Assembly: GCA_013285645.1 (NCBI GenBank)
Contig: JABDHJ010000008.1
Location: 61,833 to 108,656 of the forward strand
Source: Verrucomicrobiota bacterium
GTDB taxonomy: Bacteria; Verrucomicrobiota; Verrucomicrobiia; Methylacidiphilales; UBA1321
Length of the DNA: 46,824 nucleotides
Direction of reading: 5' to 3'
Shown: positions 1 through 46,824 of the stretch, piece after piece
Numbering within the stretch: position 1 is the stretch's first letter
Layout: every line of letters starts with the position of its first letter
Made by a program: the position numbers and the translations under genes
Notes under the pieces: generated by a model
Database searches by the model: none
The model's input: only the letters and a program-made list of their open reading frames with translations
Told to the model about the DNA's origin: nothing

Positions 1-17
1 TGGGTTCCTTCTCGTGT

Positions 18-824
18 TCAATTTGTATTGGATAAAGTCTGAGCCATCTGCTGAAGCTGCTGGATTTGGGTGGCATTTTGCTGTTGCCATTGCTGGAGAG
101 CGGCCTGTTTCGTCGCCGGATCGTCGTTGATATGCTGATTCTCAAAGGCAACGTCCGCGCGCATGAGTTGGTCACGTGCCGTCAAATAGGCCTGCATTTG
201 CGGGGAAGCATTCGGAGGCATGCGCAATGCCGGGGGCACAGGCAAAGAAGTTGGAGCATTTTGACTGGAAACCGTCTGGGCCAACTGTTGCAGTTGCTGG
301 ATACGGGCGGCGTTTTGTTGGTGCCATTGCTGGAGAGCGGCCTGTTTCGTCGCTGGATCGTCGTTGAGGTGCTGATTTTGGAAGACAACGTCTGCACGCA
401 TGAGTTGATCTCGCGCTGTCAAATAGGCCTGAAGTTGCGGGGAAGCATTTGGAGGGATCCGCAATGCCGGAGGCATGGGCGATGGGGTCGTATTGCCTTG
501 CTGAGAAATCGTCTGCGCCAATTGAACTTGCTGCTTGAGTAGATCAGCATTCTGCTGCTGAAACAGGGCAAGCGCCTGCTGATCAGGAGCGCCCTGACTA
601 CTTAACGCGGCCATCTTCCCGGCCAGAACCGCCCGGTTTTGAAGAAATTGCGTCATTTCCGGCGTAGCGTTCGCGGGAATGTTGACTGCTGCTGTCGTCG
701 AGACCGAGTTAGTAACAGTGTCTGCCAGTACGGCCTGAGGCGTAAATAGCACCGCACCTAGAACGAAGCACCCCATTGCCCCAATCCAGTTCCGACCACC
801 CCTCTGGCGGAATGTTTTCATCAT
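18..824 (-). CDS. Secreted Gln/Ala-rich repeat protein, function unknown
   Basis: 268 residues. Residues 1-35 form a signal peptide: basic start, hydrophobic GAMGCFVLGAVLF, and a cut after VLA. The mature part carries near-identical repeats of about 75 residues, each opening with a proline-rich RIPPNASPQ or RMPPNASPQ segment. This is followed by AYLTARDQLMRADV, NDDPATKQAALQQW and a Gln-rich QQNAxxIQQLQQ helix; a more diverged first unit lies at residues 45-110. The pattern suggests extended proline linkers alternating with amphipathic, possibly coiled-coil helices. The two last units are also very similar at DNA level, so the repeat is young or homogenised. I recognise no family. A periplasmic or surface location is inferred from the signal peptide. 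It reads toward the window start with no close partner. Start could be 824 or the adjacent ATG at 821. Confidence 0.8.
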   Translation of the reverse strand: MMKTFRQRGGRNWIGAMGCFVLGAVLFTPQAVLADTVTNSVSTTAAVNIPANATPEMTQFLQNRAVLAGKMAALSSQGAPDQQALALFQQQNADLLKQQVQLAQTISQQGNTTPSPMPPALRIPPNASPQLQAYLTARDQLMRADVVFQNQHLNDDPATKQAALQQWHQQNAARIQQLQQLAQTVSSQNAPTSLPVPPALRMPPNASPQMQAYLTARDQLMRADVAFENQHINDDPATKQAALQQWQQQNATQIQQLQQMAQTLSNTN

Positions 825-1070
825 AGTGTGTTTAGCCCCTTGCTTCTCGGGCAGCTAAGCCTCCTCGAACTTTCTTGTCTATACAAAAGTCATGCCGTGG
901 ATCATGGAAATAAGACCGGAAGTTTTATGCACCGATTTTATCCACTCGTGCCCTAAAAATGAGATCGTTCAGGAAGTCTCAGGAAAACATCACACCGCCA
1001 TAAACACGCCTTTTTAGAGACAAAGATGACTGCGGATACTTCGGGATAAATCAGGAAATCTGACCCACTA

Positions 1071-1111
1071 TCATTGCGAACGAGACGCTCTACCAACTGA
1101 GCTAATTCCCC
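1071..1111 (-). pseudogene. tRNA-Ala(CGC) 5' half, truncated remnant
   Basis: On the minus strand the sequence starts GGGGAATTAGCTCAGTTGG, a textbook acceptor 5' strand and D-arm. It continues through a TTCGCAA anticodon loop (anticodon CGC, alanine). The anticodon stem already has a mismatch, and after about position 1071 no T-arm (GGTTCGA) or matching acceptor 3' strand follows. It is therefore a 5' half only. The surrounding 825-1217 gap (393 bp) holds nothing else I can identify. Confidence 0.55.
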
Positions 1112-1217
1112 AAGGTCTTGCGAAGTATCTGGTGAGGCTGGCTGCCGCACCATCATTCGCCGAACCGTGGATACTACGTGATTGAGAAAGAAAGCGGCAA
1201 GCGGAAAGAACGCCCTC

Positions 1218-4200
1218 CTAGGAGCGGCGGCGCTTGTATTGGACGAACATGAGCAAGGCGAGACTGCCCAGCAACATGGCCCAGGTACTCGGTTCCGGAA
1301 CGGCTGCAGCAACATTGAGGAGCACATCGCCACCGCCGGTCGAAAGGGTCAGGCTGTAACCGTCCTGCAGCTCCGTCAAACTTCCCGGGGTGGTATCCAG
1401 CGAACCATTAATCCCGTTCAAGCTGCTATCGATCAGCGTATAGGTTCCCGATTGCACACCCGAGAGCAGGTTGAAGGTGAAATCGCTGATCCCTTGGTTA
1501 TTCAAGGTCAGCATACTGCCATCTCCCGTGACGACAGCTTCATCGCTCAATCCAATGGCGGCCAAGTCGAAGACCAGCTTGGTACCGGCATTCAAAACAA
1601 GATTCCCGTTATACGTCGTGGTGCCAGGACTGTTGCCGGGCGAGAGCACCGATCCACTGAGAAAGGTCGTGTTACCCAGCACCGTACCGTGACCCGCCAG
1701 CGTCTGGCCGGACTGGACCTGAAAGCCGCCAGTCGCCGTGATGCCAGTGACATCCAATGTCGCCGAACTATGGGCCGCCGTATCGCCAACGAGAATTTCG
1801 CTGCTGGATCCAATATTATTATTCGAGATGGACGACGACAACTTCAAGGTACCCCCGGTGATCGCGGTAACGCCCGTGTAGCTGTTCGAGTTGGTGAGTG
1901 TCGTGGTGCCGCTGCCCATCTGGGTCACACCGCCGCTGCCCGTGATGGCATTGTTAACCGCGTAGGCATTGGATCGATCAAAAGCGAGGGTGCTGCCGTT
2001 ACTCATGGTCACATTGGCGGTACCGAGTTGGCCGGTCATTCCACCGTCACCGACCTGAAGAGTGCCGCCCGAAATTTGCGTGGCACCGGAATACGTATTG
2101 GCGCCGGTCAGGATCACCGTGCCGGCTGTCGTCTTGTAAAGGTCGATGCTGTTACTACCGGTGTTTCCATTGAGAATGACATCGCTAAGCACCGCGCCGA
2201 CCGAGCCGCTCTCCAGAGTGAAGCTGTAGGCCGACAGGGTGCCGGTGCCCGCAGTGTCATTGATCGCACCACTCTCCAGCGTGACGTTGCCCAAGGCGGT
2301 TGTCTGGCCATCGATATCGAGAGTACCGCCGTTGACAAGCACAGGGGCAAGGGAGCGATTCGAGCCCGTGGAAGATGACCCCAGGGCATTCGAGCTTCCG
2401 AGTTGCAAGGTACCAGCATCGACCGTTACGGCTCCTGTAAATCCACCACCCATATCTGCCATGATCAAAGTTCCCGCGCCAGTCTTGGTCAGGCCACCTG
2501 AGCTAGTGCCACTCAAGCTCATGGTATTGTCAATAGTCAGAGTTCCCGAGTCGACTTGAAAGGTGCCACCATTCGCCAGGAAATTGAGGGCATGAAAGCC
2601 GGTATAGGTAAAGCCTCCACCCGTGACTTCCAGCGTACCTCCATTAAAGTTAAGGTTATTACCGCCCAGATTACTTTCTGAACTAACCGATACTATGCCC
2701 TGATTGAGGTATACGTTGTTGAATCCGGGGGTCGTGTTACCCGTCAGGACCAATGTTCCTGCACCGTTCTTGGTAATGGCATTATTGAGATTCGAGCTGA
2801 TGGTCAGGACGCCGTTTCCATTTTGATTAATAATCAAATCCGTGGTGGAAGAGCCCAAGCTACCTCCGCTAATCGTGTAATCGTTGGCCCCGATAAACAG
2901 AACGCCGCCACTGGAAAGAGTCAAGGTCTGTCCCGAGCCGACGGCCAGCGACTGCGCCGCGATGGTGTCGGTGATCTTCAAGCTATTGACCGTCCCGCTT
3001 GCGGTGACGCTTCCACTATCGGTTTGAAGAATATTTGCGTTCGTACCGGGCGTTGCAAACGAATCGTAACTGGAAAGTGCGGAGATCGCCGTGCTACCGC
3101 CATTGGAGACGGCCCAGTTGGCACCGTTCACCGTCGCATAACCACCTATAATTCCGTTGGTGTTGGAGGTCGTGGTGGTCGCCACGCCGGTTCCGAAATC
3201 GATGGCGCTCCCGTTCGAGCGACTGATCGCTCCGAGGGCAATCGTAGCCGTGCTGGAGTTGGTCTGGGTTATCGTGGATTTACCGGCAGCCAAAGTAATA
3301 CCGTTACCCGTACCGAGTCCTTGGGCGTAGCTCCCGCCACTCAGTTGCAGATTTACCCCGCCCAATACTAGAGCAGAAGCGGATGGCGTGGACGACTGGG
3401 CCAGCTTGTTATTGTTGTTGGTGCTATAATCCAAAACTGTCGTGCCTCCATTGAATGTGGTTGAACCGGTCATATTATTGGTTCCAGAGAGAGTCAGAAG
3501 ACCGGCCCCCGACTTGATAAACGATCCACCGGTCTGGGAACTGGTGCTGCTAAACGCAGTGTTGCCGGATCCGAGCAAAGTGAAGCCACTCGCTACCGTT
3601 CCGCTAAAGGTCAATGTGGCCGTATTGGCCGCAATATTGGCAAACACGAATGGGGAATCGAAGTTGCCGCTTAACGTCAAGCTGTTGGTTCCGGCAAATC
3701 CCAAGCCATAAGCAAAATTACCGGCGTGAACGGAACCACCAAACGAAAAATTATTGCTTACAATTTCGCCGTTGCTCGCAGCCACAAGAAATACACCTGT
3801 GGTATTAGTGGCGTAACCTCCCGCTCCAAACGGAGTGATTGGGCCGCCGGTTGGTCCCCCAATCGTCAAGGTATCGTAGGTTGCAACATCACTACCATTA
3901 ACGTTCACGGTAAAGCTAGTGGCCAATCCCTGGCCGAAATTATTATTGGCCGCTGTGGGGTCGATGGTGAAGTTGGCGTTGGCACCGGAATAGGTGACAG
4001 TAAGACCATTTTGGTTTCCCGTCGCGTTATTGCCAGCGTTATTGTCCTGGATAGGCCCGGTCACGACGACATTGGCGCTGGACCCGAGATTGACGAAAGA
4101 ACCGCTGTTATTGGATCCAGTATTTGAGTTGTTAAGTGAAAAGATGCCGGAGAAAGTAGTCGTACCCGTATTACTGTAATAGAGGAAATTATTTTGGAAT

Positions 4201-6104
4201 GTGTTGTCCGTAAAAGCCACGTGGCTTGTACTGTCACCCGCGAAGGTGAGATCATTGGAGCCTCCAATCGTGTAGTTACTACCATTCGCAACCAGCGTAT
4301 TCTGCAGGCTGCGCGCCTGATTATCCGCCCTAATTGTGCCGCCGGAAGCATAAATGGTCGAAGTGCCCAGGGCGCTGTTGCTGCCGACTTCCAAGGTCGC
4401 GCCCGTCGAGACCGCGGTGGAACCACTGTAGCTATTCGACCCGCTCAAAGTCACCGTACCCGGGCCATAGATCGTGACTCCGTTTGATCCGGTAATCGCC
4501 GTGCTGATTACCGCGTTGACGCCCGCGTTGGCGCTGATGACGCCTTCGGAACCGCCAAAATTCAACGCACCCGTGGTTCCCGTCGGCTTGATCGCGTTGC
4601 TGGTGACAAACAGAATCGCGCCGCTGGCATTATTTAAAATGACACCGTCATTGATCGAAAGGTCGCCGCCATTGATGACCAGTGAATTGATCGACGTCGA
4701 ACTGGTAGCGGTGGTGGCCGTGGTGATGTACGTATTGTCACCGGAAACAATCGCGTTATTCATGAACTCATCCGTGGGGTTCAGTGGACGGAACCCGTTG
4801 CTGCTGCTACTGGTCGTGTCATAGGTCAGGAAAGTATTGGCAGTTCCTGTCGCGGTGCCATTTTCACCGGTGGCCGTACCCGACTCGCCCAACAGATAAG
4901 GGACGATCCGCGTGTTATCGACACCGGTATTAATGCCCATGCCATTTGCGCCGCCGGCAGTGGTACCGATCAAAGTGGGAGTGGCGCCCCCACTGAGAAC
5001 CAATTGCCCCACAGAGCCTGAACCAAACGTGGTTGCGCCCAGGTTAACGCCATTAACAAGAGCAATACCACCGACCGTGCTGAACGATGTACTGGTGCTG
5101 CGATTGATAGCGCTAGTGGTCACCTTGGCCGAATTCGTGCCGTTATAGGAAATCGTTATAACCGAAGTTCCGCTGCCCAGCGTAATCGGACCCACCGTCT
5201 GTCCGGAATTATTTCCCGCCTCATCGGTTCCTTCATAAACAAACGAGCCGCCATTATTGAACGTAAGGCTCGACCCGGTCGACAACCGTGTGGAGCTCTC
5301 GTTGCCAGCACCCCGGTCATCGAGCAAAAGTTCACCTCCGCTAAGCTGAATGGGTACTCCTCCAGTCAATTGTCCATTGGCACCGCTAACGTCAAGAATA
5401 CCGCCAGTAATGCCAATAGAGGGATTGCCCGACGCTGCCGCCACAGAGGTCTGGCCTGTAATATCCAATACCCCCCCGCTTACGCTGAAAACCGAACTGT
5501 AAAAACCTTGCTGCGTTCCAAAGGCATTATCTCCGGCGAGAATCCATGTACCGGAACCGCTCTTATTAAGGAAAAGCCCGCTGGATAAATCGCCTGAGAT
5601 ATCACTATAGATAGTATTGGTTCCGGTGTTGCTCCCGGCCAAGGAAAGCGTCTGCCCGCCGGCTATGGTAATCGTTCCGCCCGGAGCGCCAATATCGAGT
5701 GCGGCGGACGTTGTTGTCGAATTATTGGAGAAGATATAGCTGGTATTAATCGTCAAATTGCTGCCCACCGACTCGCTATTGGCAACCGTGGAGTTCATGG
5801 AAATACTGCTGAAATTTCCCAAAGTAATTCCAGCATCGCCTGAGGTTCCGATCGTAAAGGCACCTGGCGTTCCTGTGAATAAAATGCCAGCGGCAGTCGC
5901 GGCCCCCGACAACGTGACGCTCGTATTGGTGGTACCACTGAAAGTAGCGATGCTACTACTGGTCGGAACTGACGCGGGAGACCAGTTTCCCGCCGTATTC
6001 CAATCGGTGCTGGTCCCACCCGCCCAAGTCTGGGCCAACGCCGGCGATGTCGCTATGAAAGAAAAAAGAACCGCAATGACGAGCACAAGGAATGAATTTT
6101 TCAT
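1218..6104 (-). CDS. Giant PEP-CTERM protein with autotransporter-type beta-strand repeats
   Basis: 1628 residues. The signal peptide ends ATSPALA|QTW and is followed by a TDWNTAGNW segment typical of this group. The body is a long Gly/Ser/Thr/Asn-rich passenger of autotransporter-associated beta-strand repeats, with recurring phrases such as GAGTLVLTGN, SGATQISGGTLQVG and LSPGNSPGTT. It is predicted to form a beta-helix. The end reads VPEPSTWAMLLGSLALLMFV then YKRRRS: a PEP motif, one membrane span and a basic tail, i.e. a PEP-CTERM sorting signal for an exosortase. There is no outer-membrane barrel, so it is probably anchored or released by the exosortase route rather than being a true type V autotransporter. 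An AAGGA Shine-Dalgarno lies about 10 nt before the ATG. Substrate or adhesion partner unknown. Its strongly biased composition produces long antisense frames that are not genes. Confidence 0.9.
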   Translation of the reverse strand: MKNSFLVLVIAVLFSFIATSPALAQTWAGGTSTDWNTAGNWSPASVPTSSSIATFSGTTNTSVTLSGAATAAGILFTGTPGAFTIGTSGDAGITLGNFSSISMNSTVANSESVGSNLTINTSYIFSNNSTTTSAALDIGAPGGTITIAGGQTLSLAGSNTGTNTIYSDISGDLSSGLFLNKSGSGTWILAGDNAFGTQQGFYSSVFSVSGGVLDITGQTSVAAASGNPSIGITGGILDVSGANGQLTGGVPIQLSGGELLLDDRGAGNESSTRLSTGSSLTFNNGGSFVYEGTDEAGNNSGQTVGPITLGSGTSVITISYNGTNSAKVTTSAINRSTSTSFSTVGGIALVNGVNLGATTFGSGSVGQLVLSGGATPTLIGTTAGGANGMGINTGVDNTRIVPYLLGESGTATGENGTATGTANTFLTYDTTSSSSNGFRPLNPTDEFMNNAIVSGDNTYITTATTATSSTSINSLVINGGDLSINDGVILNNASGAILFVTSNAIKPTGTTGALNFGGSEGVISANAGVNAVISTAITGSNGVTIYGPGTVTLSGSNSYSGSTAVSTGATLEVGSNSALGTSTIYASGGTIRADNQARSLQNTLVANGSNYTIGGSNDLTFAGDSTSHVAFTDNTFQNNFLYYSNTGTTTFSGIFSLNNSNTGSNNSGSFVNLGSSANVVVTGPIQDNNAGNNATGNQNGLTVTYSGANANFTIDPTAANNNFGQGLATSFTVNVNGSDVATYDTLTIGGPTGGPITPFGAGGYATNTTGVFLVAASNGEIVSNNFSFGGSVHAGNFAYGLGFAGTNSLTLSGNFDSPFVFANIAANTATLTFSGTVASGFTLLGSGNTAFSSTSSQTGGSFIKSGAGLLTLSGTNNMTGSTTFNGGTTVLDYSTNNNNKLAQSSTPSASALVLGGVNLQLSGGSYAQGLGTGNGITLAAGKSTITQTNSSTATIALGAISRSNGSAIDFGTGVATTTTSNTNGIIGGYATVNGANWAVSNGGSTAISALSSYDSFATPGTNANILQTDSGSVTASGTVNSLKITDTIAAQSLAVGSGQTLTLSSGGVLFIGANDYTISGGSLGSSTTDLIINQNGNGVLTISSNLNNAITKNGAGTLVLTGNTTPGFNNVYLNQGIVSVSSESNLGGNNLNFNGGTLEVTGGGFTYTGFHALNFLANGGTFQVDSGTLTIDNTMSLSGTSSGGLTKTGAGTLIMADMGGGFTGAVTVDAGTLQLGSSNALGSSSTGSNRSLAPVLVNGGTLDIDGQTTALGNVTLESGAINDTAGTGTLSAYSFTLESGSVGAVLSDVILNGNTGSNSIDLYKTTAGTVILTGANTYSGATQISGGTLQVGDGGMTGQLGTANVTMSNGSTLAFDRSNAYAVNNAITGSGGVTQMGSGTTTLTNSNSYTGVTAITGGTLKLSSSISNNNIGSSSEILVGDTAAHSSATLDVTGITATGGFQVQSGQTLAGHGTVLGNTTFLSGSVLSPGNSPGTTTYNGNLVLNAGTKLVFDLAAIGLSDEAVVTGDGSMLTLNNQGISDFTFNLLSGVQSGTYTLIDSSLNGINGSLDTTPGSLTELQDGYSLTLSTGGGDVLLNVAAAVPEPSTWAMLLGSLALLMFVQYKRRRS

Positions 6105-6368
6105 GGAGATATATCCTTAACTATTTCCGGATTACCGCTTTTAAACATCTGAACCCTTATGGCTTACCGAACAGGCAAGCCTTAAAACGCTTTTGCTACT
6201 ATTAGCATGTAACTACGGAAGGCATTAGCGTCCAACCGATCCAATATCATTCCCAAAAAGTCATTACATCGCCGTAATCTTTGGTTTTAGGCTTTTGCCG
6301 ACGAAATATGCGTCTGCTCGTCGGCCAATGACATATTCAAAGCCACAACCCTGTTGCCGCTCCTTAAT

Positions 6369-6498
6369 CTCGTGGGTTGAATTCTCCGAAGCTTGCTTCG
6401 ACTTGATCGAAGGAGTTGGTTCCGAGGTAGCCGCCGCTGTCCCTAGCGGCGGTGCCTTTTTCTCGCCGGACCGCCGCTAGGGACAGCGGCGGCTACCT
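6369..6498. repeat. Composite intergenic repeat with perfect 29-bp inverted pair
   Basis: A CCGAAGCTTGCTTCG dyad (about 6387-6402) is followed by two head-to-head copies of the GGTAGCCGCCG module. Positions 6425-6453 are the exact reverse complement of 6470-6498, separated by 16 bases, so the region can form a 29-bp hairpin. The same modules recur near 17509-17735, 38515-38865 and 44650-44850. The upstream part of this gap (6105-6368) shows no gene or clear signal beyond the leader of the PEP-CTERM gene. Confidence 0.8.
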
Positions 6499-6507
6499 TA
6501 AAATGCC

Positions 6508-6528
6508 GGTAGTGTCCTAATTTGAAAT
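6508..6528 (+). repeat. Left terminal inverted repeat of the transposon
   Basis: Exact 21-bp reverse complement of 9443-9463. It is preceded at 6500-6507 by the target duplication AAAATGCC. Confidence 0.95.
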
Positions 6529-6563
6529 CAGTCTTCGGACTGGGGGAGGCGGGCTAATTTGAA

Positions 6564-7223
6564 TTATTGGACCTGTACGTTTATATGGGGCGCCATTCGA
6601 GCTTCGCGTTCTGCCTCTTCTTCTTTTACGATAGGATCCCCGTAGGCCTGTGCTTTTTGTTCATAAGCCATTTTATCACTTAAGGTCATAGCTTCCCATC
6701 GGGTGTGAGTATCAGCTTCCGCTTGTTCCCTAGTTAATCCGGCAAAAGAACCTCCCTGGAAACGCTGAACACTAGAATTTTGAGAATTTTCAAACCCACT
6801 GCTTTGGCTCTTAAGTTCAAAAAAGAAATAATGGAAACCTGCGATTGTTGGCTGCGGTGAATGTACTTGGTTAGTAGGTGCCGCATTTTCCGTAGCAGAT
6901 TTATAGCGGGAGAGTTCTGCCTTAAGCTGTGCGATTTCGGCCTCGTAATATTGTTGCTGCGCATAAAGAGCGGCCTTTGTTGGATCATATCCGAACTCTT
7001 CCCGTAGATTCTGAGGCAGCTTATCGAAGGATATTTTGGCCCCTCCATCGGAATCCAAGATGCTGATGCAAGTAGGCTCTACCCCAGCGAGCTTTGCACC
7101 TGTATAGGTTTTCCCGTCCGTCGTGGTGATTGTGCCGAGATCGGACCCGACTTTGGGCTGCACTGGGTCAGCCGAAAGGAGACCGACTCCGACACCCATT
7201 AGAATTAGTGTGGTAAGTTTCAT
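6564..7223 (-). CDS. Transposon cargo: secreted protein with TTTDGKTY-type N-terminal domain
   Basis: 219 residues from the ATG at 7223, chosen because it gives a clean signal peptide (MKLTTLILMGVGVGLLSA|DP). Residues 25-90 include TTTDGKTYTGAKLAGVEP and KISFDKLPQNLREEFGYDP, a pattern I recognise from many uncharacterised Verrucomicrobia envelope proteins. A coiled-coil-like segment (YEAEIAQLKAELSRYKSA) follows, then a low-complexity Ser/Gln region and an acidic, charged C-terminus with EEEAEREARM. No catalytic motif is seen. It is transcribed outward toward the left end of the transposon, divergent from the Xre gene. Its lineage flavour suggests host DNA picked up by the element. Confidence 0.65.
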   Translation of the reverse strand: MKLTTLILMGVGVGLLSADPVQPKVGSDLGTITTTDGKTYTGAKLAGVEPTCISILDSDGGAKISFDKLPQNLREEFGYDPTKAALYAQQQYYEAEIAQLKAELSRYKSATENAAPTNQVHSPQPTIAGFHYFFFELKSQSSGFENSQNSSVQRFQGGSFAGLTREQAEADTHTRWEAMTLSDKMAYEQKAQAYGDPIVKEEEAEREARMAPHINVQVQ

Positions 7224-7317
7224 CGTCCTAAAGACAAGCTTTTCATTTCCGAAATGCAATAATAAAAGAGGCAAAACTTTGCCGGTACGTCGATTCAGTA
7301 AGTCCGATGCTTTCGGA

Positions 7318-7554
7318 ATGAATCCCAGAGAATTCGGACAACGAGTTTACCGATGGAGGATGAAAAAGAAGTGGACTCAGGCGATGTGCGCAGACCGGGC
7401 CGGAATCAGTATCAGGAACCTTAGAATGATCGAATCTTACCTTTCGTCTCCCACTTTGGGAACGGTGCACAAATTGGCCGCTGCATTCAAATGTACCTGG
7501 GAGGATTTACTTGGCCCCGCCACTCCATGTCCCGGACCTGTTCGCCGAACATGA
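7318..7554 (+). CDS. Transposon cargo: small Xre-type helix-turn-helix regulator
   Basis: 78 residues from the ATG at 7318. FGQRVYRWRMKKKWTQAMCA then DRAGISIRNLRMIE and PTLGTVHKLAAAFKCTWEDL match the five-helix Cro/CI-Xre fold, with a C-terminal LLGP typical of such regulators. The frame is open further upstream, but only from this ATG does the protein look like the family. It is a single-domain DNA-binding protein, probably controlling itself or the flanking cargo genes. The next gene is co-directional 34 bp downstream, with a short dyad (TACAC-GATT-GTGTA, 7565-7578) between them that could be its operator. Confidence 0.75.
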   Translation: MNPREFGQRVYRWRMKKKWTQAMCADRAGISIRNLRMIESYLSSPTLGTVHKLAAAFKCTWEDLLGPATPCPGPVRRT

Positions 7555-7588
7555 TTGACTGCCATACACGATTGTGTACGGTTATGTC

Positions 7589-7960
7589 ATGACCGCGACA
7601 GACCTACGCCCCCAATGGAAAGACGAAGCCAAGCAACTCGAAGAGCGCATAGCCGTTTTAAAAACAAAGATCGAGGCAGCTAATGAGATTTTTTCAAATG
7701 GAGCTTCTCCAAAAACTGCGCCCAAATTAAAGGGGCTTCCCCTTTTCCCATCACTGAGTAAAACGATTGAAAGCATCGTGAAGGATAAGGGAGAAAGGCC
7801 AGGATTAACCGTGGATCAGATCATAAGTCTTCTGCATCAGTACGGAAAACAAGGAGAGACAAAGAAGGCCACCGTTTACGCTCTCGCGAAACGCAGTGCA
7901 AAGCAAGGGAAAATCATTGCCTCTAACGTCGAAGGACAAGCCGTTTTCATCCGCAGCTAA
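7589..7960 (+). CDS. Transposon cargo: coiled-coil plus winged-helix-like protein, unknown
   Basis: 123 residues from the ATG at 7589; a GTG at 7574 in the same frame would add five residues. Residues 10-40 form a short coiled coil (KDEAKQLEERIAVLKTKIEAANE). The C-terminal half (LSKTIESIVKDKGE, LTVDQIISLLHQYG, KKATVYALAKRSAKQGKI, then a VFIRS strand) has the rhythm of a winged-helix domain. It follows the Xre gene closely and may form a regulatory or toxin-antitoxin-like pair with it, but no toxin fold is recognised. Confidence 0.6.
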   Translation: MTATDLRPQWKDEAKQLEERIAVLKTKIEAANEIFSNGASPKTAPKLKGLPLFPSLSKTIESIVKDKGERPGLTVDQIISLLHQYGKQGETKKATVYALAKRSAKQGKIIASNVEGQAVFIRS

Positions 7961-8002
7961 TTTGTCCGTGTAATGACCTTTATGAAGAGAAGATAATCAA
8001 GC

Positions 8003-8093
8003 GTCTACCGTGAAGCCCGAACGGTAGAGGCGTAAAAGCGGAGGGGCGGTCAGGTGAATTATCTTGGCAGATAACCTGACCGCCCCTTCTAGG
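8003..8093 (+). other. Two strong hairpins before the tRNA-like element
   Basis: A TCTACCGT/ACGGTAGA stem (8 bp) lies at about 8003-8030. A GGGGCGGTCAGG/CCTGACCGCCCC stem (12 bp), extended by TTATCT/AGATAA, lies at about 8043-8093. They sit directly 5' of the tRNA-like sequence and could be RNA domains of the same transcript or a terminator for the cargo gene at 7589. Classification uncertain. Confidence 0.5.
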
Positions 8094-8099
8094 GAACTG

Positions 8100-8166
8100 G
8101 GGGCCAGCATGGTGCGTCCGAGAGCTTTACACTTATCTGACGAGGGTTCGATCCCCTCTGGCTCCA
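8100..8166 (+). ncRNA. tRNA/tmRNA-like acceptor and T-arm, probable ssrA 3'-end remnant
   Basis: GGGGCCA (8100-8106) pairs with TGGCTCC (8159-8165) over seven positions. The third pair is G-U, the alanine identity signature used by tRNA-Ala and tmRNA. A perfect T-arm follows: GAGGG, loop TTCGATC, CCCTC (8142-8158). The 35 nt between do not fold as a normal D-arm plus anticodon arm, so it is not a functional canonical tRNA. The 5' part (GGGG, then CATGG) loosely recalls a tmRNA start. A tmRNA fragment with its coding domain deleted, or an attachment-site remnant, are both possible. Confidence 0.4.
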
Positions 8167-8179
8167 ATTTCTGAAAAGG

Positions 8180-8199
8180 TAAACCCAACGTTGGGTTTA
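8180..8199. repeat. Perfect 20-bp palindrome upstream of transposase
   Basis: TAAACCCAAC followed directly by its reverse complement. It is nested in a larger inverted pair (ATTTCTGAAAA at 8167-8177 and TTTTCAGAAAT at 8237-8247). A second small hairpin, AACATTT-TCAG-AAATGTT, is at about 8233-8250. Possible transposase promoter/operator or recombination site. Confidence 0.7.
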
Positions 8200-8286
8200 T
8201 TCAAGGACAAACTAACTCTATAGCGTTAGCCTAACATTTTCAGAAATGTTCGTTTCCGAAAGTAAGGCTGAACCGTATGATAAAGT

Positions 8287-9114
8287 ATGGCCAATATTCT
8301 CTCCATCGAAAAGCAGACGATTGTCATTCACGCTCTCGCGGAAGGTAATTCCATCCGCTCGATTGAGCGGATGACAAATATCCACCGAGACACGATCATG
8401 CGCCTTGGCTTGAAGGTCGGGGAGTCATGCGCTGGTCTCTTGGACGAAAAGATGCGCGGACTTACTCTCGAAAGCATCCAAGTCGATGAAATCTGGGGCT
8501 TTATCGGTAAGAAGAAAAAGAACGTGCGGCGCCGGGACTCGCGCGACCTCGGGGACGTCTGGACCTGGATCGCGTTGGATCGGAAGACGAAGCTCATTCC
8601 GTCCTTCATCGTCGGGAAGCGCGACTCCTACCACGCAAACGCCTTCATGTACGATCTCGCGGCCCGAGTGGTGAACAAGCCGCAAATCTCCTCCGATGCG
8701 CTCCATGCCTACGCCTCTGCGGTTGAGCGTGGATTCGGCTCCGATGTCGATTATGGTCAAATCGTAAAAACCTTTGCCTCTGACGAATCGGCTCCGCAGG
8801 GTAAGTACAGTCCCGCGGAGGTGGTTGCCGTGGATCGGGAAGTCATCGTGGGATCTCCCATCGAGTCCGAAATTTGCACCTCCCACATCGAGAAACAGAA
8901 TCACACGCTGCGGATGCACTGCCGCCGGTTGACCCGCCTTACGAACGCCTTCAGCAAGAAACTGGAGAACTTTAAGGCTGCCGTGGCCCTGAATTTCGCC
9001 TATTACAACTTCGTGAAGACTCACGGTGCTCTCCGCTGTACGCCAGCAATGGCGGCTGGCGTTCTCACCAGCGCCCTCAACATGCGTGACTTGGTGGAAA
9101 TGGCCCATGACTAA
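8287..9114 (+). CDS. IS1-family transposase, single-frame
   Basis: 275 residues. The N-terminal helix-turn-helix (IHALAEGNSIRSIERMTNIHRDTIMRL) is read through about residue 45. The DDE nuclease shows VDEIWGFIGKK (first Asp, about residue 70), then W-T-W-I-A-L-D-R-K-T-K, a second Asp near QISSDALHAY, and the late Glu in SHIEKQNHTLRMHCRRLTRL. The last is the IS1-type signature before TNAFSKK. Classical IS1 needs a -1 frameshift between two frames; here one continuous frame encodes everything, as in several archaeal and environmental IS1 members. It is intact, near the right transposon end, with perfect TIRs, so it is probably active. Its stop overlaps the next gene's start. Confidence 0.88.
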   Translation: MANILSIEKQTIVIHALAEGNSIRSIERMTNIHRDTIMRLGLKVGESCAGLLDEKMRGLTLESIQVDEIWGFIGKKKKNVRRRDSRDLGDVWTWIALDRKTKLIPSFIVGKRDSYHANAFMYDLAARVVNKPQISSDALHAYASAVERGFGSDVDYGQIVKTFASDESAPQGKYSPAEVVAVDREVIVGSPIESEICTSHIEKQNHTLRMHCRRLTRLTNAFSKKLENFKAAVALNFAYYNFVKTHGALRCTPAMAAGVLTSALNMRDLVEMAHD

Positions 9115-9412
9115 GATCAAGTACATCGGGCTCCTCGTGAAGGCCTTTGCGGACCTCCACGCTTGCAAGGCTGAGTACGTCGAAACGGTGCCTGTAATCG
9201 AACGCTTTCAGGGCAAGACAGTTTGGGAGGGGGAAGTGGAGGTCTTCACGCTGATCGACCATCCCAAGGCCAGCCGAGGTTACGCCTGGTCGTATGACAA
9301 GGCCAAAGGGAGCGAGATCGTGGCCGTCCTCGAATTGCCTCCAGTCATCTCCCCTAAGACCGCCGTCCAGGCTTCCATCGTTGGCAAACTTAAGGAGCAG
9401 GCGCGGAATTGA
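9107..9412 (+). CDS. Transposon accessory protein downstream of IS1-type transposase
   Basis: 101 residues. The ATG at 9107 overlaps the last codons of the transposase in another frame, implying translational coupling. Notable segments are EGEVEVFTLIDHPKASRGYAWSYD and AVLELPPVISPKTAVQASIVGKL. I have a recollection of similar short ORFs following IS1-like transposases in other bacteria, but no function is known to me. Coupling argues for a role in transposition (target choice, regulation or stoichiometry), which is inference. It ends 8 bases before the right-end dyad. Confidence 0.7.
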   Translation: MTKIKYIGLLVKAFADLHACKAEYVETVPVIERFQGKTVWEGEVEVFTLIDHPKASRGYAWSYDKAKGSEIVAVLELPPVISPKTAVQASIVGKLKEQARN

Positions 9413-9442
9413 CCTATCTGCTAAAGTAACTTTAGAAATCGA

Positions 9443-9463
9443 ATTTCAAATTAGGACACTACC
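9443..9463 (-). repeat. Right terminal inverted repeat of the transposon
   Basis: Exact 21-bp reverse complement of 6508-6528. It is followed by the second AAAATGCC copy at 9464-9471. Confidence 0.95.
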
Positions 9464-9518
9464 AAAATGCCTCGGAGCTTGCTCAGGGGTTCTTTACTGC
9501 GCAAAACTTGGAGTCTTG

Positions 9519-10232
9519 CTAGATATACCCATGCTCGATCAGGTCAGCCTGGAAAAAGTCGAAATCGTGGGTGCCGGTATCGGCTTTCCACTGGTCGATG
9601 CGGGTGGGATCGACCGGGATTTTCGCGAGCGGGAAACCGAGGTGTGCCTCTAATTGCTTCAGGGTCTCGTCCTGCTTTCGCACAAAATCCTCGAAGCGGA
9701 CGGTCATCCAGCGCTGGGGCTTGGGGGTCGCTTTGATGAGTTCCATCTGGTATTCCCAGCTAATGGCGCGGCGCAGACGGATGTCCTCGGTTTTATCGTA
9801 GGCGATACCGAAGTCCGCGAGATCGTCGGTGAGGTGGCCGCCGAGGATGCAATCGCGCGGATCGCGGATCCACTGGATGTAATGGATGTCGGGAAACATC
9901 CGCACGATCCACGGGAAGACGAGCGTGGTCTCCGGAATTTTCCAGCCCTTGCGTGGTGCATCACTCGACAACACGGATGCAAGGTACGACTCGATCAGGC
10001 GGGTGAACTCCGGGTCGATGGGCACGGTGTGCAGCTTCGAGAAATCCCAGCGATTTTGGCCAAGATATTCGACGTGTCGGGCCATGACGCGGCACGCTTC
10101 ATACATGTCCTCGGGCGGGACGAGGTCGCCGGATTTGTTGATCTCACCGCCCATGTAAACGCCGCTGGCGGTTAAGGTATGAGACATTGCCCGAGTGCCG
10201 GAATGTCCCCGGCCAATCACTGTGATCATCAT
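9519..10232 (-). CDS. Sulfotransferase-family protein
   Basis: 237 residues. A GRGHSGTR phosphosulfate-binding loop at residues 7-14 replaces the common PRSGST form. WIRDPRDCILGGH at residues 121-133 is the second PAPS-binding motif. MTVRFEDFVRKQDETLKQLEAHLGFPL near the C-terminus is the usual late helix region. The family transfers sulfate from PAPS to a hydroxyl; the acceptor here is unknown. It follows the sulfatase-like gene by 6 bp on the same strand, so the two are probably co-transcribed and act on the same material. It is slightly short for the family but complete at both ends. Start may be either of two adjacent ATGs. Confidence 0.8.
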   Translation of the reverse strand: MMITVIGRGHSGTRAMSHTLTASGVYMGGEINKSGDLVPPEDMYEACRVMARHVEYLGQNRWDFSKLHTVPIDPEFTRLIESYLASVLSSDAPRKGWKIPETTLVFPWIVRMFPDIHYIQWIRDPRDCILGGHLTDDLADFGIAYDKTEDIRLRRAISWEYQMELIKATPKPQRWMTVRFEDFVRKQDETLKQLEAHLGFPLAKIPVDPTRIDQWKADTGTHDFDFFQADLIEHGYI

Positions 10233-10238
10233 GGAATT

Positions 10239-11648
10239 TTAGAGTGTCTTCTGCCCGCGCTGCGTCTTGAGCTCTTTGGTTTGCAGCGATTTTGCGGCAC
10301 CGGGAGAACCGATGTGCATGCCATCGTAAGCCTCCTGCGAAGTCTTGAATGGACCCGTCCCCTTCCCGTGCCAGTTGAGATTGGTCAGCATGGGATTTTT
10401 ACGGCCGGTTTCCTTTTCGCGCTTCGCGATCCAAGCCTGCATCCGCGCCTCGAGCATGGCGACAATCTCCGGCTCTTTTTTCGCGAGGTTGACCGTTTCA
10501 CCCGGATCGCGAATCAAGTCATAGAGTTCCACCTCGGGCTTGAAATGGAAATCGGGCTCGAGCGCATGGATCAGTTTCCACTGCGGCGTCCGCCAGCCAT
10601 GTTTGCGCATCCAGGTGCACTCGGTGATATAGAATTCCGGCTCGGGCGCTCGCGACTGCCCCTTCATCAGCGGTGCCAAACTGCGTCCATCAAACTTGAT
10701 GCCGGGCTTGATGCCCATAAGATCGAGAATGGTCGGCGTCACGTCCTTCGTGACACAGATGTCACTAAAGCGCGTTTGAGCCGGCACTTTACCGGGCCAG
10801 ACAAAGACCAGCGGCACCGTGAGCGTGCATTCATAGAGACCGTGGTGATCGTAGTAGCATTCGTGCTCGTTGAGCGTCTCGCCGTGGTCGGAATCGATCA
10901 CCACCAGCGTCTCCTCTTCAATTCCAAGCTCGGCAATCTGGTCAAAAATATTCGCGATGGCGGCATCCATATAGGCGATGGCTCCATCATACTGGGCGTC
11001 GACATACTTCGTATCGGTGCAACCCGTCGGGAACCAACTGGCGAAATAATCGCAGAACGGTTTGAAGGTGAGCGCGGGATCGAGCGATCGGTTTTTCTTG
11101 TCGAGTTCGTTGCCAGAGTAAAACATCCGCTCAAACGGTAGCGGCGGCAGATAGGGCGAGTGCGGATCCATGTGACGCATGAAAAGGAAGAACGGCTTCT
11201 TCTCACCGGCCAGGCGTTTCAACTCCGGAAGCGCGACCGCGTTGAGATTCTCCGCCTTCGGACTGCGCCCCTTCTCCGACGAGCCCCAGCCCTCGAAATC
11301 GAGATACTTCTTGAAGCCGCGAGAAGCGGGATTGTGGCTGAAGCCAACACAGGTCGTGTTGTATCCGGCCTTGTCGAGAATTTCCGGCAACGTCTTGAGA
11401 TGCTTGCCGAGTCCGCCTTCGTGACGTAACGCCACGACATCCGTTCCAAAACAATCCATGCCGGTGAACATCGAACTGTAGCCCGGTGTCGTGGGAATGC
11501 TGGGGCTGAAAAGATTCTCGAACACCGCGCCCTTCGTCGCGTACTTATCGATGTGTGGCGTGGTCAACCGCGGATAGCCGTAGAGGCTCATGTGATCGCG
11601 GCGAAGACTGTCGATACCGATGAGAATGAGGTTGGGTTTTTTCTTCAT
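10239..11648 (-). CDS. Sulfatase-like alkaline-phosphatase-superfamily hydrolase lacking the FGly motif
   Basis: 469 residues from the ATG at 11648, which places PNLILIGIDSLRRDHMSLYG at the extreme N-terminus as in sulfatases; the longer open frame upstream overlaps the preceding gene. D13 and the later DSDHGETLNEH are metal ligands of the superfamily. Where sulfatases have C/S-x-P-x-R for formylglycine, this protein reads S50-I-P-T-T then PGYSSMFTG: no Cys and no Arg. A Thr nucleophile, as in phosphodiesterases of the same fold, is possible. No signal peptide is seen, so it may act in the cytoplasm. It lies between an oxidoreductase (19 bp upstream) and a sulfotransferase (6 bp downstream). 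Confidence 0.82.
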   Translation of the reverse strand: MKKKPNLILIGIDSLRRDHMSLYGYPRLTTPHIDKYATKGAVFENLFSPSIPTTPGYSSMFTGMDCFGTDVVALRHEGGLGKHLKTLPEILDKAGYNTTCVGFSHNPASRGFKKYLDFEGWGSSEKGRSPKAENLNAVALPELKRLAGEKKPFFLFMRHMDPHSPYLPPLPFERMFYSGNELDKKNRSLDPALTFKPFCDYFASWFPTGCTDTKYVDAQYDGAIAYMDAAIANIFDQIAELGIEEETLVVIDSDHGETLNEHECYYDHHGLYECTLTVPLVFVWPGKVPAQTRFSDICVTKDVTPTILDLMGIKPGIKFDGRSLAPLMKGQSRAPEPEFYITECTWMRKHGWRTPQWKLIHALEPDFHFKPEVELYDLIRDPGETVNLAKKEPEIVAMLEARMQAWIAKREKETGRKNPMLTNLNWHGKGTGPFKTSQEAYDGMHIGSPGAAKSLQTKELKTQRGQKTL

Positions 11649-11667
11649 GTGAGGATGGTTGATTGAG

Positions 11668-12699
11668 TTAAAGATTGATTCGTTTGCCTGCGGTCGAGGA
11701 CTCGTGGCTGGCGAGGATAAGGCGAAGCACGTCCCGCCCTTCGGCAGCGGTGGCAATCGGTGGACGACGGCCATGCAGAAATTCCGCCAAGGGCTCGGCC
11801 AGGGCCTTGATCCGCTCACCATGGTTCAACGGGGACGGAATCCCGCTGTCCGTCCATTCCTTGCCGTCACGCAAAGTCCACTTCAATCCCACGGCATCCT
11901 TCGACCGGGGAAAATTGCAGCTGGGGGCATCTCCGAAATTTTGGATGACACAGCCCTTCTCGCCGACGATCTCGGTCGTATTCTCCCCGGCTATAAGTGT
12001 GAACGAACTGGCCACCTCGACAAATGCGCCCTCAGCAGAACGAAATATCGCAATCCCGTTATCATCTGGAACTTTCGGATTCACGAGCGTGTCGATTTCC
12101 GCGTAAACGCTGCGCGGCCAGCCGAGAATCCAATAAATAAAATCAACCGCATGCGCCGCGTCATCGGCCCACATTCCGCGATTCAACTCAGGCTTCACGT
12201 GCCATGAACTATCGAACCCATCCCAGATATGAGTACTCAATCCGTGCCGACGGCGGACCATAAGTATCCGTCCAAGAACACCCTCTTCGATGAGCTGCTT
12301 CATTCGCAAATTCTGCGGGTCCACGCGCATTTGCCACGCCAGCGTGAAGGACACGCCGGTCTCTTCGACTGCGATAACCATCGCGTCGGCCTGCTCCATC
12401 GTGAGCGCCAGCGGTTTTTGAAGAACGATCTTTTTTCCGGCCCGCGCTGCGGCAATCGTCAAGTCAGCGTGCATCGACGTTTCAGCGCCAATAACGACTG
12501 CCTCAATCTCCGGTTGAGACAATATTTCGGCGAGATCACTAAAGGCACGGAGGCTTCGCTTCCCGGCGACCTCGGCAAGGCGCGCCGGATCGTGATCCCA
12601 GACAGATACGACCTCGATGCCAAGCTCGGGCCGGTCCCGCCAGACATCGCAATACATACCCACGTGTCCGTGGGCAATTCCAAGAATGGCAATTTTCAT
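11668..12699 (-). CDS. Gfo/Idh/MocA-family NAD(P)-dependent oxidoreductase
   Basis: 343 residues. The Rossmann start is degenerate (KIAILGIAHGHVGMY), followed by VVSVWDHDPARLAEVA and the family hallmark KKIVLQKPLALTMEQAD at residues 89-105. The EKP motif is thus changed to QKP, with Lys retained. The C-terminal half is the alpha/beta substrate domain, with MWADDAAHAVDFIYWILGWP supplying the usual catalytic-region Asp and His. Likely oxidises or reduces a sugar or inositol ring carbon. It sits in a five-gene run on the minus strand (14622 to 9519), 12 bp after the isomerase-like gene. Confidence 0.88.
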   Translation of the reverse strand: MKIAILGIAHGHVGMYCDVWRDRPELGIEVVSVWDHDPARLAEVAGKRSLRAFSDLAEILSQPEIEAVVIGAETSMHADLTIAAARAGKKIVLQKPLALTMEQADAMVIAVEETGVSFTLAWQMRVDPQNLRMKQLIEEGVLGRILMVRRRHGLSTHIWDGFDSSWHVKPELNRGMWADDAAHAVDFIYWILGWPRSVYAEIDTLVNPKVPDDNGIAIFRSAEGAFVEVASSFTLIAGENTTEIVGEKGCVIQNFGDAPSCNFPRSKDAVGLKWTLRDGKEWTDSGIPSPLNHGERIKALAEPLAEFLHGRRPPIATAAEGRDVLRLILASHESSTAGKRINL

Positions 12700-12711
12700 A
12701 TCAGGATTCGT

Positions 12712-13509
12712 CTAGCGATTTCCGCAGACCTGGAGGCAGGCCTGCATATGTCCTCGTGACTCGGCGGCAATGGCGACGCAACGCGCAACTTCGTAATCTT
12801 TCGCGCCAATGACTTCGAGGTCAATCGGACCCGTATAACCGTGCTCATGCAACACGCGAAGATAGCCGGGCAGATTGATATCGCCGCGCCCATTGGCCTG
12901 CATTTCCGGCGTGCCGGGATTCTGCTGACGACCTTTGCAATCGCGGATATGGACGTGTTTGATCCGATCCACAACTGCGGCCAGGGCTTCGACGGGATCT
13001 TCATCCGCGCGATGGATGTGGCTCGGGTCCATATCGAGGCCAAACGATTTTGACGTGATGGCCTTCAATGCGCGCAAAGTCGTGGACGTATTATAGATCG
13101 CCGCGCCAACGTGCGCCTTGACGCAAAGCGTCACGCCGTAGCTAGCCGCCATGTCGGCGAGCCTGCCCAGCGACTCGATCGATTGCTGCAAGGTCTCCTC
13201 ATCATCCTTCTTGCCGCCGGGACCGCAGTTGATAATCGGACACCCGATCTCAACCGCCGCTTGGAACGCCGCTTCCATTTTAGCCAGGTCTTGCGAGGTC
13301 TGCTCCATCGCCAGGATCGGCAGGTTATATTTCTGGGAGAGCTCGCGGATGGCCGGTGTGCATTCCTTCCAACGTTCCAGCACGAGATGCTGGCTCATGC
13401 CGTCGATGGCGGAAATTTCGATGCCGTCGTAACCACACGCGACAGTATATTTGAAGGCGGTTTCCATGTCGTGGCCGCCGAAGAGGACTGAGTTGACGCC
13501 AAGTTTCAT
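12712..13509 (-). CDS. Sugar phosphate isomerase/epimerase (xylose isomerase-like TIM barrel)
   Basis: 265 residues with a classical AP-endonuclease-2 type barrel. KLGVNSVLFGG begins the first strand; DGIEISAIDG, NCGPGG, FGLDMDPSHIHRADEDPVEAL, IKHVHIRDCKGR and GPIDLEVIGAKDYE give the Asp/His/Glu metal ligands expected in these enzymes. The family interconverts keto and aldo sugars or epimerises keto-inositols, often with Gfo/Idh/MocA dehydrogenases, as here. It is 3 bp downstream of one such dehydrogenase and 12 bp upstream of another, so the operon probably encodes an oxidation-isomerisation route for an unusual sugar. Confidence 0.87.
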   Translation of the reverse strand: MKLGVNSVLFGGHDMETAFKYTVACGYDGIEISAIDGMSQHLVLERWKECTPAIRELSQKYNLPILAMEQTSQDLAKMEAAFQAAVEIGCPIINCGPGGKKDDEETLQQSIESLGRLADMAASYGVTLCVKAHVGAAIYNTSTTLRALKAITSKSFGLDMDPSHIHRADEDPVEALAAVVDRIKHVHIRDCKGRQQNPGTPEMQANGRGDINLPGYLRVLHEHGYTGPIDLEVIGAKDYEVARCVAIAAESRGHMQACLQVCGNR

Positions 13510-13512
13510 AAT

Positions 13513-14622
13513 TTAAAAATCACGGGGATGACGATTGAGCGAAGGCAGTGCATGAGGACGAACGAGGATGCCTCCCTGCTCGTAGGACTCGATGGCGGCG
13601 AAGGTGTATTCGAGCGTCGCCAAGGCATCGCGACCCGAAGCACGGAGCTTATGTTTCGGCACGTTATTGGTCACGTCCTCGAGGTAAGCATGGATACGCG
13701 CACCGAAGGTGATGTTGAAGTCCTTGAGGCCGGTATCGGTGACAATCGGCTTCGGTTGCTCGCCCAAGCCAAGTTTTTCTCCGGGCGCAGGCGTCGGATA
13801 ATAGGTCAATTTTTCGACGCAATTCTCGATACAGAACGTACCCTTGGTTCCTCCGACTTCGATACTCCACCAGCCGCCCAATCCCATCGTGGCATCACCA
13901 CGTTGGCTGAACATATAACCGATGGCGCCGTTCTCAAAGCGGACGTGAATGCTCGCGATGGAAACCATCAGATCATTCGCATGCCGACGATAACTGGGCT
14001 TGTCCATGAACGCCTGAAGATGCGTGATGTCGCCGCAAAAATGGCGCATCAGCCCGAAAGGATGGGCGAGGAACGCCTTGAGGTGGGCATAGGGAAAACC
14101 GTCGAAGTTAGGTCCGCCGCCGGGATTGTAACCGGCCTCCCCTCCGATAAATCCCATCCGCTGGAGACAATAGACCTGTTCACCGATCTTGCCATCGGCC
14201 ATGAGTTGCTTGGCATCGCGGGCGACATCCGTGAAATAATGATTCAGGTTACACCCGAGATAGAGGTCCTTTTCCGCCGCGAGCTTCACCATCTCGCGCG
14301 CTTCGTTGATATCGTTGGAAATCGGTTTCTCGACCAAAACGTGCTTGCCCGCGTTAAGCGCGATCATCGTCGGCTCGAAATGCCAGCTGCCATTCTCACT
14401 GCCTCCAGTGGAAACATCCACGATGTCGAGTTCGGGATGCGCGTCGAGCATGTCCGTGAGTTTGTAGTAAGCCTTGACGTTGTGCTTCGCGGCAAGCTCG
14501 TCCGCGCGGCTCTTGATCACATCGCAAACCGCGACGAGTTGAGCGAGCGGATCGGTTGAATAACTGTTCGCGTGGTTTTGGCCGATTCCCTTCAGCCCCA
14601 CTAGTCCTACTTTTAAAGCCAT
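13513..14622 (-). CDS. Gfo/Idh/MocA-family NAD(P)-dependent oxidoreductase
   Basis: 369 residues. KVGLVGLKGIGQNHANSY is the nucleotide-binding start; HVLVEKPISNDINEAREMV carries the canonical EKP at about residues 97-99. GGGPNFDGFPYAHLKAFLAHPFGLMRHFCGD contributes the substrate-side His. The protein is first in the minus-strand operon and lies back to back with the AraC gene, whose product probably controls it. It resembles the oxidoreductase at 15650-16651 in the GIGNRHA/GIGQNHA start, the STGGSENGSWHFEPTM/ATGGYEYGSDHYEPTM stretch and EKPISND, suggesting paralogues. Confidence 0.9.
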   Translation of the reverse strand: MALKVGLVGLKGIGQNHANSYSTDPLAQLVAVCDVIKSRADELAAKHNVKAYYKLTDMLDAHPELDIVDVSTGGSENGSWHFEPTMIALNAGKHVLVEKPISNDINEAREMVKLAAEKDLYLGCNLNHYFTDVARDAKQLMADGKIGEQVYCLQRMGFIGGEAGYNPGGGPNFDGFPYAHLKAFLAHPFGLMRHFCGDITHLQAFMDKPSYRRHANDLMVSIASIHVRFENGAIGYMFSQRGDATMGLGGWWSIEVGGTKGTFCIENCVEKLTYYPTPAPGEKLGLGEQPKPIVTDTGLKDFNITFGARIHAYLEDVTNNVPKHKLRASGRDALATLEYTFAAIESYEQGGILVRPHALPSLNRHPRDF

Positions 14623-14717
14623 GGTGATGTCCTCATTTGATGACGCGGACTGTATCCAAAACCGTAATGTGCGTCCTTGACGATCCTGTCAAATATCTGG
14701 ACGATCCTCCCACAGGC

Positions 14718-15590
14718 ATGAAGCCCATTCTCAAGCTCAAGGTATCGGATCATTTTCCCGATCCCAACTTTCGTCTCCATGTGATCCGGGTTTCGCCCCA
14801 CCACACATCCCAACACCAGCATACCCATGACTTTGAGGAGTTGGTGCTTATCCTCGATGGCCACGGCAAACACCAGGTTGGCGAGGAGGTCTACGACATC
14901 AGCGCAGGGGATGTCTTTGTTATGCTGGGCAACATGAGTCATTGCTATCCGGAAGCGAGCCAGCTCTCGCTCATCAATTTACTGTACGATACTTCCAACC
15001 TGCGTTTACCGCGCGCGGACCTCGGCGCGTTGCCCGGTTACCATGCGATCTTCCAAGTTGAGCCGCGACTCCGGCAACAACAGCGCTTCCAGAATCGGCT
15101 CAAGCTCGACATGGCGGAACTTGGCCGGCTGGCCGGAATGATCGCGGAAATTGAAGCGGAGTTGCGCACGAAAGCGCCCGGCTCGCACTTTCTCGCGACG
15201 GCACATTTCATGCGAGTCGTTGGATTGCTCGCCCGGGCCTACACAAAAATGCCAGTCGGGATGGAAAAGCCGCTCCATCAAATCAGCGAATTACTCGGCT
15301 ATCTGGAACAACACTACGCCGAGCCGTTGACGATCGATGATCTGACGAAAAAAGCACGCATGTCGCAGAGCACGCTCTTTCGTGTCTTTCGCCACATCAT
15401 GGGGCGTTCTCCCATGGATTATCTCATCCAATTGAGAGTAGGCAAAGCCGCCCAGATTTTGCGTCGCGAACCGCTGAGAATCTCAGAAGTAAGCGAAGCA
15501 GTCGGCTTCAGCGACAGCAATTATTTCTCGCGCCAATTCCACCAGGTCATGGGCGTAAGCCCGCGCGAGTATCGGCTTCGTTCGCGGTAG
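14718..15590 (+). CDS. AraC-family transcriptional regulator with cupin sensor domain
   Basis: 290 residues from the ATG at 14718. In-frame ATGs at 14667 and 14637 would give 307 or 317, but the longest leaves only 14 bp to the divergent gene and no room for promoters. Residues 15-90 form a cupin (HQHTHDFEELVLILDGHGKH, then DISAGDVFVMLGNMSHCY) with sugar-sensing geometry. Residues 190-290 hold two helix-turn-helices: PLTIDDLTKKARMSQSTLFRVFRHIMG and LRISEVSEAVGFSDSNYFSRQF, ending HQVMGVSPREYR. It is divergent from the sugar operon and likely activates it. Its leader contains a 15-bp word also found before the aldo/keto reductase at 37510. Confidence 0.88.
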   Translation: MKPILKLKVSDHFPDPNFRLHVIRVSPHHTSQHQHTHDFEELVLILDGHGKHQVGEEVYDISAGDVFVMLGNMSHCYPEASQLSLINLLYDTSNLRLPRADLGALPGYHAIFQVEPRLRQQQRFQNRLKLDMAELGRLAGMIAEIEAELRTKAPGSHFLATAHFMRVVGLLARAYTKMPVGMEKPLHQISELLGYLEQHYAEPLTIDDLTKKARMSQSTLFRVFRHIMGRSPMDYLIQLRVGKAAQILRREPLRISEVSEAVGFSDSNYFSRQFHQVMGVSPREYRLRSR

Positions 15591-15600
15591 ATCTTCTTCC

Positions 15601-15630
15601 CTCGTTCCCAAACTCCATTTGGGAACGAGG
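15601..15630. repeat. REP hairpin, acting as shared terminator
   Basis: CTCGTTCCCAAA then CTCCA then TTTGGGAACGAG: a palindromic REP unit between two convergent genes, so it could end both transcripts. It is identical, in reverse orientation, to the copy at 41930-41958. Confidence 0.85.
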
Positions 15631-15649
15631 GAAATCGTAAGACTCTAAA

Positions 15650-16651
15650 TCACCGAACGCGAACAACCGTCCCCGTCTTCAGCGAATCAATCGCGGCCTG
15701 CAAAACTTTCTGCGCAGCCAATCCATCTGCACCGCTACCGTCGATTTTAGCAGGAGCAATACCCGCCGTAATTTGCTCCAGAAAACAGTGAATGCGCTCG
15801 CGAAAAGTCTGCTCAAAATCGAGAAAACCGCCAAAGATCGGGTTCGAGTAAACCGTCTTCTCCAGATTACCCGCAGGGTAGAGAGTGAGTTCGCGCCACA
15901 TGTCTTCCAGCACGAAACGACCCCCCGTCCCGGCGACTTCGCAGCGCTCCATCGGATGGCCGCGCTCGATATCATAAGAGCCGGTCAGCCCGCCCACGCA
16001 TCCATTCTTGAACTTGAAACTGAAATGCGCAGTGCTCCAGATTTTCCGTCCCGGCGCTTTGGTTGCGAAACATTGCACCGCTTCAACGTCACCGCAAAAG
16101 TATCGCATGACATCCACCGTATGCGGATGAAGCGCCTTGATCTGGAAGTAGGGCGAGCTCTCCGTCGGATTCTTGATCCACATGCTCATGTTGATAAAAA
16201 GCAAATGGCCCAGCCGATTTTCCTCCACCCACTTCTTCGCCAACCGCGCCGCCGGGGTGAAGCGATGATTGAGATTGATGCCGTAGCAGCGACGCTTCGC
16301 CCGCGCCTTGGCCACCATCTTTTCGGCTTGCGCGATGTCGTTGGAAATCGGTTTCTCTCCGAGCACATGACAACCGGCATCCAGCGCCTGCATCGTCGGC
16401 TCGTAATGATCGCTACCGTACTCGTAACCGCCAGTGGCGACGCTGCACACATCCGGCTTCAACGCCGCAAACATCTCCTTCGCATTATAGAACGCCGGGA
16501 CGCCCAGCCGTGCCGAAGCCGCATCCGCGCGATCTTTGCGAAGGTCGCACACGCCCACCAATTCAGAGAGCGGATCCGCCTTATACATGTCGGCATGACG
16601 ATTGCCGATCCCGCCCAGCCCAATAACCACCACCCGCAATTTGGATTTCAT
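15650..16651 (-). CDS. Gfo/Idh/MocA-family oxidoreductase
   Basis: 333 residues. RVVVIGLGGIGNRHADMY is a clean GxGxxG nucleotide-binding loop; CHVLGEKPISNDIAQAEKMV has the EKP motif near residue 97. INLNHRFTPAARLAKKW is the conserved start of the substrate domain, and FQIKALHPHTVDVMRYFCGD supplies the catalytic-region His. It stands apart from the operon of its two relatives, convergent with the AraC gene across a REP hairpin. Probably a sugar or inositol dehydrogenase; substrate not determinable from sequence. Confidence 0.9.
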   Translation of the reverse strand: MKSKLRVVVIGLGGIGNRHADMYKADPLSELVGVCDLRKDRADAASARLGVPAFYNAKEMFAALKPDVCSVATGGYEYGSDHYEPTMQALDAGCHVLGEKPISNDIAQAEKMVAKARAKRRCYGINLNHRFTPAARLAKKWVEENRLGHLLFINMSMWIKNPTESSPYFQIKALHPHTVDVMRYFCGDVEAVQCFATKAPGRKIWSTAHFSFKFKNGCVGGLTGSYDIERGHPMERCEVAGTGGRFVLEDMWRELTLYPAGNLEKTVYSNPIFGGFLDFEQTFRERIHCFLEQITAGIAPAKIDGSGADGLAAQKVLQAAIDSLKTGTVVRVR

Positions 16652-16727
16652 CGAAGCGACAATCTCTCACCGTCGACCAACGCTTGTCACCCTAAAAGCG
16701 ATTTGGCTGCGCGCCGTTTAACGGAGC

Positions 16728-17426
16728 TTACTTTTTCAACTCTGCTTGAACCTCGGCCAAATCCGCTTGGAACGCGCTGTTCGCAAGAATGGCTTCGCCG
16801 GTGGCTTTGCCCAGCACTTCGCCTTCTTTGATGTCGCTGGGATAGTGGACTCCCGCATCCACCCGGCTCTGGGCGATCTGCGCCGCGCGATCAAGAAACG
16901 CCTGCTTTTTGTCCGGGAAAACTGCTCCAAGCACCGTGGCCAATGCAAACGAACCCATGGAGTGACCGCTGGGATAACTGAAGCCGCCCACCGTGAACAA
17001 GGAATGCACGACATCGGGATGCCCCAGGTACGGCCTCAGGCGGCGATACTTGTCTTTTGCGGTCACGTTCACCTGTTGTGTGGTCGCGAGTACATTTTTC
17101 ATCAATTGAAAAAACTTCGGGCTATTCTCCGGAGTGAGATCCTTCCCGTACACCGACTGAAAAAGATTATAGGAGAAGCCCTGGTCCGCTTTGGATTCGG
17201 CGATCATCTCGGGTGTACGCGACTTCTGTACTTCAAGAATCTTCGCGAGGTCGGCCTGATCCTCCGTCGAATTAGGCGCGGGCGGAGGCGGCACGCTGCT
17301 GCTCAGGGCCAGTTCCTGATCTTTGCTGAGCCATTTAAAAGCGTTCGCGTCATCCTTGGCAAAAGCTGAAGCGCAAAAAACCGCGACGATCCCTAAAAAT
17401 AAAAAAATCCTGCAAGTTGAGTTCAC
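16728..17426 (-). CDS. Secreted class A acid phosphatase (PAP2 superfamily)
   Basis: 232 residues from a GTG at 17426, which gives a good signal peptide (NSTCRIFLFLGIVAVFCASAFA|KD); an ATG at 17468 would put an odd polar extension before it. The three PAP2 motifs are present: KYRRLRPY (K-x6-RP type), YPSGHS, and SRVDAGVHYPSD (SR-x5-H-x3-D). The PSGHS nucleophile His and the last His/Asp are intact. Class A nonspecific acid phosphatases release phosphate from organic esters in the periplasm. No other phosphate gene is adjacent; it is followed by an oxidoreductase on the same strand 76 bp away. Confidence 0.9.
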   Translation of the reverse strand: MNSTCRIFLFLGIVAVFCASAFAKDDANAFKWLSKDQELALSSSVPPPPAPNSTEDQADLAKILEVQKSRTPEMIAESKADQGFSYNLFQSVYGKDLTPENSPKFFQLMKNVLATTQQVNVTAKDKYRRLRPYLGHPDVVHSLFTVGGFSYPSGHSMGSFALATVLGAVFPDKKQAFLDRAAQIAQSRVDAGVHYPSDIKEGEVLGKATGEAILANSAFQADLAEVQAELKK

Positions 17427-17508
17427 GAGATTAGTTTGGTGCAAGGCTTCCACTATTTTCAAGCACAACCGCGCTCATCGGCAGTCTTGGCCACGCCTTT
17501 GAAAACTA

Positions 17509-17735
17509 AAGAACCCCGGAGCAAGCTCCGAAGCATTTCAGAGGTAGCCGCCACTGTCCCCAGCGGCGGATGTCTTCCTTCCGTGGTAGCCGCCACACGC
17601 TGGGTGGCGGTGCCTTTTTTCCGAGGTAGCCGTCGCACTCCGTGCGACGGTCGCAAGTCGGCCCCACACTCAGAAATCGCGGGCTACCCCTAAAACCGAA
17701 ACAAGCCTCGGAAAATTCAACTCAAGGGATTAAAA
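17509..17735. repeat. Composite intergenic repeat block
   Basis: Contains the CGGAGCAAGCTCCG dyad, three GGTAGCCG-type hairpin modules and a second dyad near 17700-17720 with GAATTTTCC-like flanks. Positions 17509-17552 in reverse orientation closely match the transposon target (6488-6507 joined to 9472 onward), so this is an unoccupied copy of the transposon's target site. Spans most of the gap between the acid phosphatase and tRNA-Thr. Confidence 0.8.
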
Positions 17736-17739
17736 AGAG

Positions 17740-17811
17740 AGCCGACTGTCGGGTTCGAACCGACGACCAGCGGTTTACAAAACCGCTGCTCTACCACTGA
17801 GCTAAGTCGGC
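17740..17811 (-). tRNA. tRNA-Thr (anticodon TGT)
   Basis: Complete cloverleaf on the minus strand. Acceptor GCCGACT pairs with AGTCGGC; the D-arm is GCTC-AGTGGTA-GAGC; the anticodon arm is GCGGT-TTTGTAA-ACCGC with anticodon TGT; the T-arm is GTCGG-TTCGAAC-CCGAC. CCA is not encoded. A TCTCTTTTTA tract follows the 3' end. Confidence 0.97.
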
Positions 17812-17819
17812 AAAACGAT

Positions 17820-17836
17820 GTGTTCCGAGGGAACAC
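17820..17836. terminator. Perfect 7-bp hairpin between tRNA-Thr and ATPase operon
   Basis: GTGTTCC-GAG-GGAACAC. It lies 3' of the ATPase operon and 5' of tRNA-Thr, both on the minus strand, and may terminate the operon, although no U-run follows. The half-sites TGTTC/GAACA also resemble a LexA-type dyad, but with spacing 5. Confidence 0.4.
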
Positions 17837-17891
17837 GTATTATGCCCCGGTCAAAGTAAGCGGCAAGCAAATCAAGAGTTCTTCGAATACT

Positions 17892-19829
17892 CTAAGCTTC
17901 TTTTAACATTAATTTTAATCGACTTGGCTCTAACGATTTAATCTTATTCCAACGCTCAAATCGTTGAAGATTAGGCAGTTTATCGAAATCTAGGAACACG
18001 TCCGTTAAAGCTCTCGCATATTCAATTTCGCTATTTTCCAAAATTTTCACAGCTTGCTTGAAAATGCGATTGAATTCCCATTCTGGACGATTGAAAGGAT
18101 GTTCAAGGCAAAATTTAATGACTCGTTCCCAATTTGTCCCATCGATCCCTTGCATTCGGACGGCGAACCAAAGCGCAATACATGTCTCAGCTACCTCATC
18201 CAATTTTCGCAGGTCCATGGTGTTCCAAGCCAAAAGCAACGGTTTTTCCGCTTCGGAAAGTCGCCCCAAACCAACAAGAAGTTGCCCATAGTTGCAATAA
18301 TGCATCGCTAAACTGCTCGGGTCACTTTCACATTCGAATAATTTTTTATATAATGCTTCAGCTGCTTCCCCTTTATTACGTTTTCGCTCAAGAAAAATTG
18401 CATAATGGCCAAAATGATAAGTGTTCGTAGGACCTATCTCAATTGCCCTTTTGAAAGACAAATCTGCTTCGTCGAAATTGGCATATTGTATTTCTTGAAA
18501 ACTAGCATAGCTAAATAAAAGATCAGGATTGTCAGGGGCAGCTTTCAAGAATCTGTTAAAGAGATTTTTCGCTAGGTGTTTGTCACTCCGTATCAAGTGA
18601 TCAAGAAAATGTCTGCCCCCCCATTCACGCTCGCTCCAACGTAAGTGTTCAATTATAAACTCAACCACTTTGCGTCCTAGGTCGTCCTTAAGTATAGTGC
18701 TTAACAAGCTCTCCTCTTTATTCCCCTCATCAATCGTTTTTGATCGTTTGGCTCGTCTAGCCTCTACAGTTATTTCAATCGATAGATTCGATAAAGCTTC
18801 TCCACCGCCATCTAGCCGAACCATTTGCCAAAGGTTTCGCAAGGCTGCGAGGTAAGCTTTAGACCTAAGCAATTCAAGGGTCTCTGATTGTAAATGCCAC
18901 GCATCATGACCCAATGCTGCAAGAAGGTGTCGTTCGATTGCACGATAAGCGTCAAATAAATGCCCGCGTCGACGCCTAAAAATATGAGGCTCCTCTGTGA
19001 GCGCAAGCTGTGGATGGTATGGAATCTGCAATGAAAGATCGATATGGCCACCCCATGCTCGCTCAAAGGTTTGTTTGGCCATTTTTTCTCGTTCATCGAG
19101 CAAAGCATCCTCTCCATTTGGGACCGGGCTAAGAATGATCGTAAAATTGGCTTCCTTTTCTCCTTTTGCGATACGTAACGCTTTCAGAAATTCCGAAGTG
19201 CCCTCGACATTCTGTCGGTTCAATCCGCTGAGAATTACTAGGTAATCTGCTAAGTCTCTGGTACATATACCTGCTTCATCCGAAAATCCAGTTCGGCTAT
19301 CCACCAATACATAGTCATACAAATCTGCTTCTGCTAATTTCTTCTTGAAGGCACGGATTAGCGGTTCGCCTGTTCCCTCCTGATATAGTTCCCGCAGATT
19401 GAGAGCATCGAACCGTTGAGCATAACTCCCATCAAACTTTCCAGCGGGCATAATTTGTAAAGATCCATCCGGAAATTCACGAAGTTCTTTCGGAAGGTGG
19501 TACGTCTGAGTATATCGACTTGCAAGGTCACCGGCGGATAATGCGAACAAGTCCGCTTCTTTTCCTCGTGTTTTCGCATCACTTAGTAAATCCACAAATC
19601 CAAGTTGGAAAAAAAGCTCTTTCTGCTTTTCATTTGATAAAGAGGGATCGGGTGCATCTGGATTGAGATATGATAGTCCCGGAGCTTCCAAATCGAGGTC
19701 AACAACCAATACTCGAAAGCCTCGTCCGGCTAAATTACCTGCAGTATTGATCAAAGCCATACTTCGTCCGACGCCTCCCTTAAAGGAGTAAAAAGTCACA
19801 AATGAGGCTTTTGGCTTTTCTTGGATCAT
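17892..19829 (-). CDS. KGGVGR-variant P-loop ATPase with C-terminal TPR repeats
   Basis: 645 residues. FVTFYSFKGGVGRSMALINTAG (K17 to S23 is the P-loop) is a ParA/MinD-like deviant Walker A in which the usual second Lys is Arg. LVVDLDLEAPGL is the Walker A' / switch region, and YDYVLVDSRTGFSDEAG the Walker B. The ATPase core spans about residues 1-330. After a charged linker, residues 430-570 contain at least three TPR-like helical pairs (PDLLFSYASFQ, EADLSFKRAIEIGP, EAAEALYKKLFECE, LAMHYCNYGQLLVGLGRLSEAEKPL). The same architecture appears in FxSxx-COOH systems and other NTP-dependent conflict systems, from memory. Last gene of a three-gene operon (3-bp gap), more A+T rich than neighbours. 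No signal peptide, so cytosolic. Role unknown; a sensor or switch is likely. Confidence 0.85.
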   Translation of the reverse strand: MIQEKPKASFVTFYSFKGGVGRSMALINTAGNLAGRGFRVLVVDLDLEAPGLSYLNPDAPDPSLSNEKQKELFFQLGFVDLLSDAKTRGKEADLFALSAGDLASRYTQTYHLPKELREFPDGSLQIMPAGKFDGSYAQRFDALNLRELYQEGTGEPLIRAFKKKLAEADLYDYVLVDSRTGFSDEAGICTRDLADYLVILSGLNRQNVEGTSEFLKALRIAKGEKEANFTIILSPVPNGEDALLDEREKMAKQTFERAWGGHIDLSLQIPYHPQLALTEEPHIFRRRRGHLFDAYRAIERHLLAALGHDAWHLQSETLELLRSKAYLAALRNLWQMVRLDGGGEALSNLSIEITVEARRAKRSKTIDEGNKEESLLSTILKDDLGRKVVEFIIEHLRWSEREWGGRHFLDHLIRSDKHLAKNLFNRFLKAAPDNPDLLFSYASFQEIQYANFDEADLSFKRAIEIGPTNTYHFGHYAIFLERKRNKGEAAEALYKKLFECESDPSSLAMHYCNYGQLLVGLGRLSEAEKPLLLAWNTMDLRKLDEVAETCIALWFAVRMQGIDGTNWERVIKFCLEHPFNRPEWEFNRIFKQAVKILENSEIEYARALTDVFLDFDKLPNLQRFERWNKIKSLEPSRLKLMLKEA

Positions 19830-19832
19830 ATC

Positions 19833-20621
19833 TCAAGACCCTAAGCAGTGACAGAGTTTGGGCGTACGGGTTCTCGGCGAAGATTCTATGCCCAGGAACT
19901 CTTGTAGCGCGATTACAAGAGATTGGGAATTTTCACTGATATTCGAGGGAGCTTCTTTAGATGCAACCCATGCCGCTACTGGCAAACGAAATCGTTCCCC
20001 GCATCGTGATAAAACATTGCTTATCTCGTGAATGAATTCGGTTTTTTTCTTTGATCGTAGATCATCGCACGCAAGATCGAGTTTAAGAACGGAGGCACTT
20101 CCAGCACGTTCGTTATTTGGCATTTCTGGAAGCAGGCTAATTGCGTGCCTGAGATTAGTTGAAAGCACGCCGGAGAGCGCCAAGCTAGCGTAGTTTTCCT
20201 TGTCCTGCCTAAGAATTGAAATCCAGAAGTCAACTGACTGAGGTGGAGGCGTATCAACGAGCATAGCCAATACAGCGAGACGGACCTCAAGAGGAGTTCC
20301 GTGCCACTCAGGAAATCTATGGCTCGCCTGTGCCAGTAACTGAACAGCTTCAGGAAGCTTGAATGCAGATGTAAGTGAGAAAAGTTCTTCCGAATAAATT
20401 GTTTCTCCGCTTCCATTTACGCAAAATCGACGAACCAAATTAAGACAGGCATCCCTTAATGCCTCGCTGGCTCTAGGCATTAAACTCTTTTCTAATCGTA
20501 AAATGCCAAGGTGCGCGGGCTCATCTTGTGTTAGCTTGGGCAACGGCTCTTGACCGTGCAATGCCCTGTCCAGCCAAGCGCGGACATCGTCATGTGTTAG
20601 ATCATTCAGGGACATTGGCAT
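19833..20621 (-). CDS. Unrecognised helical protein of the KGGVGR operon
   Basis: 262 residues, no family recognised. Mostly alpha-helical by composition, with repeated Leu/Ala-rich segments (SEALRDACLNLVRRFC, LPEAVQLLAQASHRFP, LEVRLAVLAMLVD, YASLALSGVLSTNLRHAISLLP). These suggest an alpha-solenoid or HEAT-like scaffold. No Cys/His clusters or nucleotide motif. It ends 3 bp before the ATPase start and begins 23 bp after the upstream gene, so the three are surely one transcript. A partner or adaptor of the ATPase is the simplest reading. The start could be residue 3 (second Met). Confidence 0.7.
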   Translation of the reverse strand: MPMSLNDLTHDDVRAWLDRALHGQEPLPKLTQDEPAHLGILRLEKSLMPRASEALRDACLNLVRRFCVNGSGETIYSEELFSLTSAFKLPEAVQLLAQASHRFPEWHGTPLEVRLAVLAMLVDTPPPQSVDFWISILRQDKENYASLALSGVLSTNLRHAISLLPEMPNNERAGSASVLKLDLACDDLRSKKKTEFIHEISNVLSRCGERFRLPVAAWVASKEAPSNISENSQSLVIALQEFLGIESSPRTRTPKLCHCLGS

Positions 20622-20644
20622 ATTAATGGCGGGTTAGTTTAAGC

Positions 20645-21439
20645 TTAGAAAATGCGAAAAGGAAGCTGCAAGCCCTTACTAGTTTTTTGAGGCATCACCA
20701 CTTCGGGCTGTGGCTGTAATCCACTACTTCTTGATAGAGGCTCAGTCAGTCCCCAAGCGGCAGCGATATCAGTACACGGGCGATAGAAGGGGAAATCTTC
20801 GGCATCTGCAATGGTGGGGCGGTGAAGGGGAGGTGAATCAGTATCGAGATGACTCCAAATGAGAACGATTAATGCGTCATCAGCTCTAAAGTCTCCCAAG
20901 CCAAGCGCTGTGTATATTTCCTCGCGAGCTTGGGGCAACCTATCAAACGGATTGGTTCGATGATTATCGGGGTTAAATGTAGCCCAAACCAGAAAGTTAC
21001 CCAAGAGAGCATCACGAAGAAAAGGTTCGAACCATGCCAAACTGTGAGAACCTGAATATTTAAGGAGCCACTTCTTGGCCTCTTGTTTAGTTAAGCTACC
21101 CTTAGAAGCTTTTTCAACCGCATCCGCATGATGTTCCAAACCTTTCGCACGACCGAGAATCAAAGGACAATTTTCGCTCGGAATTACGCGCCCTTTAAAT
21201 TTGTGTTCTCGACAAGCCGCAATCCAAGCGTCTTTCGATGTGCCACTACTTGTCAGTTTCGAGGCAAAAGTAAGTAATAGAGCTGTGAAATGAGAGGGCT
21301 CAAGAGCAGTTTCATTCGCGACGTTGCAACTAACTTGGCTAAGCCTGCTATCGGATGTCCAGGCGGAGAATGCATCTCGAATTTGCTGCGCATTTGTGCT
21401 TAAACCGGCGAGAGCTTCTTCGTACACGGTAAGTGGCAT
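20645..21439 (-). CDS. Unrecognised first protein of the KGGVGR operon
   Basis: 264 residues, no certain family. The N-terminal half is helical (YEEALAGLSTNAQQIRDAFSAWTSDS, FTALLLTFASKLTSS). The C-terminal half has LGDFRADDALIVLIWSHLDT, a Pro-rich PPLHRPTIADAEDFPFYRP, then AAAWGLTEPLS and PEVVMPQ. I have an unverified memory of a similar PTxADAxxxxxFRP...GLTxP...PEVV signature in uncharacterised proteins encoded beside such ATPases. No membrane span or signal. First gene of the operon, with 277 bp of mostly empty sequence upstream where its promoter must lie. Could be an effector or sensor; nothing in the sequence decides. Confidence 0.7.
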   Translation of the reverse strand: MPLTVYEEALAGLSTNAQQIRDAFSAWTSDSRLSQVSCNVANETALEPSHFTALLLTFASKLTSSGTSKDAWIAACREHKFKGRVIPSENCPLILGRAKGLEHHADAVEKASKGSLTKQEAKKWLLKYSGSHSLAWFEPFLRDALLGNFLVWATFNPDNHRTNPFDRLPQAREEIYTALGLGDFRADDALIVLIWSHLDTDSPPLHRPTIADAEDFPFYRPCTDIAAAWGLTEPLSRSSGLQPQPEVVMPQKTSKGLQLPFRIF

Positions 21440-21716
21440 AATTCGTCTGCGGCCAATTTACCAGTCATTTTAGCGCGCTCGTCAAAGCATATATGGTGAT
21501 TTTGACAATGCCAGCTAAGAATAGGTCACCCCTCTACAACTCGCTTGACGTAAATTTCATCCGCTAATGCCAATCTGTGGAAATCGGTTTGACGCGAATG
21601 CGCCCCCAACCCATTTTTCCGCCAAGATGCGCACTTCTACGACATTGATCCGCGTATTGCCATCCCGATCATAAATAAATAAACTGTCCCGGCCACTGGC
21701 TAAAATCGTTCCAAAA

Positions 21717-21884
21717 ATGAACAAGGTTCTCCTTTTGATACTTGTCGTGCTGTTATCTGGATGCGAGTCCTCCGTTAATGAAAGCATCAACGGAGTCTCC
21801 AGGCCGAGTGACCTGGAGCCCAGTCCCTTTCCCGAACCAGCCCCGCAAAAGACAACTATTCCCGATCCCCAAACTTATCGTTGA
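21717..21884 (+). CDS. Small lipoprotein
   Basis: 55 residues. MNKVLLLILVVLLSGC is a compact lipoprotein signal with an LSGC lipobox (Cys16), followed by a Pro-rich tail (SDLEPSPFPEPAPQ). Small Pro-rich lipoproteins of this type are usually envelope-associated and of unknown function. No convincing Shine-Dalgarno is seen. It is convergent with the signalling operon ending at 21912. An antisense frame over the same DNA (21557-21790) is the main alternative. Confidence 0.55.
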   Translation: MNKVLLLILVVLLSGCESSVNESINGVSRPSDLEPSPFPEPAPQKTTIPDPQTYR

Positions 21885-21911
21885 CCGGGATTTCGCGAGC
21901 GCCTTTATTTT

Positions 21912-22556
21912 TCACCGACCAGGAGGCGATGCGACGAACACGTCTTCGGGACAGGTGATCTTGAGGACTTTCTGGATGTTGTCGGTTATGGCGGTCTGCA
22001 ATTCGGGATCGGTAATGAGCCGGTCATCCTGAAAACGCAACGAGGTGATGCCGTTTCGCTTGAGCAACTGGGTATCGATGCCCATGAAAACCTGATAAGT
22101 GGCGAGGTGGCCTGCGGTCGGATCGGGATTTTGGTTGAGGATGAATTGAATGACGGATTGAAGGCTCATGGCGCGTGCGGTTGACGGGGCTGCGGCTGGC
22201 TTTTGGAGCGGACTGAAGGCGGGCATATTTTTTTCCGTGGATGATCCAGGAGATTCGGTTGACTTGAGATATTCGATAAAGGTTTGCGGCTCCGACACGG
22301 GCGCGGCGATATCGACGGTGGTTTTCGCAAACTCCTCCAACGAGACGATGCTTTCCGTCAGGAGATTGCTTCCGCACAGCCGGGAAAGAATGTAATCCCG
22401 TTCCTTTTCCGATACCCCCAGGCGTCGCTGAATTTGGTCGACTGTCGCTTTGCCGTCCGCGCAAAGCAGGAAGCGCCACTCCAGGTTGGAAAGCTTCATG
22501 GTGGCTGGCAGTTGCTGAAGCGGCCAGGTGTTTTGATAAATCTTGGTGTTGTTCAT
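21912..22556 (-). CDS. Winged-helix-like protein, last gene of CheA-like operon
   Basis: 214 residues. Residues 10-75 (LPATMKLSNLEWRFLLCADGKATVDQIQRRLGVSEKERDYILSRLCGSNLL) look like the winged-helix module often found with DUF4388-type signalling proteins. A Pro/Ala linker follows (residues 110-130). Residues 130-214 are a second helical region beginning MSLQSVIQFILNQNPDPTAGHLATYQVFMGID. No enzymatic motif. It starts 1 bp after the CheX-like stop, so its product is likely part of the same signalling complex. Confidence 0.65.
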   Translation of the reverse strand: MNNTKIYQNTWPLQQLPATMKLSNLEWRFLLCADGKATVDQIQRRLGVSEKERDYILSRLCGSNLLTESIVSLEEFAKTTVDIAAPVSEPQTFIEYLKSTESPGSSTEKNMPAFSPLQKPAAAPSTARAMSLQSVIQFILNQNPDPTAGHLATYQVFMGIDTQLLKRNGITSLRFQDDRLITDPELQTAITDNIQKVLKITCPEDVFVASPPGR

Positions 22557-22557
22557 A

Positions 22558-23019
22558 TCAGCTCTGTCCTTTGGTTTGCAGCCCCACGACCAGGAAGGAT
22601 TTTATCCCCTTCCAGAGAAACGGCATGATAAACGTCGATGGCGGAAGATTGAGGGTGGAAATTTTATCAGCGGTGACACTTTGCGGAACGGAGATGGTCC
22701 AGTCGGCACCGAAAGCGCGGCTGGCATTACCGGCAAGAACATTGGAAAGCTCCCGGCACATGTCGAGGCGGGTGATATCGTTGACTTCCTTCTCTCCATG
22801 CTGGCTGAGCAACACTTCAAGCACTCCGGTCGTGGTAGTGATATAAAGACAGCCTTCATACGAGCCGCTGATGTGAACGAGACTCGTGTAGTCCAGAAGC
22901 ACGGGGGACTCGAATTGCAGATAGGCTTCCTCCAAGACAGGGAGCTCCTCTTTCGAGGCCATCTTGGCAAAATAGGTGAGTGTGATGTTTTGAAATATCT
23001 TTAGTTGATCGGCATTCAT
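22558..23019 (-). CDS. CheX-like chemotaxis phosphatase
   Basis: 153 residues. DMCRELSNVLAGNASRAFG (about residues 86-104) matches the CheC/CheX/FliY active-site helix, in which Glu and Asn (E-x2-N) attack phospho-CheY. The early YTSLVHISGSYEGCLYITTTTG is the matching beta-sheet face. Members dephosphorylate CheY-type receivers, here most likely the one at 23726-24109. Start at 23019, 11 bp after the REC-DUF4388 gene. Confidence 0.8.
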   Translation of the reverse strand: MNADQLKIFQNITLTYFAKMASKEELPVLEEAYLQFESPVLLDYTSLVHISGSYEGCLYITTTTGVLEVLLSQHGEKEVNDITRLDMCRELSNVLAGNASRAFGADWTISVPQSVTADKISTLNLPPSTFIMPFLWKGIKSFLVVGLQTKGQS

Positions 23020-23030
23020 AATATGAAAAA

Positions 23031-23729
23031 TCAGGCCGCCTCAAGCGGTGATGGGTTACGGCTGCTTTCGTCCCGGACGATGCACCACTCGACGAGAAGA
23101 GAATGGATGGAAAGATTCATGACCGGTTCGACGGGGCACTTTTCGGTGAGATTGATGGTGCAGTTGGGCCACGCGAGAATGGCGAGCGCTGCTTTTTTTT
23201 CGCGCAAGGCCCCGGTTTTCGCGTCGATCAGACGTCCCCCGTTAATGTAGAGAGAGCCCACCTGGTAACCGGAAATGATGCGCAGGGTGCATGTTTTGCG
23301 TTCCTGCTCGATCATTTGCAGGAAATGTTCGAGCGAGATGCCGTTGAGAACGCTTTCCTGGGCGGCAAGGGTCATGGTGTCGATCAATTCCAGGAGGACT
23401 TCGAAATCGACCGGTTTATGCAGGACGGTAATGCCACCGGCCATGGCCGGAAGCTCTTCGACGGGAGTATCACTGAGCGCGATGATGGGAATGGGAGGGT
23501 TCCAACCGTTCAGGACGGCCAGGAAGGCGAAGGTTACCTGCTGCGAAGAGGATTCGAGATCCGTAATGACCAGATGAATCGGTTCCTGCCTGAGAGTGGA
23601 GAGAGCCTGCTCATGACTATCGACGGTAAGGATTCTGCAGAGAGGTTTGTGTGTCGCGATGAAACTGCGGATCCATTCGGAGACGATGGGATGTTCCTCA
23701 ATGAACAGAATGGTGGAGCTACGACTCAT
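23031..23729 (-). CDS. Response regulator with C-terminal DUF4388 (PATAN-like) domain
   Basis: 232 residues. The N-terminal receiver starts STILFIEEHPIVSEWIRSFI, with an acidic pair replacing the usual DD and a candidate phospho-Asp in HLVITDLES (about residue 57). PIIALSDTP and the Lys in GGITVLHKPVDFEVLLELI complete the fold. The C-terminal region (NGISLEHFLQMIEQERKTCTLRII, GSLYINGGRLIDAKTG, KKAALAILAW) is a DUF4388 domain, common in gliding and surface-sensing bacteria. It overlaps the stop of the preceding regulator by 4 bp. Confidence 0.82.
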   Translation of the reverse strand: MSRSSTILFIEEHPIVSEWIRSFIATHKPLCRILTVDSHEQALSTLRQEPIHLVITDLESSSQQVTFAFLAVLNGWNPPIPIIALSDTPVEELPAMAGGITVLHKPVDFEVLLELIDTMTLAAQESVLNGISLEHFLQMIEQERKTCTLRIISGYQVGSLYINGGRLIDAKTGALREKKAALAILAWPNCTINLTEKCPVEPVMNLSIHSLLVEWCIVRDESSRNPSPLEAA

Positions 23730-24109
23730 GGGCGGGCTCCGTTCTCCCGGGCATGGAGGATCAAGTCGTTCAAGGCTTCAACCAGTTCTGGCCCAGTGAA
23801 GGGCTTGACGAGAAAGCCGCAGGCGCCACGGGCAACGGCCTCCATGGCAGTGCGATGACTATTGATCGCGGAGATGACGAGAATAGAGGCCGTTGCCCCA
23901 CTGTTTTGAATTTCCCGAAGGCAGGCGACTCCGTCGAGGTGAGGCATGGTGAGATCCATGGTCACGAGTTCGGGTTGTTGCTCAAAAAAGATCTGCAACG
24001 CCGCGACTCCGTTCTCGGCCTGAAATATCTCCGAGATCTCGGCATGACTGACATTGCGCTCGATGGCGTTGCGGACAATGAGGGAATCGTCAACGATGAG
24101 CAGTTTCAT
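23726..24109 (-). CDS. Single-domain CheY-like response regulator
   Basis: 127 residues from the ATG at 24109, which overlaps the kinase stop (ATGA). MKLLIVDDSLIVRNAI gives the acidic pair; VTMDLTMPHLDGVACLREI has the phospho-Asp (about residue 54). ILVISAINS supplies the conserved Ser, and GFLVKPFTGPELVEAL the Lys-Pro. All catalytic positions are intact. Probably the direct phosphorylation target of the CheA-like kinase and substrate of the CheX-like phosphatase. Confidence 0.92.
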   Translation of the reverse strand: MKLLIVDDSLIVRNAIERNVSHAEISEIFQAENGVAALQIFFEQQPELVTMDLTMPHLDGVACLREIQNSGATASILVISAINSHRTAMEAVARGACGFLVKPFTGPELVEALNDLILHARENGARP

Positions 24110-26040
24110 GCGGATGGCGAATGTGGGGTTTTGGGGAGCAGAATTTGGAAGGCACAATAAACGCCAGGCTCGGAATAAGGCACGATGCGGCCACCCGCTT
24201 TCTGCAGGATGTGACGAATGATATCGAGACCAACGCCGCGACCGGCGAGGTCGGTGACTTTTTCCGCCGTGGAAAATCCGGGCTCAAAAATGGCTGAGCG
24301 CAATTCATCTTCTGACTTGAGGATCCATCCCAGTTGTGCGACGCGAATCCGGATTTTGTCGTAGTCCAAGCCCCGACCGTCGTCCTGAAAAACAATCTCG
24401 TAGAATTCGGGGTGCGATTTCAGGTCGAGCTGAATGAGGCCGTGGGGATTCTTGCCCCGCGTGGTGCGTTCTTGGATCGATTCAATTCCGTGAACCATCG
24501 AGTTACGAGCAAGGTGAATGAGGATTTCATGCAGGACTTCCGTGTGCTGTTCGGGGAAATCGCTGCTCTTGACGGCTGTGTGGAAAGCCGTCGGTTTGCC
24601 AAGACGCGCGCTGAGATCGGAGATCAAGCGGGAAAGAGTTTCGATGATATTGCCAGCCTGGGGAGCGCCGGATGGCGAAGGCGTTTGGACCTGAAGCCGG
24701 GCGCCCGCGCCGAGAGACTTTAACTGGTCAAGGGCTTCGCGGACCTGGTCGACCAGCGTTTGCAGGGTTTCCCGGCAAAATCCGATGGAGGCAAGATCGT
24801 CTGCTTCCAGTTGAGACTTCGAACGCATTTTTTCGAGGCGATCTTCAAGCTTATGCAGGGTTCGCTCGTAAGAGGTGAATCGCAAAAGCGCCGCCTCCCC
24901 CTTGAGGGTGTGGACATGACGAAAGAGTACGTGGATGGTGTCGGACGGAGGTGGAGTGAACTCCGGAAACTCGAACATCTTTGCGATGACGGAAAGAGCG
25001 TCGTCGAAGCGGGCCAGGAATCGATTCAAGGCATCCGGCTCGACTTGCAGGATTTGCATGACGAGATGGAGTTTCTCCTCCGCGGCGGCTTCCTGCCGTT
25101 CCAGTTCCTGGGCGAGATCCATGCGCTGGGTGATATCTTCGATGCGAACGAGGACCTGCGAAATTTCGCTCTGGATCCGGATGCGTTCGAAGTTGACGGC
25201 GAAATGCTTGACCCGCTTCTCCTGCTGAAGCCCTTTCGAGGGAAAGCGAGCCGAAATTTGTTTCGCCGGGTTGATCGGCTTGATGAGGCGGTCGATCAGT
25301 TTGGGATCGAAGAGAATCTTGAGATAATCATGGAGTTGCTCGTAAGTGACGGCATCGAGCAGGGGCTGCAGGACTTCAGGCAGGGAGGCATCACCCAGGT
25401 CGGTGCGCTCAAAGATTTTTCCGACAACCTTGGAGTACTCCCCGCCGATGCGAAAATTTTTATCGATGACCAGCAAGCCATCCGTGACGGAATTAAGGAT
25501 CTGTTCCATCTGCTGGCTGCGCAAGGCGGCAAGTTGGGATGAAGCCAGGAGCAGCATCTGAAATGCGCAGAGACGGTATTGATCCGATTTCCGATTGTGG
25601 ACAAGGAAGGGCTCGTAGACGAAATCCGCCGGACGCCCCAGACACTGCACGACGGCGGATTCAATCGTGCAGTCGGAAAACAACATCAAAGGCTCAACCG
25701 TTATCTCAGCCAGCATGATGACCGAAGGACGGCGATGGTAGATTTCCCTTCCGAAGGCGCGGCTGATGCACTTGTAATAATGGGCCTGTGAGATGACGCC
25801 GGTAAAACGGCTTTCATCAAAAAGAATGACGCCGGGCAAATCGGGCTGCTGGGTAAAGAGCCGTCCCAACTCTTCGCCGGTGGTATCAACGCTGAGGTTG
25901 GTGGCGGAACCCGGCAAATGCTCCAGGGTGGAATACAGGCGACTGACTTTATTCTCAATTACTCCTGCCAACTCTTTCCCATTAGGGTGAGAAAGAACTT
26001 TGGTGGTCGATTCTGATTGGATGGTCGTGGTGTCAGACAT
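24106..26040 (-). CDS. CheA-like histidine kinase with internal HPt, no CheW domain
   Basis: 644 residues from the ATG at 26040 (MSDTTT). Residues 25-100 resemble a CBS-type module (ELGRLFTQQPDLPGVILFDESRFTGVISQAHYYKCIS). A PAS-like segment follows (QMEQILNSVTDGLLVIDKNFRIGGEYSKV, about 165-195), then a coiled coil. The HPt has phospho-His in LFRHVHTLKGEAALL (about 385-400). The ATPase shows an N-box in HEILIHLARNSMVHGIES, a G1-box in DDGRGLDYDKI and a G2-box in GRGVGLDIIRHI. It ends right after the ATPase, so the P5/CheW-like coupling domain of true CheA is missing and so is a CheY-binding P2 at the usual place. No membrane span. Head of a five-gene operon. Confidence 0.85.
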   Translation of the reverse strand: MSDTTTIQSESTTKVLSHPNGKELAGVIENKVSRLYSTLEHLPGSATNLSVDTTGEELGRLFTQQPDLPGVILFDESRFTGVISQAHYYKCISRAFGREIYHRRPSVIMLAEITVEPLMLFSDCTIESAVVQCLGRPADFVYEPFLVHNRKSDQYRLCAFQMLLLASSQLAALRSQQMEQILNSVTDGLLVIDKNFRIGGEYSKVVGKIFERTDLGDASLPEVLQPLLDAVTYEQLHDYLKILFDPKLIDRLIKPINPAKQISARFPSKGLQQEKRVKHFAVNFERIRIQSEISQVLVRIEDITQRMDLAQELERQEAAAEEKLHLVMQILQVEPDALNRFLARFDDALSVIAKMFEFPEFTPPPSDTIHVLFRHVHTLKGEAALLRFTSYERTLHKLEDRLEKMRSKSQLEADDLASIGFCRETLQTLVDQVREALDQLKSLGAGARLQVQTPSPSGAPQAGNIIETLSRLISDLSARLGKPTAFHTAVKSSDFPEQHTEVLHEILIHLARNSMVHGIESIQERTTRGKNPHGLIQLDLKSHPEFYEIVFQDDGRGLDYDKIRIRVAQLGWILKSEDELRSAIFEPGFSTAEKVTDLAGRGVGLDIIRHILQKAGGRIVPYSEPGVYCAFQILLPKTPHSPSA

Positions 26041-26182
26041 GATGGCCCACCACCAACCAACAGTGTCTGTGTGCCAAACAAGTGACGAGTTGGAGTAAAC
26101 TGGGTTAAGATATTGATCACAACCAAGCCATTCGAAATGTTTTGCCTCAATGAAGCGTAATGCGCGTGCGCTGAAATTACCT

Positions 26183-26959
26183 CTACAACCGGGTGAGCGC
26201 AGCCAAATAGGGCCGTTGATGACGGGCCAGAAATCGGCGGAGAGCAAAAGCATCAGTCGTCGCGATGTTTAACCCGGCGATAGTGCTGGTGGCCGTTTCG
26301 TAACCGGCTTCCTGAACCATGTCCCGAATGGCTTCGTTCCAATCACCGTAAGGATAACAAAAATGGCGGATCGGTTGACCAAAAAAATCCTCCAGCCGAT
26401 GTTTGCTGTCGGTGATTTCCTGGCGCGCTTCATCCCGGGAAAGCGCGGTGAGAGATCGATGCGTGAGACCGTGAGAACCGATTTCATGACCAGCGGCAAT
26501 CCATTCGGCAAGCTGGGTACGATCCATGAGCGGCTCGCGACGGGCTCCTCCGACCTGGTCCCATTCGTTCGATTTTCCAATGAGTGAAGTGACGACATAG
26601 GTGATGGCGCGCACGCCTGCTTTCTGCAGAACCGGAAGTCCGTTCACGAAAAGATTGCGATAGGCATCGTCAAAAGTAATCTCCACGTGGCGACCGGACG
26701 GGCGCAGTCGGTTCCATTCCCCGAGGGTTGAGAAATGGATGTCTGGAGTTGCCTGCAGTTCGCGAAGCTGCCAGGCCAGATGTCGGGGCGTGACGTAGAG
26801 GCCGCGCAGGCGATGAAAAAGAGGAGGCACGCCAACCAAATGATACATGAGGACCAAAAGCCCCTCCGGCCATGAATCCTCCACCGACTGGAGCTGAACG
26901 TAATGCGAAGGCGAGGTCTTCAGGCTTTTTCCTTCACGCGAGCTGCCCAGTAATACCAA
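26183..26959 (-). CDS. Polysaccharide deacetylase (NodB homology domain)
   Basis: 258 residues. LLVLMYHLVG begins the barrel; VEITFDDAYRN carries the TFDD metal motif; AAGHEIGSHGLTHRSLTALS has the H-x3-H metal site; IRHFCYPYGDWNEAIRDMV is the third motif with catalytic Asp. Removes acetyl groups from N-acetylated sugars in surface polysaccharide or peptidoglycan. No signal peptide is seen. The start at 26959 overlaps the end of the upstream gene by 40 bp, so a later non-ATG start is possible. It runs in the same direction as the signalling operon, 142 bp upstream of it. Confidence 0.88.
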   Translation of the reverse strand: MVLLGSSREGKSLKTSPSHYVQLQSVEDSWPEGLLVLMYHLVGVPPLFHRLRGLYVTPRHLAWQLRELQATPDIHFSTLGEWNRLRPSGRHVEITFDDAYRNLFVNGLPVLQKAGVRAITYVVTSLIGKSNEWDQVGGARREPLMDRTQLAEWIAAGHEIGSHGLTHRSLTALSRDEARQEITDSKHRLEDFFGQPIRHFCYPYGDWNEAIRDMVQEAGYETATSTIAGLNIATTDAFALRRFLARHQRPYLAALTRL

Positions 26960-27480
26960 GCCAGGCCAAATTGAGAAATGCCCCCGACAACTCCAATGAT
27001 AAGATAAGTCGCAATGGTAACGGTGCGGATCAGCGGGCCTATATCAGGATCCATATATTCACGAAGTTCACCGGGAACCTGAATCTGCATTGGAGCAAAA
27101 GCGTGGTATAAACAATAAATCAAAATGAAGGTCGCAAAAGCCGACTGATTACGAAAACCAAGCGTGGGAGCTTCGGGTTTTCGATCCCGAAAAGCACGAT
27201 AGACGCGAAATTCAAAAAAAGTAATTCCCGCCAGAATCACAGTGACGAGAACGCCTTCAAAACCAAAGTTAGCAGGTATACAGATCGCCAACCCGGAGAC
27301 AATCGCGGCAATCTGGATAAAGTATTTGCTCCACGTCGCCGCAGTTTGGCGACTGGCGTATTTTTCATATCCATCGAATTCCCGAAGAGAGTTCAGGTAA
27401 GCTTCCAGTGTGAGAGGAGAGCCTGAGGCTTTCAGCAACGCGGCGAGCGCTTCCCGCGGAATTGAAACAAGGCGATCCAT
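26920..27480 (-). CDS. Multi-span inner-membrane protein, unknown
   Basis: 186 residues. After a 50-residue soluble N-terminus (VSIPREALAALLKASGSPLTLEAYLNSLREFDGYE), four hydrophobic spans are visible: FIQIAAIVSGLAICIPA, GVLVTVILAGITFFEF, SAFATFILIYCLYHAFA and VTIATYLIIGVVGGISQF. The tail is WYYWAARVKEKA. No family recognised. It is divergent from lexA across a 184-bp gap holding a strong dyad at 27581-27603, so it may share that control. It overlaps the deacetylase start. Confidence 0.75.
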   Translation of the reverse strand: MDRLVSIPREALAALLKASGSPLTLEAYLNSLREFDGYEKYASRQTAATWSKYFIQIAAIVSGLAICIPANFGFEGVLVTVILAGITFFEFRVYRAFRDRKPEAPTLGFRNQSAFATFILIYCLYHAFAPMQIQVPGELREYMDPDIGPLIRTVTIATYLIIGVVGGISQFGLAWYYWAARVKEKA

Positions 27481-27580
27481 GATGAGCTGGTTAAGAGCTT
27501 ACTCCAGCATGGAGGTCAGGCGTGATGGCATCAAGCGCGGTGGCAATGAATTTCAATACAGTTGGGATGGCTCCCTTTTG

Positions 27581-27603
27581 TTTCTACGGTAAAACCATAG
27601 AAA
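27581..27603. promoter_or_regulatory. Operator-like dyad upstream of lexA
   Basis: TTTCTACGGT, three bases, ACCATAGAAA: arms match at 9 of 10 positions. It lies 61 bp before the lexA ATG and 100 bp before the divergent membrane-protein gene. A candidate autoregulatory LexA site. No TGTTC-N4-GAACA box (the published verrucomicrobial LexA motif as I recall it) is visible in this gap. Confidence 0.45.
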
Positions 27604-27664
27604 ATCATTCACATGTATAGCGATTTCTTTTGACATAACCTCGCCCTTGTTATACGAAGGTATT

Positions 27665-28282
27665 ATGCGTCACAGCAACAGCCAGCAAATGGTTCTCTCC
27701 TTTGTCGAACAATATCAGAGCGAGAATCAGCGACCGCCCACCATCCGCGAAATTCAGGATCACTGCGGTTTCAAGAGTCCTCGCGCCGTTTCCTACATTC
27801 TGGAAAAGCTGGAAGAGGCGCGACTGATCATCCGGCAGGCTCATTCCCGGGGTATTCACCTGACCAAGCCGCGCGCTGCTTCCCCCGGCATCCAATTGCC
27901 TCTCTTCGCTTCCATCCCGGCAGGCCTTCCCGATCAGTTTGACGGCAGCGAAGCTCCCGAAACCTTGCGCTTTATTCCCACGACACTCGGCATCTCCAAT
28001 ACCCAGCGCGCCTTTGCCGTGCGCGTGCGGGGAGACAGCATGATCGACGCGGGCATTTTTTCCGGCGACATCGTCGTCCTCGAACAAAAGGAAGCGCGCC
28101 ATGGCGACATCGTCGCCGCCCTGATCGATGGCGAAAATACGCTCAAGCGGCTCATCAAGGAAAACGGCCGCGTCTATCTCAAGGCCGAAAACGAAAACTA
28201 TCCGAATCTGGAACCCGTGGAGAAGCTCGACATTCAGGGCGTCGTCGTGAGCATCCTGCGAACATACGCTGCGGCAGCCTAG
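27665..28282 (+). CDS. lexA: LexA-type SOS repressor / S24 self-cleaving regulator
   Basis: 205 residues from the ATG at 27665, preceded by GAAGG five bases upstream; an earlier in-frame ATG lacks such a site. The N-terminal winged helix reads RPPTIREIQDHCGFKSPRAVSYILEKLEEARLI. The scissile Ala86-Gly87 bond is in FASIPAGLPD. The Ser nucleophile is S125 (VRGDSMIDAG) and the general base is Lys161 (NTLKRLIKENG). All elements for RecA-stimulated autocleavage are present. No recA or error-prone polymerase cassette is adjacent. Cytosolic repressor of DNA-damage genes by family; own operator candidate at 27581-27603. Confidence 0.88.
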   Translation: MRHSNSQQMVLSFVEQYQSENQRPPTIREIQDHCGFKSPRAVSYILEKLEEARLIIRQAHSRGIHLTKPRAASPGIQLPLFASIPAGLPDQFDGSEAPETLRFIPTTLGISNTQRAFAVRVRGDSMIDAGIFSGDIVVLEQKEARHGDIVAALIDGENTLKRLIKENGRVYLKAENENYPNLEPVEKLDIQGVVVSILRTYAAAA

Positions 28283-28330
28283 CGGTTTGTAGCCGCGCTC
28301 GTAAGAGCGTAGCCCACCGCCTTACGGGAG

Positions 28331-28458
28331 ACCTCTGCAAAACTCTCACATTTAGCATTAGTCATCCTGAGCTTGTCGAAGGATCAGTTCGGTCTGCCTT
28401 TTCTCCGACGTACAGAACTGATCTTGCCACACATGTGTGCGACAAGCTCAAGATGACG
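28331..28458. repeat. GTCATCCTGAGCTTGTCGAA-type dispersed repeat, with inverted arm
   Basis: Positions 28331-28400 match 38644-38712 and 41855-41925 almost base for base. Here a second arm (CGACAAGCTCAAGATGAC, 28441-28458) pairs back to GTCATCCTGAGCTTGTCG (28361-28378), making a long imperfect hairpin. It fills most of the 220-bp gap after lexA. Similar words occur in many unrelated bacterial genomes, from memory. Confidence 0.8.
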
Positions 28459-28502
28459 GATTGCTTGAAGAACGACTTTCGCAGAGGTAGCTACGGCGGC
28501 GG

Positions 28503-28784
28503 CTACGTGGAATCGCCGTCCTCCACATCGACAGGCATCCCCGCCTTCACCATCCGTCGCGCTTCCTCGAGTTCCTTAAGCGTCGCCGTTTTGCGCGTGT
28601 AGCGCCGTTCGATGGCATCAAGAAAAGTTTCCCAGTCCTCAGCCGAAGGCTTGCGATCGTATTCCCAACGATCTGCGCCCCGCTCCTTGAACTGCAGCTT
28701 GAAAGTCCCGGAAAACCAGGTCACCCGCACTTCGTAACGCGAACCGTCGTCGCGCCTTGTCGTCCAATTAATATCCCGTCGCAT
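28503..28784 (-). CDS. Small hypothetical protein
   Basis: 93 residues. MRRDINWTTRRDDGSRYEVRVTWFSGTFKLQFKERG suggests an N-terminal beta meander, followed by a helical, charged half (SAEDWETFLDAIERRYTRKTATLKELEEARRMVKAG). No family recognised and no signal. It begins 3 bp after the HAD gene and is probably co-transcribed with it. Residue usage looks like a genuine soluble protein. Confidence 0.6.
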   Translation of the reverse strand: MRRDINWTTRRDDGSRYEVRVTWFSGTFKLQFKERGADRWEYDRKPSAEDWETFLDAIERRYTRKTATLKELEEARRMVKAGMPVDVEDGDST

Positions 28785-28787
28785 GAC

Positions 28788-29444
28788 TTATCTTGGCCAA
28801 AGTTCTGCCACATTCAACTCATCAAGACGGTCCACCACCCAATTGGCGTGGGCCAGCTTTTCCCGCGGCTCGGTCGTGGCCACCCCCACCACCCGCATTT
28901 TCGCCGCCTGCGCAGCGGCAATTCCGACCAGCGCGTCCTCGAAAACAACGCCGTGTTCGGAACTAACCCCGATCCGCGCCGCGGCGGTGAGAAAGACTTC
29001 CGGATCAGGCTTTCCCCGCGTCACGTCCTCGGATGTGACCATGTCCGAAAAGAATGAGGACAGCCCCAACCGGTCGAGCGTAGTGATGATATTTTCGCGA
29101 TGCGTGGATGAGCCAATGACGCATGGGATATCGGCATCGCGCAGCGTCTGCAACCATTCCTTCACGCCGGGAAGCGCCGTGATGCCGCGCTCCTGCACAA
29201 CCTCGCGATAAATCGCTTCCTTGCGCAGCGACAGGGTGCGTATCTCCACGGGCTCGACCGTCCAGCGTAGAAGCTCGGGAAAGATCACCTCGTTCTTCAT
29301 GCCGAACCCGCGTTTGAAATGGTCCAGCGGCAGAGGCTTGTCCACTTCCTTCGCCAACCGCTCCCAGCTTTCCTCATGATGGGCGGCGGAATTGATAATC
29401 ACGCCATCCCAGTCGAAAATCGCGCCACGCTTTTGTTTACTCAT
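28788..29444 (-). CDS. HAD-superfamily hydrolase, beta-phosphoglucomutase-like
   Basis: 218 residues from the ATG at 29444. GAIFDWDGVIINS supplies the DxD nucleophile pair; PCVIGSSTHRENI the motif II Ser; SEDVTRGKPDPEVFL the motif III Lys; GVVFEDALVGIAAAQAAKM the acidic motif IV. The cap lies between residues 20 and 85. The family includes phosphoglucomutases, phosphoglycolate and sugar phosphatases, so the substrate stays open. Upstream in-frame ATGs exist but give a non-conserved extension. Confidence 0.87.
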   Translation of the reverse strand: MSKQKRGAIFDWDGVIINSAAHHEESWERLAKEVDKPLPLDHFKRGFGMKNEVIFPELLRWTVEPVEIRTLSLRKEAIYREVVQERGITALPGVKEWLQTLRDADIPCVIGSSTHRENIITTLDRLGLSSFFSDMVTSEDVTRGKPDPEVFLTAAARIGVSSEHGVVFEDALVGIAAAQAAKMRVVGVATTEPREKLAHANWVVDRLDELNVAELWPR

Positions 29445-29552
29445 GAGGGGTGTGTTTATGGCGAACATTGGGAAATTGTCCAGCCGCGACGTATGCAAGG
29501 GCGCCTAATAAAAATTGAAACCATTGAGGTTATTCGGTGTCTTAATCTGTAC

Positions 29553-29963
29553 ATGAAAATAATTCTTCCGCTCCTCGCCCTCGGAACTTTTCTCGCCATG
29601 CCAGCCCTCGCCCAGAGCGCAGGTGGCACCAACTCAACTGATAAACCTCCTCACTCCGCCGATGGTGGTCCGGGGCCCGGCGGACACATGGGCGGCCTTA
29701 CTCCTGAAGAACGTCAAGAACTCATGGCAGATCGAAAAGCCGTACTTGACGCAAATCCCGATCTGGCCGATCAGATGAAGGCGCTTCAGGATAAAATCAA
29801 CGCCGCCATGGTCAAAATGGACCCCAAAGTTGCACCTCTCCTCGCCAAAATGGATGCAGCCCACAAACAGCATCCGGATGGCCCGGGCGGTCCCGGAAGT
29901 CCTGGTGGCTCGGGAAGTGCCGGAACCAGCGGCAGTAAACCGCCCCCACCTCCCGGCAACTAA
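29553..29963 (+). CDS. Small secreted Gly/Pro-rich protein
   Basis: 136 residues from the ATG at 29553, chosen for its signal peptide (MKIILPLLALGTFLAMPALA|QS). The mature part has an acidic-basic helical centre (LTPEERQELMADRKAVLDANPDLADQMKALQDKINAAMVKMDP). It ends in a Gly/Pro/Ser-rich tail finishing SKPPPPPGN. It resembles small periplasmic Spy/CpxP-like helices only loosely. Function unknown. Followed by a terminator-like hairpin at 29986-30017. Confidence 0.75.
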   Translation: MKIILPLLALGTFLAMPALAQSAGGTNSTDKPPHSADGGPGPGGHMGGLTPEERQELMADRKAVLDANPDLADQMKALQDKINAAMVKMDPKVAPLLAKMDAAHKQHPDGPGGPGSPGGSGSAGTSGSKPPPPPGN

Positions 29964-29985
29964 TTCCTTTTCGAATCAGCCATGG

Positions 29986-30017
29986 AAGCACGCGGGAATC
30001 CGTCTCCTCGCGTGCTT
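29986..30017 (+). terminator. Hairpin after small secreted protein gene
   Basis: AAGCACGCG and CGCGTGCTT are perfect 9-bp arms, followed by a short T-rich stretch. Lies 23 bp after the stop codon at 29963. Confidence 0.6.
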
Positions 30018-30107
30018 TATCAGCTCTCCTGCCTTCCTTCTTCCCAATCCTGTTAATCTTGTCAGAAATCCCCCCTTCTGTATTTCCTGCCTTCATGTCT
30101 TCCTGTT

Positions 30108-30183
30108 AAAAAATTCCGTAATTCCGTTAATTCCGTCAAAATTTCCCCTCCCCTCATCCTAAGCTTGTCGAAGAAGCCGTTCA
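30108..30183. repeat. AATTCCGT-rich repeat with partial dispersed element
   Basis: Repeats of AATTCCGTNAATTCCG then TCAAAATT are shared with 35973-36018. A degenerate TCATCCTAAGCTTGTCGAA segment related to the 28331 family follows. No gene is seen in 29964-30199. Confidence 0.5.
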
Positions 30184-30199
30184 GTTTAAGCTCGCGGCA

Positions 30200-31540
30200 G
30201 TGACTCCGCTACCGTCGTCCCGTTCCGTTTCACCCGACCAACCCTCCTCCCTTTTCATTCGCGGTGGAAGGATCATCGATCCCGCCTCGGGCCGCGATGA
30301 AGTCGGCGACCTCCTCGTCATCGATGGACGGATCGCCGAAAGCACCGCTGTCCCGGAGGGGGATTCCACTTTCCCTGTCATCGACGCCAAGGGCCTCATC
30401 GTTTCGCCCGGCTTGATCGACATGCACGTCCACTTGCGCGAACCGGGCGGCGGCCAGAAAGAAACCATCGCCACCGGCGCGCGCGCAGCGGCGGCGGGCG
30501 GATTCACCAGCATCCTCGCAATGCCCAACACCAACCCGCCTGCGGACGGTCCGAATACGATTGCTCTCATGCGCCAGCGCGCGCACGAAACCGCCTGCGT
30601 GAATGTCTTCGTCAGCGGCTGCATCACCGTCGGCATGAAGGGCGAGCAACTCGCGCCCATTGGCTCGCTCTACAAGGCTGGCGTCATCGCGATAACTGAC
30701 GACGGCCACTGCGTCCAGAACAACGAAGTCATGCGCCGGGCGCTCGATTACGCGCGGATGTTCGACCTCCTCACCCTCGACCATTGTCAGGATTACGAAC
30801 TCTCCGCCGGCGGCGTCATGCACGAAGGCTACTGGAGCACAGTGCTCGGCCTGCCCGGCTGGCCGCGCATCGCGGAAGACATGATCGTCGCGCGTAACAT
30901 TCTCCTCTCGGAATTGACCGGCGCGCGCATCCACGTCCAGCACCTATCCAGCGCCCATTCGGTGCGACTCGTCCGCGAAGCCAAAAGTCGCAACATCAAG
31001 ATTTCCGCCGAGGCGATGCCACATCACATCGCCCTCACCGACGCGTCCATTGAAGGCTACAACACCAACTTCAAGATGAACCCGCCGCTACGAGAAAAGA
31101 GCGACCAGGACGCACTGCTCGCCGGCCTCGCCGACGACACCATCGAGATTCTCGCCAGCGATCACGCCCCGCACGCCTCCTACGAAAAAGAAGTCGAATT
31201 CGCCGACGCACCCTTCGGCATCGTCGGCCTAGAAACGGAACTCGGCATCTTCGCCAAGATTCTCATCGAAGGCCACGTCCTCGACTGGCCACAAATGCTC
31301 GCCAAACTCACCATCAATCCCGCGCGCCTACTCAAGCTCGATCGCGGCACCCTCGCCCCCGGCGCTCCCGCCGACATCACGCTCATCGATCCCAAGCACC
31401 CTTGGAAAGTAGACGCAGCCAAGTTCCACTCTCTAAGCCGCAACACCCCCTTCAACAACTGGGACCTCCCCGCCCGCGCCACCCACACCATCGTCGATGG
31501 CCGCCTCGTCTGGAGTTTGGAAAAGCAGTTTGGCAGTTAG
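30200..31540 (+). CDS. pyrC: Dihydroorotase
   Basis: 446 residues from a GTG. SLFIRGGRIIDPASGRDEVGDLLV is the small beta domain; SPGLIDMHVHLREPGGGQKETI carries the HxH zinc pair and the REPG stretch typical of dihydroorotase. AAAAGGFTSILAMPNTNPP, DDGHCVQNNEVMRRAL and EILASDHAPHA give the remaining signature and the catalytic Asp. Catalyses ring closure of carbamoyl-aspartate in pyrimidine synthesis. Usual partner pyrB is not adjacent. Class I length. No signal peptide. The conserved part begins near residue 17, so the real start may be slightly later. Confidence 0.92.
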   Translation: MTPLPSSRSVSPDQPSSLFIRGGRIIDPASGRDEVGDLLVIDGRIAESTAVPEGDSTFPVIDAKGLIVSPGLIDMHVHLREPGGGQKETIATGARAAAAGGFTSILAMPNTNPPADGPNTIALMRQRAHETACVNVFVSGCITVGMKGEQLAPIGSLYKAGVIAITDDGHCVQNNEVMRRALDYARMFDLLTLDHCQDYELSAGGVMHEGYWSTVLGLPGWPRIAEDMIVARNILLSELTGARIHVQHLSSAHSVRLVREAKSRNIKISAEAMPHHIALTDASIEGYNTNFKMNPPLREKSDQDALLAGLADDTIEILASDHAPHASYEKEVEFADAPFGIVGLETELGIFAKILIEGHVLDWPQMLAKLTINPARLLKLDRGTLAPGAPADITLIDPKHPWKVDAAKFHSLSRNTPFNNWDLPARATHTIVDGRLVWSLEKQFGS

Positions 31541-31598
31541 CCTTTCCGACTTAAGAGTAAATCATGTTTGTCGCTTCTGAACCTCACGAAAACAACCT

Positions 31599-31763
31599 AT
31601 GTCTTTTGCAGAGCATCAGTCACTCGGACGGGAAATAAAGGCACTCTGCCAATCATTGATAGATATCTCCATCAACCTTCAGACAACTTACGGCGTTACA
31701 TCCAAAGTTGGCAAAGACTATCCCATGCAAGATCCGAAGTCCTTCAAGGGCCTCTATTACTAA
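31599..31763 (+). CDS. Possible 54-residue small protein
   Basis: MSFAEHQSLGREIKALCQSL then a polar half ending KDYPMQDPKSFKGLYY. The amphipathic first helix and balanced composition look coding, but there is no clear Shine-Dalgarno and no homologue that I recognise. It lies between pyrC and the left REP of the RAYT unit, ending 17 bp before that REP. Confidence 0.4.
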   Translation: MSFAEHQSLGREIKALCQSLIDISINLQTTYGVTSKVGKDYPMQDPKSFKGLYY

Positions 31764-31780
31764 TAGCCCGCTATGCCTTC

Positions 31781-31814
31781 CCTCGTTCCCAAGTTGCACT
31801 TGGGAACGCACTTG
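31781..31814. repeat. Left REP hairpin flanking the RAYT gene
   Basis: CGTTCCCAAGT-TGC-ACTTGGGAACG with flanks CCT and CACTTG. It is the inverted counterpart of the REP at 32402-32439 across the transposase gene. Confidence 0.88.
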
Positions 31815-31835
31815 TCCGCGCAGCTTCGCTGCTTC

Positions 31836-32390
31836 TTACTTCCACGGATCACAGCGTAGTACAGATGCCGCGCCCAAGCACCTCTCATGCGCTGACGAGT
31901 AGCGCCAGTGCTCAGCCGTCGCAACCAACCCACGCTTAACGGGGTTGTGGTGAATATAGTCCAACTTCTGCAGCATCATCTCGTCATCCATGATTTCCTG
32001 CGGATGCGAGCCTTCCTGCCAAACTTGACGCGTACTCTCAGTCTTGTGTTTCGCGCGGAAATACTGGAATTGATTCAATAGCCACTCCACGTTTTCCTTC
32101 TCGAGTCGCTCTAAAACTCGCTGCGCGGTATACCGCTTGAAATCGGCCAGGACGCGAGGCAAAGAAGGCGCTGACAGAATCGCATGGAAGTGATTGTCGA
32201 GAACGACCCACGCGTAAATTTTGAGCCCTTTCTGCAGACGGCAATACTCGAGTGATTCAATCAAAATGTCGCATCGCGCCGCCGTGGTGAAGATGGGCAG
32301 CCAAGCGACCACCGTCGAGGTAACGAAGTAAGCGGCATGAGGTTCATGCGCGCGGTAACGGCTCCGCATGGCGGGAGTATGAGGAAGCAC
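31836..32390 (-). CDS. REP-associated tyrosine transposase (RAYT)
   Basis: 184 residues. AAYFVTSTVVAWLPIF opens the Y1 domain; YAWVVLDNHFHAILSAP contains the HUH metal pair (H67, H69); KLDYIHHNPVKRGLV holds the catalytic Tyr of the YIHxNPVxxGLV signature. It is a single-strand-specific HUH endonuclease of the IS200/IS605 relatives that processes REP sequences, usually a domesticated single-copy gene. Complete and framed on both sides by inverted REP hairpins. REP copies also occur at 15601 and 41930, consistent with past mobilisation. Confidence 0.93.
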   Translation of the reverse strand: MLPHTPAMRSRYRAHEPHAAYFVTSTVVAWLPIFTTAARCDILIESLEYCRLQKGLKIYAWVVLDNHFHAILSAPSLPRVLADFKRYTAQRVLERLEKENVEWLLNQFQYFRAKHKTESTRQVWQEGSHPQEIMDDEMMLQKLDYIHHNPVKRGLVATAEHWRYSSAHERCLGAASVLRCDPWK

Positions 32391-32401
32391 AGCTTCGCCG
32401 A

Positions 32402-32439
32402 CTAGTGCGTTCCCAAGTACAACTTGGGAACGAGAGGAA
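32402..32439. repeat. Right REP hairpin flanking the RAYT gene
   Basis: CGTTCCCAAGT-ACA-ACTTGGGAACG. Its reverse complement matches the left REP at 31781-31814 including the flanking CCT...CGCACT. Confidence 0.88.
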
Positions 32440-32466
32440 TCAACACTTCAATGCCCCTCCAGTATC

Positions 32467-32619
32467 TCATTCCTTCTTGGCCGAAGCGTCCTTCCGCACT
32501 GGATGCAAAACAACACCTCCTTCAAAAAGACTCATTTGGCAGAGCTTAAATTTCTCCCGTAAATGCTTGGGAATAGTTATCCGCCCCTTTTTATCGAGAG
32601 TAACTTGCGACCTCGTCAT
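32467..32619 (-). CDS. AbrB/MazE-like swapped-hairpin DNA-binding protein
   Basis: 50 residues from the ATG at 32619. VTLDKKGRITIPKHLREKFKL is the diagnostic AbrB/SpoVT sequence; the tail is SLFEGGVVLHPVRKDASAKKE. Such small proteins are usually antitoxins or transition-state regulators, but no toxin gene is adjacent. It lies upstream of and co-directional with the RAYT gene, separated by the right REP, and could regulate it. Confidence 0.8.
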   Translation of the reverse strand: MTRSQVTLDKKGRITIPKHLREKFKLCQMSLFEGGVVLHPVRKDASAKKE

Positions 32620-32810
32620 GGCAGCGATAATCGCACGATACCGACGTCTAAGACAACCCCATAGACAATCAGCCAAGGGATTATAGCAATCCCAAGGAAG
32701 CCATTGAAATACAGCATCTTTTCTGGCAAACTCAAGACACGCGGAAAGTCCTCCCGCTTCAAGAGATTTTCCGCAACTCTCTCCCCTTCCGATGGTTTAA
32801 CACTTTAGAT

Positions 32811-34283
32811 ATGTTGGAACCGCTGCCTGCCTCCCAGTGGAATACCACTACCGCCGCCCACTTGGTCAACCGGGCCGGTTTTGGCGGTAGTCCGCAGGAC
32901 ATCGAGAATCTGCATCAGATGGGGCTGGATCGCGCCGTCTCCTGGTTTGTGGATTACGATAAAATCAACGATCCCACCCCTCCCCCCGACTGGGCCCACC
33001 CCGACCCGGATTTGATTACCAAGCGTCAGGCCATCCAAAAGGCCGCCGACCCGGAAACCAGGCGGCAACTTGCGAGTCAGCAAAATATCGAGACCAATGC
33101 GCAGATGGCCGATCTCCGCTACTGGTGGTTGCGCCGCATGGCTCTTGGGCCGCGTCCGTTCCAGGAAAAGATGACTCTTTTCTGGCATGGCCATTTTGCC
33201 ACCAGCTTTGAGAAAGTCCGGATGCCCTATTTCCTTTGGCTGCAAAACGAGACCCTGCGCCAAAATGCCGTCAGCAATTTCAACCAGCTCCTCATCGCCG
33301 TGTCGGAGGATCCGGCGATGCTTCGCTATCTCGACGGCGCCAACAGCAACAAGAGCCACCCCAACGAGAACTTCGCCCGCGAAGTAATGGAACTCTTCAC
33401 GCTCGGAGAAGGCCATTACACCGAGCAAGACATCCAACAGGCAGCCAAGGCCTACACCGGCTGGGGCCTCGACCACGACCAGATGCGCTTCGAGTATCAT
33501 CGCGGCAACCACGACGACGGCCCGAAGACCGTCTTTGGCCAGACCGGCAACTTTAGCGGCGAGGATGTCCTCAACATGATCTGCGCCCAGCCGCAATGCG
33601 CCAAGTTCATCTCGAGCAAGATTTGGCGGTTCTTCGTTCAGGACCAACCGCCCCAACCGATCATTGATGCCCTGGCAGTGCAATATCAAAAGCAAAATCT
33701 CGATACCAAGCAACTGATGCGCACGATTTTCCGCTCGCAGGAATTTTACGCGCCCGACGTCATCCGCGCCCAGATCAAGAGCCCCGTGCAATGGCTCATT
33801 GCCGCCACACATCAACTTCAAGCTCCCCTGCCGACTCAACCGATGAGCCTGGTCATGCTTTCCCTGCTCGGGCAGGAGTTATTCCAGCCGCCGAATGTCA
33901 AGGGCTGGGATGGCGGCATTGCCTGGATCACGACCAACAATCTCCTCAATCGCGACAACTTTGCCGCCGCTCTGGTCGAAGGTGATCGCGTGCCCCTGCC
34001 CAGTCTCGACGGCCAGATGAGAGGTGTTTTGAGCAGCACGGCCCATGATGGCCTGATGGAGACGGCCCCGACCAATGTCAGCTCACTGTTCAACACCATT
34101 GATCTCAGCAGCACGGACAGTTTCCTGAATGCCCTGCAGGCGCGCTTCCTCAATGCCGAACTCAAGCCGCAACGCCTCGAACCGCTCCACGATTTCCTGA
34201 AGACCCGATCCCCCATCGAAGAAGCCGATGTCCGCAAGGCCATCCGGCTGATCATGTGCACGCCCGAGTATCAGTTAACCTAG
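32811..34283 (+). CDS. DUF1800 family protein
   Basis: 490 residues. AAHLVNRAGFGGSPQDIENL is the DUF1800 opening; QEKMTLFWHGHFATSFEKV, NFAREVMELFTLGEGHYTEQDIQQAAKAYTGW and CAKFISSKIWRFFV are its conserved centre. LSLLGQELFQPPNVKGWDGG is the typical late motif. Members are abundant in Planctomycetes and Verrucomicrobia, almost always before a DUF1501 gene, as here (9-bp gap). Biochemical role not established. No obvious signal peptide. Confidence 0.92.
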   Translation: MLEPLPASQWNTTTAAHLVNRAGFGGSPQDIENLHQMGLDRAVSWFVDYDKINDPTPPPDWAHPDPDLITKRQAIQKAADPETRRQLASQQNIETNAQMADLRYWWLRRMALGPRPFQEKMTLFWHGHFATSFEKVRMPYFLWLQNETLRQNAVSNFNQLLIAVSEDPAMLRYLDGANSNKSHPNENFAREVMELFTLGEGHYTEQDIQQAAKAYTGWGLDHDQMRFEYHRGNHDDGPKTVFGQTGNFSGEDVLNMICAQPQCAKFISSKIWRFFVQDQPPQPIIDALAVQYQKQNLDTKQLMRTIFRSQEFYAPDVIRAQIKSPVQWLIAATHQLQAPLPTQPMSLVMLSLLGQELFQPPNVKGWDGGIAWITTNNLLNRDNFAAALVEGDRVPLPSLDGQMRGVLSSTAHDGLMETAPTNVSSLFNTIDLSSTDSFLNALQARFLNAELKPQRLEPLHDFLKTRSPIEEADVRKAIRLIMCTPEYQLT

Positions 34284-34292
34284 AGGCCTCTT

Positions 34293-35624
34293 ATGAACAA
34301 TCCACTCTTCACCACTCGCCGCGATTTCCTCCGCACCACGCTCCTCGGCGGTGCGCTTAGCTGGACGGTCCCAAGCTTCGTCGCGCAGACGTTCTCCGCC
34401 CTGCATGCCCAGGCGGACGGGGCGCTCACCCAGGTCACCACCGGCAAAGACGGCCCGATTCTCGTGCTCATCCAGCTCGCAGGCGGCAACGACGGTCTCA
34501 ATGCGGTTGTTCCCTATACCAACGATTTCTATTACAAGGCGCGCCCCACCATTGGCATCCCGGCCAACCAAGTGCTGACGTTGAACGACACGCTCGGCCT
34601 GAATCCCAATCTCGACGGCTTCAAAAGCCTGTTCGATGCGGGACATCTCTCCGTCGTCAGCGGCGTCGGTTATCCCAATCCCAACCGCAGTCACTTTCGC
34701 GCCACCGAAATCTGGCAGACCGCCAGCGACGAGGACAAATATCTCAGTGATGGCTGGCTGGGACGCTATTTCGACAACGCCTGTCAGGGTTGCGATCCCA
34801 CCGTCGCAATCAACATCGGGCCACGCCTGCCGCAGGCTTTCTCTTCGCATATGCCGACCGGCATCAGCCTTGAGAATCCGGACAGCTACCGCTTCATGGG
34901 CGCGGGCGTTCATGACGACGAGGAAACCGCGTATCGGAACATGTATACGCCGAATCCGGACGACCTCGCGCCCAGCTCCAATTCCGGCGACAGCGTCAGC
35001 ATGGTCTCGGGAACGGTGACGCTTCCGAACGGCCAGAGTTCGCTCGATTTCCTCGAACGCACCTCCATGGATGCGCAAGTCAGCTCGGACAAAATTCGCG
35101 CCATTGCGGGGAAGACCCCGAACAACGCGACCTATCCCAAATCTGGATTGGGCAAGAATCTGCAGTTGGTCGCGCGCCTCATCGCGGGCGGTTTGCCGAC
35201 ACGCGTTTTCTACGTCTCGCAAGGCGGCTATGATACCCATACGAATCAGCGCCAGGGTCAGGATGGACGCCTCAAGGAATTGGGCGACGCCGTCAAGGCC
35301 TTCACGGATGACCTCACCGCCATGGGCGAGTTCGATCGCGTGATGGTCATGACCTTCAGCGAGTTCGGTCGTCGCGTCACGGAAAACGGCAGCCGCGGCA
35401 CCGATCATGGCGCCGCCGCCCCGATGTTCCTCGTCGGTTCCAAGATCAAGTCCGGTCTCCTCGGCGCGGAGCCCAGCCTCGCCCCCGCCGACCTCAAAGA
35501 CGGCGACATCCAGTACAACACCGACTTCCGCAGCATCTACGCCAGCATCCTCCAGGACTGGATGAAGACCAACTCCCTCCCCATCCTAGGCAAGCAGTTC
35601 CCGACGATGCCGATCTTCGCATAG
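34293..35624 (+). CDS. DUF1501 family protein with Tat signal
   Basis: 443 residues. TTRRDFLRTTLLGGALSWTVP is a twin-arginine export signal. PILVLIQLAGGNDGLNAVVPY is the DUF1501 start, and FSEFGRRVTENGSRGTDHGAAAPMFLVG its conserved late motif, related to the sulfatase/alkaline phosphatase fold. Exported folded, so probably cofactor-containing. Paired with the DUF1800 gene, with which it likely works as a unit. Confidence 0.92.
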   Translation: MNNPLFTTRRDFLRTTLLGGALSWTVPSFVAQTFSALHAQADGALTQVTTGKDGPILVLIQLAGGNDGLNAVVPYTNDFYYKARPTIGIPANQVLTLNDTLGLNPNLDGFKSLFDAGHLSVVSGVGYPNPNRSHFRATEIWQTASDEDKYLSDGWLGRYFDNACQGCDPTVAINIGPRLPQAFSSHMPTGISLENPDSYRFMGAGVHDDEETAYRNMYTPNPDDLAPSSNSGDSVSMVSGTVTLPNGQSSLDFLERTSMDAQVSSDKIRAIAGKTPNNATYPKSGLGKNLQLVARLIAGGLPTRVFYVSQGGYDTHTNQRQGQDGRLKELGDAVKAFTDDLTAMGEFDRVMVMTFSEFGRRVTENGSRGTDHGAAAPMFLVGSKIKSGLLGAEPSLAPADLKDGDIQYNTDFRSIYASILQDWMKTNSLPILGKQFPTMPIFA

Positions 35625-35707
35625 TTTGAATGCGGCTCGTGGCGGACAAGCAGCTTTTGTAATTTTCTTCTTAAATCGTCCTGTATTTTGCCGATACAGA
35701 TTGAGTT

Positions 35708-35968
35708 ATGAAGATCAATCGACCTTCCGACCCATGGTTGGTTAATACCTTGGAGGAAATTGAGCTGGCTCAATTGCATAGAAATGCAGCGCGTCCTTTC
35801 CGCGAAAATCTGATCTGGCTTGAAGAAACCGGAAGACTCGTGAGTAAATTCTCCAATCCCTTTCTAAAAGTTAAGCGAGAAGGATGGAAGTCAGAGGAGG
35901 CAATCGCCCGGATGATGGCAAGTTTCGAGGGTTACGATGCGCAAAATCCTTATTTCAAAACGAAATGA
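35708..35968 (+). CDS. Small hypothetical protein
   Basis: 86 residues. A helical, charged soluble protein (NTLEEIELAQLHRNAARPFRE, WKSEEAIARMMASFEGYDAQNPY). No family recognised; no signal or membrane span. Stands alone between the DUF1501 gene and a repeat. Confidence 0.55.
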   Translation: MKINRPSDPWLVNTLEEIELAQLHRNAARPFRENLIWLEETGRLVSKFSNPFLKVKREGWKSEEAIARMMASFEGYDAQNPYFKTK

Positions 35969-35972
35969 CGTC

Positions 35973-36045
35973 CGAACAATTCCGTTAATTTGGAAAAATT
36001 TGGTAATTCCGTCAAAATTCAGCGACGGTCATAGACCGCCGCTAC
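35973..36045. repeat. AATTCCGT repeat plus GCGACGGTC hairpin
   Basis: Shares AATTCCGTTAATT and AATTCCGTCAAAATT words with 30108-30145. It ends in GCGACGGTC-ATA-GACCGCCGC, a hairpin that may terminate pheS (stop at 36047, minus strand). Confidence 0.55.
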
Positions 36046-36046
36046 A

Positions 36047-37099
36047 TTAGGCGTCTATCCGCGTGCTGAACTGGCGCAGGAAGCGGACGTCATTCTCAGT
36101 GAAGAAGCGCAGATCGGGAATGCCATGGCGCATGATGGCGATCCGCTCGATGCCGAAGCCGAAGGCGTAACCAGTATACTTCTCGGAGTCGTAGCCGACC
36201 TGTCGGAAGACTTCCGGGTCAACCATGCCGCATCCGCAAATCTCGAGCCATTCCCGGCCCTTCACCTGGCTGCCAGTACGCGAGCAATCGACCTCGAAAC
36301 TCGGCTCCGTGAACGGAAAGAAGTGGGGCCGGAAACGGAACTTGAGGTCCTCTCCCAGCAATTCGCGGAAGAAATATTCGAGCGTTCCCTTGAGATCGGC
36401 CAGCGTCACGCCTTCGTCAACGACAAGCCCTTCCATCTGGAAGAACGACATCCCGTGCGTCGCATCGATTTCGTCACGGCGGAAACAGCGTCCCGGCGCG
36501 ATGATCCGCAGCGGCGGCGGTTGCTTGAGCATGGCGTGAATCTGCACCGTGGAAGTCTGCGTCCGCATCAAGCGCCGTCCGCCGAGGCTCTTGCCATCGA
36601 GTCCGAGACTAGGCGCGAGACCATCTTCCTTGAGATAAAAAGTGTCCTGCTCATTGCGCGCCGGATGATCCAGCGGCGTGTTCAGCGCATCGAAATTAAA
36701 GACCTCGTTTTCGATGTCAGGGCCATCGGCCAGCGCGAAACCGAGCCGCCTAAAAATCTCGATCGCCCGGTCGCGCACCTGAAGCACCGGATGAATCGAG
36801 CCCGGCGCTTCGTAGCGTCCCGGCAGGGTCGGATCGAAATCGGCGGCTTCCGCAGCGGCGGTTAGTTCGGCTTTGCGAGTCTCGTAAGCAGAGGCGACGG
36901 CAGTCTTGGCCTCATTGGCCGCCTTACCTACAACGGGCCGCAATTCCTTGGGCACCGAGCCCATTTTCTCGAGGAGTACCGGCAAAGAGCCGCTTCGGGC
37001 CAGGTATTGGATGCGCACTGCTTCGAGCGCATCGGCATCGGGAGCAGCGGCAATTGCGGACAGGATTTGTTCTTTCAGGGAGATGATTTCGTCTTGCAT
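36047..37099 (-). CDS. pheS: Phenylalanyl-tRNA synthetase alpha subunit
   Basis: 350 residues from the ATG at 37099 (MQDEIISLKEQIL). The coiled-coil arm (residues 1-90) includes YLARSGSLPVLLEKMGSVPKELRP. The class II core follows: SIHPVLQVRDRAIEIFRRLGF, DATHGMSFFQMEGLVVDEG (motif 2 region), FEVDCSRTGSQVKGREWLEICGCGMVDPEVF, and motif 3 GFGIERIAIMRHGIPDLR. Charges tRNA-Phe as an alpha2-beta2 enzyme. The usual pheT does not follow: downstream lies the repeat at 35973. Longer upstream frame is unlikely to be translated. Confidence 0.96.
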   Translation of the reverse strand: MQDEIISLKEQILSAIAAAPDADALEAVRIQYLARSGSLPVLLEKMGSVPKELRPVVGKAANEAKTAVASAYETRKAELTAAAEAADFDPTLPGRYEAPGSIHPVLQVRDRAIEIFRRLGFALADGPDIENEVFNFDALNTPLDHPARNEQDTFYLKEDGLAPSLGLDGKSLGGRRLMRTQTSTVQIHAMLKQPPPLRIIAPGRCFRRDEIDATHGMSFFQMEGLVVDEGVTLADLKGTLEYFFRELLGEDLKFRFRPHFFPFTEPSFEVDCSRTGSQVKGREWLEICGCGMVDPEVFRQVGYDSEKYTGYAFGFGIERIAIMRHGIPDLRFFTENDVRFLRQFSTRIDA

Positions 37100-37201
37100 G
37101 GAATAATCGGGCGTTGGCCCAATCATCACACAATCAGAAACCCATGCAAAAGTCACCTTTTAGAGTTCAATCACCCTTGCAAACGTCCGTCGGGATTTCC
37201 G

Positions 37202-37420
37202 TCAGGCCAGCGGCTTTCCTGCTTGTTCGTCCGCGGCGATAATGGCGTCGATCACGCGACGGAAATCCTCCAGGCCGGGCGCAGGAATGACAATCGAATC
37301 CCGGCGACCATTGGCATCCTCGGTGATACGCAAGAACCGGCCCCGGGGGTTTTCGCGGAGATCAAAAATAAAATTTTTGCGCTCTACGGTAATGTTTTCA
37401 CTTTTCAAAATGGTATCCAT
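37202..37420 (-). CDS. DUF3276 / PUR-alpha-like DNA/RNA-binding protein
   Basis: 72 residues from the ATG at 37420. ERKNFIFDLRENPRGRFLRITED, GRRDSIVIPAPGLEDFRRVIDAII matches the PUR repeat (beta-sheet plus helix, aromatic and basic surface). Bacterial members bind single-stranded nucleic acid; the role is unclear. Single repeat, so probably dimeric. Lies upstream of pheS on the same strand. Confidence 0.85.
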   Translation of the reverse strand: MDTILKSENITVERKNFIFDLRENPRGRFLRITEDANGRRDSIVIPAPGLEDFRRVIDAIIAADEQAGKPLA

Positions 37421-37509
37421 CCACAAACCTCTGTTTAGTTCTTCATGGCAACCTATCCATGACAAGGCTCCTGTCAAATATCTCGATGCATTTGTAATCA
37501 CCTCCCCAT

Positions 37510-38466
37510 ATGAAAACCATTCCTCTCGGCACAACTGATCTTCACGTTACACGACTCTGCTACGGTGCCATGCGCATCTCCGGAACCTGGGACAAGGATA
37601 AAGTCGATGCAGCGGCGATTGAGCGCGGCATCAAATCGTTGGAAAGCGCGGTCGAGGCCGGCTACACCTTCATCGATCACGCCGACATCTACGGCGACAC
37701 GACCTGCGAAATGATCCACGGCCTCGCCCTCGACCGTCATCCGGAATGGCGCGAGCAATTGGTCGTCGCCACCAAATGTGGCATCCGATTCGAGGACGAA
37801 CCTCCCGGCACGCCGCATCGCTACGATTTCAGCGGGGAGCATATCCGCTGGTCGATCGACGAATCGCTCAAGCGCCTGAAATTGGAGCGCGTTGATCTCT
37901 ACCAATTGCATCGCCCGGACTGGCTCGCCGACCCGGATGAAATCGCGCAGGCACTGATCGATATCCACAAGGCGGGTAAGGTCCGCTACTTCGGCGTGAG
38001 CAATTTCCGGCCCTCACTCGTCAGTGCGTTGCAGGCAGCACTCCCCTTCCCGCTGGTCTCCAACCAGGTGGAAATTCATTTGCTACGCCTGGACACCTTC
38101 GAGGACGGCACGCTCGATCAATGCCTGGAAAAGAAAATGACGCCGCTTGCGTGGAGTCCGCTGGCGGGCGGTCGACTCGCGGCAGCGCTGGACGAAAAAG
38201 CGCCAATCCCCGGCGAAGACGTCGCAAAGGCGGCGATCATCATGCGTCTGCGCCCACTGCTGGCCGACATCGCGCAGGGTTACAGCGTCACGCCGCTGGC
38301 CGTCCTCATGGCGTGGCTGATGCGTCATCCGAGCAAGATCATTCCGATTCTCGGAACTGTTCGGCCCGAGGCCATCAAAGCCGCGGCACAAGCCGATACC
38401 TTCACCCTGGATCGCGATAACTGGTACCGCATTCTTCGCGTGGCGCGAGGCCAAAAGCTGGCATAA
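37510..38466 (+). CDS. Aldo/keto reductase
   Basis: 318 residues. VTRLCYGAMRISGTWD starts the barrel. The catalytic tetrad is visible: Asp and Tyr in FIDHADIYGDT, Lys in VVATKCGIRF, His in DLYQLHRPDW. YFGVSNFRPSLVSAL, VSNQVEIHLL and PSKIIPILGTVRPEAI are the remaining family motifs (NADPH side), closest to the YdhF-type subgroup. Reduces aldehydes or keto sugars; substrate unknown. The 15-bp word TCCTGTCAAATATCT 27 bp upstream is shared with the AraC leader. Confidence 0.92.
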   Translation: MKTIPLGTTDLHVTRLCYGAMRISGTWDKDKVDAAAIERGIKSLESAVEAGYTFIDHADIYGDTTCEMIHGLALDRHPEWREQLVVATKCGIRFEDEPPGTPHRYDFSGEHIRWSIDESLKRLKLERVDLYQLHRPDWLADPDEIAQALIDIHKAGKVRYFGVSNFRPSLVSALQAALPFPLVSNQVEIHLLRLDTFEDGTLDQCLEKKMTPLAWSPLAGGRLAAALDEKAPIPGEDVAKAAIIMRLRPLLADIAQGYSVTPLAVLMAWLMRHPSKIIPILGTVRPEAIKAAAQADTFTLDRDNWYRILRVARGQKLA

Positions 38467-38514
38467 GGACTGTTCTCCAGCGCAGAGAACTTCGCGCAAG
38501 CAACGGCTATTTGT

Positions 38515-38865
38515 GATAGCCGTCGTACCTCAATTGGTAGCAGCCGCAGGCTCGGCGGCTGTGCCTTCCCTCCGAGGTAGCCGTCGACCGCCGGGCGACG
38601 ATTGAAAAGCAGACCTGAGCTACCTAAGCCGAAGCAAATCGAGACCTCTGTGAACTTTCACATTTAGCATTAGTCATCCTGAGCTTGTCGAAGGATCAGT
38701 TCGGTCTGCCTTTCCCTCCGTGGTAGCCGCCGCTGTCCCTAGCGGCGGATGCCTTCCCTCCGTGGTAGCCGTCGACCTCCGGGCGACGGTCGGAGAGCAG
38801 ACCCGCGCTCGGAGATCGCGGGCTATCTCTCAAGCCGAAGCAAGCTTCGGAGAATTCAACCCAAG
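38515..38865. repeat. Mosaic of dispersed repeat modules
   Basis: In order: a GGTAGCAGCCGCAGG / GAGGTAGCCGTCGACC hairpin module, the 38644-38712 copy of the GTCATCCTGAGC family, two GGTAGCCGCCG/GGTAGCCGTCG modules, and the CCGAAGCAAGCTTCGG dyad followed by GAATTCAACCC. Accounts for nearly the whole 402-bp gap between the aldo/keto reductase and the next gene. Confidence 0.8.
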
Positions 38866-38868
38866 AGC

Positions 38869-39351
38869 TTAAAACTTACTTCCCACCGTTTCCCAGAAGT
38901 CCATGATCTGCACGAACGGCTTGCCATCCGTCTCCAACTTGACCTTCACGGGAATCAAGCCCCGGTTAGTGTGGAGGAAAACTTGTGAGACGACGATATT
39001 CCCCTGCTTATCCAAGTCAAAGCGCGCACCCAATATCATTCCAGGGGTGAGCACCGTAAATCTTCCATTCAATACTTTGACCGGTTCCGTGACCTGAAGA
39101 CGGACATCATCGAGACGCGGCCCATAGGTAAGACTCGTGGTACTGACCTTTATTTCCTCTCCCAACGGAATATGTTCGAAATTGGATTGATCGGTCGCCG
39201 ATGCCACCAGTACCAGCGGTGTTCCGGCGGGGATATTCATGGTCCAAGTGGTGCCCTGCCCCTGAAAGAAAATGAAATAAATCAAAACGACGGCCAGGAC
39301 ACCCAAAACGCCGTATCTGACTTTGGGATCGTAATCAATTTTCTTATCCAT
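38869..39351 (-). CDS. Membrane-anchored hypothetical protein
   Basis: 160 residues. A short basic N-terminus (MDKKIDYDPKVRY) precedes one membrane span (GVLGVLAVVLIYFIFFQ). The rest is a beta-rich extracytoplasmic domain (NIPAGTPLVLVASATDQS, HIPLGEEIKVSTTSLTYG, GRFTVLTPGMILGARFDLD). No family recognised. Same strand as comEC, 75 bp downstream of it. Confidence 0.7.
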   Translation of the reverse strand: MDKKIDYDPKVRYGVLGVLAVVLIYFIFFQGQGTTWTMNIPAGTPLVLVASATDQSNFEHIPLGEEIKVSTTSLTYGPRLDDVRLQVTEPVKVLNGRFTVLTPGMILGARFDLDKQGNIVVSQVFLHTNRGLIPVKVKLETDGKPFVQIMDFWETVGSKF

Positions 39352-39426
39352 ACAGATTATGCTCCGGCTATCTATAGAGAATCCTCATGCGAATTGCCCC
39401 CTTTATCTTAAGAAAATAAACCAGCT

Positions 39427-41772
39427 TCAATTCGAAGGCACCGCCAGCCACGGTCGCAACTCGATAACAGGAGGGGAAGTTCCCTGGCTCGCTTGGAAAT
39501 GAATATCCACCGCGCCCGTCTGGTCGAGCGGCCAGACTTGGCAGGAATTTGTCACCGGAGTCGCATCGCGGTTGGAATTGAGTTGGCGGTCGCGCGGCGG
39601 AATTTGGAGCCAGTACCGAACATGGAGCGATTGAAGCCACGCATCGCTCGGCGGTGGTTCCGTGCCCATGACGAGAACATCGGCATGGAGATCAGGACGG
39701 GCGTTGAGAATATCCATCTGCGCCTGCAAACCGATCTTCCCAGCCCAGAGCAACGTTCGTCCTTCGGCATGAAAGAGGAGCACCAACGCTCGATCCTCCG
39801 CGCGAGTTTCGGGACTGTCCGGCGCGGGATGAAGAATCTCCACGGTAACGCCGGGAGCGAGATCAATACTCTGTCCCTGCTGCCATAATTCAACTTTCCC
39901 GCCCGAAAGCGCGGCCATGACAGGCACAGTTTTTTCCAATGGCGAGCGACTGGGCAAGCACGGAACAACCAGGTGCTTCGGACGAAAATCCCGGGCGATC
40001 ATCTCCGCTCCACCGTTATCAGGACCACTCATCTGCGCGAGGACCAGGCCATCGAGTCGATTGATGCCGTAGAACTGCAGAAGATGCCACGTGGCCGATG
40101 GCGTGGGACTTTCGCGCCCCGTGTTGATCAGCCACGCGCCTTTCGGAGTTCGAACAAGAAGACACGCACTCTCCTGCAGAGGGGCAACGATGAACGAGGG
40201 GGTTGGAGAAGTGATCGCGCGGAGATCAGGAACATTGATCGAGGCTCCGGAATGATGGGCCAGGTATCCAACGAAGAGGATAAGCAACTGGGCCAGCAGC
40301 CAGTTGGCATTATTAAGCAGCGCGGCCCATGTCGTGCTCAAAAGCGACGCTGTTATGCTCAACGTACCCACGATGGTGATGAATCCGGCCAGCGGCACGA
40401 CCACCAGGTTGGCGAAAATGGAGATGGGCGTGACCTGATGGAAATCAATCGCGGTGATCGGTTCACTGACCAGCGTGGCAGCAATGGACGCGCCCAGAAG
40501 CGCACCGATCCATCGCCATGCTTTTTCTTCGCGCCTCTGCGAGGGCACAAGCAAGTCGCGGGGCAAAAGAGGATCGTGATGGAATGGACGATCCAGTAGT
40601 CGCATCAGTGGCGGCGCGATGAGAATCAATCCCAATACCACACCGAAGGAAAGCTGCGCGCCCGGATCGATCAGGATAGCCGGATTCCAAATCAACATGG
40701 CGAAAAACGCGAGCGACCAGCAGCCCAGCGCGTTCAGCGGACGCCCCAATCGCCAGGCGAGCAAAACCGCAAGAGCCATGACTGTAGCTCGCACTGCGCT
40801 CGAGGGCGAGCCCGTAAGAAGGCAGTAAAGGAGCACGATGGGCGCGAGTGTCCATGCCCAACGCCAACGAACGAGACCGCAAAGTTGCAGCAGAATCATG
40901 GCGACGACGATCATCTCCGCGATGTTCTGGCCGCTAACCGCAAAAACGTGGAGCGTACCAGTCCGGCGAAAATCCTGCTCGATGTCCGGAGGAATTTCCT
41001 GGCGATACCCAATGAGCATCCCCGCCAGAAAATCGCCCGTGCGCGGATCTTTCTCCAGGCCAATTTGCAGACGATCATAAGCCCAGTCACGCAAGCGAAA
41101 GGAAAGAGTCTGCCACCAATTGCCACAGCCGGTCTCGATTCGTTGCCAATCCGATGCGGTGATCGTCGCGTGATAATAGATACCGTGCGCAGCCTCCCAC
41201 GCGCGATAATCGAGTTGCCCCGGAGTAAGCGTGGGCGGAACCGTCTCAATCGGCGCGGCGAATTCGATGCGATCGCCGCACTGGAGTTCCTTGGCCGGAC
41301 CAACCAGCATGCAACTCACATCGCCCTGCGCCGATTGCCAGGGAACGTCGATGTCGGCCCCGAAAAGGCGTCCGCCGGTCGGTCTCCAGGCTTCCACACT
41401 TAAGACAAACTCCGTGTGATCGACCGATCTGCGTGTGACGTGCGTCGAGAGCTGTGCCGCCGGTTCTTCGATGATCATTCCGCGCCATTGCGTGGTGGCG
41501 AAGGTTTTTTCGTCAGGCAACCGCCGGAGATCATCCGTCGAAATGGAGGCGTTAAGCAGGAGGGTGAAGGCCAACCCCGCGCAGGCCGTGAAGACGTAAA
41601 AGGCGGCAACCGATGCCATTTCCTTACGGACAAATATCAACCAAAGCCCACCGGAAAGCCCCCAGACGACAAGCGCCGCACGTAGCGTGATAATCCCATC
41701 AAGACCAAGCAGACATCCCAGTGCGAACGCGATGCTGACGAAAAGAGCGGTGCGCGCAGCGACAGCATTCAC
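39427..41772 (-). CDS. comEC: ComEC/Rec2 family DNA-uptake channel with degenerate C-terminal domain
   Basis: 781 residues. The N-terminal part has several spans and the soluble OB-like region (residues 60-230). The competence core holds HVFAVSGQNIAEMIV and LTGSPSSAVRATVMALAVLL near residues 280-340, with many spans after. The C-terminal metallo-beta-lactamase-like domain (about residues 520-781) has lost its ligands: the usual THPxxDHxGG reads AQMSGPDNGG, the GD motif reads GKIG, and HHGS reads GTEP. Translocates single-stranded DNA across the inner membrane; nuclease activity of the C-terminus seems lost. No comEA or pilus genes nearby. Confidence 0.88.
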   Translation of the reverse strand: MNAVAARTALFVSIAFALGCLLGLDGIITLRAALVVWGLSGGLWLIFVRKEMASVAAFYVFTACAGLAFTLLLNASISTDDLRRLPDEKTFATTQWRGMIIEEPAAQLSTHVTRRSVDHTEFVLSVEAWRPTGGRLFGADIDVPWQSAQGDVSCMLVGPAKELQCGDRIEFAAPIETVPPTLTPGQLDYRAWEAAHGIYYHATITASDWQRIETGCGNWWQTLSFRLRDWAYDRLQIGLEKDPRTGDFLAGMLIGYRQEIPPDIEQDFRRTGTLHVFAVSGQNIAEMIVVAMILLQLCGLVRWRWAWTLAPIVLLYCLLTGSPSSAVRATVMALAVLLAWRLGRPLNALGCWSLAFFAMLIWNPAILIDPGAQLSFGVVLGLILIAPPLMRLLDRPFHHDPLLPRDLLVPSQRREEKAWRWIGALLGASIAATLVSEPITAIDFHQVTPISIFANLVVVPLAGFITIVGTLSITASLLSTTWAALLNNANWLLAQLLILFVGYLAHHSGASINVPDLRAITSPTPSFIVAPLQESACLLVRTPKGAWLINTGRESPTPSATWHLLQFYGINRLDGLVLAQMSGPDNGGAEMIARDFRPKHLVVPCLPSRSPLEKTVPVMAALSGGKVELWQQGQSIDLAPGVTVEILHPAPDSPETRAEDRALVLLFHAEGRTLLWAGKIGLQAQMDILNARPDLHADVLVMGTEPPPSDAWLQSLHVRYWLQIPPRDRQLNSNRDATPVTNSCQVWPLDQTGAVDIHFQASQGTSPPVIELRPWLAVPSN

Positions 41773-41854
41773 CTTGGCCTAGCACGCTACTGACAAAAGC
41801 CATTATTAATCGGTCACATCGGATTTTTTTGCAGGGTAACCGGGACAACTTGGG

Positions 41855-41959
41855 ACCCTCTGCGAAACTTTCACATTTAGCATTAGTCATCCTGAGCTTG
41901 TCGAAGGATCAGTTCGGTCTGCCTTGTTCCTCGTTCCCAAATGGAGTTTGGGAACGAGA
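41855..41959. repeat. Dispersed repeat plus REP hairpin
   Basis: 41855-41925 is the third copy of the GTCATCCTGAGC family. 41930-41958 (CTCGTTCCCAAA-TGGAG-TTTGGGAACGAG) is the exact reverse complement of the REP at 15601-15629. Sits 18 bp downstream of the rhodanese gene stop. Confidence 0.85.
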
Positions 41960-41977
41960 AAGTAGATCTGATCTCGC

Positions 41978-42763
41978 CTACACCAACCTATCTTCTTCCA
42001 GATCGATCAAATCAAAATAAGTTTCGACCTTCTTCTTGGTCGGCGCACAAACCGCTCGGCGTTGCTCAAAGGCGGCCGCCTTTTCAGCTGAATCGGGTTT
42101 GCGATTGACGAACTTATTGTTGAAATCGGTGATGGCGTGATCGCTCGGCCACGCGGGCCCGAGATGTTCCTTGAGCGCGTTGACCACGCCTTCGTCGGTG
42201 GGATTTTTGGTCACGATCTGCTCGAAGATCGCGCCTTCAAGGCAGAGAAAATCGAGCAACGTCTTGTCGAAGCCGAAGGTGAGATAATTGTATCCCGGCA
42301 ACTTGCCCGCGGGGAAAAGCCGGGCCTTGTCGATCATGCGCGGCAAATGGTAAAGGCCACCAAGCTTCTCATGCGGACTGCGCGGCGGAACTTCGGGTGC
42401 AGTCGAAATGGGCAGGCCCAGTTCGCGCCATCCTTTGAATCCGCCATTGACCGAGACCACATTGATGTAGCCCATCTTTTGAAGACTATCGGCCACCAAA
42501 GCGGACCGGTAACCGCCGCCGCAATAAGCCACGATGCGCGCCTTGGTATCGGGAATGCGTTGCTCGACATCGCGCTCGATGACGCCTTTGCCGAGATGAA
42601 CCGCGCCGGGCGCGTGACCGGCATGCCACTCGCTTTCTTCGCGGACATCCACAAGATAAACGCCAGCCTTCTTGGCTTCGACGTAGGCATCGTGGACGGA
42701 GATTTCTTTAACGCGACTTTTGGCGTCATTGACCAGTTTGAGGAATTGCGGGCTATGCAGCAT
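41978..42763 (-). CDS. Rhodanese-DUF5069 fusion protein
   Basis: 261 residues. Residues 15-120 are a rhodanese domain: YLVDVREESEWHAGHAPGAVHLG, then the active-site loop YCGGGYRSALVA with Cys, then VVSVNGGFKGWRELGLP. Residues 130-261 are a DUF5069 domain (GGLYHLPRMIDKARLFPAGKLPGYNY, DKTLLDFL, DEGVVNALKEHLG). Rhodaneses carry sulfur as persulfide; the DUF5069 role is unknown. Soluble. Confidence 0.88.
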   Translation of the reverse strand: MLHSPQFLKLVNDAKSRVKEISVHDAYVEAKKAGVYLVDVREESEWHAGHAPGAVHLGKGVIERDVEQRIPDTKARIVAYCGGGYRSALVADSLQKMGYINVVSVNGGFKGWRELGLPISTAPEVPPRSPHEKLGGLYHLPRMIDKARLFPAGKLPGYNYLTFGFDKTLLDFLCLEGAIFEQIVTKNPTDEGVVNALKEHLGPAWPSDHAITDFNNKFVNRKPDSAEKAAAFEQRRAVCAPTKKKVETYFDLIDLEEDRLV

Positions 42764-42870
42764 GGTGAGGAGCTACATTGGCGCAGATTCGCGCAGGTTC
42801 AAGTGCGCGTATGGTTTCAGCTCATAAAAACATTCCCTGCCTCTAGCCAAAACAGCGTTGTGATGGCACC

Positions 42871-43728
42871 TTGGAAATGATGCAGGCACACGCGTGGCAG
42901 CTAAAAACTCGAATTCTGCACTGGCAGGAACGACCGCTCGTGATGGGGGTTCTCAATGTCACCCCTGACTCATTCTCGGACGGCGGCCAGTATCTCGATC
43001 CCGAAGCGGCGCTGGATCGTGCTCTGGAACTGGAAGCGCAAGGGGCGGATTTGCTCGATATCGGCGGCGAATCAACTCGGCCCGGTGCGGAATTGATCAG
43101 CGCGGAAGTGGAGCTGTCCCGGATATTGCCCGTGCTACGACGATTGCAGGGCCGCTTGAAAATCCCGCTATCAGTCGATACGTGGAAGTCTTCCGTGGCC
43201 ACCACCACCCTTAAAGAGGGCGCGGAGATCATCAATGACATCAGTGCCGGTCGATGGGACCCGCTATTATGGCAGACCATCGCGCAGCATCGGGCCGGTT
43301 ATGTCTTGATGCATGCGCTGGATCAACCAGCCACCATGCAAAAAAAACCAACTTACATCGACACCTCATCGGAGGTCGTCGATTTTCTAAGTAAGTTTCT
43401 GGCGCGTGCTGAGGAAAACGGACTCGCACTTGAATCGATTATCTGCGATCCGGGGTTCGGTTTCGGCAAGACACTCACCCACAATCTGGAACTTTTGAGA
43501 GATCTTGAAGCTTTTCGCGTGTTGCGACGTCCTATTCTGGTGGGCCTTTCGCGAAAATCTTTCATAAAATTAATTGGCGGTTCGGAGCCATTGGAGATAT
43601 CAAACGAATTGGCCCATATCTGGGCGGCGGCACGCGGCGCGGCGATCTGGCGGGTACACGACGTTCCCGCGGCATGGCGCACGGCGCGACTCGCCGGAGC
43701 CTTCGGGCGTGGAGCCAACGCAACATGA
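42871..43728 (+). CDS. folP: Dihydropteroate synthase
   Basis: 285 residues. PLVMGVLNVTPDSFSDGGQY is the diphosphate loop 1; DLLDIGGESTRPGAE is loop 2. SVDTWKSSVATTTLKEGAEIINDISAG, the Asp/Gly-rich CDPGFGFGKTLTHNLELLRD and VGLSRKSFI complete the pterin and pABA sites. Condenses pABA with dihydropterin pyrophosphate for folate. Its stop overlaps the cdaA start (ATGA), a known folP-cdaA arrangement. Confidence 0.95.
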   Translation: MEMMQAHAWQLKTRILHWQERPLVMGVLNVTPDSFSDGGQYLDPEAALDRALELEAQGADLLDIGGESTRPGAELISAEVELSRILPVLRRLQGRLKIPLSVDTWKSSVATTTLKEGAEIINDISAGRWDPLLWQTIAQHRAGYVLMHALDQPATMQKKPTYIDTSSEVVDFLSKFLARAEENGLALESIICDPGFGFGKTLTHNLELLRDLEAFRVLRRPILVGLSRKSFIKLIGGSEPLEISNELAHIWAAARGAAIWRVHDVPAAWRTARLAGAFGRGANAT

Positions 43729-44534
43729 GCACCTATCTACACGACCATGTTTCCCTCGTGATTGAGTTCGGACGCTCGCTCATCGAGATCCTGATCCTGA
43801 CATCGGGCATCTACTATATGTGGAAGCTGTTTCGGGGAACACGCGGCGCCCGCGTGCTGGCGGGGTTTGGTTTTCTGCTGGCGTTGCTCTCACTGATGTC
43901 TTACGCCCTCCACTTGCAGGTCATTGAAAAGCTCCTGAGCTTCTCTCCCATTTTCGTACTGACCTCGCTCGTGATCATCTTTCAACCGGAGTTGCGCCGC
44001 ATTTTTGCCGAACTGGGCAGCCGCCCCGTTTTCACCGCGCACCGGCAACAGGCCGAAGTAATCGAGACGGTGATCAACGCCCTGGAACAATTGCAACTGG
44101 CCGGTCACGGCGCGCTGATTGCCTTCGAGCGCGAAATCACCTACGAGCCCGCCCGCGAAAACGGAACCATTCTGGATGCCGCCGTCAGTGAGGACTTGCT
44201 CGCGACCATCTTCTTTCCCAAGACCCCCCTCCATGACGGCGGAGTCGTCATTGTCCAAAATCGCATTGCAGTAGCCGCAGCGATCTTTCCTCTCACCCAA
44301 GCCGAAGGATTGCAACGCACCCTCGGCCTGCGCCACCGCGCGGCATTGGGGCTCAGCGACGAAACTGATGCCGCCGTGGTGATTCTCTCGGAAGAAACCG
44401 GGATTATTTCACTGGCCTATAACGGCGAACTGCGCCGCCCTCTCACCACCGACGAACTTCGTTCCCAACTCATCGCCATCCTGTTACTGAATAAAGCTGA
44501 TGAAAAATCTCTTGTTGAACAACTGGCAGGCTAA
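43725..44534 (+). CDS. cdaA: Diadenylate cyclase CdaA
   Basis: 269 residues from the ATG at 43725, overlapping folP. Three N-terminal membrane segments (LIEILILTSGIYYMW, VLAGFGFLLALLSLMSY, SFSPIFVLTSLVIIF) then the DAC domain. TPLHDGGVVIVQNRIAVAAAIFPL is the DGA motif with Ala changed to Gly, and GLRHRAALGLSDETDAAVVILSEETG has the RHR motif. Makes c-di-AMP from two ATP at the membrane, controlling potassium and envelope homeostasis. Downstream is a CdaR stub. Confidence 0.94.
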   Translation: MSTYLHDHVSLVIEFGRSLIEILILTSGIYYMWKLFRGTRGARVLAGFGFLLALLSLMSYALHLQVIEKLLSFSPIFVLTSLVIIFQPELRRIFAELGSRPVFTAHRQQAEVIETVINALEQLQLAGHGALIAFEREITYEPARENGTILDAAVSEDLLATIFFPKTPLHDGGVVIVQNRIAVAAAIFPLTQAEGLQRTLGLRHRAALGLSDETDAAVVILSEETGIISLAYNGELRRPLTTDELRSQLIAILLLNKADEKSLVEQLAG

Positions 44535-44643
44535 GCTCATTTCTTTCCTCATCGCCGTCGCGATCTGGACTTATCTGCGCAACCTCGTCGACCCCAGTTT
44601 CTTCGATCGCCTGGTCACCGGCACGTTCACACCCGGCCGGTAA
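44500..44643 (+). CDS. CdaR (YbbR) N-terminal stub, 47 residues
   Basis: The ATG at 44500 overlaps the last 35 bases of cdaA. MKNLLLNNWQAKLISFLIAV continues AIWTYLRNLVDPSF, the conserved N-terminal membrane helix of CdaR/YbbR, and stops at TPGR. All the repeated YbbR beta domains (normally 200-400 residues) are missing. Coupling and position suggest real expression; it may still bind CdaA through the membrane helix. Confidence 0.7.
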   Translation: MKNLLLNNWQAKLISFLIAVAIWTYLRNLVDPSFFDRLVTGTFTPGR

Positions 44644-44649
44644 TCAGCC

Positions 44650-44850
44650 TCCCCTTGTAGCGGCGGTCTATGCCCGCCGTGCCTTTCACTGGTCGCCGCC
44701 GATGTCCCATCTGAGATGCCTCCCTCCGAGGTAGCCGCCGCAGGCTCGGCGGCGGTGCCTTCCCTGCCTTCGGTAGCCGTCGCGCGCCGCCGCGACGGTT
44801 CCCTTCCGTGGTAGCCCGCGATCTCCGAGCGCGGGTCTCGGCATCATCCG
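44650..44850. repeat. GGTAGCCGCCG-type hairpin modules
   Basis: Several tandem modules: TAGCGGCGGTCTATGCCCGCC, GAGGTAGCCGCCGCAGGCTC...GGCGGCGGTGCCTT, GGTAGCCGTCGCGCGCC...GGCGACGG-like and GTAGCCCGCGATCTCCGAGC. Each folds on itself. No gene seen in 44644-45036. Confidence 0.7.
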
Positions 44851-44883
44851 TCACGCGCCACGGCGGTGCACTTCTTATTTTCA

Positions 44884-44998
44884 GGCAATCCCAAAGGGAT
44901 GCCAGCACCCTAGCCGATGGTTGAGCGTAGCGACACCACCGGTTTTCTTCCATCAAGGTATTTCACCCCGGATGGGGTGACAGCACCTCCGACACACC
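44884..44998. repeat. Second-type intergenic element with CACCCC hairpin
   Basis: TCCCAAAGGGA near 44889, a GTTGAGCGTAGCGACACC stretch, then TCACCCC-GGAT-GGGGTGA at about 44964-44981. Its composite appearance recalls dispersed intergenic units of this phylum, from memory; single copy in this window. Confidence 0.45.
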
Positions 44999-45036
44999 TT
45001 TGCAAGCCCAACGGATTATGCGACTGTTACTCAGGC

Positions 45037-45498
45037 ATGAGCACCCAAACCGAATCCCCCACCCAGGAAAGCCTCACCTCCGAGCGCTACCCCATGCTCC
45101 TCTTCTTCGACGGCGAATGCGCCTTCTGCAACCGCTGGGTCAACAAGGTCAAGCTGGCCGATCACGCGCACCGCATCCGCTACGGTACCAAGCAGGGCCA
45201 CACCTTCCAACAGCGAGTCGCACCGTCCCATCCTAAATTCGCAAAAGTCGAATCCGTCGTGCTCGTCAAACGACGCCCCGACGGCAGCGAAGATTTTCTG
45301 ATCCGCAGCGCTTCGATCCGCGAAGTCATCAAGGGATTACCAGAGTTCCGCTTCTTTGAGGTCGTCTTACAAATCTTCCCGACGTTCCTCAGCGACATCG
45401 GCTACCGCATCTTCTCCAAGCTCCGCACCCCCCTCTTCGGCAAATGGCACCATTGCCGCGTCCCCATCGAAGACGACAAGCAGCTATTCGTGGATTGA
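45037..45498 (+). CDS. DCC family thiol-disulfide oxidoreductase (DUF393)
   Basis: 153 residues from the ATG at 45037. PMLLFFDGECAFCNRWVNKV has the DGxCxxC redox motif; IRSASIREVIKGLPEFRFFEVVLQIFPTFLSDIGYRIFSK is the conserved helical half. Likely a thioredoxin-fold reductant of unknown substrate. Convergent with the TIR gene, only 11 bp apart. Confidence 0.88.
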   Translation: MSTQTESPTQESLTSERYPMLLFFDGECAFCNRWVNKVKLADHAHRIRYGTKQGHTFQQRVAPSHPKFAKVESVVLVKRRPDGSEDFLIRSASIREVIKGLPEFRFFEVVLQIFPTFLSDIGYRIFSKLRTPLFGKWHHCRVPIEDDKQLFVD

Positions 45499-45509
45499 AT
45501 TTAAAATTG

Positions 45510-46328
45510 TTATTCTTTTTTTGGTTCAATTGGCTTCGCGTCAATATCGTGTTGCAACAAATCCCATAAACCAGCCTTAGGTGGTTCTGGTAAGTTTGTG
45601 CGCAAATATTCCAAGATTGCCGCATTATCAGGAGGCGAATCAAAGAGAGAGAAAGGATTTGTGTTGGTGCCGCTAAGCCATGGATTATGTAATCCAGACC
45701 CAGGCGTGTGGGCGCTTATATCATTGGCTGTAGATCGAATTTCACCTATCTCAGCTTCGATTTGATTAAAGCGTAAACTCATTTGCCTAGTGGCCTCCAA
45801 AACTTCAGCAAGCATGTCATCGGTCGGACGCGGCGCAATCTCAACAGTAGGAATTTTTTGCGCCTCTAGAATTTTCTCCTCTAATTTCGGCCACATCGCA
45901 TCGAATATTGTAGTCAGCTGAGCCTCGTCTAATTTTTTTACGGAGTCGTTGTTTAGGTCTGACATTAGTTTAAATACACTGACGCGAGTGCAGAGCGTAT
46001 GATTGAACTGAGCCAGAGGTCCTTGCACGTCTTCTATTTTTAAATCGATCAAAAACGTTTTGAGACTTGCTTCGCCTACCCCTCTAGCGATAGCTCCGGA
46101 TTCAAATAATATCCAAGGTGAGTCCTTGTTTTCAGCTGTCAGACATATAATACCGGCCTTTGCATCTTTGAGACCCTCCTGAATCTTTGAGAACCAAGGC
46201 GCCCCGCTGGAAATATCGTTTGGTGAAAACCAAGGTGTTATTGACTGCAATACGAGCGGCATCCATCCGTTTAAAGCCTCCGCCACCGCCCGGCTTTTGC
46301 GGCCCGACCAGCTAATGAAGACCTTCAT
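45510..46328 (-). CDS. TIR-domain protein, possible NADase effector
   Basis: 272 residues. KVFISWSGRKSRAVAEALNG opens a TIR domain; ITPWFSPNDISSGAPWFSKI and AGIICLTAENKDSPWILFESGAI follow, with the Glu of FESGAI (residue 76) at the catalytic position of TIR NAD hydrolases. Residues 120-200 are helical, with LEATRQMSLRFNQIEAEIGEI coiled-coil; the C-terminus is polar. No membrane span. More A+T rich than its neighbours, suggesting acquisition. Family members act in abortive-infection immunity or NAD signalling; no partner such as a Thoeris ThsA or STAND sensor is adjacent. Confidence 0.85.
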   Translation of the reverse strand: MKVFISWSGRKSRAVAEALNGWMPLVLQSITPWFSPNDISSGAPWFSKIQEGLKDAKAGIICLTAENKDSPWILFESGAIARGVGEASLKTFLIDLKIEDVQGPLAQFNHTLCTRVSVFKLMSDLNNDSVKKLDEAQLTTIFDAMWPKLEEKILEAQKIPTVEIAPRPTDDMLAEVLEATRQMSLRFNQIEAEIGEIRSTANDISAHTPGSGLHNPWLSGTNTNPFSLFDSPPDNAAILEYLRTNLPEPPKAGLWDLLQHDIDAKPIEPKKE

Positions 46329-46481
46329 GAAACTCTTTTTACATCACTAAACGCGATTGTAGCAACTATTCTATATTTTAGTTTATTCGATCCGAATATT
46401 CGCGCTTTTCAGTTCTATTTCGATAACATCTTTCGAGGTACCTTGTTGCCTGCACCTTTACACATGAAGTAATGTCCGATC

Positions 46482-46643
46482 ATGCAATATAAAATTCTGA
46501 TCGCAAAATCTACGAATGAACTTGAACAGTATGTTGCTTTGCACTTAGGACAAGGTTGGAAGCTACAGGGCGGCGTTGCAGTGACTTCTGCGACTGGTCC
46601 TAATGGTACGGATGTCGCTTTTTTTCAAGCTGTAGTAAAGTGA
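46482..46643 (+). CDS. DUF1737 small protein
   Basis: 53 residues. MQYKILIAKSTNELEQYVAL then LGQGWKLQGGVAVT and FFQAVVK fit the short DUF1737 fold (beta-alpha-beta with a GW-x-PxGG-like turn). Function unknown. It is divergent from the TIR gene across a 153-bp A+T-rich gap. Confidence 0.7.
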   Translation: MQYKILIAKSTNELEQYVALHLGQGWKLQGGVAVTSATGPNGTDVAFFQAVVK

Positions 46644-46651
46644 GTGGCAGT

Positions 46652-46824
<173 letters not shown>

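Follow-up and report, generated by a model that had tools for sequence, protein, structure and literature searches.

Several described systems share parts of their layout with the operon presented here. According to the accessible part of its description, CmdTAC combines an ADP-ribosyltransferase (ART) effector, an antitoxin and a third protein that senses infection, and the chaperone of TAC systems reads a C-terminal element on which their antitoxins depend (PMC11618068). SPN is presented, in the accessible sections of PMC3795565, as a secreted virulence factor with NAD+ glycohydrolase activity, encoded in a two-gene arrangement with its immunity protein IFS. The available portion of Kaur et al. 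2020 (PMC7159879) places MinD/ParA-like domains, predicted to be inactive, in conflict operons; VMAP and related NTP-dependent conflict systems combine such domains with TPR or HEAT scaffolds in three-gene operons of strict order. For the KGGVGR ATPases, which have a database name, the literature searched, which excluded most subscription papers, yielded no described role, and no description of PDC-M28 was found in it.

In this study, we analysed a three-gene operon from a Verrucomicrobiota bacterium, located in a stretch of DNA of 46,824 nucleotides that is referred to as the window. The three genes form one operon that is conserved across phyla as a unit. It is likely an on-demand self-poisoning switch, perhaps directed against viruses.

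Organization, conservation and spread of the operon

The features of the locus are as follows.

20645..21439, minus strand: P3 (gene 1), 264 aa, ATG start
19833..20621, minus strand: HEL (gene 2), 262 aa, ATG start
17892..19829, minus strand: KGGVGR ATPase (gene 3), 645 aa, ATG start, C-terminal TPR region
19777..19797, minus strand: variant P-loop of the ATPase, KGGVGRS (Arg for the P-loop Lys), read from the translation
17739-17811, minus strand: tRNA-Thr
17536-17641: weak repeat block, three copies of 24 nt, 71-100% identity

The operon spans 21439-17892 on the minus strand in the order P3-HEL-ATPase, with intergenic gaps of 23 and 3 bp. The GC fractions of the P3, HEL and ATPase genes are 0.475, 0.478 and 0.431, respectively, compared with 0.55 in the flanks, which comprise a PAP2 gene, the tRNA-Thr gene and, upstream, a chemotaxis-type signalling operon encoding CheX, two receiver proteins and an Hpt/HATPase protein. 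The original prediction had described an A+T-rich three-gene operon bordered by a tRNA-Thr gene, a repeat block and an unrelated signalling operon, and all of these elements were recovered, the repeat block being present but weak. It had further expected an acquired island, and for such an island a link to the tRNA was rejected: relative to tRNA-Thr, the operon is on the 5' side, an integrase domain is absent from all 8 scanned flanking proteins, and the repeats are weak. Scans for promoters and terminators gave no sites in excess of shuffled sequences.

A single P3 scan of named genomes identified eight loci.

L002, Rhodoferax: all three genes, order kept
L003 and L004, two Competibacter: all three genes, order kept
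L005, Contendobacter: all three genes, order kept
L006, Planctomycetaceae: contig stops within HEL
L007, Nannocystis pusilla: all three genes, order kept
L008, Akkermansiaceae: all three genes, order kept
L009, Polyangia: P3 fragment only, a 56-residue stretch

The gene order is thus kept in six of the eight loci. L004 has an interrupted ATPase reading frame, after which its contig stops. The full comparison covered the operons of the window, L002, L003, L005, L007 and L008, in which the gaps between genes range from 3 to 23 bp. The pairwise identities of P3, HEL and the ATPase correlate at 0.96-0.99 over the 15 pairs from these six operons, which are not independent, and the three proteins diverge in step. 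Partners of the ATPase that were unconserved or tied to housekeeping would have counted against the original prediction; the neighbourhood comparison instead found both P3 and HEL conserved beside the ATPase across phyla.

Among 387 genomes from the phylum of the window, HEL was found in one, and among 384 genomes of its class, P3 was found in one; both times this was the window's own genome, and P3 was found in none of the seven other genomes of the genus. Each operon gene is G+C-poorer than its flanks in all six loci compared; the difference amounts to 7-14 points for the window and L005, 3-9 points for L002 and L003, and 1-3 points for L007 and L008. Because the distribution is sporadic and the GC content low, horizontal transfer fits these data. 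No vehicle was seen in plasmid, phage or viral collections: P3 was found in none of them, HEL neither in plasmid records nor in viral contigs, and the ATPase not in phage records. The gene upstream of P3 has close relatives (67-76% identical) in three genomes of the genus; the position looks variable, since the sequence that follows these relatives differs in each genome. The relative in L072 is followed by tRNA-Ala and by a gene that looks recombinase-like by eye. A clean empty site was not found among these three genomes.

Predicted features of the three proteins

The structural model of P3 (pLDDT 92.8) predicts a helical N-terminal part (residues 1-81) and an ART/NADase-like domain (residues about 82-264). 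Enzymes of the ART superfamily account for 19 of the 25 VIA rows obtained with this model, including ranks 1-14, and five of the six remaining rows span residues 1-81 only. R97 and E246 are kept without exception among the aligned members (58/58 and 42/42). In the model, R97 is located on strand 94-100 and E246 on strand 244-250, which corresponds to the ART arrangement, in which the first core strand carries an Arg or His and a late strand carries a catalytic Glu. A P-E motif is present in 88 of 92 P3 proteins, all at least 42% identical to that of the window, and in 86 of these 88 the residue at position -2 from the Glu is Q or E. We read this as the ARTT-loop pattern, the ARTT loop being described with Q/E-x-E in the accessible sections of PMC3795565. 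The PTIADA...FYRP...GLTEP...PEVV pattern that the original prediction had singled out falls inside this predicted domain. P3 is predicted to have an ART-like fold and may consume NAD+.

P3 and HEL had been described as unrecognised proteins, and neither has a match better than E 0.2 in Pfam, NCBIfam or PADLOC; hhalign comparisons with two KptA proteins were null for both. A PHROGs search returned no match for either protein, and the BFVD search run beside it gave none. No sequence-profile similarity between P3 and described ART families was found in Pfam, NCBIfam or profile comparisons. Profile similarity between ART families is often absent. DUF6969 was weakly matched by 9 of 58 P3 members (best E 0.006), and in the two members with coordinates the match covers residues 20-77 or 37-77 only. 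With the window's own sequence included, P3 is represented in the databases by 77 entries in a single-sequence search and by 119 in a profile search, and HEL by 26 entries.

A conflict system in which P3 is not an enzyme could also be envisaged: P3 would be a binding module or sensor with an ART-like fold, and the ATPase-TPR protein would act as effector or organise an assembly. We consider this unlikely, given that R97 and E246 stay invariant down to about 32% identity at the positions of the ART catalytic residues and that Q/E-x-E is kept almost throughout the nearer members with the motif (86/88).

HEL is predicted to form a HEAT/ARM-like alpha solenoid followed by a disordered but conserved C-terminal tail. 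This tail reads PKLC in the window, and the motif [RK]L[CY] is found in 20 of 31 members, or in 27 of 31 in a looser form. A CaaX-like or processed tail was dropped as an explanation because 2 to 11 further residues come after the motif. The HEAT-like protein may bind P3.

The ATPase reads SFKGGVGRS and passes the curated cut-off of NF047398 ('KGGVGR-motif variant AAA ATPase') with 154.4 bits against 90, and Pfam TPR_17 is matched downstream of this head. It is a MinD/ParA-like KGGVGR variant with a C-terminal TPR region, in agreement with the fusion that had been proposed. The KGGVGR motif is conserved in the window's ATPase and in six orthologues. With Arg in place of the P-loop Lys, the ATPase may bind nucleotide but hydrolyse it poorly, without fast turnover. 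Four of the six testable ATPases, which do not include L004, exhibit near-identical tandem TPR copies: over the best 35-residue stretches, units one unit apart are 83-91% identical in L002, L003, L007 and L008, 34% in L005 and 26% in the window. The TPR region of the ATPase turns over.

Genomic context and proposed function

Pfam was used to scan 10 flanking proteins of L002, L003, L005 and L008, and PADLOC to scan 10 flanking proteins, one of them from L004; the flanks of L006 and L007 were left out of both scans. The Pfam names were RecJ-type, MipA, Gate, ClpA/ClpB-type, CbiG, alpha/beta hydrolase, FtsK-type, enoyl-CoA hydratase and RNase E/G. One of the ten Pfam-scanned proteins looks conflict-related (FtsK-type, L008), one is without a match and the rest are ordinary cellular genes. 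PADLOC matched two proteins. The Clp-type protein of L003 matched PDC-M37B (E 1e-34) and DolB (E 1e-28) over its AAA domains, a result that we attribute to cross-matching by a Clp ATPase. In L008, the matches of the FtsK-type protein, whose end is 140 bp ahead of P3, were SspH (E 6e-26) and mad8 (E 5e-20). As the scanned flanks are mostly housekeeping genes, the orthologous operons are outside visible defence islands, and the repeated location near defence genes that had been expected was not observed. In L003, a malate-synthase-like gene (identified by eye) precedes the operon, and relatives of this gene occupy the equivalent place in L004 and L005.

Such flanks, together with a site shared after the malate-synthase-like gene by three Competibacter-type genomes, speak for a regulatory or housekeeping operon, which would serve for example the reversible ADP-ribosylation of a target in the cell or the positioning of an assembly by a ParA-like protein rather than immunity. 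A role of this kind appears quite improbable to us in view of the presence of the operon genes in a single genome of the phylum (1/387) and of the class (1/384) and in none of the seven other genomes of the genus, their reduced GC in 6/6 loci, and the turnover of the TPR repeats.

The cut-off of NF047398 was passed in 4 of 40 genomes of relatives and in 6 of 240 genomes of the phylum, with the window's genome in both counts, and we read the neighbourhoods of the eight loci other than the window's. In four of them (L041, L042, L043 and L110), a 112-141 aa protein and an MqsA-type protein accompany the KGGVGR ATPase; the MqsA identity was confirmed by Pfam in L041 and L042 and assigned by eye in L043 and L110. 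The operons of L043 and L110 adjoin type III restriction genes, and L043 is also near a TOTE primase. Three further loci (L107-L109) resemble PADLOC PDC-M28, which was confirmed for L108 (PDC-M28B, E 7e-147; PDC-M28C, E 3e-173) and judged on size and motif for L107 and L109. Among 13 plasmid records with a relative of the ATPase, five were opened: an MqsA-family gene lies directly before this relative in three, a TIR domain is fused to it in one, and in one it belongs to a gene row that also contains a caspase-family and a beta-propeller gene. The KGGVGR head is a reusable part found beside toxin-like and conflict genes.

The remaining locus, L111, has genes for proteins of 350 and 325 aa and a KGGVGR-TPR protein of 1005 aa, ordered as in the window. 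The P3 profile aligned with the 350-aa protein at the P3 signature (E 0.01, score 25.4); this protein ranked second of 120 non-self ORFs, an unrelated ORF scoring 29.1 and the window's ATPase 25.2, and the best of 100 shuffles scored 24.9. HEL matched the 325-aa protein at E 0.11. A search of 188 genomes for relatives of the 350-aa protein returned the protein itself and one weak match with a stop. By these sequence comparisons, L111 as a deeper relative of the operon is suggestive only.

We propose that the operon is a toxin-antitoxin-sensor module, a reading whose chance of being correct we judge to be about even. P3 would be the effector, an NAD+-consuming ART or NADase, kept inactive by HEL. 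The ATPase-TPR protein would act as a nucleotide-controlled sensor of an invader, its Arg P-loop binding nucleotide and hydrolysing it poorly, and would release P3, with its TPR groove reading the HEL tail. The trigger would most likely be phage infection, and the infected cell would as a result be arrested or die. This reading is based on the conserved order and co-divergence of the genes, the P3 model, R97/E246, Q/E-x-E and the HEL tail, and on the relatives of the ATPase beside MqsA, TIR, caspase, PDC-M28 and type III restriction genes, the sporadic distribution and the low GC. The candidate conflict system of the original prediction stands as far as the cross-phylum unit, its sporadic and GC-deviant occurrence and an ATPase family with toxin-like and conflict partners are concerned; proximity to defence genes was not a repeated feature of the scanned flanks.

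A more specific version, in which the operon would represent a new class of immune switch in bacteria, can be put forward as a tentative possibility. The infection-sensing KGGVGR ATPase, with its fast-turning TPR region, would hold the HEL tail and free P3 as a member of an undescribed ART/NADase family, and P3 would then empty the cell of NAD+ or modify an essential target. The head would be a plug-in regulator that likewise controls MqsA-type, TIR, caspase and PDC-M28 partners.

Sporadic distribution, and relatives of the ATPase directly after MqsA-type antitoxin genes, including on plasmids (3/5 opened), would also suit a mobile addiction (toxin-antitoxin) cassette that serves its own maintenance without dedicated sensing of invaders. 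We give little credence to this explanation, because P3 and HEL occur in no plasmid or viral record searched and P3 in no phage record, and because addiction would not require a third gene that carries a repeat array. If the toxin-antitoxin-sensor reading is true, P3 represents a new family of ART-type effectors (119 proteins in one profile search) and the KGGVGR ATPases gain a concrete job. A nucleotide-switched sensor that reads an antitoxin tail could then apply to several further operons that share this ATPase head.

Comparison with described systems

With VMAP-type systems, as far as they are covered by the available portion of their description, the operon shares the MinD/ParA-like domain, the TPR/HEAT scaffolds and the ordered three-gene layout. 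It differs from VMAP/iSTAND ternary systems in that no MoxR, vWA or VMAP protein is encoded among the three genes, as judged by Pfam and NCBIfam. PDC-M28, listed by PADLOC as a candidate defence system, has the KGGVGR ATPase domain in common with the operon (PDC-M28B, E 3.6e-26), but the match of the window's ATPase covers only positions 125-343 of the 438 of the profile, and P3 and HEL match neither PDC-M28C nor any other PADLOC model. The MqsA-KGGVGR operons have the same ATPase family, a small compact operon and an antitoxin-type partner. In contrast, the ATPase is accompanied there by a Zn/HTH protein of MqsA type and by the 112-141 aa protein, both unrelated to P3 and HEL by the searches run, and neither P3 nor HEL has an MqsA or HTH match in Pfam or NCBIfam.

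SPN carries His273 as the residue of its R/H motif, according to the accessible sections of PMC3795565, whereas P3 has an Arg there, and P3 and HEL are accompanied by an ATPase, unlike SPN and IFS. With CmdTAC, as portrayed in the accessible part of PMC11618068, the proposed module shares the three-gene logic, and the conserved tail of HEL can be compared with the C-terminal element of its antitoxin. CmdC, however, is SecB-like, whereas the third protein here is a KGGVGR ATPase-TPR protein; no SecB family was found among the Pfam and NCBIfam matches of P3, HEL and the ATPase. For P3, sequence similarity to described ART families could not be detected. The operon resembles CmdTAC and SPN/IFS in outline but is assigned to neither, since a SecB-like chaperone was not found and profile similarity of P3 to described ARTs was not detectable.

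Surroundings of the operon and of its orthologues

In the window, a 24-nt imperfect repeat is present in three copies (17536-17641, spaced by 40-42 nt) and adjoins the tRNA-Thr gene. In the Akkermansiaceae locus (L008:1109-5113), a 1334-aa protein comprising a coiled coil and an FtsK-type region is encoded on the same strand as P3, the predicted ADP-ribosyltransferase/NADase-like protein, and its gene ends 140 bp before P3. No such FtsK-type neighbour was seen at the other orthologous operons.

Broken and apparently decayed genes

The ATPase of Competibacter phosphatis is split into two frames of 378 and 136 aa (L004:11608-13144), after which the contig ends. In the Polyangia genome, a frame (L009:10001-10168) carries 56 residues resembling the P3 signature, without the residues around R97 or E246, and looks like a decayed copy.

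KGGVGR ATPases in other genomes

Three genes of genome G187 (L111:3247-8310), encoding proteins of 350, 325 and 1005 aa, follow the order of the window operon, the 1005-aa protein being a KGGVGR ATPase with near-identical TPR units. This set may represent the window's module in a highly diverged form. In genome G398 (L043:1-13501), a KGGVGR ATPase gene is grouped with an MqsA-type gene and a gene for a 141-aa unknown protein; this trio is flanked by a DNA methylase gene on one side and a type III restriction gene on the other, and a TOTE primase adjoins the region. Finally, genome G045 (L108:3620-6833) contains the B and C genes of PDC-M28, a PADLOC candidate defence system whose B protein includes a KGGVGR ATPase domain; the 147-aa gene upstream of them exhibits a weak likeness to AbiV-type HEPN proteins (E 0.0046).
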